Shown in pieces: positions 1-53,620 of a stretch of DNA of 53,620 nucleotides (positions are counted from its first letter, which is position 1; every line of letters starts with the position of its first letter). This DNA is from Nitrospira sp. (GTDB lineage: Bacteria; Nitrospirota; Nitrospiria; Nitrospirales; Nitrospiraceae), in contig JABFSU010000075.1 in the NCBI GenBank assembly GCA_013140455.1, positions 1 to 53,620 on the forward strand, in the 5' to 3' direction. The position numbers and the translations under genes were made by a program. The notes beneath the pieces were generated by a model, which saw only the letters and a list, made by a program, of their open reading frames with translations, ran no database searches and was not told the DNA's origin.

Positions 1-380
1 GTCACATGTCCATCCTGATACTGCGTCAACACAAGTGTCGTCGATCCATCCGAATCCCCCTTCGCATAGGCGTAGGCCTGGTAGGCGATCCCATCGGTCC
101 CTCCAAGAAATCGCATGCCGACTGAATAGAACTTCAACGGAGGAATGGGATTGAAGCCGATCGCACCAAAATCGCCGGCGAAGGATCCGCTCTGAGCATG
201 GTGAAGCTGCTGCAACCGATGGATCTCCGTCAGTGCGACTTCCGCTTCCACTGATTGCGCTTTCTTGGTGAAATGGCGGTAGGACAGCATGGCCACCGAT
301 GCAAGAACCCCGACGATCGTGACCACGATCATCAACTCGATGAGCGTGAAACCCGTCCGGGATACGAGCGTAGCCTTCAT
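1..380 (-). CDS. Type IV pilin-like prepilin (3' end outside window)
   Basis: The gene reads from an ATG at 380 leftward off the window edge, so only about the first 126 codons are visible. The N-terminus is a class III prepilin signal: a short basic leader (MKATLVSRTG), then the FTLIELMIVV methylation motif with the conserved Glu at position 5 of the mature chain, continuing into a hydrophobic helix of about 20 residues. After PilD-type cleavage between Gly and Phe the protein would assemble in a type IV pilus or type II secretion pseudopilus. It starts 3 nt after the stop of the upstream HAMP gene, so the two are probably co-transcribed. Whether it is a major or minor pilin cannot be judged without the C-terminal domain. 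Confidence 0.85.
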   Translation of the reverse strand, partial: MKATLVSRTGFTLIELMIVVTIVGVLASVAMLSYRHFTKKAQSVEAEVALTEIHRLQQLHHAQSGSFAGDFGAIGFNPIPPLKFYSVGMRFLGGTDGIAYQAYAYAKGDSDGSTTLVLTQYQDGHV

Positions 381-383
381 AGA

Positions 384-989
384 TCAGCGGGCCTGCTTAT
401 TAAATGAGAACTCACCTAGGACCTTTTCAAGGGACGCTGCTGCCTGCTGCACCTTCTGAATGGATTCTGGATTCTCCAGTTGGTTCGATGCCAGAGCCGC
501 TTGAATCACGGCCGTCTGACGATGCATGTCTCCAAACGCCTGTTCGAACTTGGCCAACGCCTGGTTGGCCGTTGATGCCAGCTCATCCAGACGATCGGAT
601 GGCCTAAACTGTAATCGCCAACTCAGATTCCCCTTCGCCCATTCCTGAATACTCTGATCAAGCTGGACCAGAGGTCCCGCCACCCGCCGGGTCAGAACCA
701 GACTGAAAATGACTGCACCAAGAAACAGGACCGGCACCGCCACCGACACAGTTTCGCTGAGCAGCAACATCTCGCTGGCGGCGGCCTGACGCTCGTCAAG
801 TGAGCCACCGCCATACAGCGTCATCATCGGTCCAAGATGCGGTCCGTAAAAGGCCACCGTGAAAAACAAGGTGGAATACAAAAAGAGAATGAGCCCAACC
901 CAGGCTGCATACCCCTTTTGCACGCGATGCAGAAAAAACACCTTCCGATGCTCCTGTGAGGACGGCACTGTCATTGTTGCGGTAGGCAT
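384..989 (-). CDS. HAMP-domain membrane protein without output domain
   Basis: About 201 aa. The start at 989 (MPTATM) is chosen because a strong purine-rich site (GGGGGAGGGG) lies just upstream; an in-frame start at 1061 lacks one. There are two membrane segments at about residues 26-48 and 80-98, separated by a short loop of about 30 residues, then a HAMP linker (RRVAGPLVQLD) and a helical tail of about 100 residues. No kinase, GGDEF, phosphatase or clear methyl-accepting hairpin follows, so the protein looks like a sensor stub or a scaffold. The pilin gene 3 nt downstream suggests a role in pilus assembly or surface sensing (inference). Confidence 0.75.
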   Translation of the reverse strand: MPTATMTVPSSQEHRKVFFLHRVQKGYAAWVGLILFLYSTLFFTVAFYGPHLGPMMTLYGGGSLDERQAAASEMLLLSETVSVAVPVLFLGAVIFSLVLTRRVAGPLVQLDQSIQEWAKGNLSWRLQFRPSDRLDELASTANQALAKFEQAFGDMHRQTAVIQAALASNQLENPESIQKVQQAAASLEKVLGEFSFNKQAR

Positions 990-1133
990 AGCCCCTCCCC
1001 CTTCGAACCTCCCGGCAGAGATCAACTCCGGATTCCAGGCACTTACCGGGAAGGCTACCACCAGAAGGTAGGGGGACCAAGTAAATCAGCTGTTTGGGTG
1101 AAGGGAAGACAGCCCTGCGATTGGCATGAGGGA

Positions 1134-1343
1134 TCACACGACCGGGGGAACTATGTCCGGCTCGTGGCAGCGTTTACAAAATAGCAGCTGGCCACGCTGG
1201 CACTCCCGGCCTTCTGATGTAAGCACCCAGGGGCGAGAGAAGAACGGCGGTTGATGACGCACATGTTGACCATGACCACAGGCCAGCTCAGCGACCCAGT
1301 CTCCGTGCTCATCCAGATGGTAACCGACGATCGGTTGGTTCAT
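1134..1343 (-). CDS. DUF3565 family small protein
   Basis: About 69 aa starting MNQPIVGYHLDEHGDWVAEL, which closely matches the DUF3565 family as I know it: conserved LACGHGQHVRH, a Pro-Pro-Phe stretch, RPWV, and a C-terminal CKRC pair. The Cys and His residues could bind a metal, but no function has been established for the family. The ATG at 1343 agrees with the usual family N-terminus; an upstream in-frame ATG at 1379 would add 12 unconserved residues. It lies 60 nt downstream of a lipoprotein gene on the same strand and could share its transcript. Confidence 0.75.
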   Translation of the reverse strand: MNQPIVGYHLDEHGDWVAELACGHGQHVRHQPPFFSRPWVLTSEGRECQRGQLLFCKRCHEPDIVPPVV

Positions 1344-1403
1344 GGTCCTACACCAGGCAGCGAGTCCGTCACCAGCCATTCCATATTCGCCGGTGAATGC
1401 AGG

Positions 1404-1856
1404 CTATCGCTTCTCAAACGGACGCTCCGGACGTTCAGCGGCCGACACAAATCCCCAATGCTCTTCAGCATCTTCGTCAAAACTTCCGACGAAAATGACT
1501 TCTCTGTCGAGGTGCCGGAACTCCGCGAGTGTAATGCTGCACTGGCGAACATCGATCACACGGGCATCGAATTGTCCGACAACATAGATCTGGGCCTTGG
1601 CCGTGACATACACATTGCGGCGGCTGGTGTGTCCGGTATCGGGAAACAGGTCTATCGTTTGCGCACAACCACCTGCACGCTCAATCGTCATGGCCAGGTT
1701 ATGCCGGGACAGAAACGGATCGGTGGCTACTCGCACGATCATCAGCCGGAGACCGGTCCCTGGAATCTCGGTAGAGGCAGGCTCCGGCACACCGCTATTA
1801 CACGCGCTCAACAGACCAATCGCAGCGACGAACATACACCGCCGCAGGAGTCGCAT
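1404..1856 (-). CDS. Putative lipoprotein of unknown function
   Basis: About 150 aa. The N-terminus MRLLRRCMFVAAIGLLSAC is a lipoprotein signal with lipobox LSAC and acylated Cys19. The mature chain is a mixed soluble domain with two Cys (GGCAQT and RQCSIT) that could form a disulfide; I do not recognise the family. The ATG at 1856 shares one base with the stop of the upstream GlcG-like gene (TAATG), which suggests translational coupling and excludes the longer reading from 1916. Confidence 0.7.
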   Translation of the reverse strand: MRLLRRCMFVAAIGLLSACNSGVPEPASTEIPGTGLRLMIVRVATDPFLSRHNLAMTIERAGGCAQTIDLFPDTGHTSRRNVYVTAKAQIYVVGQFDARVIDVRQCSITLAEFRHLDREVIFVGSFDEDAEEHWGFVSAAERPERPFEKR

Positions 1857-2374
1857 TACTTCGCCGCCGGAATCTTCGGAGCAGCGCCAATTGCATCCAG
1901 ACCCGCTTCGGCACACGCATCGTCAAGGTGAGTCCCGGGCGCACCGCCGACACCGATCGCACCAACCACCTCTCCGCCGATCTCGATCGGTAATCCACCC
2001 CCCAGCATCAGAATCTGCTCATTCATATCCCGCAACGCCTGTAGCGTCGGCGTACGATTCATGAGATCAGCCAATTCGCTCGTCGCACGGCGCAGACTCA
2101 CCGCGGTGTAGGCCTTCTTCCGACTGCTATCGATCGTATGGGGACCGGCTCCATCGGCACGTCCCATTGTGCGCAGCAAACCAGCACGATCGACCACCGA
2201 CACACTGACGCGGTAACCGTCTTTCTTGCAGGCATCGATCGCGGCCTGTGTTGCCCGTTGGGCAAGGCTCAAGGACAAGACAGATTCCTTCGGCATCTCC
2301 TGGGCTACAGCGACCGCCGATCCAAACAGCAGACTTCCAACGAGGACAACATGCCGCAGCAATACTTTATCCAT
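1856..2374 (-). CDS. GlcG/HbpS-like (DUF336) secreted protein
   Basis: 172 aa with an N-terminal signal peptide that ends near AVAVAQ (about residue 24). The body matches the GlcG/HbpS fold: a long helix with ATQAAIDACKKDGY, the strand VSVVDRAGLLRTMGRADGAG, the helix SRKKAYTAVSLRR, and the glycine-rich LMLGGGLPIEIGGEVVGAIGVGG. Some family members bind haem or partner with glycolate oxidase or two-component sensors; here only a periplasmic location and the fold can be stated. It is first in a run of minus-strand genes whose next member overlaps it by one base. Confidence 0.8.
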   Translation of the reverse strand: MDKVLLRHVVLVGSLLFGSAVAVAQEMPKESVLSLSLAQRATQAAIDACKKDGYRVSVSVVDRAGLLRTMGRADGAGPHTIDSSRKKAYTAVSLRRATSELADLMNRTPTLQALRDMNEQILMLGGGLPIEIGGEVVGAIGVGGAPGTHLDDACAEAGLDAIGAAPKIPAAK

Positions 2375-2559
2375 ACGACACTCCTTTGTGTTCGAACAAT
2401 GAGAGCAAGAGAGAATTACTAAGGAGAGTAGTAATGCGGCCGGAGACTGTCAAGTACGCATCATTGTATATGCGTCCTCGAACCTCTCACGGAGATCACT
2501 CACAAAAGCAGCTGGAAGGAAATCCTAACGGGGAAGGGAAGAACGGATGAAGCGCATCA

Positions 2560-2745
2560 CTACATCCAGACAACGCGTTCCTGATTTAGCAGATAGTCGA
2601 TAACCTCGATGCTTTCACGCATCTGAGTCTGAGCCTTATCGGACATCGGCAGCACCGCTCCAACGAGTTTCCCTGACTCCATATCTTCCAGTGAAGGGAT
2701 TCCGTCACCGGATCTGGTATCGACGTCTTGTCGGAAGCTGGCCAA
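2560..2745 (-). CDS. Small hypothetical protein, likely TTG start
   Basis: 61 aa, family not recognised. The start is taken as TTG at 2745 because a perfect AGGAGG lies 6 nt upstream (2752-2757 on this strand); the only upstream ATG, at 2835, has no such site and would add 30 residues of poor quality. The product begins with a Ser/Asp-rich segment with GDGIPSLEDMESGKLVG and ends in a helix (RESIEVIDYLLNQERVVWM). There is no signal peptide or membrane segment. The ribosome-binding site is the main evidence that this is a gene. Confidence 0.55.
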   Translation of the reverse strand: MASFRQDVDTRSGDGIPSLEDMESGKLVGAVLPMSDKAQTQMRESIEVIDYLLNQERVVWM

Positions 2746-2891
2746 AGGAAACCTCCTAGTAAACTCTTTTCGGCCCTTCCTCAGATTTTCTTGAGTCTGT
2801 GTCGAAAGGAAGTCGCCGTGGTGAAAGCATACCATACGGTTTCATTCTGTCAGGCGACAGCGATCACTACGTGTTGTTTCAACAACTTGGG

Positions 2892-3914
2892 CTATCGATT
2901 GGAAGAAAGCTTTTGAACGGGAGGAAGCGCACCGAGAAACGGGAACTGCCCTTTATTGAGGAGCCCACTATCTGAACGAAGCCGGAAATCATCGTGCTCG
3001 GCATCCACAAAGCGGGGATCCCCGACAACATCCGAATCCTGTTTCAGATCGGGCGCAGGGGTATTCGGAGACCCGGCCCGCATGTAGTCGCTTTCGCTGT
3101 TAAACAACGCGTTGAACGCGGTCGTGACCCGGCTGGATGGTGAGACCAGAAAACCGACCCTATTCAGGCCGATGACATTCGCGGACGCATCACTCTGGGA
3201 TGCACCGAGGAAAGCCGCCCCGCCGCCGTTCTTCACCAGCGTATTGCCGACCAGCGAAGCCTTCGCCTTGTCATTCACCACGACGGCTTCAAACAGGCTC
3301 CGGATAATGACATTCCGCTCTAACCTCACGTCAGACTTGCCGGCGATATTCACACCATGATCGTTATCATGAATCACATTGCCGACCAGGACAGCCTGGG
3401 AATCGGAAAACTGCACACCGGTCGTCTCGCTGCCGCCGATCACACAGTCTTCAATACGCACATCCTGCACCTGCTGCCCGAAGAGCATCCCCTTCACGTG
3501 AAGATTGCGCAATGTGATGCCCTTGCCATTAAAAATACCGAGGGCATGACCGCCATGTTCGTTGATCGTCAACCCGCTGATTTCGATATCTGTGGCACCA
3601 TATGGCCACTTCCCCACGTGCAACACGCCCACAAGGTCCTCGCGGCCTAACATCGTGACCTTGTCCACTCCGGCCCCGATCAACTTGATCTTGTCTTTGC
3701 TATGGATCGTGAGATCCTGAGGATAGGCGCCGGGCTTTAAAAACACCGTATCGCCCTTCTTAGCGGAATCCACGGCTTCTTGAATCGAGGTAAAGTCTCC
3801 GCTGCCATCGAGCGCGACCGTAATGGTTCGAGGAGCCGCGACCTGAGGCGCTTCCGCCCGGGACATCCCGCTCAGCCCAACCAGACACGCTATGACGAAC
3901 AGCAAATTACGCAT
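2892..3914 (-). CDS. Secreted right-handed beta-helix protein
   Basis: 340 aa with a signal peptide (MRNLLFVIACLVGLSGMSRA). The mature start (ITVALDGSGDFTSIQEAVDS) is the pectinesterase/NosD-type opening, and the KKGDTVFLKPGAY segment is the DUF1565-like first coil. Repeated short strands with GNVIHDN, RNVIIRS, GNTLVKNGG and ANVIGLN are parallel beta-helix turns. No catalytic signature of pectinesterase (QD...D...R) is evident, so it may be a carbohydrate-binding or structural protein of the periplasm or cell surface. It stands alone, with a small unknown gene downstream. Confidence 0.8.
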   Translation of the reverse strand: MRNLLFVIACLVGLSGMSRAEAPQVAAPRTITVALDGSGDFTSIQEAVDSAKKGDTVFLKPGAYPQDLTIHSKDKIKLIGAGVDKVTMLGREDLVGVLHVGKWPYGATDIEISGLTINEHGGHALGIFNGKGITLRNLHVKGMLFGQQVQDVRIEDCVIGGSETTGVQFSDSQAVLVGNVIHDNDHGVNIAGKSDVRLERNVIIRSLFEAVVVNDKAKASLVGNTLVKNGGGAAFLGASQSDASANVIGLNRVGFLVSPSSRVTTAFNALFNSESDYMRAGSPNTPAPDLKQDSDVVGDPRFVDAEHDDFRLRSDSGLLNKGQFPFLGALPPVQKLSSNR

Positions 3915-3997
3915 GCGCTAGGTATTACAGGCGGGCGAGGCAGCCTGTCAACCGGCTTTCTTGTGAGGTCGGCACCCCCGTGATAAGCTCCGCCGCC

Positions 3998-4600
3998 ATG
4001 ATCCTGGTTGGACTCACAGGCGGCATCGCCACCGGCAAGAGTACAGTCGCCGGCATGTTCAAGCGATGCGGCGCCACGGTGATCGATGCCGACGCGCTTG
4101 CTCGGGAAGTCGTCCTCCCCGGCAAACCAGCCTGGCGAGAAATCGTGAGCACCTTTGGCAAGACTGTGCTGAACCCTGATCACACGCTGAATCGCCAGGC
4201 CTTGGGCACGATGGTTTTTGGGCATCCCGCCAAGCTGCGCCAGCTTGAACGCATCATTCACCCCCGCGTGGCGCGCGAGCAAGCCAGACGGACAAAACAA
4301 GCTGCCAGGAACGATCCTCGCGCAATCGTGATCTACGATGTTCCCCTGCTCTTCGAAGCCGGCATCGACACACGCGTGGACACAACTATCGTCGTGACCG
4401 TTGGTCGTGAAACCCAGATCGCCCGCCTCAAGAAGCGCAACGGGCTCTCCCGCGCCGAAGCCCTCCGCCGGATCAAAAGCCAGATGCCGCTGGCAGAGAA
4501 ACGCCGCCGCGCAGACTACACGCTCGATGGCACACTCCCGCTTCTTCAACTCAAGCAACAGGTCCGGTTGCTGTACCAATCGCTGCGTGCATCGACCTGA
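3998..4600 (+). CDS. coaE: Dephospho-CoA kinase
   Basis: 200 aa. It phosphorylates the 3'-hydroxyl of dephospho-CoA with ATP, the last step of CoA synthesis, in the cytosol. The P-loop GGIATGKST is at residues 8-16, followed by the family motifs VIDADALAREVV, HPRV and YDVPLLFEAG. The ATG at 3998 gives the usual family N-terminus (MILVGLTGG); a GTG at 3980 would add six residues. It sits 50 nt upstream of trxB on the same strand. Confidence 0.95.
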   Translation: MILVGLTGGIATGKSTVAGMFKRCGATVIDADALAREVVLPGKPAWREIVSTFGKTVLNPDHTLNRQALGTMVFGHPAKLRQLERIIHPRVAREQARRTKQAARNDPRAIVIYDVPLLFEAGIDTRVDTTIVVTVGRETQIARLKKRNGLSRAEALRRIKSQMPLAEKRRRADYTLDGTLPLLQLKQQVRLLYQSLRAST

Positions 4601-4649
4601 CTTCCAGGCCCATGCATTCTCTTTTCTCACTGTGTTAGATTCCATTCCC

Positions 4650-5576
4650 ATGCGTCACGTCGTCATCATCGGCTCAGGACCGGCCGGATTGACCGCCGCT
4701 ATCTATGCGGCACGGGCCAATCTGTCGCCGCTCCTCGTTGAAGGCTGGCAATCCGGCGGTCAACTCACGACCACCACTGAAGTTGAGAACTATCCCGGCT
4801 TCGCCAAGGGCGTCATGGGGCCTGAACTGATGAAAGACATGCGGGCGCAGGCCGAGCGGTTCGGCACCGAATTTCTTACCGGTGATGTGACTGCCGTGGA
4901 TGTTAGAAAGCGCCCCTTCACCATCACCGTCGATGGGGAGCAAACCATCCAAACCCAGACTGTCATCATTGCGACCGGCGCCTCGGCCATTCCGATCGGC
5001 ATCAAGAACGAGTCAAGACTAACCGGCCACGGCGTCTCCACTTGCGCGACCTGCGATGGCTTTTTCTTCAAGGGGAAGGAACTCCTCGTCGTCGGCGGAG
5101 GCGACAGCGCACTGGAGGAAGCGAACTTCCTCACGAAATTTGCCACGAAAGTCTCGGTCGTCCATCGACGGGACAAACTGCGCGCCTCAAAGATCATGCA
5201 AAACCGGGCTCTACACAATGAGAAGATCAGCTTCATCTGGAACACCGTCATCGAAGACATCCTGGGTTCGGAGGTCGTCACCGGTGCGCGGCTCAAGAAC
5301 GTGGTAACCGGTAAGATCGCGGACGTCCCCTGTGCCGGCGTCTTTGTCGCCATCGGCCATCGACCCAACACCTCGCTCTTTGCAGGGCAGATCGACATGG
5401 ACGAGAAGGGCTATATCCGAACGCACAGCGGCACGGCTACCAATGTCCCCGGGGTCTTCGCGGCCGGCGACGTACAGGACTCGACCTATCGCCAAGCCGT
5501 CACCGCAGCCGGCTCCGGCTGCATGGCCGCCATCGACGCGGAGCGCTTTTTAGAAACAACTGGCCATAACCTCTGA
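4650..5576 (+). CDS. trxB: Thioredoxin reductase
   Basis: 308 aa, the normal length for a low-molecular-weight NADPH thioredoxin reductase. FAD is bound through GSGPAG (residues 8-13) and NADPH through a VVGGGDSALEEA motif near 150-163. The redox-active pair is C132-A-T-C135. The C-terminal FAD motif with AAGDVQD is also present. The start at 4650 (MRHVVIIG) fits the family; the frame is open for 83 codons further upstream but that region overlaps coaE. A palindromic repeat begins 8 nt after the stop and fills the gap to thiI. Confidence 0.95.
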   Translation: MRHVVIIGSGPAGLTAAIYAARANLSPLLVEGWQSGGQLTTTTEVENYPGFAKGVMGPELMKDMRAQAERFGTEFLTGDVTAVDVRKRPFTITVDGEQTIQTQTVIIATGASAIPIGIKNESRLTGHGVSTCATCDGFFFKGKELLVVGGGDSALEEANFLTKFATKVSVVHRRDKLRASKIMQNRALHNEKISFIWNTVIEDILGSEVVTGARLKNVVTGKIADVPCAGVFVAIGHRPNTSLFAGQIDMDEKGYIRTHSGTATNVPGVFAAGDVQDSTYRQAVTAAGSGCMAAIDAERFLETTGHNL

Positions 5577-5584
5577 ATTTCCAC

Positions 5585-5753
5585 GGGATGCTCAAAACAG
5601 TCGTCCAACGAGGCCGCAGGCGAGACAAACACCGGAGGCGTACCCTCAGGGGTACGTTGAGGATTTTGACGGGCCGGGAACGAAGCCAGAGGAAAGGCGC
5701 GTCTTGGCGCGCCTGGGTCGGGCGGGTGAGAAGGCCGCGGTTTTCAGCATCCC
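5585..5753. repeat. Intergenic palindromic repeat, copy A
   Basis: 169 bp. The ends are inverted repeats: GGGATGCTCAAAAC at 5585 and GTTTTCAGCATCCC ending at 5753 match in 13 of 14 positions. Inside is a 7-bp hairpin CGTACCC/GGGTACG (5639-5645 with 5650-5656). It shares a core with the element at 48583-48703: AGGCCGCAGG, GAGGCGTAC, GGTACGT and GAACG in the same order and similar spacing. It occupies almost the whole gap between trxB and thiI, ending 9 nt before the thiI ATG. It has no coding potential that I would defend. Confidence 0.8.
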
Positions 5754-5762
5754 ACTAGCAAC

Positions 5763-6941
5763 ATGCGCTGCGCCATCGTCCACTATCACGAGCTTGCCCT
5801 CAAAGGCCGCAATCGCGACTACTTTGAGGATCGCTTGGTTCGCAACATCCAGTTGGCCCTCAGCGATCTTGGAGTCAGGCAAGTTGAAAATCTTCGCAGC
5901 CGCATCAGAGTGATCCTTCCGTCAGAAGCCAACCCTGACATCATTCGCCAGCGGCTATCCCGCGTCTGCGGCATTGCAAATTTTTCACTGGCCGACTCCG
6001 TGCCTCTCGATCTGGCTAATCCCAACTTCAAAGCTCTCAGTGCGGCCATCATTGACGAGCTTCGAACGAAATCCTATTCAACCTTCCGCGTGACGGCGAA
6101 GCGCGCCGATAAGCGCCTGCCGTTGACCTCGATGGACGCGGAACGCATCGTCGGCGCTGCCATCCACGAGCAGACGGGCACGGCCGTCAACCTCAGAAAT
6201 CCCGACATCACCGTCTATCTTGAAATGCTTTCCCGCGACGTCTATTTCGCAGTCGAAAAGATTTCAGGCCCCGGAGGCATGCCGGTGGGGGTCAGCGGCA
6301 AGGTCGCCTGCCTCATCTCCGGCGGAATTGATTCACCCGTAGCCAGCTACCGCATGATCAAGCGCGGCTGCCGCGCCCTCTTCGTCCACTTCTCGGGCCG
6401 GCCACTCGTGAGCCGCGACTCGGAGGATAAGGTCCGCGATCTCGTGCAGACGCTCACCGCCTACCTACACAAATCCCAGCTCTATGTGATTCCGTTCGGA
6501 GAAATTCAACGGGAGATCGTACTGAATACCCCGGCGCCGTTTCGCGTGGTGCTCTATCGACGCATGATGCTCCGGATTACGGAGGAACTCGCGAGGCGGG
6601 AACAGTGTTGGGGACTGGTCACTGGAGACAGCCTAGGCCAGGTGGCGTCTCAGACCCCTGAGAATCTTTCGGTGGTCGAAGAGGCGGCAGACCTGCCGAT
6701 CCTCCGGCCACTCATTGGCATGGATAAATTGGAGATTACAGACGACGCGAAACGCATCGGTACGTACGAAACATCGATCGAGCCGGACCAGGACTGCTGT
6801 AAACTTTTCACCCCGCCGCACCCCAGCACCAAAACACGCCTTGAGGAACTCCTCAACGTCGAACGCGCACTGGATATCCCCCGCCTGGTGAAACAGGGAG
6901 TCGAGAAAGCCGAGCTGTCGGAATTCATCTTCCCTGCGTAG
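5763..6941 (+). CDS. thiI: tRNA 4-thiouridine synthetase ThiI (no rhodanese domain)
   Basis: 392 aa. An N-terminal ferredoxin-like and THUMP region (about 1-170) binds tRNA, and the ATP-pyrophosphatase domain carries the PP-loop SGGIDS at 186-191. It adenylates U8 of tRNA before sulfur insertion. The length and the C-terminus (CCKLFTPPHPSTKTRLEEL) match the short form that lacks the rhodanese extension of the E. coli enzyme, so sulfur is presumably delivered directly by a cysteine desulfurase. No good Shine-Dalgarno site precedes the ATG, which lies 9 nt after a palindromic repeat. Its 3' end overlaps the convergent SRPBCC gene by 17 nt. Confidence 0.92.
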   Translation: MRCAIVHYHELALKGRNRDYFEDRLVRNIQLALSDLGVRQVENLRSRIRVILPSEANPDIIRQRLSRVCGIANFSLADSVPLDLANPNFKALSAAIIDELRTKSYSTFRVTAKRADKRLPLTSMDAERIVGAAIHEQTGTAVNLRNPDITVYLEMLSRDVYFAVEKISGPGGMPVGVSGKVACLISGGIDSPVASYRMIKRGCRALFVHFSGRPLVSRDSEDKVRDLVQTLTAYLHKSQLYVIPFGEIQREIVLNTPAPFRVVLYRRMMLRITEELARREQCWGLVTGDSLGQVASQTPENLSVVEEAADLPILRPLIGMDKLEITDDAKRIGTYETSIEPDQDCCKLFTPPHPSTKTRLEELLNVERALDIPRLVKQGVEKAELSEFIFPA

Positions 6942-7482
6942 CCCGTGCCAATGCTTTTTCTTTGACGATCCGAAAATGCGTTTCCAATTCCTGCCGCATG
7001 GCCACGGCAATTACCCAATCCGGCACAATCGTCTCAATCTCAACGAGCAACTCAAACTCAGCTTTCGTCTGCGTGCCCCCCTCTGCGGAGGTCAAGGTCC
7101 ACACACGGCGATAGTGTTTGAAATCCCCGCCTCTAAGCTCCGTGAGCAAACCGCCTCCGGGGAGAGAACGAGACTCACAGATCAACCGCCGCTCACCAGG
7201 CAATAAGGAATGGTCGATTCGAATATCCGTATAAACCGAGCCGTTCTGCTCCCGCAGTTCAGCAATCCGCATTCGCACATCAAATAGCTCCGGCCAGTGG
7301 GCATAGTCAGTCAGCAACTGTTGGATGATCCCCGGCTCGACCGGAAAAAGCACCGTGGCTGAGGCCTTCACCCCGCCGGTCGGCTGCGTCTTCACTTCAA
7401 GCAAAACAGGATCGCCGGCCCAGCACCAGATCGGGCTCAACACACATATCACGGCGATACATGAGGCCAGTCGTTTTAACAT
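6925..7482 (-). CDS. SRPBCC/START-like exported protein
   Basis: 185 aa from ATG 7482. The signal peptide (MLKRLASCIAVICVLSP, cleavage near CWAGD) is followed by a polyketide cyclase/coenzyme Q-binding START-like fold: FPVEPGIIQQLLTDYAHWPEL is the typical first helix and strand, then an RRVWTL strand and a long C-terminal helix (VIAVAMRQELETHFRIVKEKA). Such domains bind hydrophobic ligands; the ligand here is unknown. It converges on thiI with a 17-nt overlap of coding ends and is divergent from the cysteine-rich secreted protein gene. Confidence 0.75.
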   Translation of the reverse strand: MLKRLASCIAVICVLSPIWCWAGDPVLLEVKTQPTGGVKASATVLFPVEPGIIQQLLTDYAHWPELFDVRMRIAELREQNGSVYTDIRIDHSLLPGERRLICESRSLPGGGLLTELRGGDFKHYRRVWTLTSAEGGTQTKAEFELLVEIETIVPDWVIAVAMRQELETHFRIVKEKALARATQGR

Positions 7483-7566
7483 AGCGCGATTATACTGATC
7501 GATCCCAACGCCCGCGAGCAGGAATCGCAATTGACCGGGACAAATCACTGTATGCTAGGATGTGCC

Positions 7567-7941
7567 ATGTCCCGCGCCCACTCACTCATACTGCTCCTGT
7601 TCCTGATGGCCGGACTCCAGTTTTTCCTGGCCGAAACCGCCTCCGCGCAGCTGATGCAGGAATCGACCGCGACCACCGAACAGTCCTGCAGCTTCGGCAT
7701 GGGAAAAGGCGAGCCCTCTCACAGTTGCACGGTGCCATTCCCCCCGGGCTGTCGCGTAGCCCAAGCTCCCGGCTCATCCAAACCCTGGACGACAATTTCA
7801 ACCGGCGGCCGGCTATTGTGCCGGTTCGATGAAAAACAAACCGACTGGAAGACCAAGATCACCGGCGCTTGCAATCGTTGCCAATCTGGTCATTGCTCCG
7901 CCCAGTTCAGCGTCCGCTACGATTGTTCTCCTCAGCAGTAA
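7567..7941 (+). CDS. Secreted eight-cysteine protein, unknown
   Basis: 124 aa from ATG 7567, with AGGA 6-7 nt upstream. A signal peptide (LILLLFLMAGLQFFLAETASA) is followed by about 90 residues with eight Cys, including CNRCQSGHC near the C-terminus and a final YDCSPQQ, which suggests four disulfides or a metal site in the periplasm. I do not recognise the family. It ends 4 nt before queG, so the two are likely co-transcribed, although no functional link is evident. Confidence 0.7.
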   Translation: MSRAHSLILLLFLMAGLQFFLAETASAQLMQESTATTEQSCSFGMGKGEPSHSCTVPFPPGCRVAQAPGSSKPWTTISTGGRLLCRFDEKQTDWKTKITGACNRCQSGHCSAQFSVRYDCSPQQ

Positions 7942-7945
7942 CCCT

Positions 7946-8890
7946 ATGCCCCTCACTCGGGCGATCAAACAAGAAGCCCTCGCGCTCGGATTCGACGTCG
8001 TTGGGATCACCCGCGTTGACAGCCCTTCGTCTCCACAACCTACGCTCGCGACACGGCTGACCCACTGGCTCCGGCAAGGCTACCACGCCACCATGGCTTG
8101 GATGGAGCGAGCGCCGGAGAAGCGGGCCGATCCACGTATTGTCTTGCCGGGCTGTCGCTCCATCATTTGCGTTGGATTGAACTACCTGACCGATGAGCGC
8201 GCCGATGAACGGCCCGGACACGGCCGCATAGCCCGCTATGCCTGGGGTCGGGACTATCACGACGTGCTCGGCGCGAAACTCAAACAGTTGGAACAAAGAA
8301 TCGCCACATTGGCCCCTCAGGCGATTACCAGATCCTACGTTGATACCGGACCGATCATGGAAAAGGCCTGGGCAGAGCAGGCCGGGCTGGGCTGGATCGG
8401 CAAGCACTCCAATCTCGTGTCGCCGGACCATGGATCCTGGTTGCTATTGGGCGAGATTCTCACGACGTTAGAATTGGAGATGGACGAACCAGCGACGGAT
8501 CTCTGCGGAAGCTGCACCCTCTGTATTCAGGCCTGCCCCACGCAGGCCATCACAGAACCCTACGTCGTGGATGCCAATCGCTGCCTCTCCTATCTGACGA
8601 TCGAACATCGCGGAGAAGCCGCCACGATACCGAACGACCTGCAGCGGCAATTCGGCAATCATATTTTTGGCTGCGACGATTGTCTCGATGTCTGTCCGTT
8701 CAATCTGCGGGCGGGCTTCACGCGCGAACCAGCCTTCACCCCCTCACCTCTCACGCTAGCCCCCTCTCTGGAAAACCTAGCCCACATGGATGAAGCGACT
8801 TTCCGATCATCCTTTCAACACAGCCCGATCCGCAGGACGAAGCTTGTCGGACTCCAACGGAATGTGGCGATTGCCCGATCAAACCAGTAA
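7946..8890 (+). CDS. queG: Epoxyqueuosine reductase
   Basis: 314 aa from ATG 7946 (MPLTRAIKQE). It catalyses the last step of queuosine formation, reducing the epoxycyclopentane on tRNA with cobalamin and two 4Fe-4S clusters. The clusters are bound by CGSCTLCIQACP from residue 187 and by CDDCLDVCP from about 243, with a further Cys in NRC. The probable catalytic Asp is in YVDTGP (D133). The chain is somewhat shorter than the roughly 380-residue enzymes that carry a C-terminal HEAT-like repeat, so it resembles the short form. The frame is open upstream to 7829, but that region overlaps the preceding gene. Confidence 0.93.
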   Translation: MPLTRAIKQEALALGFDVVGITRVDSPSSPQPTLATRLTHWLRQGYHATMAWMERAPEKRADPRIVLPGCRSIICVGLNYLTDERADERPGHGRIARYAWGRDYHDVLGAKLKQLEQRIATLAPQAITRSYVDTGPIMEKAWAEQAGLGWIGKHSNLVSPDHGSWLLLGEILTTLELEMDEPATDLCGSCTLCIQACPTQAITEPYVVDANRCLSYLTIEHRGEAATIPNDLQRQFGNHIFGCDDCLDVCPFNLRAGFTREPAFTPSPLTLAPSLENLAHMDEATFRSSFQHSPIRRTKLVGLQRNVAIARSNQ

Positions 8891-9009
8891 CTTCGTGCTC
8901 TGCAGCGCCCCAGGAATGACGGTCCCCCCTTTTATTCTGCCATTTGCAGGAGTAGGCTATCACTAGTCGATCGGTGGTTCGCCAGGAGTCCGACTAAGGA
9001 GCTCTCCGA

Positions 9010-10353
9010 ATGAACCCTACGACAGTTCTTCTGATTTCACGTGACCCTCAGATACGGCATGCCTTTGAGCAGGTCGTCCCTTCCCATACCACCATTCTCA
9101 CCGTAACCGATGTGGCATCGGGAATCAGGGAACTCTCCCGCGCAAACCTCGCGCTCATTCTGTGCGAGGGCAGCCCGGAAACCAGCCAACCCCTGTTGCA
9201 CCACACCAACCTGCATCCAGGCTCCCCCTCCGTCATTCTGATCGGATCACGTAACTCGACGCAAGATGCAGTCGAAGCCATGCGTGCCGGCGCTGCCGAC
9301 TATCTGACCACACCCATCACCATGACTGAGCTTGATACCGCCGTTCGCCGCGCCCTGTCGGCACCGAATCCGACTCTCACTGCCAAGCAACCAACAGGGC
9401 GCTTCGATCTCATTATCAGCGTTTCCCCGCAGATGCAGCTCATCAAACAATTGGCCCGTGAAGTCGCGCTGACGGACGCCACCGTCTTGATCACCGGAGA
9501 AAGCGGCACCGGCAAGGAACTCTTTGCCCAGGCCATTCACTACGCCAGCCCGCGAGCCCTCGGTCCGCTGGTGGCATTGAACTGCGCCGGCATTCCTGAA
9601 CACCTGCTCGAATCAGAGCTCTTCGGCTATCACCAGGGTGCATTCACCGATGCGAAACACACGAAGCTCGGGCGTTTCCAACTCGCCGAAGGCGGCACGC
9701 TGTTCCTCGACGAAATCGGCGAGATGAGCGCCTCGGCACAGGCGAAACTGCTGCGGGTCCTCGAAGATCATCGCGTCGATCCTCTCGGCGACACCCACAG
9801 CCACAAGGTCAATATCCGGGTCATCGCCGCGACCAACGAAGACCTCCCGGCTCATATCAAGACCGGACGATTCCGTCTCGACCTGTACTACCGGCTCAAT
9901 GTGTATCAACTCCGCATTCCCTCGCTCCGGGAACGGATCGACGACATCGAACCAATTCTTCAGCACTTCCTGGCGCAGGCGCGCCGTGACTACGGCTGCC
10001 GCATCACCGGCATCAGCCCGGAGGCCTTAGCCGTACTCCAGCGTCATCATTGGCCGGGCAACGTCCGAGAACTTCACAATGTGGTCGAGTGGCTCACGAT
10101 TACCTGCAAGGCCAATCAGATCGAACCCCAGCACCTCCCGGCCTCCGTCAAGACCGGAAAAGCTCCCGATCAGCCGAGCGGCGAACTCAAGCCGTCCCTG
10201 CTCGCCTTCGGTCTATCGTTTCAAGACATGGAAAAGAAAATGCTGGAGGAAGCCCTCCGCAAATCAGGTGGGAACGTCTCCGAAGCCAGCCGGCTCCTCA
10301 AAATCACCCGCAATACCCTGCGCTATCGCATGGCCAAGTATCACATGTCCTGA
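9010..10353 (+). CDS. NtrC-family sigma-54 activator with degenerate receiver
   Basis: 447 aa with AAGGAG upstream of ATG 9010. It has an N-terminal receiver-like domain (1-115), an AAA+ domain with Walker A GESGTGKE (163-170), the sigma-54 contact loop GAFTDA (210-215) and Walker B GGTLFLDEIGEM, and a C-terminal Fis-type helix-turn-helix (GGNVSEASRLLKITRNTLRYR). The receiver lacks the phospho-acceptor Asp (the strand reads ANLALILCEG) and the conserved Lys (DYLTTP, Thr at 101), so it should not be phosphorylated in the usual way. The ATPase core looks intact. No partner kinase gene is adjacent. Confidence 0.9.
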   Translation: MNPTTVLLISRDPQIRHAFEQVVPSHTTILTVTDVASGIRELSRANLALILCEGSPETSQPLLHHTNLHPGSPSVILIGSRNSTQDAVEAMRAGAADYLTTPITMTELDTAVRRALSAPNPTLTAKQPTGRFDLIISVSPQMQLIKQLAREVALTDATVLITGESGTGKELFAQAIHYASPRALGPLVALNCAGIPEHLLESELFGYHQGAFTDAKHTKLGRFQLAEGGTLFLDEIGEMSASAQAKLLRVLEDHRVDPLGDTHSHKVNIRVIAATNEDLPAHIKTGRFRLDLYYRLNVYQLRIPSLRERIDDIEPILQHFLAQARRDYGCRITGISPEALAVLQRHHWPGNVRELHNVVEWLTITCKANQIEPQHLPASVKTGKAPDQPSGELKPSLLAFGLSFQDMEKKMLEEALRKSGGNVSEASRLLKITRNTLRYRMAKYHMS

Positions 10354-10453
10354 TTCCTCGCCCACTCCCGCCATCACACCCGACACAACTCTATCTTTCA
10401 GTACCCGTCTCAGAGAACGGCCCTATCCTCCGAAATCCTACCTGCTCATTGCG

Positions 10454-10484
10454 ACTGAGTACTGACAGGTCAGACTCAATACTG
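10454..10484. repeat. Imperfect ACTGAGTACTG-type direct/inverted repeat
   Basis: In the 222-bp gap between the NtrC-like gene and the S16 gene the sequence reads ACTGAGTACTGAC, AGGTCAG, ACTCAATACTG. It contains the near-palindrome CTGACAGGTCAG and two copies of an ACT-AGTACTG/ACTCAATACTG word. A similar ACTCAG-rich stretch lies at 22069-22149. It could be an operator or a low-complexity genomic repeat; its function is unknown. Confidence 0.35.
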
Positions 10485-10575
10485 TCCGGCCTTTCACAAG
10501 ACTCAAGCCTCAGACTGGAGCGCCGATAGGTAAGACACGCCATCTAACCCGCCGCAGACTCCTGAAAGGCGTCAT

Positions 10576-11259
10576 ATGTCAAACAATCGACGTCAATCCA
10601 GGATTGATCTCCCTGCGTGTCGTGCAATGATCCCAATATTCCTCCTGATTATGTCGCTCATCGGCACGCTCTCTGCCACTCCCGCTACCGCAGCCCCACG
10701 CGAACAGATGATTCCAGTCTTAAGTCATGTGGGGGAAGCAAGCGCACGAGGGACGGTGGGGTATGTGCACATCACGTTCGACCGGCGGTCGGACGCGTCG
10801 GGTTTAGCTATCCAATTTAATACCGCGCCGGGACGCTTTTCTCGTTCAGCCCAGGCCTCCATCGGAGAGGCCATTCGCCGCACCGCCCACTCGCTAAAAC
10901 TCTCGACTGATTCCTGGACGGTCGTGCTGACTGTTCCCTATTCGGATATTGTGGTCTCCGGTGGCCACTTGTCTGGAATGGTGGGCCTAAGTGTTGCCGC
11001 AATGGCAACAGGACGCACGATAGACACGGGACTCCTCGTGACAGGCAGGATTACTCAAGAAGGTCAGATTGGACCAGTGGGATCTGCTCCCCTACAGGTG
11101 CCCGCGCCAGGACGAGCACGGTTGCGGCGGGTCGTCGTCTCAAAAGAACAGCCCCTCGCCGAACGCGACCAACCGGCGCGTGATCTTATACAGGTCACCC
11201 CCGTTAGTTCTGTCACCCAAGCGTTTCAAGAACTCACTGGTGAAGCACCCAAGCCCTAA
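10576..11259 (+). CDS. Secreted Lon-type (S16-like) domain protein, lysine lost
   Basis: 227 aa with GAAAGG upstream of ATG 10576. The hydrophobic N-terminal segment (IPIFLLIMSLIGTLSATPATAA, about 19-40) looks like a signal peptide or anchor. The rest resembles the Lon C-terminal proteolytic fold: a strand with VVLTVPYSDIVVSGG, then HLSGMVGLSVAAMATGR with Ser133 at the nucleophile position, then TGLLVTGRITQEGQIGPVG. The stretch that follows in true Lon proteases (GGLKEK) reads GSAPLQ here, so the dyad Lys is missing. There is no AAA+ domain. Catalysis is doubtful, and a binding role is possible. Confidence 0.6.
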   Translation: MSNNRRQSRIDLPACRAMIPIFLLIMSLIGTLSATPATAAPREQMIPVLSHVGEASARGTVGYVHITFDRRSDASGLAIQFNTAPGRFSRSAQASIGEAIRRTAHSLKLSTDSWTVVLTVPYSDIVVSGGHLSGMVGLSVAAMATGRTIDTGLLVTGRITQEGQIGPVGSAPLQVPAPGRARLRRVVVSKEQPLAERDQPARDLIQVTPVSSVTQAFQELTGEAPKP

Positions 11260-11286
11260 GAGTGATTCCCCATTTCACCTGTCCCT

Positions 11287-13701
11287 CTATCGAAGCGTGG
11301 CGATCGACACCCCATCTCCCCCTTCAGCCCGATCACCCGGACGGAACTCTGCAACATAGGGTGACTCTGACAGATACTTACGTAATGCGGATTTCAAACG
11401 TCCTGTCCCATGTCCATGAATGATGCGCAGAAGCGGCGCGCCCTCCAGCGTCGCCCGATCCAACGCGGCAATCACCAGATCGAGCGCTTCGTCGGCGGCC
11501 TGTCCCCGCACATCGACCACCGTCTGCTCGTCTAGACCCAGCCCGCCGCCGGTTGAAAACTTGCGCGGAGTTGATGTGGACGCGGGCGACAGCGGTGTTG
11601 GCGCAGCCGCTCCGGATGCGACGCCAATGAGATTCGCCACCGTGGCCAGCACTTCACCCTCCCCCACTTTCACGCGAACACGCTTCTTTCCCTGGGGGTC
11701 TTCGAGCAGACTGCCGGTCATACCCAACGCGGCGATTTCCACTTGATCACCGATCCGAAGATGCTCGACCGGAATCGGTTCGCCGGCAGGCAGCAGTTCT
11801 TGCTTGGTCTGGATTTCTAATTCGCTGAGACGTTGCGTCGTCTCTTTTGCCTTGATGAGTTTCTGCTCGCGCTTGAGAGCATCGACCGTCGCCTGCACCT
11901 CCACCCGTGCCCGTTGAAACTGCTCGCCAAGTTTTTTCTTCAATCCCTTGCGCGCTTCCAGTTCTGCCTCTTCCAAGCGTGTCTGCAACGCCTTCGCTTC
12001 AACAGCGGCCCGTTCGGCCTCGGCCCTCGCCTGTGCCGCCCGTTCCACATCATCGGCTAACTGCCGCTGTTTCTGCTGGAGATCGACCATGAGATCTTCC
12101 AAGCGCCGGTCATCCTTAGGCAAGCGCTGACGTGCATCGTCCAAAATCTTCTCATCCATCCCCAGACGGCCGGCTATCTCCAATGCCGACGAGCCTCCGG
12201 GCACGCCGAGAAACAGCCGGTACGTGGGCGCCAGACGCGTCACGTCAAACTCAACGCTGGCATTAGCAAACCCCGGCATCGTCTGAGCCAATTCTTTCAA
12301 CGGTCCATAATGGGTCGTCACCACGACCTTCATGTTCAGCGACGCCAGATGGCACAACAGCGCTTCGGCCAGCGCCGCCCCTTCCTGCGGATCCGTCGAC
12401 GTCACCGGTTCGTCAAGCAATACCAGCGACTGTCCGATATCCGCCCCGCTGCTCACCGAGCGAGCCGACTCTGCGAGTAACTGCACCATCTGCGACATGT
12501 GGGCGGAGAAACTCGAAAGGTCGCGGCTCAGATCCTGCGCATCGCCGATGTCGGCGTAGAGCTCAGGGAAAATCGCCATCTCCGACTCAGGAGCACAGGG
12601 GAGATGCAAGCCCGCCCGCACCATCAGCGAGAACAGTCCGACAATCTTCAGTGTGACCGTTTTACCGCCGGTATTGGGACCGGAAATGACTAGGACGCGA
12701 ATCGACTCATCGAGCAGAATATCGTTCGCCACGACATCATCTTTCGCCAACATCAACAACGGATGACGCGCCTGCTTCAGCATGACACGTCCCTGTTCAT
12801 TCAGCGTCACGGGATTGGCCTTGAGCCGCCGACTGAGCGCCGCCTTCGCCTGCACGGAATCCAGCTCCGCCAGCACGTCCATCCCGGCCTGCAATGCGTC
12901 CGCCTGCCCGGCAACCAGGAGCGTAAGTTCACGCAGGATTCGCCGCACTTCCCGCTCGATTTCAAGATCGGCGACCTTGATCGAGTTGTTCAATTCCACC
13001 AGTTCGCGTGGTTCCAGAAATACCGTCGCGCCGCTGGCCGACACATCGTGCACAATCCCCGGCATACGCCCTCGCATGTCCGCCTTCACCGGCAGCACAT
13101 AGCGGCCTTCCCGCTGCGCGAAATACGATTCCTGAAGAACGTCCTCATATCGACTGGAGTGCAGAATCCGATCCAGCTGCTCACGCATACGCTGTTTCAG
13201 CTCCTGCGCCGCGTGTGTGAGGCGTCGCAACTCCGGCGTGGCCGATTCTTTGATCGCCCCATCGGGCTGAATCGCGGCATCGAGCGCCCGCGTAATATTC
13301 TGAAGCTCCCGAGTCGACTGGAGGCCATCCGCCACAGCCACCACCATCGGAGCTTCATGCGCATGGCGGGCGCAAAAGCGCGCGACCTCGTCCATCCGCG
13401 TCAAAACGAGTCCGCAGTCCCGCAACTCCAGCGCCTCCAGCACGCCCCCCTTGCTGGCCCGTTCGACTAACTCGCGCGTATCCGGAAACGACAACACCGG
13501 GGCCGGATCGTTCCCATCGCTCAGGCGCAACCACTCCGTCGTCTCCTGCTGACGCCTCACCAACATCTCCAGATCGTTGTCCAGGGCCATCCCCCGGCAA
13601 CGTGCAGCCCCCAGCACGGATTGAGCTCCTCGCGCCAAAGACTCAAGGACCTTCGGCCACTCCAACGCCTGCGCGGCTTTCTCTGACAGCGAATCCACCA
13701 T
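11287..13701 (-). CDS. mutS2: MutS2 family ATPase/endonuclease
   Basis: 804 aa from ATG 13701, preceded by GAGGTGGGG. The core/lever region is followed by the ABC-type ATPase with Walker A SGPNTGGKT (340-348), Walker B SLVLLDEP and the switch VVVTTHYG, then a long coiled coil (about 500-620), a KOW-like segment (IRVGDQ-type, here LRIGDQVEIAALG) and a C-terminal Smr domain with VDVRGQ and IIHGHGTGRL. The family acts in suppression of recombination and, in Firmicutes, in rescue of collided ribosomes. It is convergent with the S16 gene, with only 27 nt between stops. Confidence 0.95.
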   Translation of the reverse strand: MVDSLSEKAAQALEWPKVLESLARGAQSVLGAARCRGMALDNDLEMLVRRQQETTEWLRLSDGNDPAPVLSFPDTRELVERASKGGVLEALELRDCGLVLTRMDEVARFCARHAHEAPMVVAVADGLQSTRELQNITRALDAAIQPDGAIKESATPELRRLTHAAQELKQRMREQLDRILHSSRYEDVLQESYFAQREGRYVLPVKADMRGRMPGIVHDVSASGATVFLEPRELVELNNSIKVADLEIEREVRRILRELTLLVAGQADALQAGMDVLAELDSVQAKAALSRRLKANPVTLNEQGRVMLKQARHPLLMLAKDDVVANDILLDESIRVLVISGPNTGGKTVTLKIVGLFSLMVRAGLHLPCAPESEMAIFPELYADIGDAQDLSRDLSSFSAHMSQMVQLLAESARSVSSGADIGQSLVLLDEPVTSTDPQEGAALAEALLCHLASLNMKVVVTTHYGPLKELAQTMPGFANASVEFDVTRLAPTYRLFLGVPGGSSALEIAGRLGMDEKILDDARQRLPKDDRRLEDLMVDLQQKQRQLADDVERAAQARAEAERAAVEAKALQTRLEEAELEARKGLKKKLGEQFQRARVEVQATVDALKREQKLIKAKETTQRLSELEIQTKQELLPAGEPIPVEHLRIGDQVEIAALGMTGSLLEDPQGKKRVRVKVGEGEVLATVANLIGVASGAAAPTPLSPASTSTPRKFSTGGGLGLDEQTVVDVRGQAADEALDLVIAALDRATLEGAPLLRIIHGHGTGRLKSALRKYLSESPYVAEFRPGDRAEGGDGVSIATLR

Positions 13702-13871
13702 CCCCACCTCGCCTCCCAAACATCAATCTTTCCAGTCGGAACTCTAGCGAAGAGAGATCCGGAGAAGCAACCCGACTTGCACAGCGCACCCCCTTGTTTC
13801 TACTGAGGTCGATTCTCGAAAAAGCGCCTCAATTACTGGGGTTTCTTCACGTATTCCTACCTTCGTATAGC

Positions 13872-13900
13872 TTGACAAGGGTTCAGACCGCCGATACTAT
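13872..13900 (+). promoter_or_regulatory. Sigma-70 promoter of gap-pgk-tpiA-secG
   Basis: TTGACA at 13872-13877, a 17-nt spacer, and TACTAT at 13895-13900. This is a full consensus -35 with a good -10. The expected transcript start is near 13907, about 54 nt before the gap ATG. Confidence 0.8.
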
Positions 13901-13921
13901 CGCGAACACGATTGCCGGTGA

Positions 13922-14974
<1,053 letters not shown>

Positions 14975-15050
14975 CCATCGGGCGATTCGGCGTTCACGCG
15001 GGATGCACATCTGAGCGCGAACTGCGGCGGAGGCCAGTGAAGGAGTTCTC

Positions 15051-16250
15051 ATGAACTTGCGGAAGCAAACCATCGACGACGTGAAGCTTCGCGGAAAGCG
15101 CGTCATCATCCGCGCTGACTTCAACGTCCCCCTCGACGAGTCGCTCCAAATCACCGATGACACCCGCATCCGTTCGACACTCCCGACGATCAACCGCGTC
15201 GTCGACGAAGGCGCCAGGGTCATTCTCTGTTCGCACCTGGGGCGCCCCAAGGGCGCCTTTGACCCCAAATACAGTTTGGCCCCGGTGGCGAAGCGATTGA
15301 GCCGGCTGCTCGGCAAAGACGTGATTTTTGCCCCGGATTGCATCGGTCACGCCGTCGAGAAGCTGGTCGCCAAAATGAATCCCGGCGACGTGATGCTGCT
15401 GGAGAATCTTCGCTTTCACCCCGGTGAAGAACAGAATGATGACGCCTTCGCAAAAGCCCTGGCATCTCTAGCCGATGTCTTTGTGAACGACGCCTTCGGA
15501 GCCGCCCACCGAGCACATGCCTCGACGGTCGGTATTACCAAGTTCATCAAGGCCTCGGCTGCCGGCGCGCTCCTGAAGAAAGAAATCGAGTACCTGGAAG
15601 GCGCCGTGGCAAACCCCGTGCGACCGTTTGTCGCCATCCTCGGCGGCGCCAAGGTATCCGGGAAAATCGGCGTCATTGAAAACCTGGGAAAACGCGTCGA
15701 CAAGGTCATCATCGGCGGCGGCATGGCCTTCACCTTCTTGAAGGCCAAGGGCCTGGAAATCGGCAACTCCCTCGTCGAAAAAGACATGCTCGACTTTGCA
15801 AGAGGTATTGAGGAGCATGCCCTTTCCCGTGGAGTGAAATTCTATCTTCCCGTCGATTGCGTCGTCGCTGCCAGCCGTGAGCCGGGGGCCGAAACGAAGA
15901 TTGTTCCCGTGCAGGAAATCCCCAAAGGCTGGTATGGCCTGGATATCGGTCCGGCCTCTGTGAAGTTGTTCAGCGAGGCGCTGCAGGATGCCAAAACGAT
16001 TCTCTGGAACGGTCCGATGGGAATGTTCGAAATCGATGCCTTCGCCCGCGGCACTCTTTCAATCGCTCATGCCGTCGGCAACGCCTACGCACTGACGATC
16101 GTCGGCGGCGGTGAAACCGCCATGGCCGTTCACCGTGCAGGAGAATCGGACAGCATCTCCTTCATTTCAACCGGCGGTGGTGCGGCCCTCGAACTCCTGG
16201 AAGGCAAACAACTCCCCGGCCTGGTTGCGCTGCCGGATCGAGCGATCTAG
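15051..16250 (+). CDS. pgk: Phosphoglycerate kinase
   Basis: 399 aa, the full family length, with AAGGAG before the ATG. The N-terminal substrate domain shows the signature KRVIIRADFNVPLD and HLGRPKG; the C-terminal nucleotide domain shows GGAKVSGKIGV, NGPMGMFE and GGGETAMAV. It transfers phosphate between 1,3-bisphosphoglycerate and ADP in the cytosol. It is the second gene of the gap operon, 76 nt after gap. Confidence 0.97.
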   Translation: MNLRKQTIDDVKLRGKRVIIRADFNVPLDESLQITDDTRIRSTLPTINRVVDEGARVILCSHLGRPKGAFDPKYSLAPVAKRLSRLLGKDVIFAPDCIGHAVEKLVAKMNPGDVMLLENLRFHPGEEQNDDAFAKALASLADVFVNDAFGAAHRAHASTVGITKFIKASAAGALLKKEIEYLEGAVANPVRPFVAILGGAKVSGKIGVIENLGKRVDKVIIGGGMAFTFLKAKGLEIGNSLVEKDMLDFARGIEEHALSRGVKFYLPVDCVVAASREPGAETKIVPVQEIPKGWYGLDIGPASVKLFSEALQDAKTILWNGPMGMFEIDAFARGTLSIAHAVGNAYALTIVGGGETAMAVHRAGESDSISFISTGGGAALELLEGKQLPGLVALPDRAI

Positions 16251-16293
16251 ACCGCTGGATCCGTTCCCAGAGCAAGCCAGACCAAAGGATACC

Positions 16294-17067
16294 GTGCGTA
16301 CACCCCTGATCGCCGGCAATTGGAAAATGAACAAGACCGCCTCAGAGGCGGCGGTATTTGCGCACGAGTTAGTCCAGCAGAATATGACCTCGTCGGCCGT
16401 CGAGATTGTCATCGCTCCACCGTTTACCGCGTTAGATTCCGTTCGCCAGGCACTGAAAGGCGAGCCATCTATTCGACTGGCTGGTCAAAACCTCCACTGG
16501 GAGGACCACGGCGCGTATACCGGCGAAGTCTCTGCGCCGATGCTGAAAAATCTGGGCTGCCAATACGTCATTCTCGGACATTCTGAGCGGCGCGCCCTGT
16601 TTGGCGAAGGTGACGACGTCATACAGAAAAAACTCGCCGCAGCCTTCCGGCACGGGCTCAAGCCAATCCTCTGCGTTGGTGAATCGTTAGACCAACGTGA
16701 AGCGGGACGCACGACAGAGATCATCACCGGACAGCTCAAGGGAAGCCTGGCAGGATTCGACGCCACACAACTGACCGAACTCACCATTGCCTACGAGCCG
16801 GTCTGGGCTATCGGCACGGGGAAAGCCGCATCTCCGGAACAGGCGATTCCAGTGCATCAGACGATCAGACAGTTTTTGCGACAGAATTGGTCTTCCGCTA
16901 TCGCGCAGGGGACCAGAATTCTTTATGGCGGAAGCGTCACCCCGCAAAACGTGGCCAGTTTTCTTGCCTCCGATGAAATCGACGGAGCATTGGTCGGTGG
17001 GGCTTGCCTCCAGGTCGAGTCCTTTGCTAGTATTGTTGCTCTCGCACAAAAACGAACGGGGCATTAA
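16294..17067 (+). CDS. tpiA: Triosephosphate isomerase
   Basis: 257 aa starting at GTG 16294, with AAAGGA upstream, which gives the conserved N-terminus RTPLIAGNWKMNK. The catalytic His is in ILGHSERR and the catalytic Glu in AYEPVWAIGTG; the phosphate-binding loop YGGSVTPQN is intact. The reading frame is open further upstream inside pgk, but those codons do not resemble the family. It ends 2 nt before secG. Confidence 0.96.
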   Translation: MRTPLIAGNWKMNKTASEAAVFAHELVQQNMTSSAVEIVIAPPFTALDSVRQALKGEPSIRLAGQNLHWEDHGAYTGEVSAPMLKNLGCQYVILGHSERRALFGEGDDVIQKKLAAAFRHGLKPILCVGESLDQREAGRTTEIITGQLKGSLAGFDATQLTELTIAYEPVWAIGTGKAASPEQAIPVHQTIRQFLRQNWSSAIAQGTRILYGGSVTPQNVASFLASDEIDGALVGGACLQVESFASIVALAQKRTGH

Positions 17068-17069
17068 GC

Positions 17070-17420
17070 ATGTTGTATACGCTGGTAGTCATTCTTCATG
17101 TGTTTGTCTGCTTCCTGATGATCGGCGCAATTCTGCTGCAATCTGGAAAGGGAGCAGAAATCGGCGCGTCCTTCGGCGGCTCAAGCCAGACCGTCTTCGG
17201 GAGTCGCGGTCCGGCAAACTTCTTGAGCAAACTGACCGTCGGCGTGGCCGCCGTATTTATGCTGACGTCGTTCAGCCTGGCCATTCTCGCCAAGCAGCGG
17301 AACTTCGCGTCAACCGTGATCGATCTCAAGCCAAAAGAAACTTCGTCTGCCCCTGCAGCTCCTCCGGTCCCCACGACAGAATCGCATCCGGCGGGAGATG
17401 CTCCGGCAGCAGCGCATTAA
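17070..17420 (+). CDS. secG: Preprotein translocase subunit SecG
   Basis: 116 aa. There are two membrane segments, at about 3-22 (VVILHVFVCFLMIGAILLQS) and about 51-72 (LTVGVAAVFMLTSFSLAILA), joined by the family loop GKGAEIGASFGGSSQTVFG. The Pro/Ala-rich hydrophilic tail is variable in the family. SecG is the accessory subunit of the SecYEG channel in the inner membrane. Its placement after tpiA is common in bacteria. A strong hairpin follows 35 nt after the stop. Confidence 0.93.
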   Translation: MLYTLVVILHVFVCFLMIGAILLQSGKGAEIGASFGGSSQTVFGSRGPANFLSKLTVGVAAVFMLTSFSLAILAKQRNFASTVIDLKPKETSSAPAAPPVPTTESHPAGDAPAAAH

Positions 17421-17454
17421 TCCAACGTCTTCAGACAGTTCTTACCTTCAATCG

Positions 17455-17502
17455 ATAGAGTGAGGCCCGCCTGCGAAGACTCGCAGGCGGGCCTCACTCT
17501 AT
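17455..17502. terminator. Perfect 22-bp hairpin between secG and ilvE
   Basis: The arms at 17455-17476 and 17481-17502 are exact reverse complements around the 4-nt loop AGAC. The stem is very GC-rich in the middle (GGCCCGCCTGCGA). Only a short TTGTTCT tract follows on the plus strand. It lies between the convergent genes secG and ilvE, so it probably ends both transcripts. Confidence 0.8.
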
Positions 17503-17595
17503 TGTTCTCATACAATGACGCTGCGGTAGATCAACGCTCAGATACGCCCACCAGGCGGGCTACCGACTGTGCCATTGCAGGGCTCGACAGAATTG

Positions 17596-18510
17596 TCAGA
17601 TGCGGGTAATCCAGGACTCGTGCGCAGGATCTTCCCCGCGTACGATGGCAAAGAAGGCCTTCTGTAAGGCGAGGGTGATAGGGCCGGGCTTGCCCGTTCC
17701 GATCCGTCGATTGTCTATTTCCCGCACCGGCGTCAGTTCGGCCGCGGTACCGGTGACGAACACTTCGTCGGCCAAATACATTTCGTCGCGGGTAAACCGT
17801 TCTTCCGTCACAGGAATATTGCGTTCCCTCGCCATGTCGATAATCGAGTTTCGCGTAATGCCTTCAAGGATGGACGTCAAGGGCGTGGTTTTGATCTTCC
17901 CACGACGCACAATGAAAATATTCTCCCCCGTGCCTTCGGCCACGTAACCCTCAGGATCGAGCATGATCGCTTCATCGTACCCATCCACTTTGGCCTCGCG
18001 CTTGGCAAGAATCGAGTTGACGTAATACCCGGAGATTTTCCCCCGCGTCATCGATACGTTGACATGATGCCGCGTGAAGGACGACACCCGCGCACGCATC
18101 CCGTTGGCCAAGGCCTCGTCCCCAAGGTAGGATCCCCATCGCCAGGCGGCCACCGCCACTCTGATCGGATTGCTGCCGGGATGCACGCCCATTGCCCCAT
18201 AACCGATATAGACCAAGGGCCGAATGTAGCAAGCATCCAAGCGGTTCGCCCGTACCGTCTCCACAATCGCCTCAGCAATCTGCTTGCGATCGTAGGGCAT
18301 CTCCATCATCCCGATATGCGCAGAATCAAACAGGCGGTCGACATGCTCTTGGAGCCGGAAAATCGCAGACCCCGATTTGCCTTTGTAGCAACGAATTCCT
18401 TCGAAGGCTGCCAATCCATAGTGCAGGGAATGCGTCAGAATATGGACATTAGCCTCTGCCCATGGAACCAACTTGCCGTCCATCCAGATCTTGTCAACGG
18501 GCTCTAACAT
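17596..18510 (-). CDS. ilvE: Branched-chain amino acid aminotransferase
   Basis: 304 aa with AGAGGAG 8-9 nt upstream of ATG 18510. It is a fold-type IV PLP aminotransferase: KIWMDGKLVPWAEANVHILT is the usual opening, the PLP Lys lies in MTRGKISGYYVNS, and the signature GYVAEGTGENIFIVR is intact. It transfers the amino group in the final step of valine, leucine and isoleucine synthesis. It stands alone on the minus strand, convergent with secG. Confidence 0.94.
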   Translation of the reverse strand: MLEPVDKIWMDGKLVPWAEANVHILTHSLHYGLAAFEGIRCYKGKSGSAIFRLQEHVDRLFDSAHIGMMEMPYDRKQIAEAIVETVRANRLDACYIRPLVYIGYGAMGVHPGSNPIRVAVAAWRWGSYLGDEALANGMRARVSSFTRHHVNVSMTRGKISGYYVNSILAKREAKVDGYDEAIMLDPEGYVAEGTGENIFIVRRGKIKTTPLTSILEGITRNSIIDMARERNIPVTEERFTRDEMYLADEVFVTGTAAELTPVREIDNRRIGTGKPGPITLALQKAFFAIVRGEDPAHESWITRI

Positions 18511-18652
18511 CGACGAGCACTCCTCTGTAAACGGATCACCACTGGCGGCGAAAACGTGCGCTGACTATAGCCTGGGCCTTGATACGGGTCAAGCAAACCC
18601 CGGCCTCCTCGTGCGCATTGTTCGGGGAAATACCCTGCCGTAGAAAGGATGG

Positions 18653-18997
18653 CTAGGACGAGGCGCAGTAAGACCGCAGTCGGGCGCTCAAGAAGCTCCC
18701 CACTCGCTCCTCGCCATCAGGAGCCAGCGTCACGATCTTGGCTCCGAAGAGCAGGCCGCGCACCCATCGGACCACTACACGCTGAATCTCCACAGGCTCG
18801 TCTTTATCGGGAAGCGAGAGACGCAGGACGAGTTCCATACCAGGCACCACCTGGTGATCACCCAGGACACGCATCCCGTTCCGCGACATATTCACCACCG
18901 TCCCTTTACCGAGAAACTCTCCTCCCATGTAATAGAGGAGACACCGGACTGGAATACGATGGTAGGTTCGAATGACAAATCGTGTCGCTTGGGGCAT
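18653..18997 (-). CDS. PilZ-domain protein
   Basis: 114 aa from ATG 18997, with GAGGTG 6 nt upstream. The chain begins MPQATRFVIRTYHRIPV; RTYHRIPV stands where PilZ has RxxxR and may have only partial c-di-GMP-binding residues. The D/NxSxxG motif appears as NMSRNG at about 42-47. The rest is the six-stranded PilZ barrel, ending in KIVTLAPDGEERV. It may respond to c-di-GMP and act in motility or surface behaviour. It is divergent from rplU. Confidence 0.75.
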   Translation of the reverse strand: MPQATRFVIRTYHRIPVRCLLYYMGGEFLGKGTVVNMSRNGMRVLGDHQVVPGMELVLRLSLPDKDEPVEIQRVVVRWVRGLLFGAKIVTLAPDGEERVGSFLSARLRSYCASS

Positions 18998-19172
18998 GTC
19001 GTTCACCTCGCCAGGTAAAAATCTGGTATACATAGCCGGTCGTACGGCTGTTTGGGAGAGCCTCAGAGTACTGCCAATGGCTGACGCCCTCCTAGCCCCC
19101 AAAAGGGGGAAGGAAGGAGCCTGCACCGGCCACAACAATGAACAGGTTATGAGGGAAGTCCCGGTCATTCGC

Positions 19173-19201
19173 TTGACACTCGGATCAACCCTCTGTTATA
19201 T
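19173..19201 (+). promoter_or_regulatory. Sigma-70 promoter of rplU cluster
   Basis: TTGACA at 19173-19178, a 17-nt spacer, and TTATAT at 19196-19201. The expected start is about 25 nt upstream of the rplU ATG, which leaves a short leader with GGAGGAGA. Confidence 0.75.
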
Positions 19202-19232
19202 GAGCCGTTCTGCTTTGGAGGAGACATAGGAC

Positions 19233-19547
19233 ATGTACGCGATTATTGAAACAGGCGGGAAACAGTATCGAGTCGAGTCTGGGTCACTGTTGCAGGTGGC
19301 TACACTTGAAGGCGATGTGGGATCAACGATTGAGCTCGACCAAGTCCGGCTCGTGCATGGAGACGGCGGGGTCGTTGTCGGACAACCGCTGGTGAAGGGC
19401 GCGAAGGTCACAGCGGAAATCGTCCGGCACGGACGAACCCGCTCGATCACCGTGTTTAAGAAGAAGCGACGGAAAAACTACCGGCGTACCCGCGGACATC
19501 GTCAGGGCTTTACGAGCCTGCGCATCACCGGTATTGCAACGGCATAA
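19233..19547 (+). CDS. rplU: 50S ribosomal protein L21
   Basis: 104 aa, the normal length. The family opening MYAIIETGGKQYRVESG and the C-terminal KKKRRKNYRRTRGHRQGFT are conserved. It binds 23S rRNA and protein L20 in the large subunit. It begins the rplU-rpmA-obgE cluster found in many bacteria. Confidence 0.97.
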   Translation: MYAIIETGGKQYRVESGSLLQVATLEGDVGSTIELDQVRLVHGDGGVVVGQPLVKGAKVTAEIVRHGRTRSITVFKKKRRKNYRRTRGHRQGFTSLRITGIATA

Positions 19548-19571
19548 GCACTTTATTGAGAAGGACCTGCC

Positions 19572-19835
19572 ATGGCAACAAACAAAGGCGGCGGATCATC
19601 ACGGAACGGACGGGACAGTAGCCCACAGTATTTGGGCGTGAAAGCCTACGGCGGGGAAACCGTCAAGGCAGGCAGCATCATCGTCCGTCAACGTGGAACG
19701 AAGTTTTTCCCCGGGTTTAATGTCGATCTCGGACGGGATCACACATTGTTCGCGCGAGTAACCGGCGTTGTGAAGTTCGAAGGTGGAGAAGACCGACGAA
19801 AAGTCAGTGTCTACCCTGCCCCTGCCAAAGCCTAG
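19572..19835 (+). CDS. rpmA: 50S ribosomal protein L27
   Basis: 87 aa. The N-terminus has [16 protein letters not shown] and the conserved [23 protein letters not shown] in two overlapping parts. There is no Firmicutes-type cleavable leader. L27 contacts the peptidyl transferase centre. AAGGAC precedes the ATG, 24 nt after rplU. Confidence 0.97.
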
Positions 19836-19876
19836 CTCTCTTTTCTTTCGCGATCACGACTCGGCTCAAAAACCAC

Positions 19877-19908
19877 CCTGACCCTCCCCTATCGGGGGCA
19901 GGGTCAGG
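19877..19908 (+). terminator. Hairpin between rpmA and obgE
   Basis: CCTGACCCTCCCC at 19877-19889 pairs with GGGG-GC-AGGGTCAGG at 19894-19908 (9 bp plus 4 bp with a small bulge). There is no long T tract after it, so it may attenuate or process the transcript between the ribosomal genes and obgE rather than end it fully. Confidence 0.5.
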
Positions 19909-19938
19909 TATACTCTCGACTCTGAACGGGGACATGCC

Positions 19939-20964
19939 ATGTTTGTCGATGAAGTGAAGGTTTTTGTAAAAGCCGGGCGAGGCGGAGACGGCTCAGGCAG
20001 CTTTCGCCGCGAAATGTTTGTTCCGCGTGGCGGGCCGGACGGCGGCGACGGCGGAAACGGCGGCGACGTCATCTTCACGGCCTCGCATCGACTCACGACC
20101 CTACTCGACCTCCGCTACCAGAAACATTACGAAGCAGAAGACGGCCGGCACGGCGGCGCCTCCCATTGCAGCGGACGCCGCGGCAAGCCCGTCACTGTCG
20201 CCCTCCCCGTCGGCACCGTGATTTACGATCAGGAGACCGGCGAAGTTTTAGCCGATCTGGTCGCCAACGGAGAGAGCGTTGTCATTGCCCATGGCGGACG
20301 CGGCGGACGCGGCAATAGCCACTTTGCCACTCCCACGAACCGCGTGCCGACCCACTTCGAACACGGCACCGAGGGCGAAGAGAAGCACCTCCGCCTCGAG
20401 CTCAAGCTTCTCGCAGACGTCGGGCTCGTCGGCTTTCCGAACGCCGGTAAATCGACCCTCATCGCCGCTATTTCATCCGCGCGTCCAAAGATCGCCGACT
20501 ATCCCTTCACCACGCTGATTCCGAACCTCGGCGTCGTCCGCTGGGGGACAGACCGCAGCTTTGTCGTCGCGGATATTCCCGGATTGATCGAAGGCGCCTC
20601 CGAAGGCAAGGGCCTCGGCTTTCAGTTTCTCCGGCACATCGAGCGCACCGCGATGATCCTCCACCTTGTAGACGTGTCCGAATGGGCGCCGGATGAACCG
20701 GTCCAGAGCCTGGAGGTCATGCGTCAGGAATTAGACGCCTACGACGAATCGCTGAACCACCGCCCCTGTGCGATCGTGGCCACTAAAATTGATATCAGCG
20801 GAACATCCGACCGCCTGAGCCAGCTCCAAGCCTACTGCAAAAAGCGCAAGTACAAGTGCTTTCCCGTGTCGGCCGCCACCCGGGAAGGGCTCACCGAACT
20901 CATCGCGTATGTCGGGAAACAAGTCGACTCCCTGAGGACGACGCCGTGCGAGACGAACTCCTAA
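19939..20964 (+). CDS. obgE: Obg family GTPase
   Basis: 341 aa. A glycine-rich Obg fold (about 1-158: FVDEVKVFVKAGRGGDGSGS, GGPDGGDGGNGGDV) is followed by the GTPase domain with G1 GFPNAGKST, G3 DIPGLIEG and G4 ATKID. The long C-terminal OCT domain of Gram-positive Obg is absent, as usual in diderms. It acts in late 50S assembly and stress control. Its stop codon lies inside proB (19-nt overlap). Confidence 0.96.
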   Translation: MFVDEVKVFVKAGRGGDGSGSFRREMFVPRGGPDGGDGGNGGDVIFTASHRLTTLLDLRYQKHYEAEDGRHGGASHCSGRRGKPVTVALPVGTVIYDQETGEVLADLVANGESVVIAHGGRGGRGNSHFATPTNRVPTHFEHGTEGEEKHLRLELKLLADVGLVGFPNAGKSTLIAAISSARPKIADYPFTTLIPNLGVVRWGTDRSFVVADIPGLIEGASEGKGLGFQFLRHIERTAMILHLVDVSEWAPDEPVQSLEVMRQELDAYDESLNHRPCAIVATKIDISGTSDRLSQLQAYCKKRKYKCFPVSAATREGLTELIAYVGKQVDSLRTTPCETNS

Positions 20965-22067
20965 AGCAAGCCACACGCATAGTCGTGAAAGTCGGGAGCA
21001 GCCTGATCGCGTCCCGATCGACCGGATTGCGGCCTGAACAGATTGAGCGATTGGCCGGCGAAATCGCCGCCTTACGCGCAGACGGACGAGAAGTCCTGGT
21101 CGTCTCGTCCGGCGCCATCATTTCCGGCATCAAAAAACTGCAGCTCAAAGAATATCCGAAGAGCCTCCCCATCAAACAGGCCGCCGCCGCCATCGGACAG
21201 AGCCGGCTGATGTGGGCCTATGAAAAAGCGTTTGAGCCGCTCGGCATTCACGTCGCCCAGATTTTACTGACCCACGAAGACCTCGCCGACCGCCGCCGAT
21301 TTCTCAACGCCCGCTATACCCTCACGGCCCTCATCGGATTCGGCGTGCTGCCGATCATCAACGAAAACGATACCGTGGCCGTCGAAGAAATCCGCGTCGG
21401 CGACAACGATACGCTCGCCGCACAAGTCGCACAGTTGGTTGACGCCGACCTGCTCGTGATCCTGTCGGATGTCGACGGCATGTTCACGGATGATCCGCGA
21501 AAAAATCCCGACGCCACGCTGATTCCCCTCATTACCGAGATCACCGAAGAAGTCGAACGCAAAGCCGGCGCCTCCAGCACCTTCGAGGGCACCGGAGGCA
21601 TGGCCACGAAAGTCCGAGCGGCCAAGAAGGTCGGTGAGTACGGCGTCGCCACGTTGATCGTCAACGGCCAACAGCCCGGGTTGCTCCCGAAGGTCTTGAA
21701 AGGGGAGCCCGGCGGGAGCCTGTTCCTCGCGAAAGAACGCCGCCTGAACAGCCGCAAGCATTGGATCGCCTTTACCCTTCGCCCGCGCGGACACGTCCGG
21801 GTCGATCAGGGCGCCGTCGACGCCCTGACCCTCCGCGGAAAGAGTCTGCTCGCGTCAGGAATTATTGAGGTCACCGGGCAATTCGACTCGGGCGATCCGA
21901 TCAGCTGTATCAATCAGGACGGAAAAGAATTTGCCAGGGGTCTCGTGAATTTCTCCTCAGAACTGCTGGGCCGCATGAAAGGGCTGAAGACGCAGGACAT
22001 CCAGCAACAGATCGGGCCGCAGGAATATGACGAAGTGATCCATCGCGACAACCTGGTCATTCTCTAG
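20946..22067 (+). CDS. proB: Glutamate 5-kinase
   Basis: 373 aa from GTG 20946, which overlaps the end of obgE by 19 nt. The amino acid kinase domain (about 1-260: RIVVKVGSSL, VSSGAI, NENDTVAVEEI, LSDVDGMFTDDP) is followed by a PUA domain (about 275-360). It phosphorylates glutamate in the first step of proline synthesis. A start further upstream is possible in frame but would lie deeper inside obgE and lacks family similarity. proA is not in the window. Confidence 0.95.
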   Translation: MRDELLKQATRIVVKVGSSLIASRSTGLRPEQIERLAGEIAALRADGREVLVVSSGAIISGIKKLQLKEYPKSLPIKQAAAAIGQSRLMWAYEKAFEPLGIHVAQILLTHEDLADRRRFLNARYTLTALIGFGVLPIINENDTVAVEEIRVGDNDTLAAQVAQLVDADLLVILSDVDGMFTDDPRKNPDATLIPLITEITEEVERKAGASSTFEGTGGMATKVRAAKKVGEYGVATLIVNGQQPGLLPKVLKGEPGGSLFLAKERRLNSRKHWIAFTLRPRGHVRVDQGAVDALTLRGKSLLASGIIEVTGQFDSGDPISCINQDGKEFARGLVNFSSELLGRMKGLKTQDIQQQIGPQEYDEVIHRDNLVIL

Positions 22068-22068
22068 T

Positions 22069-22149
22069 ACTGGGTCCTGAATACTGAGTTATGCGTTCAT
22101 CCGATTCAGAATTCAGCCCCCCAGGACTCAGCACTCAGCACTTAGCACG
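22069..22149. repeat. ACTCAG/CTGAGT-rich intergenic repeat
   Basis: Between proB and nadD the sequence has TACTGGGTCCTGAATACTGAG and, after about 30 nt, GGACTCAGCACTCAGCACTTAGC. The CTGAGT and ACTCAG words face each other, so a transcript could pair them imperfectly, and the right part is a short tandem repeat of ACTCAGC. It resembles the stretch at 10454-10484. Its role is unknown. Confidence 0.45.
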
Positions 22150-22153
22150 ACCT

Positions 22154-22840
22154 ATGCGCCTTGGCCTCTTCGGCGGCAGCTTCAATCCCATTCACAACGG
22201 CCATCTGGCCATCGCCCGGAAGGCGCATGAGATCCTAGCCCTCGACCGGACCCTGTTCATTCCAACGGGAGATCCTCCACACAAGCAAGACAGAGCCCTC
22301 GCCCCGGCCCACCACCGATATGAAATGGCGCGTCTCGCCATCGCGGACACGCCAGGATTCGAGCTCTCCGATATCGAAATCTCACGCCAGGGAAAATCCT
22401 ACTCGATCGATACCGTCCGTGAACTTCAGCGCCGGTACGGATCTGAAACCCTGCTGTATTTCCTGATCGGCCTGGATGCCTTCCTCGATTTACCCAGTTG
22501 GCGAGAACCCGATGCGCTGCTGGCCGCCTGCTCGTTCGTGGTCATCTCCAGGCCGGGGCAGTCGTTCCAGAACTTGACCATACTGCCCTTCCTTCGACAC
22601 ATCAGCCCCAACCAGCTGGCACCATTGGATACCGGGGCACTCGATCGGCTTGACCTGCCACTCCCGTCCGGGCACACGATCATCTGCTTACCACTTCCAC
22701 CTTCGCCAATTTCTGCCTCCGACATCAGACACCGCATTCAGCGAGGGGCAATGCTGGCAAATTTGTTGCCGCCCCCTGTGGAATCTTATATACTTCGACA
22801 ACAGTTATATCGGGAGGATCAGCATCGCACGCACATCTAA
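22154..22840 (+). CDS. nadD: Nicotinate-nucleotide adenylyltransferase
   Basis: 228 aa from ATG 22154 (MRLGLFGGSFNPIHNGHL). The nucleotidyltransferase motif GGSFNPIHNGH and the C-terminal ISASDIRHR are diagnostic. It adenylates nicotinate mononucleotide to make deamido-NAD. An in-frame ATG 21 codons upstream lies within the ACTCAG repeat and is rejected. Its last 17 nt overlap the proposed start of rsfS. nadA is also in the window, at 44399. Confidence 0.95.
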   Translation: MRLGLFGGSFNPIHNGHLAIARKAHEILALDRTLFIPTGDPPHKQDRALAPAHHRYEMARLAIADTPGFELSDIEISRQGKSYSIDTVRELQRRYGSETLLYFLIGLDAFLDLPSWREPDALLAACSFVVISRPGQSFQNLTILPFLRHISPNQLAPLDTGALDRLDLPLPSGHTIICLPLPPSPISASDIRHRIQRGAMLANLLPPPVESYILRQQLYREDQHRTHI

Positions 22841-23249
22841 GGTCACAGCTATTGATATCGGTCGAGCGATGCTCGACAAGAAGGCCCTGGATGTCCAGAT
22901 CCTCCACGTCGGTCCGTTAACCTCGATAGCAGATTACCTCGTCATTGGATCGGCAGAGTCGGACCGGCAAACGCGCGCCATTGCAGACCATGTCAGCGAC
23001 ATCCTGACCGACAAGGGCGACCGGCCGATCAGCATCGAAGGCACCACGTCAGGCCAGTGGGTCTTGATGGATTTCGGCGATGTCGTCGTGCATATTTTCA
23101 GGCAGGATGCCCGCGAGCACTACGCGCTGGAGCGTCTATGGAGTGACGCCAAACCCCTGAGCATTCCCGAAGAGAAGCCTGCAGAAGAGCCCATCGCGCC
23201 CAAACGCCGTATTATCGTCAGGACCCCCAAAGCACGAAAATCGGTCTAG
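22824..23249 (+). CDS. rsfS: Ribosomal silencing factor RsfS, apparent ATC start
   Basis: 141 aa if read from ATC 22824. The RsfS core is clear: KKALDVQILHV, TSIADYLVIGSAESDRQTRA, and WVLMDFGDVVVHIF with the FR and HYALERLW end. It blocks subunit joining by binding L14. No ATG, GTG or TTG in frame gives the family's normal N-terminal helix: the next ATG (22869) would start 15 codons later and remove it. A perfect GGGAGG sits at 22812-22817, exactly 6 nt before ATC, which supports initiation there. The C-terminus carries a charged Pro/Glu/Lys-rich extension. Confidence 0.85.
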   Translation: MARTSKVTAIDIGRAMLDKKALDVQILHVGPLTSIADYLVIGSAESDRQTRAIADHVSDILTDKGDRPISIEGTTSGQWVLMDFGDVVVHIFRQDAREHYALERLWSDAKPLSIPEEKPAEEPIAPKRRIIVRTPKARKSV

Positions 23250-23252
23250 ACC

Positions 23253-24653
23253 ATGTTCAGACTGCTGCTCACCATCTTCCTCATCAGCGCCGGCGTCTTC
23301 ATCTATAGCTATTTCCGTGAGCTGAACCCCGGCATGGTGATGGTCCGTACCAGCTCTGCCGTGGAATTTGAGCTCAGCCCGGTGACGCTGGTGCTCATTT
23401 CTATGGCGATCGGCGCCGTGGTCGTCACCTTCGTGGTGGGCTTGCAACAAACCGCGCATGCCATCATCACTTGGCAAAGCAGCCGCCTGGCACGACGGAA
23501 AGAAAAAGTGGACGCCCTGCATCGCGAAGGCACCCACGCCTTCATGTCCAAGCGCACGGTCGAGGCCATGAGCCTCTTTGAGAAAGCACTGGCGATGGAC
23601 CCCAATCGCGTGGACTCTCTGCTGTGGCTTGGCAATATCTACCGCTCCGAACTCAACTATGCCGAAGCCATCCGGCTGCACCAGCATGCCCATCGCGTCG
23701 ATGATAGAAATATCGAAGTCCTGCTGGAGCTGGGCAAAGATCTCGAGGGCGCCAAGCGCTATGAAGACGCGCTGCAGGCGTTGCAGAAGATTCTCAAGAT
23801 CGAACCGGATAACCTGACCGCACTCATTCGGAAGCGCGACCTGCTGATCCGGTTGGAGAAGTGGAGCGATGCGCTGGAAATTCAACATCGCCTGTTGAAA
23901 GCGAATCTGCCTGAATCGGAAAAGCAGGCCGAAGCGGACCTTCTCGTCGGCTGCATGTACGAAGTCGGCCGCCAGCTGCTGGAGCGCGGCCACCCCGACA
24001 AGGCCCGCCGGTATTTCCGCGGCGCCATCAAGAAAGATCGCAGCTTCCTGCCGGCCTACATCGGCATCGGCGAGATCCTGATCCATGAAGGCAAGACGAA
24101 AGACGCCGTTGAGATTCTGAAAAAGGTCTACAACCGAACCAGAAGCGTCATCATCCTTCATCGCTTAGAAGAATTGTTCCTGGAGCAAGGCGAACCGAGC
24201 GAGATCATCCGCGTGTATCAGGAAGCCCTGCAGCAAGACCCGCAGAATCCTGTACTGCAATTCTATCTGGGCAAGCTCTACTATCGCCTTGAAATGGTCG
24301 ACGAAGCGTTCGACGTGCTCTCCACCATCGAAGGGCCGCAGGACCATCTGTTGGACTATCACAAGATCATGGCCAACCTGTACCTGCGCAAGCAGCACTT
24401 CGAGCAGGCCATCGTCGAACTCAAGAAAGCGCTCAGCTTCAAGAAGCGCGTGATCGTCCCCTACATCTGCACCCAGTGCCAGCAGGAATCGTTGGAATGG
24501 TCGGGCCGCTGCCGCCGTTGTGCACGCTGGAATACTCTCACCGCGCTCCCCTGGCTCGAAGCCGGGCAACCGGCTGCAGGCGCAGAGAGCGACGCATCCT
24601 CCGCCCGCACCGTCCCCTATCAGGGCATTGCTTCTCCGTTTGAAACCGTGTAG
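23253..24653 (+). CDS. lapB: LapB-like TPR protein with fused LapA-like N-terminus
   Basis: 466 aa. Residues 1-20 and about 45-68 form two membrane segments with a NPG...VEFELSPVTL loop that resembles the LapA/DUF1049 domain. About nine TPR units follow (76-400), and the C-terminus is a rubredoxin-like knuckle with CTQC and CRRC. LapB (YciM) works at the inner membrane to control LPS synthesis by promoting LpxC turnover. In E. coli lapA and lapB are separate genes. It starts 3 nt after rsfS and is probably in the same operon. Confidence 0.8.
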   Translation: MFRLLLTIFLISAGVFIYSYFRELNPGMVMVRTSSAVEFELSPVTLVLISMAIGAVVVTFVVGLQQTAHAIITWQSSRLARRKEKVDALHREGTHAFMSKRTVEAMSLFEKALAMDPNRVDSLLWLGNIYRSELNYAEAIRLHQHAHRVDDRNIEVLLELGKDLEGAKRYEDALQALQKILKIEPDNLTALIRKRDLLIRLEKWSDALEIQHRLLKANLPESEKQAEADLLVGCMYEVGRQLLERGHPDKARRYFRGAIKKDRSFLPAYIGIGEILIHEGKTKDAVEILKKVYNRTRSVIILHRLEELFLEQGEPSEIIRVYQEALQQDPQNPVLQFYLGKLYYRLEMVDEAFDVLSTIEGPQDHLLDYHKIMANLYLRKQHFEQAIVELKKALSFKKRVIVPYICTQCQQESLEWSGRCRRCARWNTLTALPWLEAGQPAAGAESDASSARTVPYQGIASPFETV

Positions 24654-24731
24654 GTTTTCTCCCGTCTCGATACCGTACAACCCGTATTGATCACATCCGT
24701 TTTCCGCACGTACGACTGAAAGGTGTCTGTC

Positions 24732-25727
24732 ATGACCGATTACATGCAACTGGCGAACAAAGCGCTCAACGACGAGCCCCTCACGAGAGCGGAATCGCTG
24801 TCGGTCTTGAACAGCCCCGACGACGACCTCCTCGCGCTGTTGCATGCCGCCTTTCAAGTTCGCTCGAAATACTTCGGCCGGACCGTCCGCCTGCAGATGC
24901 TGCAGAACGCCAAGAGCGGCGCCTGCATGGAAGACTGCCACTATTGCTCGCAATCGGCCGTCTCGAAGGCGCCGATCGAACGCTACAACCTGCTCCCGCA
25001 GAAACAGATGATCCAAGGCGCGCGCGAAGCCGCCGCCTCGAAGGCCCAGCGCTATTGCATCGTCATCAGCGGACGCAGCCCGTTGGATCGGGAAATCGAC
25101 GAGATCGCCGGAGCCGTCCGGTCAATCAAGCAGGAAATTCCGATTCAGATCTGCTGCTCGCTCGGCTTGATGAGCGATGAACAGGCCAAGCGGTTGAAAG
25201 CCGCCGGCGTGGATCGCGTGAACCACAACCTGAACACCAGCGAGGCCTTCCACGAGTCGATTTGCACAACCCACACGTTCCAGGACCGCCTCTCGACCAT
25301 CAAGAATGCGCGGGCGGCCGGATTGGAAATCTGCTCGGGCGGAATCGTCGGCATGGGGGAAAGCAACGAAGACCTCATCGACCTGGCTACCGCGCTGCGC
25401 GACGTGAAACCGGATTCTATTCCATTGAACATGCTCAATCCGGTAGAAGGCACTCCGTTGGAGAACATCGACGCCCTCACACCCCAGCGCTGCCTCAAAG
25501 TCCTCTGCCTCTTCCGCTTCCTACACCCGCGCACGGAACTCCGCATCGCCGGCGGCCGCGAGCACAACCTCCGCAGCCTCCAACCCCTCTCTCTCTACCC
25601 GGCGGACTCAGTCTTCGTAAACAACTACCTGACGACACCGGGCTCTCCCGCCCCCGAAGTCTGGGGCATGATCGAAGATCTGGGTTTTAAAATCGAAGTG
25701 GATTACCAGCAGCCGGTGGCGGGCTGA
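24732..25727 (+). CDS. bioB: Biotin synthase
   Basis: 331 aa from ATG 24732, with GAAAGG 6-7 nt upstream; a GTG at 24723 is a weaker alternative. It is a radical SAM enzyme with the CMEDCHYC cluster motif (CxxxCxxC), then CSQS, and the family's second-cluster residues in CCSLG and NHNLNTS. It inserts sulfur into dethiobiotin. No other bio genes are visible nearby. Confidence 0.95.
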   Translation: MTDYMQLANKALNDEPLTRAESLSVLNSPDDDLLALLHAAFQVRSKYFGRTVRLQMLQNAKSGACMEDCHYCSQSAVSKAPIERYNLLPQKQMIQGAREAAASKAQRYCIVISGRSPLDREIDEIAGAVRSIKQEIPIQICCSLGLMSDEQAKRLKAAGVDRVNHNLNTSEAFHESICTTHTFQDRLSTIKNARAAGLEICSGGIVGMGESNEDLIDLATALRDVKPDSIPLNMLNPVEGTPLENIDALTPQRCLKVLCLFRFLHPRTELRIAGGREHNLRSLQPLSLYPADSVFVNNYLTTPGSPAPEVWGMIEDLGFKIEVDYQQPVAG

Positions 25728-26005
25728 AACAGGCCTCTAGTTTCGTTTTCAGTTGCGTGAACCTCCTGGAATGCACAATTAGCGTGCATCACAGGTACAT
25801 CCTGTCTTGGGCCTTACTATATCTACTACTGAACGCCCAGCGCCGCTAGCCACATTCCATATCTTCTACACATGTTCATTATCGTCTTTTTGATTCAATT
25901 GGGGTATCGTTCTACCGAGTCAAGAAGTAGCATTCGTACACACTAACCAAACAGGACTTACGAATTCACAGAGTTGGCCAGAAGGACAAGCAGAAAAGAG
26001 AGAAG
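25728..26005. other. AT-enriched intergenic region before the acquired gene
   Basis: 278 bp. The composition shifts from GC-rich at the bioB end to visibly AT-rich, with runs such as ATATCTTCTACACATG and TTTTTGATTCAATTGG. I see no terminator, repeat end or integrase site. It probably contains the left junction of the inserted segment that carries the 26006-26746 gene. Confidence 0.4.
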
Positions 26006-26746
26006 ATGGTGACCAGCGGTGAGAAATTTCGGGAATATGGCTTTATAGCCTCATTCTATTTCATCGCAGTCGGAGTTCTTTATCTTTGGGGCTACTGGTC
26101 ACGCTTTGAGATCAATATATTGGAATATATTTCTTTAACTGACATCGCGAAGGTGACCCTGATTCCAATCATCTCCTCGTTTCTCGTCTTTGCATCAGGG
26201 GTGATCCTTGGGGAGTTATTGGCTGGCGAAGCACTTCCTCATGGTGGAGGAGCTAATACACCAACGGGCATTTTCCTCAATAAGCATAAGTCACTTTTAC
26301 TACAGTTGTATTTGGCAATTACGTTCGCAGTCTATTATTTTGGGTCAATTCAAAAGTGGTATATCCTCCCAATGATTATTTCTTTGCCTATAACAACAAT
26401 TCTGCGCAATCAAGGATTCCTGAAGGACTTGATTCCCCACGATGGCACTAACAGGATAACTCTCCTCCTTTTTTGTGTGCTTCCATTTTATGCATATGGT
26501 CATGGAATACTCAGCGCAGAAAAGATCATAACCGGAATTAGCTATAAGTATATTGAAGTCGAATCGAATAAACTTGACGATGTCCACAGTGATAAAGCTG
26601 ACAGGAAAGAGCATAGAACTTTGAAATTTATTGGCTTCATGAACAACTATGTTTTCTTAATGCCAGTAGAAAATAAGACCATAATAGTTGCTAAGTTCGA
26701 TAGCCTGGAGCCAATTACATTGAAAACCTATTCAAAGCCCAATTAA
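26006..26746 (+). CDS. AT-rich multi-pass membrane protein, unknown
   Basis: 246 aa. I count four or five hydrophobic segments: about 12-30, 48-70, 95-112, 118-132 and 147-165. A soluble tail of about 75 residues follows, rich in Lys, Glu and Asp (KYIEVESNKLDDVHSDKADRKEH). Codon choice is strongly A/T-ending (many ATA, TTA and AAT codons), unlike every neighbour. AGAGAGAAG precedes the ATG. No family is recognised. The composition suggests recent acquisition; there is no adjacent partner gene. Confidence 0.65.
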   Translation: MVTSGEKFREYGFIASFYFIAVGVLYLWGYWSRFEINILEYISLTDIAKVTLIPIISSFLVFASGVILGELLAGEALPHGGGANTPTGIFLNKHKSLLLQLYLAITFAVYYFGSIQKWYILPMIISLPITTILRNQGFLKDLIPHDGTNRITLLLFCVLPFYAYGHGILSAEKIITGISYKYIEVESNKLDDVHSDKADRKEHRTLKFIGFMNNYVFLMPVENKTIIVAKFDSLEPITLKTYSKPN

Positions 26747-26790
26747 TATCGCTCATCAATAAGAATACTTCTATAGACAGCTTTTCCTCT

Positions 26791-29403
26791 TCATTCTTCT
26801 CTTAACCCCTCTACCACCGGCTGTTGCGCCGCCCAGCGAGCAGGGAAATAGCCGGCAACCAGCGTCGCAACCGCCGCCAGACCGACGGCTTGGGCTAGGG
26901 CACCGAAGGGAAGGATCATCTGAATCGTCCAGCCGAAGGACTGCTTGTTGATCACTTTGATCAGCAGCAATGACAGCAGCCCGCCGCCGACTAGCCCCAG
27001 CGCGATGCCAACCACACCCAGATAGGCCGCTTCCCACAAGACCAACTGTCTGATTTGCCCCTCACTGCCGCCGATGGCGCGCAGCGTGGCAAACTCTCTG
27101 CGCCGTTCCAGCACCGAGGTCACCAGTGTGTTCACGATGCCGAGCATGGCGATGATCACGGCGATCGCTTCGAGCACGTAGGTCAGGAGGAACGTCCGGT
27201 CGAAGATGTCAAGAATCTCCTTCCTCAACTCGCCGTTGCTGATGATCAGCGGTGGAAGCGTCCGATCCTGCGCTTGCTCCAATCCGCCGGCTATCGCCTG
27301 CCGGACCTGCTCCCTATCCGCCCCGTCGTTCAGATAGATCGGAAAGACCGTCACGAGTTCATCCTGCCAGAGCGACTGATAGAGCCCTCGATCCATGACC
27401 AGCTTCCCGCCGTCGGTGGCATAGTCGTAGAACACCCCTACGACCGGAAATGATTTCGCTCCTTGCCGCGTCATGATCTCCAACGATTGGCCTTCGCGAA
27501 TGCCGAGCCGGTTGGCCAACACTTCGGATACGACAACCCCGCCACTGTCGACGGCCTGGTTCAAGAGATCGGTGGAGTTCCCCTGCCGGACGAGATACTG
27601 ACTGCGCCTGGCATGGAGGCGCAGATCGCGTGAGACAATCGCCACACGCTGCCCCTTCACCTCAACCCGCACATCCCGATAGGTATCCACCTCCGCCACG
27701 CCGGGGATGGTAGTCAGCACATCGCGCCAGCCCGCCGGGAGGCTCTTCGCGCCGCTCCCGCTATTCGCTTCCCGCAGCCAGGTCGAGGGAGCCACGACGA
27801 TGTCGGCGATCACGGTCTCGTTGATCCAGACTTCGACCGTGTGCCGGAAACTGCGCACCATGATGAGCACGCCGATCATGATCGCCAGCCCCACCATCAG
27901 CGCCGAGACCGTCACGCCGTTCCGGCCTGGGTTTCTGGCCGCATGCTCCACCGCGATCTCTCGCATCGCGCCCTGAATACCGGCGGGTCGTTCGCCTTGT
28001 AACGTCCGTTTTTTCCAACCAGTAATACAGAATGGCGCAAGGCAGGACAGCCCGGCCAATAAACAGAATGTGGCGAGATAGCCCAGAATCGGCACGCCGC
28101 CCAGCGGTCCGGCAAAGGCAAGCAGCCCGGCCAAAACGAGCAACCCGATCCCGCCAGCCGCCAATCCCCCTACCCGCAGTTGTCGGCTGCTCTCGTAATC
28201 GCCGGGAGCCAACGCTCGCACGGTAGCGGTGCGGCTGGCATCCAGGCTCGGTCCGATCGCTCCGATCATGGAGACGAGACAGCCGATGAGAATCCCTTCA
28301 ACGGACGCCTGCCAGAGTTCCGCTGAGTCGAACCAGGATGCAGAACCTTGACTCACCGGGGTATAGAGATCCGAGATCGTCCGGCTGACCAATGTGACTA
28401 ACTTCTGTGCCAGCAGGATGCCGCCCACGCTCCCGACGATCCCGCCCAGCAGCCCGAATAAGACTGCCTCAGCGAGAAACAGCCAGGCCACACGCGACTC
28501 CGTCATGCCGATCGCGCGGTAGATGCCGATCTCGCGTCGGCGCTGCGCCACAGCGAACGCCATCGTGTTGTAGATGAGAAACATGCCGACGAGCAGCCCG
28601 ACCCAGCTCAAGACCGTGAGGTTCAACCGGAATGCCCGTACCATCTGCTCGACCTGACGCGTCCGGCTCGCCGGCCGCTCGACCGCGACATGCGGCGGCA
28701 CGACTGCGCGCACGGCCTGCGCCGCTGCTTCAATTTCGACCTCAGGGCTTGTCACCAGATCGATCCGGTCCAGCTTCCCGACCATGCCAAAGAGGACTTG
28801 GGCAGCGGCAATGTCCATGATCGCCACATGATCCCAGGATGAGACCCGGTCGGATCGGTCCTGAATCACGCCCGCAATCCGCGCTTGCACCTGCCGAGCC
28901 CCGACTTGGAGCTGGATCGTACTCCCCCGCTCAAGGTGCCACTCAGCCGCCAACTTTCTTCCAAGGTAGAGGCTGTCGGCTTTCAATAAGTCAGCGAGGG
29001 GATTGTCATCCTGCCCCTGCATTACTCGAAAACCGCGGGAGTCAAACTCCGCCAGCAGATCCAGACCGATCACTTGCAGCGCCCCACCCGGTTGCCCGGC
29101 ATCGAGCCGCACCGCCGTCTGCACGATTACCGGTGCTGCAGAAGCCAAGCCCGGTACTTCCCGCACCTTCACGATCAGTTGTTCATCCAGCCCGAAGTCT
29201 CCACCTGACACTTCTAAGGTGGTCGGACCGGCGACAGTGAGCACTGCCTGTTCAAATGAATGCAGCACCTCCACATTGGCCGTCCGCACCGCTACCGAAG
29301 CAGCCACCCCCAGCGCCACACCCACAATAGTGAGCCCGGTCCTGAAGGGCCTCTGGGTCATGTGGGACAAGAGCAGAAGCGCGATGACCTTCAGCCACGC
29401 CAT
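26791..29403 (-). CDS. FtsX-type ABC transporter permease (YbbP-like)
   Basis: 870 aa from ATG 29403 (MAWLKVIALLLLSHM); an in-frame start at 29475 adds a Cys-rich stretch with no membrane logic. It has an N-terminal anchor (RTGLTIVGVALGVAASVAV), a large periplasmic domain, a three-helix FtsX core (about 255-390), a central pair of helices, a second periplasmic domain, and a second FtsX core at the C-terminus (about 745-860). This double-FtsX layout matches YbbP-type exporters. Its likely ATPase is encoded at 30769-31467, separated by a luxR-like gene and a pyrD-like gene. Confidence 0.85.
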   Translation of the reverse strand: MAWLKVIALLLLSHMTQRPFRTGLTIVGVALGVAASVAVRTANVEVLHSFEQAVLTVAGPTTLEVSGGDFGLDEQLIVKVREVPGLASAAPVIVQTAVRLDAGQPGGALQVIGLDLLAEFDSRGFRVMQGQDDNPLADLLKADSLYLGRKLAAEWHLERGSTIQLQVGARQVQARIAGVIQDRSDRVSSWDHVAIMDIAAAQVLFGMVGKLDRIDLVTSPEVEIEAAAQAVRAVVPPHVAVERPASRTRQVEQMVRAFRLNLTVLSWVGLLVGMFLIYNTMAFAVAQRRREIGIYRAIGMTESRVAWLFLAEAVLFGLLGGIVGSVGGILLAQKLVTLVSRTISDLYTPVSQGSASWFDSAELWQASVEGILIGCLVSMIGAIGPSLDASRTATVRALAPGDYESSRQLRVGGLAAGGIGLLVLAGLLAFAGPLGGVPILGYLATFCLLAGLSCLAPFCITGWKKRTLQGERPAGIQGAMREIAVEHAARNPGRNGVTVSALMVGLAIMIGVLIMVRSFRHTVEVWINETVIADIVVAPSTWLREANSGSGAKSLPAGWRDVLTTIPGVAEVDTYRDVRVEVKGQRVAIVSRDLRLHARRSQYLVRQGNSTDLLNQAVDSGGVVVSEVLANRLGIREGQSLEIMTRQGAKSFPVVGVFYDYATDGGKLVMDRGLYQSLWQDELVTVFPIYLNDGADREQVRQAIAGGLEQAQDRTLPPLIISNGELRKEILDIFDRTFLLTYVLEAIAVIIAMLGIVNTLVTSVLERRREFATLRAIGGSEGQIRQLVLWEAAYLGVVGIALGLVGGGLLSLLLIKVINKQSFGWTIQMILPFGALAQAVGLAAVATLVAGYFPARWAAQQPVVEGLREE

Positions 29404-29512
29404 CTTAAGGCTCCCGGCGGTGAACACATAACAGACACCTACGTAGCAATGCGGTGATTGGGAATACCTGCACACACGAAGGATTTACGGGCTGCACAGA
29501 ATGGCCGTTTCG

Positions 29513-29541
29513 TTTACAGGTCGCCGACCCTTTGCTAGATT
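29513..29541 (+). promoter_or_regulatory. Probable promoter of the LuxR-type gene
   Basis: TTTACA at 29513-29518, a 17-nt spacer, and TAGATT at 29536-29541. The gene starts 30 nt downstream with GGGAG before the ATG. Confidence 0.55.
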
Positions 29542-29570
29542 GACGAAGAACATTTGATCGGGAGTCACAC

Positions 29571-29840
29571 ATGGCACGTAGTCGAGGGAACAACGCACTT
29601 CAGATAGACCGGAGCCCGAAGGCCGAGTTCTCCATTACCCCTCGGCAACGGGAAATTCTCAAGATGGTCGCCCTGGGCCATACGAATCGGGAAATTGGGG
29701 AGTCCCTGGCCATCAGCATCCGCACCGTCGAGGTGCATCGCTTCAATCTGATGCGGCGGCTGAATGTCCGGAACGTGGCGCAGTTACTTCGCCAGGGCCT
29801 TCAGCAGGGATTACTGCCTCGCAACTTCGGCCTCAAGTAG
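29571..29840 (+). CDS. Stand-alone LuxR-type HTH regulator
   Basis: 89 aa, essentially one DNA-binding domain. The LuxR/GerE helix-turn-helix spans about residues 22-80: ITPRQREILKMVALGHTNRE, IGESLAISIRTVEVHR and NLMRRLNVRNVAQL. There is no receiver, autoinducer-binding or PAS domain. It may work as a constitutive or partner-controlled regulator of the flanking ABC and pyrD-like genes (inference from position). GGGAG precedes the ATG. Its stop is 2 nt from the convergent pyrD-like stop. Confidence 0.85.
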   Translation: MARSRGNNALQIDRSPKAEFSITPRQREILKMVALGHTNREIGESLAISIRTVEVHRFNLMRRLNVRNVAQLLRQGLQQGLLPRNFGLK

Positions 29841-29842
29841 CG

Positions 29843-30772
29843 TCAGAGTTCTTTGACCTTCCCCTTACAATCCGCAATCGATCCGTAGCCTTTCTTCTTC
29901 AGCTGCGCCGCGAGTTCCGTTTCCAACCGTCCGAAGGCTCCCAGCCCCTCTTCAACCAGAACGGTGCCGACCTGCACCGCCGAGGCTCCGCAGAGGAAGT
30001 GCTCGAAGGCATCGACCCCGTTCATGACGCCGCCGGTGCCGATAATGGGAATCTTTCCCTGAAAGATTTTGTAGAAGGCGCGCACGTTCGCGAGCGCCAC
30101 GGCCTTGATGATAGTGCCGCCCAACCCGCCAAATCCGCCCTTCGGCTTGATCACGACTTCTTCACGGTCCGGGTCCACCACCAGCCCGTTGCCGACCGAA
30201 TTAATCATATTGAGAAAGTCGACCTCGCAACGGCCGATCACCTTGCCCATGACCTCATGGTGCGCCGGATCGAAATAAGGCGGCAGCTTCACGCCCATCG
30301 GAACGGTGATGACCTTGCGCACCCGCTTGAGCAAGCGTTCGGACGCTTCCGGGTCATAACCGATCTGCGGCTTGCCGGGAATATTCGGGCAGGAGAGATT
30401 CACTTCGATCAAGTCGGGCTTCGCCGCGTTGATCGTGGCCGCGATCGTCGGGAAATCGTCTTCGCACAGTCCCGCCACACTCGCGATCACCGGCTTGCCG
30501 AACTGCTTCAATTCAGGAATGAGTTCGGCATAGGCCCGATAGCCGAGGTTGGGCAATCCCATCGAGTTGATCGAGCCGCCGGGGAATCCGTAATAGCGAG
30601 GCTCCGGATTACCCTGGCGCGCCTCGACGGTCATCGACTTGGTGACAATGGCTCCCGCGCGGGACCTGCCCAGCGCCACCAGTTCGTCACGCGTCACACA
30701 CAGCGCACCCGCTGCGTTCATAAAACAGCTGGGAAACTTCACCCCTGCGATCGTCGTGGAAAGATCGGTCAT
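29843..30772 (-). CDS. pyrD: Class 1A-type dihydroorotate dehydrogenase
   Basis: 309 aa from ATG 30772. It has a TIM-barrel FMN oxidoreductase sequence with the class 1A signature: NLSCPN with catalytic Cys128, PGKPQIGYD, GVKLPPYFD, INSVGNGL, VIKPKGGFGGLGG, ALANVRAFY, and IIGTGGVMNGVDAFEHFLCGA. These track the Lactococcus type A enzyme, which passes electrons from dihydroorotate to fumarate. Class 2 (quinone-linked) would carry Ser at the base position and a membrane-binding N-terminus, absent here. Its ATG overlaps the stop of the upstream ABC ATPase gene (ATGA). Confidence 0.85.
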   Translation of the reverse strand: MTDLSTTIAGVKFPSCFMNAAGALCVTRDELVALGRSRAGAIVTKSMTVEARQGNPEPRYYGFPGGSINSMGLPNLGYRAYAELIPELKQFGKPVIASVAGLCEDDFPTIAATINAAKPDLIEVNLSCPNIPGKPQIGYDPEASERLLKRVRKVITVPMGVKLPPYFDPAHHEVMGKVIGRCEVDFLNMINSVGNGLVVDPDREEVVIKPKGGFGGLGGTIIKAVALANVRAFYKIFQGKIPIIGTGGVMNGVDAFEHFLCGASAVQVGTVLVEEGLGAFGRLETELAAQLKKKGYGSIADCKGKVKEL

Positions 30773-31467
30773 GCTACCCCCGTTAAGGCCGGCGACGGCG
30801 CGCGCGAAACAAGCCGCCCATCCTGCATCGTCCAGATATAGTCGGCGCATTGCGCGGCCGTCTGGCTATGCGTCACCAGCAAGACGGTGACGTCGCCTGC
30901 TTTCGTCAGTGATCGAATCAACGTCATGATCTCTGTTCCTTGATGCGAATCGAGGTTCCCGGTCGGTTCATCAGCCAGCAGTAATTTCGGCCGGTGCGCA
31001 AGCGCCCGGGCGATCGCGATCCGCTGTTGCTCGCCGCCCGATAGTTCTCCGGGACGGTGATGCTTCCGGTGACCCATATGGACCAGCTCCAACACTTCCT
31101 CGACCCGTTGTGCGACGGACCGACCGCCGTCTCCACGCAACATCAATGGCAGCGCCACATTCTCCAGGGCCGTCAGCCCTGGGACCAAGTGAAAGGCTTG
31201 AAACACAATCCCGATCAACTCCCGCCGCGCCATCGTCCAATCGTTACTGGCAAATGTGGTGGTCGCCCGCCCGTCGAGATAGAACTCTCCGGATGAAGGC
31301 CGATCGAGTCCTCCCACCAGATTCAGCAACGTACTCTTCCCGCATCCGCTGGGCCCGACGAACGCGCAGAACTCGCCGCGGCCGACATCGAGACTCACCT
31401 CATGCAACGCCGCCACAGCGGCCTCGCCACGCTCATAGGTCTTGGACAACTGGACCAGCTTTACCAT
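30769..31467 (-). CDS. ABC transporter ATPase (YbbA/LolD-like)
   Basis: 232 aa from ATG 31467 ([18 protein letters not shown]). Walker A is GPSGCGKST, the signature is LSGGEQQR, Walker B is [12 protein letters not shown], and VTHSQ is the switch His. This is the MacB/LolD/YbbA group that pairs with FtsX-type permeases. The likely permease is at 26791-29403. It overlaps the next gene (pyrD-like) by 4 nt. The in-frame extension upstream to 31593 lacks similarity. Confidence 0.88.
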
Positions 31468-31610
31468 GTCCCCGGGAAACCTCAGTTTCTGTGATTCCTG
31501 GTGCAACGGTCGTCCTCGTATAACACAACCATTTAGAGCCCCACAACCTTGACAGTCGACCGCTCCTCGCCTACAACCTGCCGCATCTCCCATGTCTTGA
31601 GGGGTAACAC

Positions 31611-32429
31611 GTGACGGGATCGTGGCCTCAGAAACTGCCGGGTCTGATACGGCACAGCGTCCGGTTTTTCCTGCCCGCTGACTGCGCCGCCTGTGGAGTA
31701 CCGCTCACGACCGATCCCGTTCCGTTGTTTTGTACGACCTGTTGGGAAACTATCGCTCCGCTCAGGCTGGCTCGCTGCTCGCAATGCGACCGTCCGTTGC
31801 CCTCGCCCGTCGCACTCACCTACAGCCCCACCCATCGCTGCCACCGCTGTACGGTTCGCCCTCCCGCCTATGCAAAAGCCTGGACGCTCTATCCCTATCT
31901 GCCGCCTTTGCAGGACGCCATCTGCCTGTTCAAGTACCGGGGGAAAGTGTCGCTGGCCAAGCCGCTGGGACGCTTAATGCTCAAGGCTCTCCCTGCTTCG
32001 CTGGATATAGACCTCGTCATTCCCGTCCCGTTGCATCCGACCCGCTTGAGAGAGCGTGAATTCAACCAATCGCTGCTGCTCGCCGACCAGGTAGCCAAAC
32101 ATGTCGGCCGCCCGCTCTCATTCACCAATCTCGTTCGCACCGCACCGTCAGAACCTCAAAGCACCTTGTCGCGCAAAGAACGACTGAAAAATCTCCGCCG
32201 GGCCTTTGCCGTCCGCCACCCGGAGTCGATCGCGCAGAAACGCATTCTGCTCATCGACGATGTCTTTACGACTGGCACGACCGTAAACGAATGTGCCAAG
32301 GTGCTGCGAAAAGCCGGAGCAGAAGCCGTCTTCGTCCTCACACTGGCACGAACGATCGAATCGAGTGTCGTGCCTGACCGAATCCTGGCCCAACGCGCCA
32401 ACGGTCTACTCGGAGTCTTGAGAGGATAG
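31611..32429 (+). CDS. ComF family phosphoribosyltransferase-like protein
   Basis: 272 aa from GTG 31611, with GAGGGG 7 nt upstream. An N-terminal double-zinc motif (C25AAC28, later CTTCW and CSQC, then CHRC) is followed by a type I phosphoribosyltransferase fold with PRPP loop ILLIDDVFTTGTT near 222-234. ComF proteins act in DNA uptake in competent bacteria, though many family members have no assigned reaction. It is divergent from the ABC ATPase and ends 2 nt before the FmdB-type gene. Confidence 0.88.
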   Translation: MTGSWPQKLPGLIRHSVRFFLPADCAACGVPLTTDPVPLFCTTCWETIAPLRLARCSQCDRPLPSPVALTYSPTHRCHRCTVRPPAYAKAWTLYPYLPPLQDAICLFKYRGKVSLAKPLGRLMLKALPASLDIDLVIPVPLHPTRLREREFNQSLLLADQVAKHVGRPLSFTNLVRTAPSEPQSTLSRKERLKNLRRAFAVRHPESIAQKRILLIDDVFTTGTTVNECAKVLRKAGAEAVFVLTLARTIESSVVPDRILAQRANGLLGVLRG

Positions 32430-32431
32430 CC

Positions 32432-32776
32432 ATGCCGATCTATGAGTACCTCTGCCGCAATTGTCGCAAGCGGAGCACTTTGCTTGTGCTGAGTCTGTCC
32501 AGTTCGACCGCGCCGGTCTGCAAACAGTGTGGGAGCCAGTCTATGGACCGTCTCCTGTCCCGATTCTCCTCCCCCAAGTCCGAGGAGGCTCGGCTTGAAT
32601 CCCTTTCAGCCCCAGACAACCTCGATGGGCTGGATGAAAATGATCCGGAGTCAGTATCCCGCTTTATGAAGCACATGGGGGATGAGATGGGTGAGGATGT
32701 CGAACAGGATGTCGAGGCCATGATGGATTCGGCCGATAGCGGGGCCTCCGATGACGGTAGCACTGACAGTCTATGA
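32432..32776 (+). CDS. FmdB-type zinc-ribbon protein
   Basis: 114 aa. The N-terminal MPIYEYLCRNCRK and the second knuckle VCKQCGS make the CxxC...CxxC zinc ribbon of the FmdB family. The rest is an acidic, probably disordered tail (ENDPESVSRFMKHMGDEMGE and an Asp/Glu/Ser-rich end). The family is called regulatory, but its targets are mostly unknown. It is probably co-transcribed with comF. Confidence 0.85.
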   Translation: MPIYEYLCRNCRKRSTLLVLSLSSSTAPVCKQCGSQSMDRLLSRFSSPKSEEARLESLSAPDNLDGLDENDPESVSRFMKHMGDEMGEDVEQDVEAMMDSADSGASDDGSTDSL

Positions 32777-32789
32777 CAGGCATTGTCAT
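32773..32789. promoter_or_regulatory. Possible operator palindrome
   Basis: ATGACA-GGCAT-TGTCAT is a 6-bp inverted repeat with a 5-nt centre. It overlaps the end of the FmdB-type gene and lies 10 nt upstream of the -35 box at 32800. It could bind a regulator of the downstream genes or be part of a weak terminator (TATTTTT follows). Confidence 0.35.
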
Positions 32790-32799
32790 GTATTTTTAC

Positions 32800-32827
32800 T
32801 TGACAATCCGCCCTCACTCTCTAAAAT
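32800..32827 (+). promoter_or_regulatory. Probable promoter of HTH-mraZ genes
   Basis: TTGACA at 32800-32805, a 16-nt spacer, and TAAAAT at 32822-32827. The HTH gene begins 56 nt downstream of the -10. Confidence 0.6.
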
Positions 32828-32883
32828 GGCCCTTACCTTCTGGAGTCTTATGAAAAACAGACCTTCTCAGAACAGGTGGGACA

Positions 32884-33081
32884 ATGGGGACAGCCCCGAA
32901 GAGCGAATTGATGACGGTGTCGGAGACGTGTCTGTACCTGAAGATTACGACCCGCACCCTCTATCGCTATATACAGAACAGACAGATTCCAGCCTTCAAG
33001 CTTGGGAAAGAATGGCGATTCGTTCGTTCGGATCTGGAACAGTGGATCCGCGACCGGACCAGAACCGCCCTCCCGTCATAA
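32884..33081 (+). CDS. Excisionase-type helix-turn-helix protein
   Basis: 65 aa, nearly all one HTH_17/MerR-like winged domain: LMTVSETCLYLKITTRTLYR, YIQNRQIPAFKLGKEWRF and a SDLEQWIRD tail. The family includes phage excisionases and small chromosomal regulators; no integrase gene is near, so a regulator is more likely. GGTGG precedes the ATG. mraZ starts 14 nt after its stop, which suggests one transcript. Confidence 0.82.
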   Translation: MGTAPKSELMTVSETCLYLKITTRTLYRYIQNRQIPAFKLGKEWRFVRSDLEQWIRDRTRTALPS

Positions 33082-33095
33082 ATTAGGATCGATCT

Positions 33096-33536
33096 ATGTT
33101 CGCTGGCGAGTATCTCTGCAAAGTCGATGAGAAGGGGCGTTTCATCGTGCCCTCTCCGATCCGCGAGCAGATCGAAGCCGACGGCCAGGCTGTCACGTTC
33201 CTCAAAGGCCCGGAACAATCCCTCCTCATCTATTCATTGAAGGAATGGGAAAAGGTCTTGGACCGGACCAAGACGACGCTCGACGAAGACCAGAGCCGTC
33301 TCTTTATGCACTTTGTCGTTTCCGAGGCAGGCACGTCAGAAATCGACAAGACCGGCCGCATCCTCATTCCTGGCCGTTTGCGGAAACAGATCCCCTTGGA
33401 TGAAGATCTCGAAATTATTCTGGTCGGGATGTATCACCGGATGGAAGTTTGGAATCCCAGCGAGTGGCGCCGCTACATTGCCCGCACCGAAGACCGCTAC
33501 GAACAGAACATGTCGAAGATTCAGAACCTCCTATAA
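33096..33536 (+). CDS. mraZ: MraZ transcriptional regulator
   Basis: 146 aa with two SpoVT/AbrB-like half-repeats: MFAGEYLCKVDEKGRFIVPS (about 1-45) and SEIDKTGRILIPGRLRKQI (about 80-125). MraZ normally binds repeats in its own promoter and controls the division and cell wall (dcw) cluster. Here the next gene is rusA-like, not rsmH/ftsL, so it is not at the usual locus. I did not see the typical GTGGG repeat array upstream. Confidence 0.88.
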   Translation: MFAGEYLCKVDEKGRFIVPSPIREQIEADGQAVTFLKGPEQSLLIYSLKEWEKVLDRTKTTLDEDQSRLFMHFVVSEAGTSEIDKTGRILIPGRLRKQIPLDEDLEIILVGMYHRMEVWNPSEWRRYIARTEDRYEQNMSKIQNLL

Positions 33537-33545
33537 GTTCGCTCC

Positions 33546-34118
33546 ATGCCTGCCGGACGACGTCGCACAGGCTCCCATCATACCAAAGTCCCCGTTCGCG
33601 TTGTCTCCTATCGAACGACGGCCAAAGCTAAACCACTATCGAAGCAACCGTCTGAACCCAATCTACACCCAGCCGTTAGACCGTCACGTCCCCAAGCGCC
33701 ACTTCATATCCCTGCGCCCGCTGCAGTCGTCACCGCTGAATCCATCGACATCACGCTGCCGGTTCCTCCCAGCATCAATCATCAGTACGCCACGGTCCAG
33801 GGCCGTCGGGTCCTGTCTTCGGCCGGCCGAACCTATAAGCAGCATGTCGGCCAACAGCTCTGGCTGGCCTTGTCGCAATCCCCCCACAAACGAGCTCTGA
33901 TGCATCGGATTCAATCGGAACCCCTGGCCCTCTCCATCCGCTTTTATTTCACCTCACCACTCCGCCGTGATGTCGATGGCGGGCTCAAAATTGCCCAGGA
34001 CGCCCTCTGTGAGGGAATCGGCCTCAATGACAATCGTATTGTGGAAACACATCTCTATAAGGATGTCGATCGAACCAATCCCCGCATCCGGATTTCCCTC
34101 TCCCCAGCCGCCCCATAG
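33546..34118 (+). CDS. RusA-like Holliday junction resolvase
   Basis: 190 aa, longer than the usual 120. The RusA domain lies in the C-terminal half: LPVPPSINHQYATVQGRRVL opens it, and RRDVDGGLKIAQDAL with LNDNRIVETHLYK supplies the acidic metal ligands and Lys. The first 65 residues are a Pro/Lys/Arg-rich, probably disordered extension, so the true start might be internal. RusA enzymes are often of prophage origin, but no phage genes flank it. It starts 9 nt after mraZ. Confidence 0.78.
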   Translation: MPAGRRRTGSHHTKVPVRVVSYRTTAKAKPLSKQPSEPNLHPAVRPSRPQAPLHIPAPAAVVTAESIDITLPVPPSINHQYATVQGRRVLSSAGRTYKQHVGQQLWLALSQSPHKRALMHRIQSEPLALSIRFYFTSPLRRDVDGGLKIAQDALCEGIGLNDNRIVETHLYKDVDRTNPRIRISLSPAAP

Positions 34119-34211
34119 CAATCCCAATACATCCAGCAGCCCTCTTTAGATTCCGACACACTCGACCGATAAGGGTGTGAACTCTTTTAACTATTTACCT
34201 TGTCCGTAGCC

Positions 34212-35459
34212 ATGGCCACAAAGACGATTTCGATCGATCAACTACGCACCGGGATGTACGTCGCCAAAATCGACCTGTCCTGGTTCCAATCACCGTTCCT
34301 CCGGCGCTCGCTGCTCATCGAACACGCGACTCAAATTGAGAAACTGCGCCGCGCCGGAGCACAACACCTCGTCATTGATCTGTCCCGCGGGGTTGATGTT
34401 GCAACATCAACGACCCTCGACCGGCCCATCTCTTCCCAAGAGATCACGCTGACGCCAAATACACCTCTATCGAAACCCGTCCCCAAGCCATTGACCCAAC
34501 TGAATGAAGAATACGCCCAAGCGCGTGTGGCCAGGAAACAACTGGAGCAAGCCGTTCACTCGGTCTTCTCGTCGATTTCAGAACAGGGATCCGTCGATCC
34601 CCAGCTGGCAGCAGAAGCCGTTCAAGAAGTCTCCATCGTCACCAGGACTCTCCCCAACTCGGCCATCTTCATGGCTCTTAGCCAGCAGCGGGCAGGCGAT
34701 TCGTCGCTCAGCCAGCATGCCCTGTCCACCTGTACCTTAGCCCTCGTGGTGGGGCAATCGTTCGGCTACAATCCGCTCGAACTCCAGGAACTGGCCTTGG
34801 CGGCGCTGCTTCACGATATCGGCCTGCTCCAGGTTCCTGCACCCATCATCCAGCGAAGCGCCAATACCTCTCATCCGCTCTCAAGGCAGGATCGTCAGCT
34901 GCTCCAATCGCATCCCCAATTAGGCATCCTCGCGCTCGAACGGCAAGGAGGATTTGAAACCAAAGTCTTGCAGATGATCAGGGAACATCACCTCCGCCTC
35001 GATGACTCCGGCTATCCCCAAGGCGCCAAAGGCGAGTTTACCTCGGAGCGCTCACGCATCCTGATGATTGCGGATTACTACGACGAGCTGATTACCGGGT
35101 TCGGCGGAGCGTCACCGCTTGCGCCCCATCAAGCGCTCCAACGGATTTTTCGGGAGGCCCAGGATAGAGCGTTCGACCAGGTGATTCTCTCGCGATTCAT
35201 CAAACTGATCGGCATCTACCCGGTTCACAGCCGTGTGCAGCTGAACACCAAAGAGCAAGCGGTTGTGACTGAGCTGAATCCATCAACGCTGCACCAACCC
35301 GTCGTCACGATCACTCATACCCCCAGCGGGCATGAGACTCCAAACCTTCTCGTCATCGACCTGTCAAACCAAGTGAATGTCACGCCGGAACGGGCCATCG
35401 ACAGGGTGCTGGATTCCCCGGAACTCGTCCATCCCGCCCCCTCTTCACAAGCCGCCTAG
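34212..35459 (+). CDS. DUF3391/HD-GYP protein with altered motifs
   Basis: 415 aa from ATG 34212; a TTG at 34200 is an alternative. DUF3391 occupies the N-terminus (TISIDQLRTGMYVAKID), then a helical linker, and an HD-GYP domain with LLHDIGLLQVP (HD near 201-202) and HPQLG. The signature HHExxDGxGYP reads HHLRLDDSGYP at about 259-269, and the Lys of HDIGK is Leu. HD-GYP proteins hydrolyse c-di-GMP; with these changes activity is uncertain. It follows rusA after 93 nt. Confidence 0.82.
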   Translation: MATKTISIDQLRTGMYVAKIDLSWFQSPFLRRSLLIEHATQIEKLRRAGAQHLVIDLSRGVDVATSTTLDRPISSQEITLTPNTPLSKPVPKPLTQLNEEYAQARVARKQLEQAVHSVFSSISEQGSVDPQLAAEAVQEVSIVTRTLPNSAIFMALSQQRAGDSSLSQHALSTCTLALVVGQSFGYNPLELQELALAALLHDIGLLQVPAPIIQRSANTSHPLSRQDRQLLQSHPQLGILALERQGGFETKVLQMIREHHLRLDDSGYPQGAKGEFTSERSRILMIADYYDELITGFGGASPLAPHQALQRIFREAQDRAFDQVILSRFIKLIGIYPVHSRVQLNTKEQAVVTELNPSTLHQPVVTITHTPSGHETPNLLVIDLSNQVNVTPERAIDRVLDSPELVHPAPSSQAA

Positions 35460-35537
35460 CCCACGACAGAGCACGCCCCCCGCAATGTCGCCGGGTACAA
35501 CCTGCACATGAAGACGATGGACGACTTGAACCGATTG

Positions 35538-36773
35538 CTACTCGTAGCGTAACGCGTCGATCGGATTGAGGCGTGCCGCTTTATGGGCCGGATAGAGACC
35601 GAAGAAGAGACCAACCGCGAGCGAGAAGAGAAACGCGGCCACGACCGTATTACCGGAGATAATCGTCGGCCATCCCGCAATGACCGTAGTTAAACGGGCT
35701 CCCACAACACCGAAAAGAATGCCGAGCGTCCCGCCGACCACACTCAAGGCCATCGCTTCGATCAAAAACTGCATGAGAATATGCCGCCGCTTGGCACCGA
35801 CCGCCATCCGAACGCCGATTTCCCGCGTCCGCTCGGTCACCGACACCAACAGAATGTTCATGATGCCGATGCCGCCGACAAGAAGTGAGACGGCCGCAAT
35901 CGACAGCAACATCACCGTCAGCGTCTGGCTCGTGCCTTCCTGGACCTTACCGATATCGACCTGCGTCCGAATGGTAAAATCATCACCTTGCTCGGTCTGG
36001 AGACGGTGCCGGACCCGCAGGAATTCACGAATCTGGTCGACCGCGGCAAAGAGATCTTCTTGCCGTTCCGTCATGGCAAACAACGCGCCGACCGATCCGA
36101 TGAACTGCGTCCCGAAGACTTTCCGCTCAGCCGTGCTGAACGGGATAAACACGATGTCGTCCTGATCCGACCCCTGGGCCGATTGGCCTTTCGGCGCGAG
36201 CACGCCGATCACGCGAAACGGCACATTCTTGATCCGAATGACGGACCCGACCGGCTCTTCTCCCGCTTCAAATAAATTCTCCACCACAGTTTGTCCGACC
36301 AACGCCACACGCACCGCGGCATCCAGATCCGCCTGGATAAATGGGCCACCGCTGGTAAACGACCAGTCGCGGATCGTCAGATAGCTTGGAGAAACTCCAT
36401 TCACGGGCCCATTCCAATTCTTATTTCCGTTCACAATCTGCATGACATCGCGTTTCGCCCACCCGGTATCTTGCAGCAGCGGAATACGCTTCTTCATCTC
36501 CAGCGCATCGGACACATTCAGCGTGACCGCACCACCCTGCCCGCCTCGAACGCCGCTGACCGTCGTGGACCCCGGCAGCACGATGATGACATTGGTGCCC
36601 ATACTGGCAACTTGCGCCTGCACCGCGGCCTTGGCCCCCTCCCCGATGCTGACCATGGCAATCACGGCGCCGACTCCGATGACGATCCCCAACATCGTCA
36701 GCCCGGCCCTCAGCCGGTTGCGGCTGAGAATACGGATCGCCGTCATGAGCGTGAGAAGTAGAAATGCCGGCAT
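35538..36773 (-). CDS. MacB-like ABC permease (FtsX domain)
   Basis: 411 aa. It has an N-terminal anchor (RAGLTMLGIVIGVGAVIAM), a MacB_PCD periplasmic domain (about 50-245) and a C-terminal three-helix FtsX core (MLLSIAAVSLLVGGIGIMN to the end). It is the permease half only; the ATPase is a separate gene, whose stop overlaps this ATG by one base (TGATG). With the adaptor encoded at 37573-38859 it should form a tripartite efflux pump with a TolC-type channel not encoded here. Confidence 0.9.
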   Translation of the reverse strand: MPAFLLLTLMTAIRILSRNRLRAGLTMLGIVIGVGAVIAMVSIGEGAKAAVQAQVASMGTNVIIVLPGSTTVSGVRGGQGGAVTLNVSDALEMKKRIPLLQDTGWAKRDVMQIVNGNKNWNGPVNGVSPSYLTIRDWSFTSGGPFIQADLDAAVRVALVGQTVVENLFEAGEEPVGSVIRIKNVPFRVIGVLAPKGQSAQGSDQDDIVFIPFSTAERKVFGTQFIGSVGALFAMTERQEDLFAAVDQIREFLRVRHRLQTEQGDDFTIRTQVDIGKVQEGTSQTLTVMLLSIAAVSLLVGGIGIMNILLVSVTERTREIGVRMAVGAKRRHILMQFLIEAMALSVVGGTLGILFGVVGARLTTVIAGWPTIISGNTVVAAFLFSLAVGLFFGLYPAHKAARLNPIDALRYE

Positions 36774-37513
36774 CAGCGTCCAACCAGGGATGAGGGGTGC
36801 TTGGGCTTAGTGCGGCGATCCGTGAGCACTTGGCCGTCTTTGATCACAATCTCGCGAGCGGCATACGCTGCAATGTCGGATTCATGGGTCACCAAAATGA
36901 CCGTGATGCCTTCTTCCTTGTTCAACCGATCGAGAATCATCATGATTTCCCGGCTCGATTCCGTATCCAGATTTCCGGTCGGTTCATCAGCCAGCAACAA
37001 GGATGGCGTCGTGACCAACGCGCGCGCAATCGCGACTCTCTGTTGCTGCCCGCCGGACAATTGCGTCGGGTAATGCTGTTCCCGCCCCTTTAATCCGACA
37101 CGCTCGAGCGCCGCTGCCGCCAGCGCCCGCTGCTCGCGAAGCGGCAGGCCCCGGTAAAAGAGGGGAAGCTGCGCATTCTCCAGCGCGCTGGTACGGGGAA
37201 TCAGATTGAAACTTTGAAAGACGAACCCGATCTGTCGATTCCGAATCTCGGCCAGCTCATCGGCGCGAAGCGCCGCGACATCGACTCCATTCAGCCAATA
37301 ATGGCCTTTGGTCGGCTGATCCAGACAACCCAACATGTTCATCAGAGTCGACTTCCCTGACCCCGACGAGCCCATGATCGCGACAAACTCGCCTTGCTCG
37401 ATCGTCAGATTCAACCCGCGAAGCGCCTGCACCTCTACATCGCCCAGGCGATACACTTTCCACAAGTCTTGGCATTGAATCAATGAGACCGGCTGTCCGT
37501 TACCACGAGTCAT
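36773..37513 (-). CDS. MacB-like ABC ATPase
   Basis: 246 aa from ATG 37513, with AGGA 5 nt upstream. Walker A GSSGSGKST, signature LSGGQQQR, Walker [13 protein letters not shown] and switch VTHES are all intact. It belongs to the MacB/LolD group. It is the middle gene of an adaptor-ATPase-permease operon, overlapping the permease by one base and lying 59 nt after the adaptor gene. Confidence 0.92.
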   Translation of the reverse strand: MTRGNGQPVSLIQCQDLWKVYRLGDVEVQALRGLNLTIEQGEFVAIMGSSGSGKSTLMNMLGCLDQPTKGHYWLNGVDVAALRADELAEIRNRQIGFVFQSFNLIPRTSALENAQLPLFYRGLPLREQRALAAAALERVGLKGREQHYPTQLSGGQQQRVAIARALVTTPSLLLADEPTGNLDTESSREIMMILDRLNKEEGITVILVTHESDIAAYAAREIVIKDGQVLTDRRTKPKHPSSLVGR

Positions 37514-37572
37514 GAGCATCCTGTCTCTTCACCGGCCTTCGGACAAGAACGACGCGGAGCGGGCGATGAGGA

Positions 37573-38859
37573 CTACATGCCACGGTCACGCGTACGACGC
37601 TGTCCGCCGCCACCACCGAAGCCGGGAGGCAGCTCACTCCCTTGGCGATTCGCTCGTGGCACATCCAGTCCCACAATCACCGCATCCTGCTCCCCCAGCG
37701 ATCCGCCGACGATCTCTGTCCAAACACCGTCTGAAATTCCTGTCTGAACAGACACGGACACCGGCTCACCGGACTCATCCTGCGTCCACACCTTGCGTGT
37801 AGGATTTCCGGACTCCACAGAGCCGGACGACGACCGATTTGCAGCCGGTCGGCCTTCGGCCTTGGCCGGTTTCCCTTCAGCCGATCCGCCTTCCGCACGG
37901 TCACTCTTAGGCGGTGAAAAGCGCAACGCCGCATTCGGCACCTTGAGGGCCTGTTCTTTTTGCGCGACGATAATGGAGACATTCGCCGTCATCCCGGGCT
38001 TCAGGCGCAAATCCTGATTGTCGACGGCCACCACGACGTTATACGTCACCACATTCTGCACATTGATCGGAGCCAGCCGGACCTGGCGGATCGATCCCGA
38101 GAACCGCACACCGGGATAGGCATCGACGGAAAACGTCGCATCCTTTCCCTCGCTGATCCCGCCGATATCCGACTCGCTCACATTGGTATCCACTTGCATT
38201 TTCGTCAGATCGAGGGCGATGAGAAACAGATTCGGTGTGGCGAAACTGGCCGCGACCGTCTGACCCACTTCAATATTTCTGGCCACCACAATGCCATCGA
38301 CGGGTGAACGAATCGTGGTGTATTTCAGCTCCAGCTCAGCCGAGTTCAACGCCGCTTCAGCCTGTCTGACTTGCGCCTCGGCCACATGCACCTGCGCTTC
38401 CGCGCCCTGCGCGTTGGTCACGGCCACATCCACATCATTCTGCGATACAAAGTTCTGATCGATCAGAGAACGAACCCGTTCAAGCTCGCGTTTACGCTGC
38501 GCCCCGTCCGTCTTGGCGCGGGCCACATTCGCCCTCGCCATTTCGAGGTTACTCGCAGCCTGATCCCGGCGGGCCTTGAACGGCTCCGGATCAATAATGG
38601 CGACGATATCTCCGGCCTTCACCCGCGAATTGAAGTCCGCATGGAGACTCTTGATCATCCCGGAAACTTGGGAGCCGACTTGCACCGACACCACCGGGTT
38701 GATGGTACCCGTTGCGCTCACGATAGAGACGACGGAGCCCCGCTCGACGGCGGCGGTCCGGTAACGCACCGGCGCCTTCCGTTCTCCAGTGAAGAACACA
38801 TACCCGCCGATGGCAAGTCCCACCGCCAAAATGCCGAGGACAATACCGAGTCGCCGCAT
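37573..38859 (-). CDS. MacA-like periplasmic adaptor
   Basis: 428 aa. An N-terminal anchor (LGIVLGILAVGLAIGGYVFF, about 4-23) precedes a split barrel-sandwich (VSATGTINPVVSVQVGSQVS and IRSPVDGIVVARNIEVGQTV), an alpha-helical hairpin (about 95-165) and a beta-barrel. A low-complexity insert rich in Lys, Ala, Gly and Ser sits near 325-360, and the C-terminus is Gly/Arg-rich (PPGFGGGGGQRRTRDRG). It bridges the MacB-like pump to an outer-membrane channel. It is the first gene of the operon. Confidence 0.9.
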   Translation of the reverse strand: MRRLGIVLGILAVGLAIGGYVFFTGERKAPVRYRTAAVERGSVVSIVSATGTINPVVSVQVGSQVSGMIKSLHADFNSRVKAGDIVAIIDPEPFKARRDQAASNLEMARANVARAKTDGAQRKRELERVRSLIDQNFVSQNDVDVAVTNAQGAEAQVHVAEAQVRQAEAALNSAELELKYTTIRSPVDGIVVARNIEVGQTVAASFATPNLFLIALDLTKMQVDTNVSESDIGGISEGKDATFSVDAYPGVRFSGSIRQVRLAPINVQNVVTYNVVVAVDNQDLRLKPGMTANVSIIVAQKEQALKVPNAALRFSPPKSDRAEGGSAEGKPAKAEGRPAANRSSSGSVESGNPTRKVWTQDESGEPVSVSVQTGISDGVWTEIVGGSLGEQDAVIVGLDVPRANRQGSELPPGFGGGGGQRRTRDRGM

Positions 38860-38944
38860 AGGGAGATCCTTATCTGACCAGAAGTGAAACTATCATATCA
38901 GGAAGCTACGCGGCGAATCATCCCGCGACAGACCCCGAAAGCAC

Positions 38945-38978
38945 GAGGGCCGTTCCCCCTTATGGGAGAACGGCCCTC
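38945..38978 (-). terminator. Terminator of the coiled-coil lipoprotein gene
   Basis: GAGGGCCGTTC (38945-38955) and GAACGGCCCTC (38968-38978) form an 11-bp stem, extendable by CCC/GGG with a one-base bulge. It lies 29 nt after the stop of the lipoprotein gene on the minus strand. Only a short T-rich stretch follows. Confidence 0.6.
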
Positions 38979-39006
38979 AGCGAACACGGCATCGCCCAGG
39001 AGACAG

Positions 39007-39711
39007 TTACGGGCTGACGGAAATGCGATCCTTGATCATGTCGAACGTCTCCTTGGGGACCACACTCTTGGCCACCAACTCGCCCTTCACACGATAGGGG
39101 CGATTCGTGACGATCCGATCGGCTTCGTCCTTCTTCAACCCCAGGAACAACACCATATCGCTCGCAGATGCCTTGTTCACATTCATCGCCGCCGAGCCGG
39201 CCGCAGGAGCACTCGGCGCCGATGCCGTCGCTGCCGCCCCCGGAAGCGGAGGGAGTGACGCGGACGGCGTCAGCGAACCGGTCACCGAACGGGAACGGTC
39301 TTTGAGCTCCTTCTGATAACGGGCCACCAGCGACTTCAGCGTCTCATTGTGACGCTTCACATCTTCATACTCCGCCCGCACGTTCCGATTCTGGGAAGAG
39401 ACGGCTTTCAACTTATCTTCCAATTCTTTCGTGCGCGTGTCGAGCGAGCCGCGCTCTTTATCCCGACCATGCTCAATGCGCTGCAGTTCGTCACGAGCCG
39501 CTTGCGCCTCGCCGCCGAACTTGACGTTCAGCTCCTTCAGCGTCTTCACCTGCTGTTCCATTGCGTTCTTCTGCTGGCGCGTCTTTTCCAGTTCCATCTT
39601 CGCGCTATCAGCCTCTGCCAGCGCATCCTGATATTTCTTATTCGAGACTACGCAACCGCTGGTCATCATGGCCACGACCACCAGCACTGACAAAATCCAC
39701 TCACGTCTCAT
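39007..39711 (-). CDS. Coiled-coil lipoprotein with helix-hairpin-helix-like C-terminus
   Basis: 234 aa. Lipoprotein signal with lipobox TSGC (Cys20), then a long heptad-rich coiled coil (about 25-140), a Pro/Ala/Ser-rich linker (about 145-172), and a C-terminal domain reading MNVNKASASDMVLFLGLKKD and EADRIVTNRP, which looks like the ComEA-type helix-hairpin-helix repeat. In secreted proteins this repeat usually binds DNA. The combination with a lipoprotein anchor and coiled coil is not one I recognise. Upstream is a likely promoter at 39818-39846. Confidence 0.75.
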   Translation of the reverse strand: MRREWILSVLVVVAMMTSGCVVSNKKYQDALAEADSAKMELEKTRQQKNAMEQQVKTLKELNVKFGGEAQAARDELQRIEHGRDKERGSLDTRTKELEDKLKAVSSQNRNVRAEYEDVKRHNETLKSLVARYQKELKDRSRSVTGSLTPSASLPPLPGAAATASAPSAPAAGSAAMNVNKASASDMVLFLGLKKDEADRIVTNRPYRVKGELVAKSVVPKETFDMIKDRISVSP

Positions 39712-39817
39712 ACGAACCTCCCCCTCTTACTAGTGACCGAGTATTAGTGTGATCGACCGGTGCGCTACGAACAGAACACACCCGTAGCTTCCATCCATAC
39801 GATACATATTCAATTTG

Positions 39818-39846
39818 TGTGTATGCCAACAGTCCCTCTTTGTCAA
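39818..39846 (-). promoter_or_regulatory. Probable promoter of the lipoprotein gene
   Basis: On the minus strand TTGACA (39846-39841), a 17-nt spacer, and TACACA (39823-39818). The leader to the ATG at 39711 would be about 100 nt. Confidence 0.5.
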
Positions 39847-39990
39847 CTTATTTGCAGCTGGCGCCGTGGATCCACATCGCTCAGGAGCACCCGGCAAGAA
39901 GCCTCTGTGAACTTGACGGCAGCGGATAGCTCTGTGATGATCGCGACAATACGTCATCTCCACACGCACACTTTTCAATACAGGAACGTC

Positions 39991-40866
39991 ATGACTGAAT
40001 GGGGACCTGCATTAGCGGTTATCCTTGGCATTGTGGAAGGGCTGACGGAATTTCTGCCGGTCTCCTCGACCGGGCATCTGATCCTCGTAGGCCATGCACT
40101 CGGGTTCACAGGCGATGCTGCGGCCAATGCCGAAATCTCGATTCAGCTCGGGGCTATTCTTGCCGTCATCGTCTTTGAGCGAGAGAAAATCCGCCGCCTG
40201 CTCACCGGCGCATGGCAGGAACAGGCCGCGTTGCAGACCTTGCAGCGAAGCGGCCAGCATTCGACCTGGAACGCACTGATCCGGGCGTCCATGCAGTCCC
40301 ATCCTCACTTATGGTTTGTGATTGGGTTAGGGCTCGCCTTTCTCCCGGCCGCGAGCGTCGGCTTCCTCGCTCACGGGTGGATCAAATCCGTGCTGTTCAC
40401 TCCACAGACCGTCGCCGCCACCTCGATCATCGGCGGACTGATCATTCTCGCGGTCGAAGCCCGGCAGCCGAAAGTCCAGACCACCCAATTGGACCGGGTC
40501 TCGATCACGTCCGCCTTCTGGATCGGCGTGGCGCAGTGCGCCTCGTTGATTCCCGGGATGTCCCGATCCGGCTCAACGATCATCGGCGGCCTTCTCGCCG
40601 GACTCGATCGCAAAGTGGCAACCGAGTACTCCTTCTTTCTCGCCTTACCGACAATCATTGCCGCCACCGCCTATCAAATGCTGAAAGCGAAAGCCACGTT
40701 TGATCAGGCCGACTATGTAGCACTCGGCATCGGGATGCTCGTCTCGTTCCTCGTGGCCTGGGCCGTCATCGCAGCCTTTTTGACCTACGTCCAGCGGCAC
40801 ACCTTGCGGGTGTTCGCCTATTATCGGATCGCGCTCGGCATCCTCGTATTCGTCGTCGTGCGCTAG
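39991..40866 (+). CDS. uppP: Undecaprenyl-diphosphatase (BacA/UppP)
   Basis: 291 aa from ATG 39991, with AGGA 6 nt upstream. The active-site motifs are EGLTEFLPVSSTGH (16-29) and the second region with PGMSRSG. There are about eight hydrophobic helices. It dephosphorylates undecaprenyl diphosphate at the inner membrane to recycle the lipid carrier for cell wall and LPS synthesis. The open frame further upstream (to 39760) is AT-richer and lacks similarity. It is divergent from the lipoprotein gene. Confidence 0.94.
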   Translation: MTEWGPALAVILGIVEGLTEFLPVSSTGHLILVGHALGFTGDAAANAEISIQLGAILAVIVFEREKIRRLLTGAWQEQAALQTLQRSGQHSTWNALIRASMQSHPHLWFVIGLGLAFLPAASVGFLAHGWIKSVLFTPQTVAATSIIGGLIILAVEARQPKVQTTQLDRVSITSAFWIGVAQCASLIPGMSRSGSTIIGGLLAGLDRKVATEYSFFLALPTIIAATAYQMLKAKATFDQADYVALGIGMLVSFLVAWAVIAAFLTYVQRHTLRVFAYYRIALGILVFVVVR

Positions 40867-40969
40867 CACGCGGCATCCTGGAAATCGTTTCGTGTGAATC
40901 GGGAACGAGGCCCTACAAGGATGTTTCGTGGTGACGGAAAGACTGCAGGAGACGAAGAAGAATGACCCG

Positions 40970-41502
40970 CTACGTGCCGGGGGTCTGAACTGAGGGAGTC
41001 TCCGGCGACGCCGGCGAGACATCCGGCTTTTCAAACATGAAGTGAATGATCAGAAAGATCACGCCGACCGTGATCGCGGAATCCGCCACGTTGAACGCCG
41101 GCCAGTGATAGTTGTCGATATAGACGTCCAGAAAGTCGATCACCTCGCCGAAACGCAGCCGGTCGATGAGATTACCCACCGCCCCACCGAGAATCGCCGA
41201 CACGCTTAACCGCCCCATCCAGTCGCGCTCCGGCATGCGGTAGAGAATCGTGCCGAGCAGCACCAGGGCAAAAATCGACGTGAGTCCGAAGAACACCATC
41301 CGAAAGGCATTGCTGCTCCCTGCCAACAATCCGAACGCTGCGCCCGGGTTGCGAATATAGGTCAGGCTGAACAGATTGGGAATAATCGGAATGGACTCAT
41401 GCAATCGCATGGTCTGCACGATATGCATCTTCGACAGCTGATCGGTCACGATCACGCTGCCCGTCAGCGATGCCAGGACCAGATTACGCAGGATTGAGGC
41501 GC

Positions 41503-41506
<4 letters not shown>
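40970..41506 (-). CDS. lspA: Lipoprotein signal peptidase
   Basis: 178 aa starting at TTG 41506. GGAGG lies 7 nt upstream inside ileS, and the start overlaps the ileS stop in TTGA, a typical coupled arrangement. There are four membrane helices. The catalytic Asp pair lies in [10 protein letters not shown] and FNVADSAI. It cleaves prolipoproteins at the lipobox; several lipoprotein genes in the window (1404, 39007, 51584) would be substrates. A Pro/Ser-rich tail follows the last helix. Confidence 0.94.
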
Positions 41507-44316
<2,810 letters not shown>

Positions 44317-44398
44317 AGCAATAGAGCAAACGCCGGGTCGTTCCAAGTGAATTGACGGGTGAATATACCGGAAGGAAGGGGGACGGTACCAGTGCTAA

Positions 44399-45502
44399 CT
44401 AGCTGACAGACATCATTCTATCTAATGCGATCTTCGCCCAACGCTTGTCTTCGTCGGGCACCACGATGTGATTTACGACATGACCGTCGGCGAGATTTTC
44501 CATGGCCCAACAGAGATGCGCGCCGTCGATGCGAAACATCGTGGCGCATTGGCAGACGGTCGAGGAGAGAAAGAACACCTTCTTATCGGTCAGGTCGCGC
44601 TTCAAGCGGTTCACCAGATTCAGCTCGGTGCCCACAGCCCAGGCGGTGCCGGCCGGCGCCGCCGTCACAGTCTTGATGATGAACTCGGTGGATCCGGAGA
44701 GATCCGCCTTGTTCACCACGTCCTCATGACATTCAGGATGAACGATCACCTTGCCGTCAGGAAACTGCTTCCGGAAATTGTCGATATGGACCGGCTGAAA
44801 CATCTGGTGCACGCTGCAGTGCCCCTTCCAGAGAATCAGTTTCGCTCGATGTATGGCTTCGCGAGTATTGCCGCCGTTGGGCTGAAATGGATCCCAGACG
44901 ATCATCTGCTCGCGCGGCAGCCCCATCTTATTGGCCGTATTGCGGCCCAAATGCTCATCGGGAAAGAAGAGAATCTTCTCGCGTCTGGCCCAACACCATT
45001 CGATGACCGCTCGGGCATTGGATGATGTGCAGGTAATCCCGCCATGCTCGCCGCAAAATGCTTTGAGAACCGCAGCGGAGTTCACGTACACAGCCGGCAT
45101 CACAGCTTCTTCCACCGGCAGGATGCGCCCCAACGTTTCCCAACATTGATCGACCTGCTCGATCGCCGCCATATCCGCCATAGAGCAGCCGGCAGCCATG
45201 TCAGGAAGAATCACCGTTTGCTTCGACCGGCTCAGAATATCTGCCGTCTCCGCCATAAAATGGACACCGCAAAACACGATATGGGGCCGCTCGGAACGCT
45301 CCGCTGCCAGCTTCGACAGCAACAACGAATCGCCGCGAAAATCAGCATGCTCAATGACTTCGTCCCGTTGGTAGTTATGCCCCAGGATCATGACCCGATC
45401 ACCCAAGACGCGCTTCGCCTCGGCCGTTCGGCGAAAGAGTTCCTCGGACGAAAGCCCTTGGTAGTCAGTGATGGGTCTGGGTACGGTTATCGTCGCCTTC
45501 AC
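44399..45502 (-). CDS. nadA: Quinolinate synthase A
   Basis: 367 aa from GTG 45502, chosen because GAGG lies 5 nt upstream; a GTG at 45508 would place it only 1 nt away. It condenses iminoaspartate with dihydroxyacetone phosphate using a 4Fe-4S cluster. Family motifs are GHNYQRDEVIEHAD, FCGVHFMAETADIL, CTSSNA, HPEC and CQCATMFRID. The conserved Cys residues for the cluster are present. It supplies NAD synthesis together with nadD at 22154. It is divergent from the thiC promoter. Confidence 0.94.
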   Translation of the reverse strand: MKATITVPRPITDYQGLSSEELFRRTAEAKRVLGDRVMILGHNYQRDEVIEHADFRGDSLLLSKLAAERSERPHIVFCGVHFMAETADILSRSKQTVILPDMAAGCSMADMAAIEQVDQCWETLGRILPVEEAVMPAVYVNSAAVLKAFCGEHGGITCTSSNARAVIEWCWARREKILFFPDEHLGRNTANKMGLPREQMIVWDPFQPNGGNTREAIHRAKLILWKGHCSVHQMFQPVHIDNFRKQFPDGKVIVHPECHEDVVNKADLSGSTEFIIKTVTAAPAGTAWAVGTELNLVNRLKRDLTDKKVFFLSSTVCQCATMFRIDGAHLCWAMENLADGHVVNHIVVPDEDKRWAKIALDRMMSVS

Positions 45503-45608
45503 ACACACCTCAACAATGATCCAGAGTACTGGATTCTACGTTAGCCCCACCCCACAATCAACGAACCCGCTTCGTGAAGAAGGCCTAGCGGCCCGGTAGG
45601 TCTATTAG

Positions 45609-47756
<2,148 letters not shown>

Positions 47757-47765
47757 GAGCAGCCC

Positions 47766-48566
47766 ATGGCGAAGCCTACACCAGCCCCGTTAAGAGAACG
47801 AGATATCACCCGGCAGATTGCGCGGGAATACTATAAAGAGTTCGATTCACTCATTGAGAGCGACGTCATCATCGTCGGCGCCGGCCCCTCCGGTCTGATT
47901 TGTGCCCACGACCTGGCGAAGATGGGCTTCCGGACGCTCGTTGTCGAACAGAGCCTCGCGCTCGGCGGCGGCTTCTGGCATGGGGGCTATCTGATGAACA
48001 AAGCCACCATCTGCGAGCCGGCCAATGAAATCCTGGAAGAGATCGGCGTGCCCTGCAAGAAGATCAATGAGTGCGAGGGGATGTATATGGTCGATCCCCC
48101 GCATGCGACGGGCGCACTCGTCGCCGCCGCCTATCGTGGCGGGGCAAAGGTCTTAAACCTCACCCGTGTCGTCGATTTGATCTTGAGGAAAGACGGCATC
48201 CTCGAAGGCATCGTCGTGAACAACACCACCGCCGAGATGGCCGGCCACGACATCATCCACGTCGATCCCATCGCATTGGAAAGCAAGATCGTGGTGGATG
48301 CCACCGGACACGATGCGATCGTCGTCGACCTGCTGCACAAGCGTGGCCTTTACAAACCTGTGCCGGGCAACGGCGCCATGTGGGTCTCGCGGTCCGAGCA
48401 GGAAGTGATGGACCGGACCGGCGAGGTCTACCCGAACTGCTTTGTCATCGGACTGGCCGTCGCAGCCGTGTACGGCACCCCACGCATGGGCCCGGCCTTC
48501 GGCTCGATGCTGCTCTCGGGACGTTACGGAGCAGAACTGATTAAGAAGAAACTCAAGAACGAATAA
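47766..48566 (+). CDS. thi4: Thi4-type thiazole synthase, His form
   Basis: 266 aa with AGGAG 7 nt before the ATG. A FAD/NAD-binding Rossmann fold opens with DVIIVGAGPSG (GAGPSG at 38-43) and LGGGFWHGG. Family motifs CEPANEILEEIGVP and ATGHD are present. Where yeast THI4 has the sacrificial Cys205 (before MDP), this protein has His165 (HVDP), as in the sulfide-using archaeal enzymes. It should make adenylated thiazole from NAD, glycine and sulfide without self-destruction. It replaces ThiG/ThiH in this unit. Confidence 0.9.
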   Translation: MAKPTPAPLRERDITRQIAREYYKEFDSLIESDVIIVGAGPSGLICAHDLAKMGFRTLVVEQSLALGGGFWHGGYLMNKATICEPANEILEEIGVPCKKINECEGMYMVDPPHATGALVAAAYRGGAKVLNLTRVVDLILRKDGILEGIVVNNTTAEMAGHDIIHVDPIALESKIVVDATGHDAIVVDLLHKRGLYKPVPGNGAMWVSRSEQEVMDRTGEVYPNCFVIGLAVAAVYGTPRMGPAFGSMLLSGRYGAELIKKKLKNE

Positions 48567-48582
48567 CCACACCAGTCTCCCG

Positions 48583-48703
48583 CGGCTTCTCAAAAACGTC
48601 TCCAGCAAGGCCGCAGGGAGTACAATCGACGAGGCGTACGTTTCTGGTACGTCGAGTCGATTGAACGACCGAGAACGCCGCTGGAGGCGTTTTTGAGAAG
48701 CCG
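48583..48703. repeat. Intergenic palindromic repeat, copy B
   Basis: 121 bp. The arms CGGCTTCTCAAAAACG-CTCCAGC (from 48583) and GCTGGAG-CGTTTTTGAGAAGCCG (to 48703) are inverted repeats with one mismatch. Inside, AATCGAC/GTCGATT and CGTAC/GTACG (48635-48639 with 48647-48651) give further pairing. The core order AGGCCGCAGG, GAGGCGTAC, GGTACGT, GAACG is shared with the element at 5585-5753. It fills the gap after thi4 and ends 3 nt before the TPR gene ATG. Confidence 0.85.
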
Positions 48704-48706
48704 ATC

Positions 48707-49222
48707 ATGGATGTACAAGATTTTTTAGAGCAGGGCCAAGGCCGTGAAGAGGACAAGCGCGAAGCCTGGCACCTCTTTCAGCAGGCGTATGAACGCCAGA
48801 TGAAGGGCGACCTGGAAGAAGCCGTCAATCTCTATAAGAAATCGCTGGCCGTTCATCCCACGGCCGAAGCCTATACGTTTCTCGGATGGACCTACAGCTT
48901 CATGGGACGGCTTGATGACGCCATCGAGGAATGCCACAAAGCCATCGCGCAGGACCCCGACTTCGGCAACCCCTACAATGACATCGGCGCCTATCTGATC
49001 GAAAAAGGCGATTTCGATGAAGCGATCGTCTGGTTTCAGAAAGCCATACAGGCCAGGCGCTATGAAAGCCCGGCCTTCCCACACCTGAACATCGGCCGGG
49101 TCTACGAGAAAAAAGGCCGTTGGACCGAAGCAATCGAGGCCTACAAGAAAGCGCTCACGCTCAACCCCAACTATGCGCTCGCAAAGAAATCGCTGGGGCG
49201 ACTGATCAGCTCCTTAAATTAG
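48707..49222 (+). CDS. TPR repeat protein
   Basis: 171 aa with about four TPR units from residue 22 on: AWHLFQQAYERQMKGDLEEA, TAEAYTFLGWTYSFMGRLDD, NPYNDIGAYLIEKGDFDEA and HLNIGRVYEKKGRWTEAIEA. No signal peptide, so probably a cytoplasmic scaffold. The ATG lies 3 nt after the palindromic repeat, so its ribosome-binding region is within the right arm. The receiver-like gene follows after 6 nt. Confidence 0.85.
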   Translation: MDVQDFLEQGQGREEDKREAWHLFQQAYERQMKGDLEEAVNLYKKSLAVHPTAEAYTFLGWTYSFMGRLDDAIEECHKAIAQDPDFGNPYNDIGAYLIEKGDFDEAIVWFQKAIQARRYESPAFPHLNIGRVYEKKGRWTEAIEAYKKALTLNPNYALAKKSLGRLISSLN

Positions 49223-49228
49223 GATTGC

Positions 49229-49612
49229 ATGGACCACACCGAACACACCATCCTCGTCGCCGTCACCGATATCTTCTTTTACACCAAAGTCCGCGACGCC
49301 TTGCGCACCGGCGGCTATCGCATCGAGAAGGCCCGAGCCCAACAGGACATCGCAGAAAAAACCGCCGCCACTGCTCCGGCAGCCGTGATTCTGGATATGA
49401 ACGATCTGACCATCGATGCCTTTCAGGCCATCGAGACGCTGAAGTCCGATTCCCGGTCGAAGTCCATTCCCATTCTCGCCTATGCCAATCATGAAGAAGT
49501 GGATACCTGGAACAGGGCCAAGGCGCTGGGAGTGACGAAAATCGTCTCTCGCAATGAATTCTCGGCCCGAACCAAAGATCTGGTCGATGAAGTACAAAAG
49601 GGCGTCCGATGA
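49229..49612 (+). CDS. Receiver-like single-domain protein
   Basis: 127 aa with the CheY-like alternation of strands and helices. The candidate phospho-acceptor Asp56 lies in AAVILDMND, and Asp14 is the acidic pocket (VAVTD). The conserved Lys is replaced by Arg108 (KIVSRNEF), so signalling is likely altered. No output domain. Its stop overlaps the ygfZ start in ATGA, which implies coupled translation. Confidence 0.7.
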   Translation: MDHTEHTILVAVTDIFFYTKVRDALRTGGYRIEKARAQQDIAEKTAATAPAAVILDMNDLTIDAFQAIETLKSDSRSKSIPILAYANHEEVDTWNRAKALGVTKIVSRNEFSARTKDLVDEVQKGVR

Positions 49613-50700
49613 AACAATCCCGTCTGCATGCACAGCATGTCCAACTCGGCGCGACGTTTGAAGAGGTCACCGGCTGGGAGATGCCCGCCCACTACGGAGA
49701 CTGGCACGCGGAATACCGGGCAGTCCGTCAGACCGTCGGAGTCGCCGACTTTTCCCATCGTGGCAAGGTCAGAGTCACCGGCGACGACCGTGTAAAGTGG
49801 CTGCAGAGCGTCATCAGCAACGACATCCTGCCCCTCCAACCCGGCCAAGGCCGCTATTCCAGCTTTCTGACACACAAGGGGAAGATGCTCACCTACTTCC
49901 GCTGCTACGTGCAGACCGACGCGGTCATGCTCGAAGACGTCGGGGAAATCGGCGACGCGACCCATGCCGCGCTCAAGAAGTTTCTCCTCTACGGCACGAA
50001 AGCCAAGATGGAAAACTGTGCAGAGAGCTGGGGGTTGCTGCTGGTCAGCGGGCCCAAAGCGGCACAGACCGTAAAGTCAGCTTTTGGCGTCGATTGCAGC
50101 GACTTGCAGCCGGTGAACTTCGTCACAGCCCAGATCGGCGGGCACCAGGCCCTCGTCATCCGGACGGAAGAAACCGGAGAAGTCGATCTGGAGATTCTGC
50201 TTCCCGCAGATGCAGTCGCGACCGCCTGGACCAGCCTCATGGAAACCGGCGCGGCCATCGGCATCAAGGCCGTCGGCAGCCAGGCCCGTGAAGCCCTTCG
50301 CATGGAAGCCGGCATCCCGAAAGCCGGTTCCGAACTGAACGAAGAAATCGTTCCGCCGGAAGCAAACCTGGAAGGCAAGGCGTTCAGCCTCACGAAAGGC
50401 TGCTATCCGGGCCAGGAAGTCGTGGCACGGATGGACACTTACGGCAATGTGCGGCGAAAGCTCGTCGGTCTCGTGTTACGCGATGCGACGATTCCACCTA
50501 AAGGGGCCAAGCTGTTCAGCGGAGATCGTGAAGTGGGCTGGATGAGCAGCGCCACGACGTCACCGCATCAGAATGGCATCATCGCGCTTGGATTTCCGCT
50601 AAGAGACTTCAGTACGGCAGGCACGGCACTATCGATCGAGGTCGAAGGCAAGAAGCACGACGCGACGGTAGCGGATTTGCCCTTCTACCGCCGCGCCTAA
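49609..50700 (+). CDS. ygfZ: YgfZ/GcvT-like folate-binding protein
   Basis: 363 aa. The GcvT-like fold carries the YgfZ signature KGCYPGQEVVAR with Cys265. YgfZ proteins bind tetrahydrofolate and help assemble or repair certain Fe-S enzymes. The N-terminal half (QHVQLGATFEEVTGWEMPAH) resembles GcvT, so an aminomethyltransferase was considered, but the KGCYxGQE motif favours YgfZ. Fe-S partners encoded in the window include ThiC, BioB, QueG and NadA. Confidence 0.85.
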   Translation: MKQSRLHAQHVQLGATFEEVTGWEMPAHYGDWHAEYRAVRQTVGVADFSHRGKVRVTGDDRVKWLQSVISNDILPLQPGQGRYSSFLTHKGKMLTYFRCYVQTDAVMLEDVGEIGDATHAALKKFLLYGTKAKMENCAESWGLLLVSGPKAAQTVKSAFGVDCSDLQPVNFVTAQIGGHQALVIRTEETGEVDLEILLPADAVATAWTSLMETGAAIGIKAVGSQAREALRMEAGIPKAGSELNEEIVPPEANLEGKAFSLTKGCYPGQEVVARMDTYGNVRRKLVGLVLRDATIPPKGAKLFSGDREVGWMSSATTSPHQNGIIALGFPLRDFSTAGTALSIEVEGKKHDATVADLPFYRRA

Positions 50701-50708
50701 CAGAATAC

Positions 50709-51191
50709 TTACTTCTCAGGATTTCTCGCCGCTGACACCGCACCGGCAAACTTGAGCAGGCTCGCCCGCTCTTCATCTTCCAACGCCAGCAAGAGATGCG
50801 CTTCTTCGCCGTGCATCAAACGCAGGCTCAGGAACGGCTCTTCCTTGCGCTTTTCCTTGTTGTCCCACATCGCATCGATCACCTGCACTTTATCCAACTG
50901 ACCCACCGACACCACGTCGTACCGGAAGTAGGAATCGCCGATGACCATGTCGAACACGACATTGCCGGCGGTGAGCAGCACGAGATTGAACCGGCCCTGA
51001 TCTTCGTAGCCTTCCGGAAGAAACTTATTGATATGGCACAAGGCCACTTTGCGATCGCCGAGAGCGGCGCGGAATTTTTCCTTCAGCGCCTGATAATCGA
51101 TCTGCAACGCTTTTTCATCCGGGCTCGTCGCCGCTGCCGCTGCATCTTCTGCCTTCTTAAACACTTCATCTGCTGACATCAACCCTGCCAT
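50709..51191 (-). CDS. Conserved-looking hypothetical cytosolic protein
   Basis: 160 aa with GGGGAG 8 nt before ATG 51191. A short helical Ala/Glu-rich start (SADEVFKKAEDAAAAATSPD) leads to an alpha/beta domain with KVALCHINKFLPEGY, LVLLTAGNVVFDMVIGDSYF and LSLRLMHGEEAHLLLALEDE. No signal or membrane segment. I do not recognise the family. It converges on ygfZ with 8 nt between stops. Confidence 0.7.
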   Translation of the reverse strand: MAGLMSADEVFKKAEDAAAAATSPDEKALQIDYQALKEKFRAALGDRKVALCHINKFLPEGYEDQGRFNLVLLTAGNVVFDMVIGDSYFRYDVVSVGQLDKVQVIDAMWDNKEKRKEEPFLSLRLMHGEEAHLLLALEDEERASLLKFAGAVSAARNPEK

Positions 51192-51230
51192 GACGTGATC
51201 TCCCCTCTGTGTCGTGCTATCCGACGTGAT

Positions 51231-51488
51231 TTATAAGACTGCGTCCGCTGTTTTCCGTGCCTTGATCGCCCGCACCACCCCGATACACCCGAGCCCAGCC
51301 CAGGCAAATTCCAATAAGATGAAGCCCACCCGTTGATCCTCGATCGCCACCACGCCCAACAACAGCGACCCGATGATGTTCAAAGCCAGATAGCCTGCAT
51401 CCAACTCACGCCAGATCCCGCTTTGGATCAGCGCGTAGGCGGTCAGCACCATGAGCGCGCCGACGACCGACAAGACCTGGAACAGCAT
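51231..51488 (-). CDS. Small membrane protein, CBU_0592-like
   Basis: 85 aa from ATG 51488. Three hydrophobic helices: VLSVVGALMVLTAYALIQ, YLALNIIGSLLLGVVAI and VGFILLEFAWAGLGCIGVV. The pattern (AYxLIQ, LNIIGS, EFAWxxLG) matches the CBU_0592-like small membrane family as I recall it. Function unknown. An in-frame start at 51515 adds nine residues. Confidence 0.65.
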   Translation of the reverse strand: MLFQVLSVVGALMVLTAYALIQSGIWRELDAGYLALNIIGSLLLGVVAIEDQRVGFILLEFAWAGLGCIGVVRAIKARKTADAVL

Positions 51489-51583
51489 AGAAGGAACACC
51501 TCTGGAAACCGGCATGGAACAAGCTGGTACGGTAACCGGCCTCTGGGCACGATTGCAAGGGGGTTCAGAGCAAACCCAGTAGC

Positions 51584-53062
51584 TTACCGGGCTGTCAGGC
51601 GGTGGGAAAAGCGCGTCTTCCCGGCGTCATCGACCACGGTAAGCTCGAACGACGCCTTGGTGATGCGAGCAAGACCGAAATTATAGTACCCGTCTTCGTT
51701 AATCAGACGGGTGGGATGCAACGTTTCACTCGCCACCGTCAACCTTCCAGGACGGGCCGAGAGCGGCCCTGCAATGAACTCATGGAAGTCGATGACGCCG
51801 TCCTGATTTGGGTCATAGGCATTCGCCTGCACCCAATGCACGTCGCCGCCGATGAATACGACATTCTTAAGCTTCTGTTCGAGAATCGCATCGACAATCA
51901 CCTGCCGTTCACGTTCGAACCCCGTGCCATCCGGGCCGCCGGCCCAGCCGTCATACCCCGGGACGCTGGCGCCGCCGCCCTTAGGAATTGAGAGCGGCAC
52001 CGACGTGGCAATCACTTTCCAGGTGGCCGTCGAATGGGTCACTCCATCGAGCAGCCATTGCAATTGCGCCGCCCCCAGCATGGTCTTGGCCGGACCATCC
52101 TGATCGGCATTGCGGCTGCGATACTGCCGCGTATCCAGAATAAAGAGTTCGAGATCGGCTCCATAGCGAACGGAGCGATACATCCGGTTCGGATCACCCG
52201 GCGGCGAGGCGATCGGCCAGTACTCGCGCAAGGCCTGCCGGCCAGCCGGCATCTGGTCGTCGAACGGCCCGGCGAAATTGTTCCGCACCTCGTGGTCGTC
52301 CCAGATCACATAGACCGGCACAGACTCCAGAAACCGCCGCAACGAATCAGCCCCGCGCTGATAGCGATGGCGTGCCCGATACTCCGTCAATGTAGAGGCT
52401 TTGAAATCAGCGCCCGGTTCGTTCGGCGGCGAGGGACAGGTATCGTCGCTGTAGATCGTGTCGCCCAAGAACAAGAAGAAGTCGAGACCCTGTTTCCGCA
52501 AGACGTCGAAGATCGGATAGCCGCCGGCTCCCTGCCGGCAACGCTGCTGCCCGCCCAGATCGCCGCTCCAGGCAAAAGCTACCGGCGTCGAACTCTGCGC
52601 CTCAGGCAAGGTCGTAAATTCACCCTGCGCCGCCAACGTCGCATCGATTGGAGAGGCACCATCTCCGATCCGTCCGACCAGCACATGATAGCGATAGCGC
52701 GTCGTCGGGACCGCACCTTCAAGAGGAATCGTCACTGTAAAGTCCGCCTCGGGACCGGTACTCATACGGGCTGTTCTCGCGACCGGAGCCACTGCCGAAG
52801 CCATCTTCGACGTGACCTCCCAGACGGACGGCGGAGCCCATTCCACCTGCACCAGCGCCGGCCCTTCCGTACGCACCCAGAGCAACGCCCCACGCGACGT
52901 CACCTCCCCCACCGTCACCCCTTGCGGAAGAACCTCCGGCTTCACCACCCCCACGGCCAGAAACGGACTACCCGGCGGTAGCCCCTCTCGTGAAGCAGAC
53001 GTGCAACCGGTCGAAATAAGGGACAGCAGAATCGTGGCAATCAGCGGTGTGATGAATCGCAT
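51584..53062 (-). CDS. PhoD-like alkaline phosphatase lipoprotein
   Basis: 492 aa. Lipoprotein signal ends in STGC (Cys20). An Fn3-like PhoD N-terminal domain (about 45-155) precedes the metallophosphatase: AWSGDLGG, FFLFLGDTIYSDD, WDDHEVRNNF, LFILDTRQYRSR and FIGGDVHWVQ. It probably hydrolyses phosphodi- or monoesters outside the inner membrane. The usual PhoD uses a Tat signal; here a lipobox is present and no twin Arg is seen. Confidence 0.88.
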   Translation of the reverse strand: MRFITPLIATILLSLISTGCTSASREGLPPGSPFLAVGVVKPEVLPQGVTVGEVTSRGALLWVRTEGPALVQVEWAPPSVWEVTSKMASAVAPVARTARMSTGPEADFTVTIPLEGAVPTTRYRYHVLVGRIGDGASPIDATLAAQGEFTTLPEAQSSTPVAFAWSGDLGGQQRCRQGAGGYPIFDVLRKQGLDFFLFLGDTIYSDDTCPSPPNEPGADFKASTLTEYRARHRYQRGADSLRRFLESVPVYVIWDDHEVRNNFAGPFDDQMPAGRQALREYWPIASPPGDPNRMYRSVRYGADLELFILDTRQYRSRNADQDGPAKTMLGAAQLQWLLDGVTHSTATWKVIATSVPLSIPKGGGASVPGYDGWAGGPDGTGFERERQVIVDAILEQKLKNVVFIGGDVHWVQANAYDPNQDGVIDFHEFIAGPLSARPGRLTVASETLHPTRLINEDGYYNFGLARITKASFELTVVDDAGKTRFSHRLTAR

Positions 53063-53168
53063 CGGACAGTCCTTACGCTATGGAGTTTGAGGGGTCAAGT
53101 CAGGCACTGAGGCCTTGAAAATGAGAGGCGCCCACCGGCATACTGAGCTCCATTACACGAGGCACACT

Positions 53169-53405
53169 ATGCATGATGTCAACTGCTGCGCACCAAACTG
53201 TCAATCCAACCCCTATGCACCTGCGGGCACCAAGTCCCTGTGCAAGGACCATTTCCTGAATTTCCTCACCTGGCGCCGCCGCCGCGGCCCGCAGATGTTT
53301 CTGAAATACGCCGCCATGACGATGGAAGAACGCGACACCGTCTCCGCCGAATGGCAGAAGACCATCCAAATCGACGAAGTCCCTTCTAACTCACCGAAGA
53401 GCTGA
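53169..53405 (+). CDS. Small cysteine-motif protein, unknown
   Basis: 78 aa from ATG 53169 (MHDVNCCAPNC). The first 25 residues hold a Cys/His cluster, CCAPNC then LCKDHF, that could bind zinc; the rest is a basic, amphipathic helix (FLNFLTWRRRRGPQMFLKY) and an acidic tail. There is no signal peptide. The 25-nt run before the ATG has no strong ribosome-binding site, so the call is moderate. Confidence 0.55.
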   Translation: MHDVNCCAPNCQSNPYAPAGTKSLCKDHFLNFLTWRRRRGPQMFLKYAAMTMEERDTVSAEWQKTIQIDEVPSNSPKS

Positions 53406-53620
53406 TCGCTGAAGCTACCCCCCTATCAAGCAACGGTGATCCTCTCCATCACCGCAACGCATTCTCGGAGCGTCATCCTTTCTTCCTTCTCTTACAAGCG
53501 GGCGACGATGTGGTGTTCTCCTGCGCGCATTCACCGAGCATCGCCCACAATTTAGAAGTACGATTGAATCCCGCATGCGCGGTGAGCGAGCAAAGAACAG
53601 CACCCCACCGCCCGCCCCAC
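53406..53620. other. Window end, no gene supported
   Basis: 215 bp. A 62-codon minus-strand open frame (53415-53603) exists but has Arg-rich, low-quality content and no ribosome-binding site. I see no repeat, terminator or promoter that I would defend. Confidence 0.5.

Follow-up and report, generated by a model that had tools for sequence, protein, structure and literature searches.

A probably exported single-domain Lon-fold protein of Nitrospira in which both residues of the catalytic dyad are replaced

Introduction

Which task could a Lon proteolytic domain perform in Nitrospira, a genus of key nitrite oxidisers, when it stands alone in its chain, begins like an exported protein and seems to have lost the residues that cut? 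The question is raised by a gene in the window, the whole 53,620-nucleotide stretch of Nitrospira sp. DNA analysed here, whose preliminary description was of a secreted Lon/S16-type domain with a dyad serine, Ser133, but no dyad lysine.

Lon-like proteases without ATPase activity have been described as LonC (PMC3391209), and YlbL of B. subtilis is reported to be a membrane Lon-PDZ protease without AAA+ that likely lies outside the cell (PMC6051672). In one published account, single-domain Lon_C proteins make up 39 of 117 and inactive S16 homologues 2 of 117 (PMC2605481). The helicase RadA offers a known case of a Lon domain without the dyad, which acts there as a ring scaffold (PMC5512693). 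In titles and abstract openings, with subscription papers little covered, we found no description either of an exported stand-alone Lon domain lacking the dyad or of a secreted Lon-like family of Nitrospirota.

Results

A predicted Lon fold behind a signal-like start

The gene and its N-terminal region are as follows.

10576..11259, + strand: gene of a probably secreted, putative Lon_C-fold pseudoprotease of 227 aa (open reading frame, Pfam Lon_C match, AlphaFold2 model, orthologues in three other genomes)
10576..10695, + strand: signal-peptide-like region, residues 1-40 (hydrophobic stretch; variable at 17 of 40 positions in the four orthologues)

The reading frame opens with ATG and contains zero internal stops. 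Three further assemblies carry the same frame together with both of the replacements described below, so neither the frame nor the replacements arose by chance, and the agreement of the four assemblies rules out an assembly or frameshift artefact. The chain begins with a basic N-terminus, a single hydrophobic stretch and an Ala-x-Ala-like site ahead of the residues PREQ, and its best Kyte-Doolittle window reaches 2.42 at residue 18, against 1.45 at best elsewhere. These features uphold the signal-like start that had been read from the sequence, and the composition suggests that the protein is probably exported to the periplasm. All 24 of the 24 A1 members reach a Kyte-Doolittle value of at least 1.6 within their first 80 residues, the rest of the chain coming close in several of them and being the more hydrophobic part in one (L035, 1.86 versus 1.63 in the first 80 residues).

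The resemblance to Lon_C is weak by sequence. Pfam Lon_C (PF05362) barely passed its cut-off of 21.1 bits with the window protein (21.2 bits, E = 2.4e-4), the three orthologues G029, G032 and G065 all scored below it (20.2, 19.3 and 17.7 bits), and two NCBIfam Lon models, with E values of 0.001 and 0.0024, fell far below the model cut-offs; the best PDB match by sequence was 1z0b_A (E = 3.3e-4), of the A. fulgidus Lon series (cf. 1z0e). By predicted fold, the resemblance is clear. An AlphaFold2 model built on a shallow alignment of 54 family sequences had a mean pLDDT of 83.5 and a pTM of 0.77 and was aligned to E. coli Lon (3wu6_A) by VIA-align 2 with a Z score of 18.8 and an r.m.s.d. of 2.5 Å over 174 residues, and Foldseek matched it to Lon proteolytic domains with an E value of 3.8e-10. 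The Lon-like domains of RadA, ComM and BrxL also matched the model, with best Z scores of 17.1, 16.4 and 16.1, respectively, the ComM structure 8rxs scoring 16.3. Because both methods match the model to Lon proteolytic domains, the S16-type fold proposed earlier is supported. A Pfam search of the 227 residues at E values up to 1 revealed neither an AAA+ nor any other second domain, in agreement with the earlier statement that the protein has no AAA+ motor.

Neither catalytic position holds a catalytic residue

Three codons are needed to place the dyad.

10966..10968, + strand: His131 codon, CAC, at the catalytic-Ser position (spacing and alignment to true Lons and 99 Ser/Lys relatives)
10972..10974, + strand: Ser133 codon, off the nucleophile column (invariant in A2 beside the real Ser)
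11095..11097, + strand: Gln174 codon, CAG, at the dyad-Lys position (spacing and family alignment)

The segments HLSGMVG, TGRITQEGQIGPVG and GSAPLQ, on which the first reading relied, are all present in the protein, but Ser133 proved not to be the dyad serine. A true full-length Lon encoded in the same genome served as reference: counted from the Thr of its TG strand, the nucleophile is 25 residues upstream and the dyad Lys 18 residues downstream. In the window protein the same count ends on His131 and Gln174, and in N. moscoviensis on Ser and Lys. Applied without gaps to the 54 rows of alignment A2 (the window protein plus 53 of 60 listed frames), the rule returned Ser/Lys in 51 rows and His/Gln in 3, namely the window protein and two orthologues. 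A profile comparison with the Lon domains of these genomes ran ungapped through both sites (hhalign probability 93.0, E = 3.4e-7). Of the 106 frames that cover the nucleophile column, 102 show Ser there and the other 4 show His, the codon being CAC in all four His/Gln orthologues and AGT (Ser) in N. moscoviensis.

The reported motifs are PKDGPSA in LonA and [E/D]GDSA[S/T] in LonB (PMC2605481). Most members of clade I (see below) read GDSLSAM or GESLSAM, in both of which the nucleophile is the earlier Ser, and the later one, two residues on, corresponds to Ser133. This second position is not catalytic, because L068 has Gly and L037 has Thr there while both keep an intact dyad. Compared with an active S16 peptidase, the window protein has His131 for the Ser of DGPS/GDS and Gln174 for the second K of GGLKEK, as expected from the earlier report of a missing dyad Lys, and its only lysines (108, 190 and 226) all lie off the dyad column, so that no conserved Lys elsewhere takes that position. 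Since the nucleophile column is occupied by His131, the protein has neither Ser nor Lys, rather than Ser without Lys. Aligned in this way, both catalytic residues are replaced, and the loss of the dyad predicts a protein without peptidase activity. We also asked whether the residue preceding the nucleophile counts as another loss, and rejected the idea: it is Gly in three of the four His/Gln proteins and Glu in one, and it varies in the Ser-Lys relatives too.

The replacement of Lys is accompanied by a change in predicted structure.

11086..11118, + strand: former Lys-helix segment APLQVPAPGRA, with no helix predicted (two prolines absent from N. moscoviensis)

Residues 171-180 (APLQVPAPGR) form no helix in the model and have a mean pLDDT of 63, a low value that is not proof of disorder, whereas the model built from the same family for the N. 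moscoviensis orthologue (mean pLDDT 88.1) places its Lys in a helix, 162-171, with blocks of mean pLDDT 95 and 96. The helix after the nucleophile is retained in the window model, spanning residues 130-144 and beginning beside His131.

A shifted but active S16 site, with Ser133 as nucleophile and another Lys as base, could draw on the position of Ser133 only two residues from the nucleophile column and on the conservation of Lys108 and Lys190 in the four orthologues. Against it, the column is Ser in every other frame that has it and His in just these four, the Lys helix is not predicted, and the Ser133 position tolerates Gly and Thr in proteins with intact dyads, making a shifted site scarcely credible.

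The dyad was lost in one clade of a Ser-Lys family

Matches to the A1 profile at E values up to 1e-4, with duplicates removed and all loci then collected, gave 109 distinct related frames, comprising 99 with Ser/Lys, 4 with His/Gln and 6 that are incomplete or out of frame; one family alignment used 46 matches minus three (two full-length Lons and one duplicate). The idea of a Ser conserved without Lys is wrong, the catalytic-serine position being His131. With both residues in 99 of the 109 frames and both replaced only in the four-member clade, the suggestion that the protein uses another base is unsupported. The six frames set aside lack both columns (L046 twice, L142) or the Lys column (L136, L143), the sixth being a 111-aa frame of L142 that reads Ser/Glu where the family resemblance is already gone and that was taken as out of frame. 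In the tree of the remaining 103 frames, clade I accounts for 65 of the 99 Ser/Lys frames and clade II for 28, while 6 are full-length Lons or further S16 proteins. Clade I loci numbered 62 in a scan of genome contigs, nearly all labelled Nitrospirota, Nitrospira or similar, with three labelled Nitrospinota and one Nitrosomonas, which recur in the tree.

The His/Gln frames are those of the window, G032, G065 and G029, the three orthologues being 89-92% identical to the window protein. Their distribution is patchy, at 4 of 79 Nitrospira genomes, a set in which 49 genomes have a completeness of 90% or more and a contamination of 5% or less. They form one clade (support 100/100, stem length 1.62 changes per column), joined with support of 98/94 by L048 of N. 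moscoviensis and the paralogue of L048, L068; the pairing of L048 with L068 may be a long-branch effect.

The N. moscoviensis NSP M-1 protein (L048/L085) shares with the window protein its locus, gene order, signal-like N-terminus and single Lon_C domain, at an alignment-dependent identity of 45-52%, but it retains the Ser of GDS, the Lys of GSIPLK and a confidently predicted Lys helix, to which His131, Gln174 and a segment without predicted helix correspond in the window protein. Because this positional orthologue has Ser and Lys intact, the loss of the dyad is derived, and one change on the sequence tree explains it. Judged by the tree and by synteny with N. moscoviensis, the window protein is by descent and position a clade I Lon-like protein of Nitrospirota.

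Two further frames were seen in passing. L046 (G021:C44) appears to be a broken clade I remnant, with a recognisable N-terminal part after which the similarity fades, and G000:C103:66004-66342 belongs to another Lon_C-bearing frame of ~300 aa, similar-scoring frames of 302-326 aa being present in five other genomes.

A conserved gene order with an inconstant Lon-like gene

Two neighbours served as locus markers.

9010..10353, + strand: sigma-54-type activator with a degenerate receiver, upstream (library match, synteny)
11287..13719, - strand: mutS2, convergent downstream neighbour (TIGR01069, 739.5 bits)

The gene order is trxB, thiI, a START-like gene, queG, the sigma-54 activator, the Lon-like gene, mutS2, gap, pgk and tpi, the names of the activator, the Lon-like domain and mutS2 being library-tested and the others read from translations. 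This ten-gene order recurs in N. moscoviensis and in the other three genomes with the His/Gln form. The activator was found in 73 of 79 Nitrospira genomes (E up to 1e-100). Among the 30 activator loci fetched, the Lon-like gene is present in 4, and it also lies beside the activator in N. moscoviensis; in 10, the activator is followed by mutS2 at a distance of 23-91 bp, with no intervening gene, and in the other 16 neither a Lon match nor mutS2 was found in the stretch covered. An operon or functional link with the activator is not supported, given an activator in nearly all genomes and a Lon-like neighbour in so few of its loci; the two genes are 222 bp apart. A sigma-70-type scan of 10200-11400 returned no sigma-70-like promoter, and the gene-order table showed no genomic neighbour shared across the whole Lon-like family. 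The Lon-like gene may be ancestral at this locus with repeated loss, or it may be mobile between species.

In 27 of the 30 loci, among them that of the window, the phospho-acceptor column of the activator receiver holds Glu; two other loci have Asp there and one has Gln. The degenerate receiver sequence, together with the near-universal presence of the gene in the genus, suggests a regulator that is independent of phosphorylation.

In part of clade I, a Ser-Lys Lon-like gene is followed by a gene for protein-L-isoaspartate methyltransferase, often with an HbpS-like gene too.

L101 4884-7163: clade I Lon-like gene with protein-L-isoaspartate methyltransferase (Pfam)
L105 4950-6317: Lon-like domain and methyltransferase in one 455-aa frame (fused open reading frame)

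Clustering resolved 12 distinct loci with such neighbours, plus one fusion, with Pfam run on L101 only. The window protein gene has no downstream methyltransferase neighbour. Such linkage may point to a family function in repairing or clearing damaged envelope proteins.

Constraint persists after the loss of the dyad

Over the six pairs of the four orthologues, NG86 estimates of dN/dS were 0.15-0.19 for the mature protein, 0.62-1.51 for the signal region and 0.21-0.39 for the whole protein. Conservation is highest in residues 121-190 (mean dN 0.014, dS 0.186, 4 of 70 positions variable among the four), which may reflect a buried core. For comparison, four Ser-Lys pairs, three of clade I and one of clade II, gave 0.165, 0.301, 0.124 and 0.042 after column 45, and the neighbouring activator, mutS2 and queG gave 0.07-0.12 at dS of 0.32-0.73. 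The mature window protein is thus constrained within the range of its relatives, and less than the three neighbours. From these ratios, purifying selection on the His/Gln protein is continuing since the loss of the dyad, and a pseudogene was judged unlikely.

Gene decay, in which drift abolished catalysis and the gene is now disappearing, would agree with its absence from most of the genus, with the ten loci that have no gene between the activator and mutS2, with a whole-protein dN/dS above that of the three neighbours and with the apparent clade I remnant elsewhere (L046). However, the four frames are intact at dS of 0.15-0.21, their mature dN/dS falls within the range of the Ser-Lys pairs, and the signal region shows how weak constraint looks within the same gene, so we regard decay as improbable.

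The dS of the gene among the four genomes lies below that of the neighbours, and its GC3 is 0.56, compared with 0.65-0.71 in the neighbours, two features of sequence that are consistent with possible exchange of the gene between species. The gene may thus be a horizontal cassette, but N. moscoviensis has an orthologue in the same gap.

Discussion

Because the sequence is still conserved despite the replacement of both cutting residues, the protein probably binds or regulates other proteins. Our favoured reading, held with moderate confidence, is that it is a single-domain, probably exported, Lon-fold pseudoprotease that serves in binding, as a scaffold or in regulation. The preliminary description had already offered a non-catalytic domain, for binding or as a scaffold, as one possibility, and as a proposal it gains support from the double replacement and the continued constraint.

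In this proposal, an ancestor with the Ser-Lys pair would have lost catalysis once, Ser becoming His131 and Lys becoming Gln174, with two extra prolines appearing in the Lys-helix segment. The protein would be delivered to the periplasm, where the remodelled cleft would bind a peptide or protein without cutting it; by analogy with other Lon_C domains, it would most likely form an oligomeric ring and act as a scaffold or regulatory subunit. All four genomes also encode a Ser-Lys Lon-like paralogue, which likewise has a signal-like start and is one candidate for a partner. In a more specific and more tentative form, the former cleft, through the changes of Ser to His and Lys to Gln and the loss of the Lys helix, may have been rebuilt into a conserved binding site through which the protein controls a Lon-like protease of the periplasm or another envelope process, an idea that we consider doubtful.

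The candidate partner belongs to clade II (L002 in the window genome), and the dead domain might mix with it, activate it or restrain it. This paralogue occurs in 24 of 79 Nitrospira genomes, including 4 of the 4 His/Gln genomes versus 20 of the 75 others, and there are reported parallels in MamO, which activates MamE (PMC4794232), and in the chloroplast Clp core, which holds non-catalytic R subunits (PMC6508832). Nevertheless, L002 and the window protein are 25% identical and lie on different contigs, and the closest orthologues of the paralogue (88% or more) are found in six genomes, two of which, G093 and G095, carry no His/Gln gene, so the co-occurrence is confounded by shared descent. Regulation of this particular paralogue therefore seems to us rather unlikely.

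The site might alternatively have been rebuilt for other chemistry, with His131 acting together with Ser133, or forming a metal site with other histidines. His131 and Ser133 are identical in the four orthologues, conservation within the protein peaks in the block around them, and MamO is reported to bind metal through a di-histidine motif (PMC4794232). Yet Ser133 is equally conserved beside the Ser-Lys site in relatives and so needs no new role, and we consider new chemistry quite improbable.

Known systems provide precedents for the binding, scaffold or regulatory role that we favour. The window protein has its fold in common with LonA and LonB (E. coli Lon 1rr9/3wu6, A. fulgidus Lon 1z0e), but unlike them it has neither the Ser-Lys dyad nor an AAA+ ATPase in the same chain and is probably exported. 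The Lon-like domains of RadA (5lkm) and ComM (8rxs) likewise share the Lon_C fold; these two helicases are reported to share the Lon domain as a hexamerisation module (PMC11612176), and in RadA both dyad residues are described as replaced, Ser by Ala and Lys by Arg, in a domain that provides a stable hexamer scaffold (PMC5512693), much as His131 and Gln174 replace them here. By contrast, the RadA and ComM domains are parts of DNA helicases with an ATPase, whereas the window domain stands alone behind a signal-like start. YlbL differs in having a transmembrane segment, a PDZ domain and a putative Ser234/Lys279 dyad, as described (PMC6051672). MamO resembles the window protein in combining a protease fold, here that of a serine protease, with a degenerate active site; it is reported to activate a partner protease and to bind metal, although the account of it does not present it as Lon-type (PMC4794232). 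By analogy with RadA and MamO, a scaffold or regulatory role for the window protein is plausible.

The window clade and the N. moscoviensis gene, occupying the same locus without and with the dyad, form a natural pair for asking what becomes of the Lon fold after cutting stops. If the cleft has indeed been rebuilt as a control site, the protein would be a Lon-type pseudoprotease acting outside the cytoplasm, with its Ser-Lys counterpart still present at the same locus in another species.
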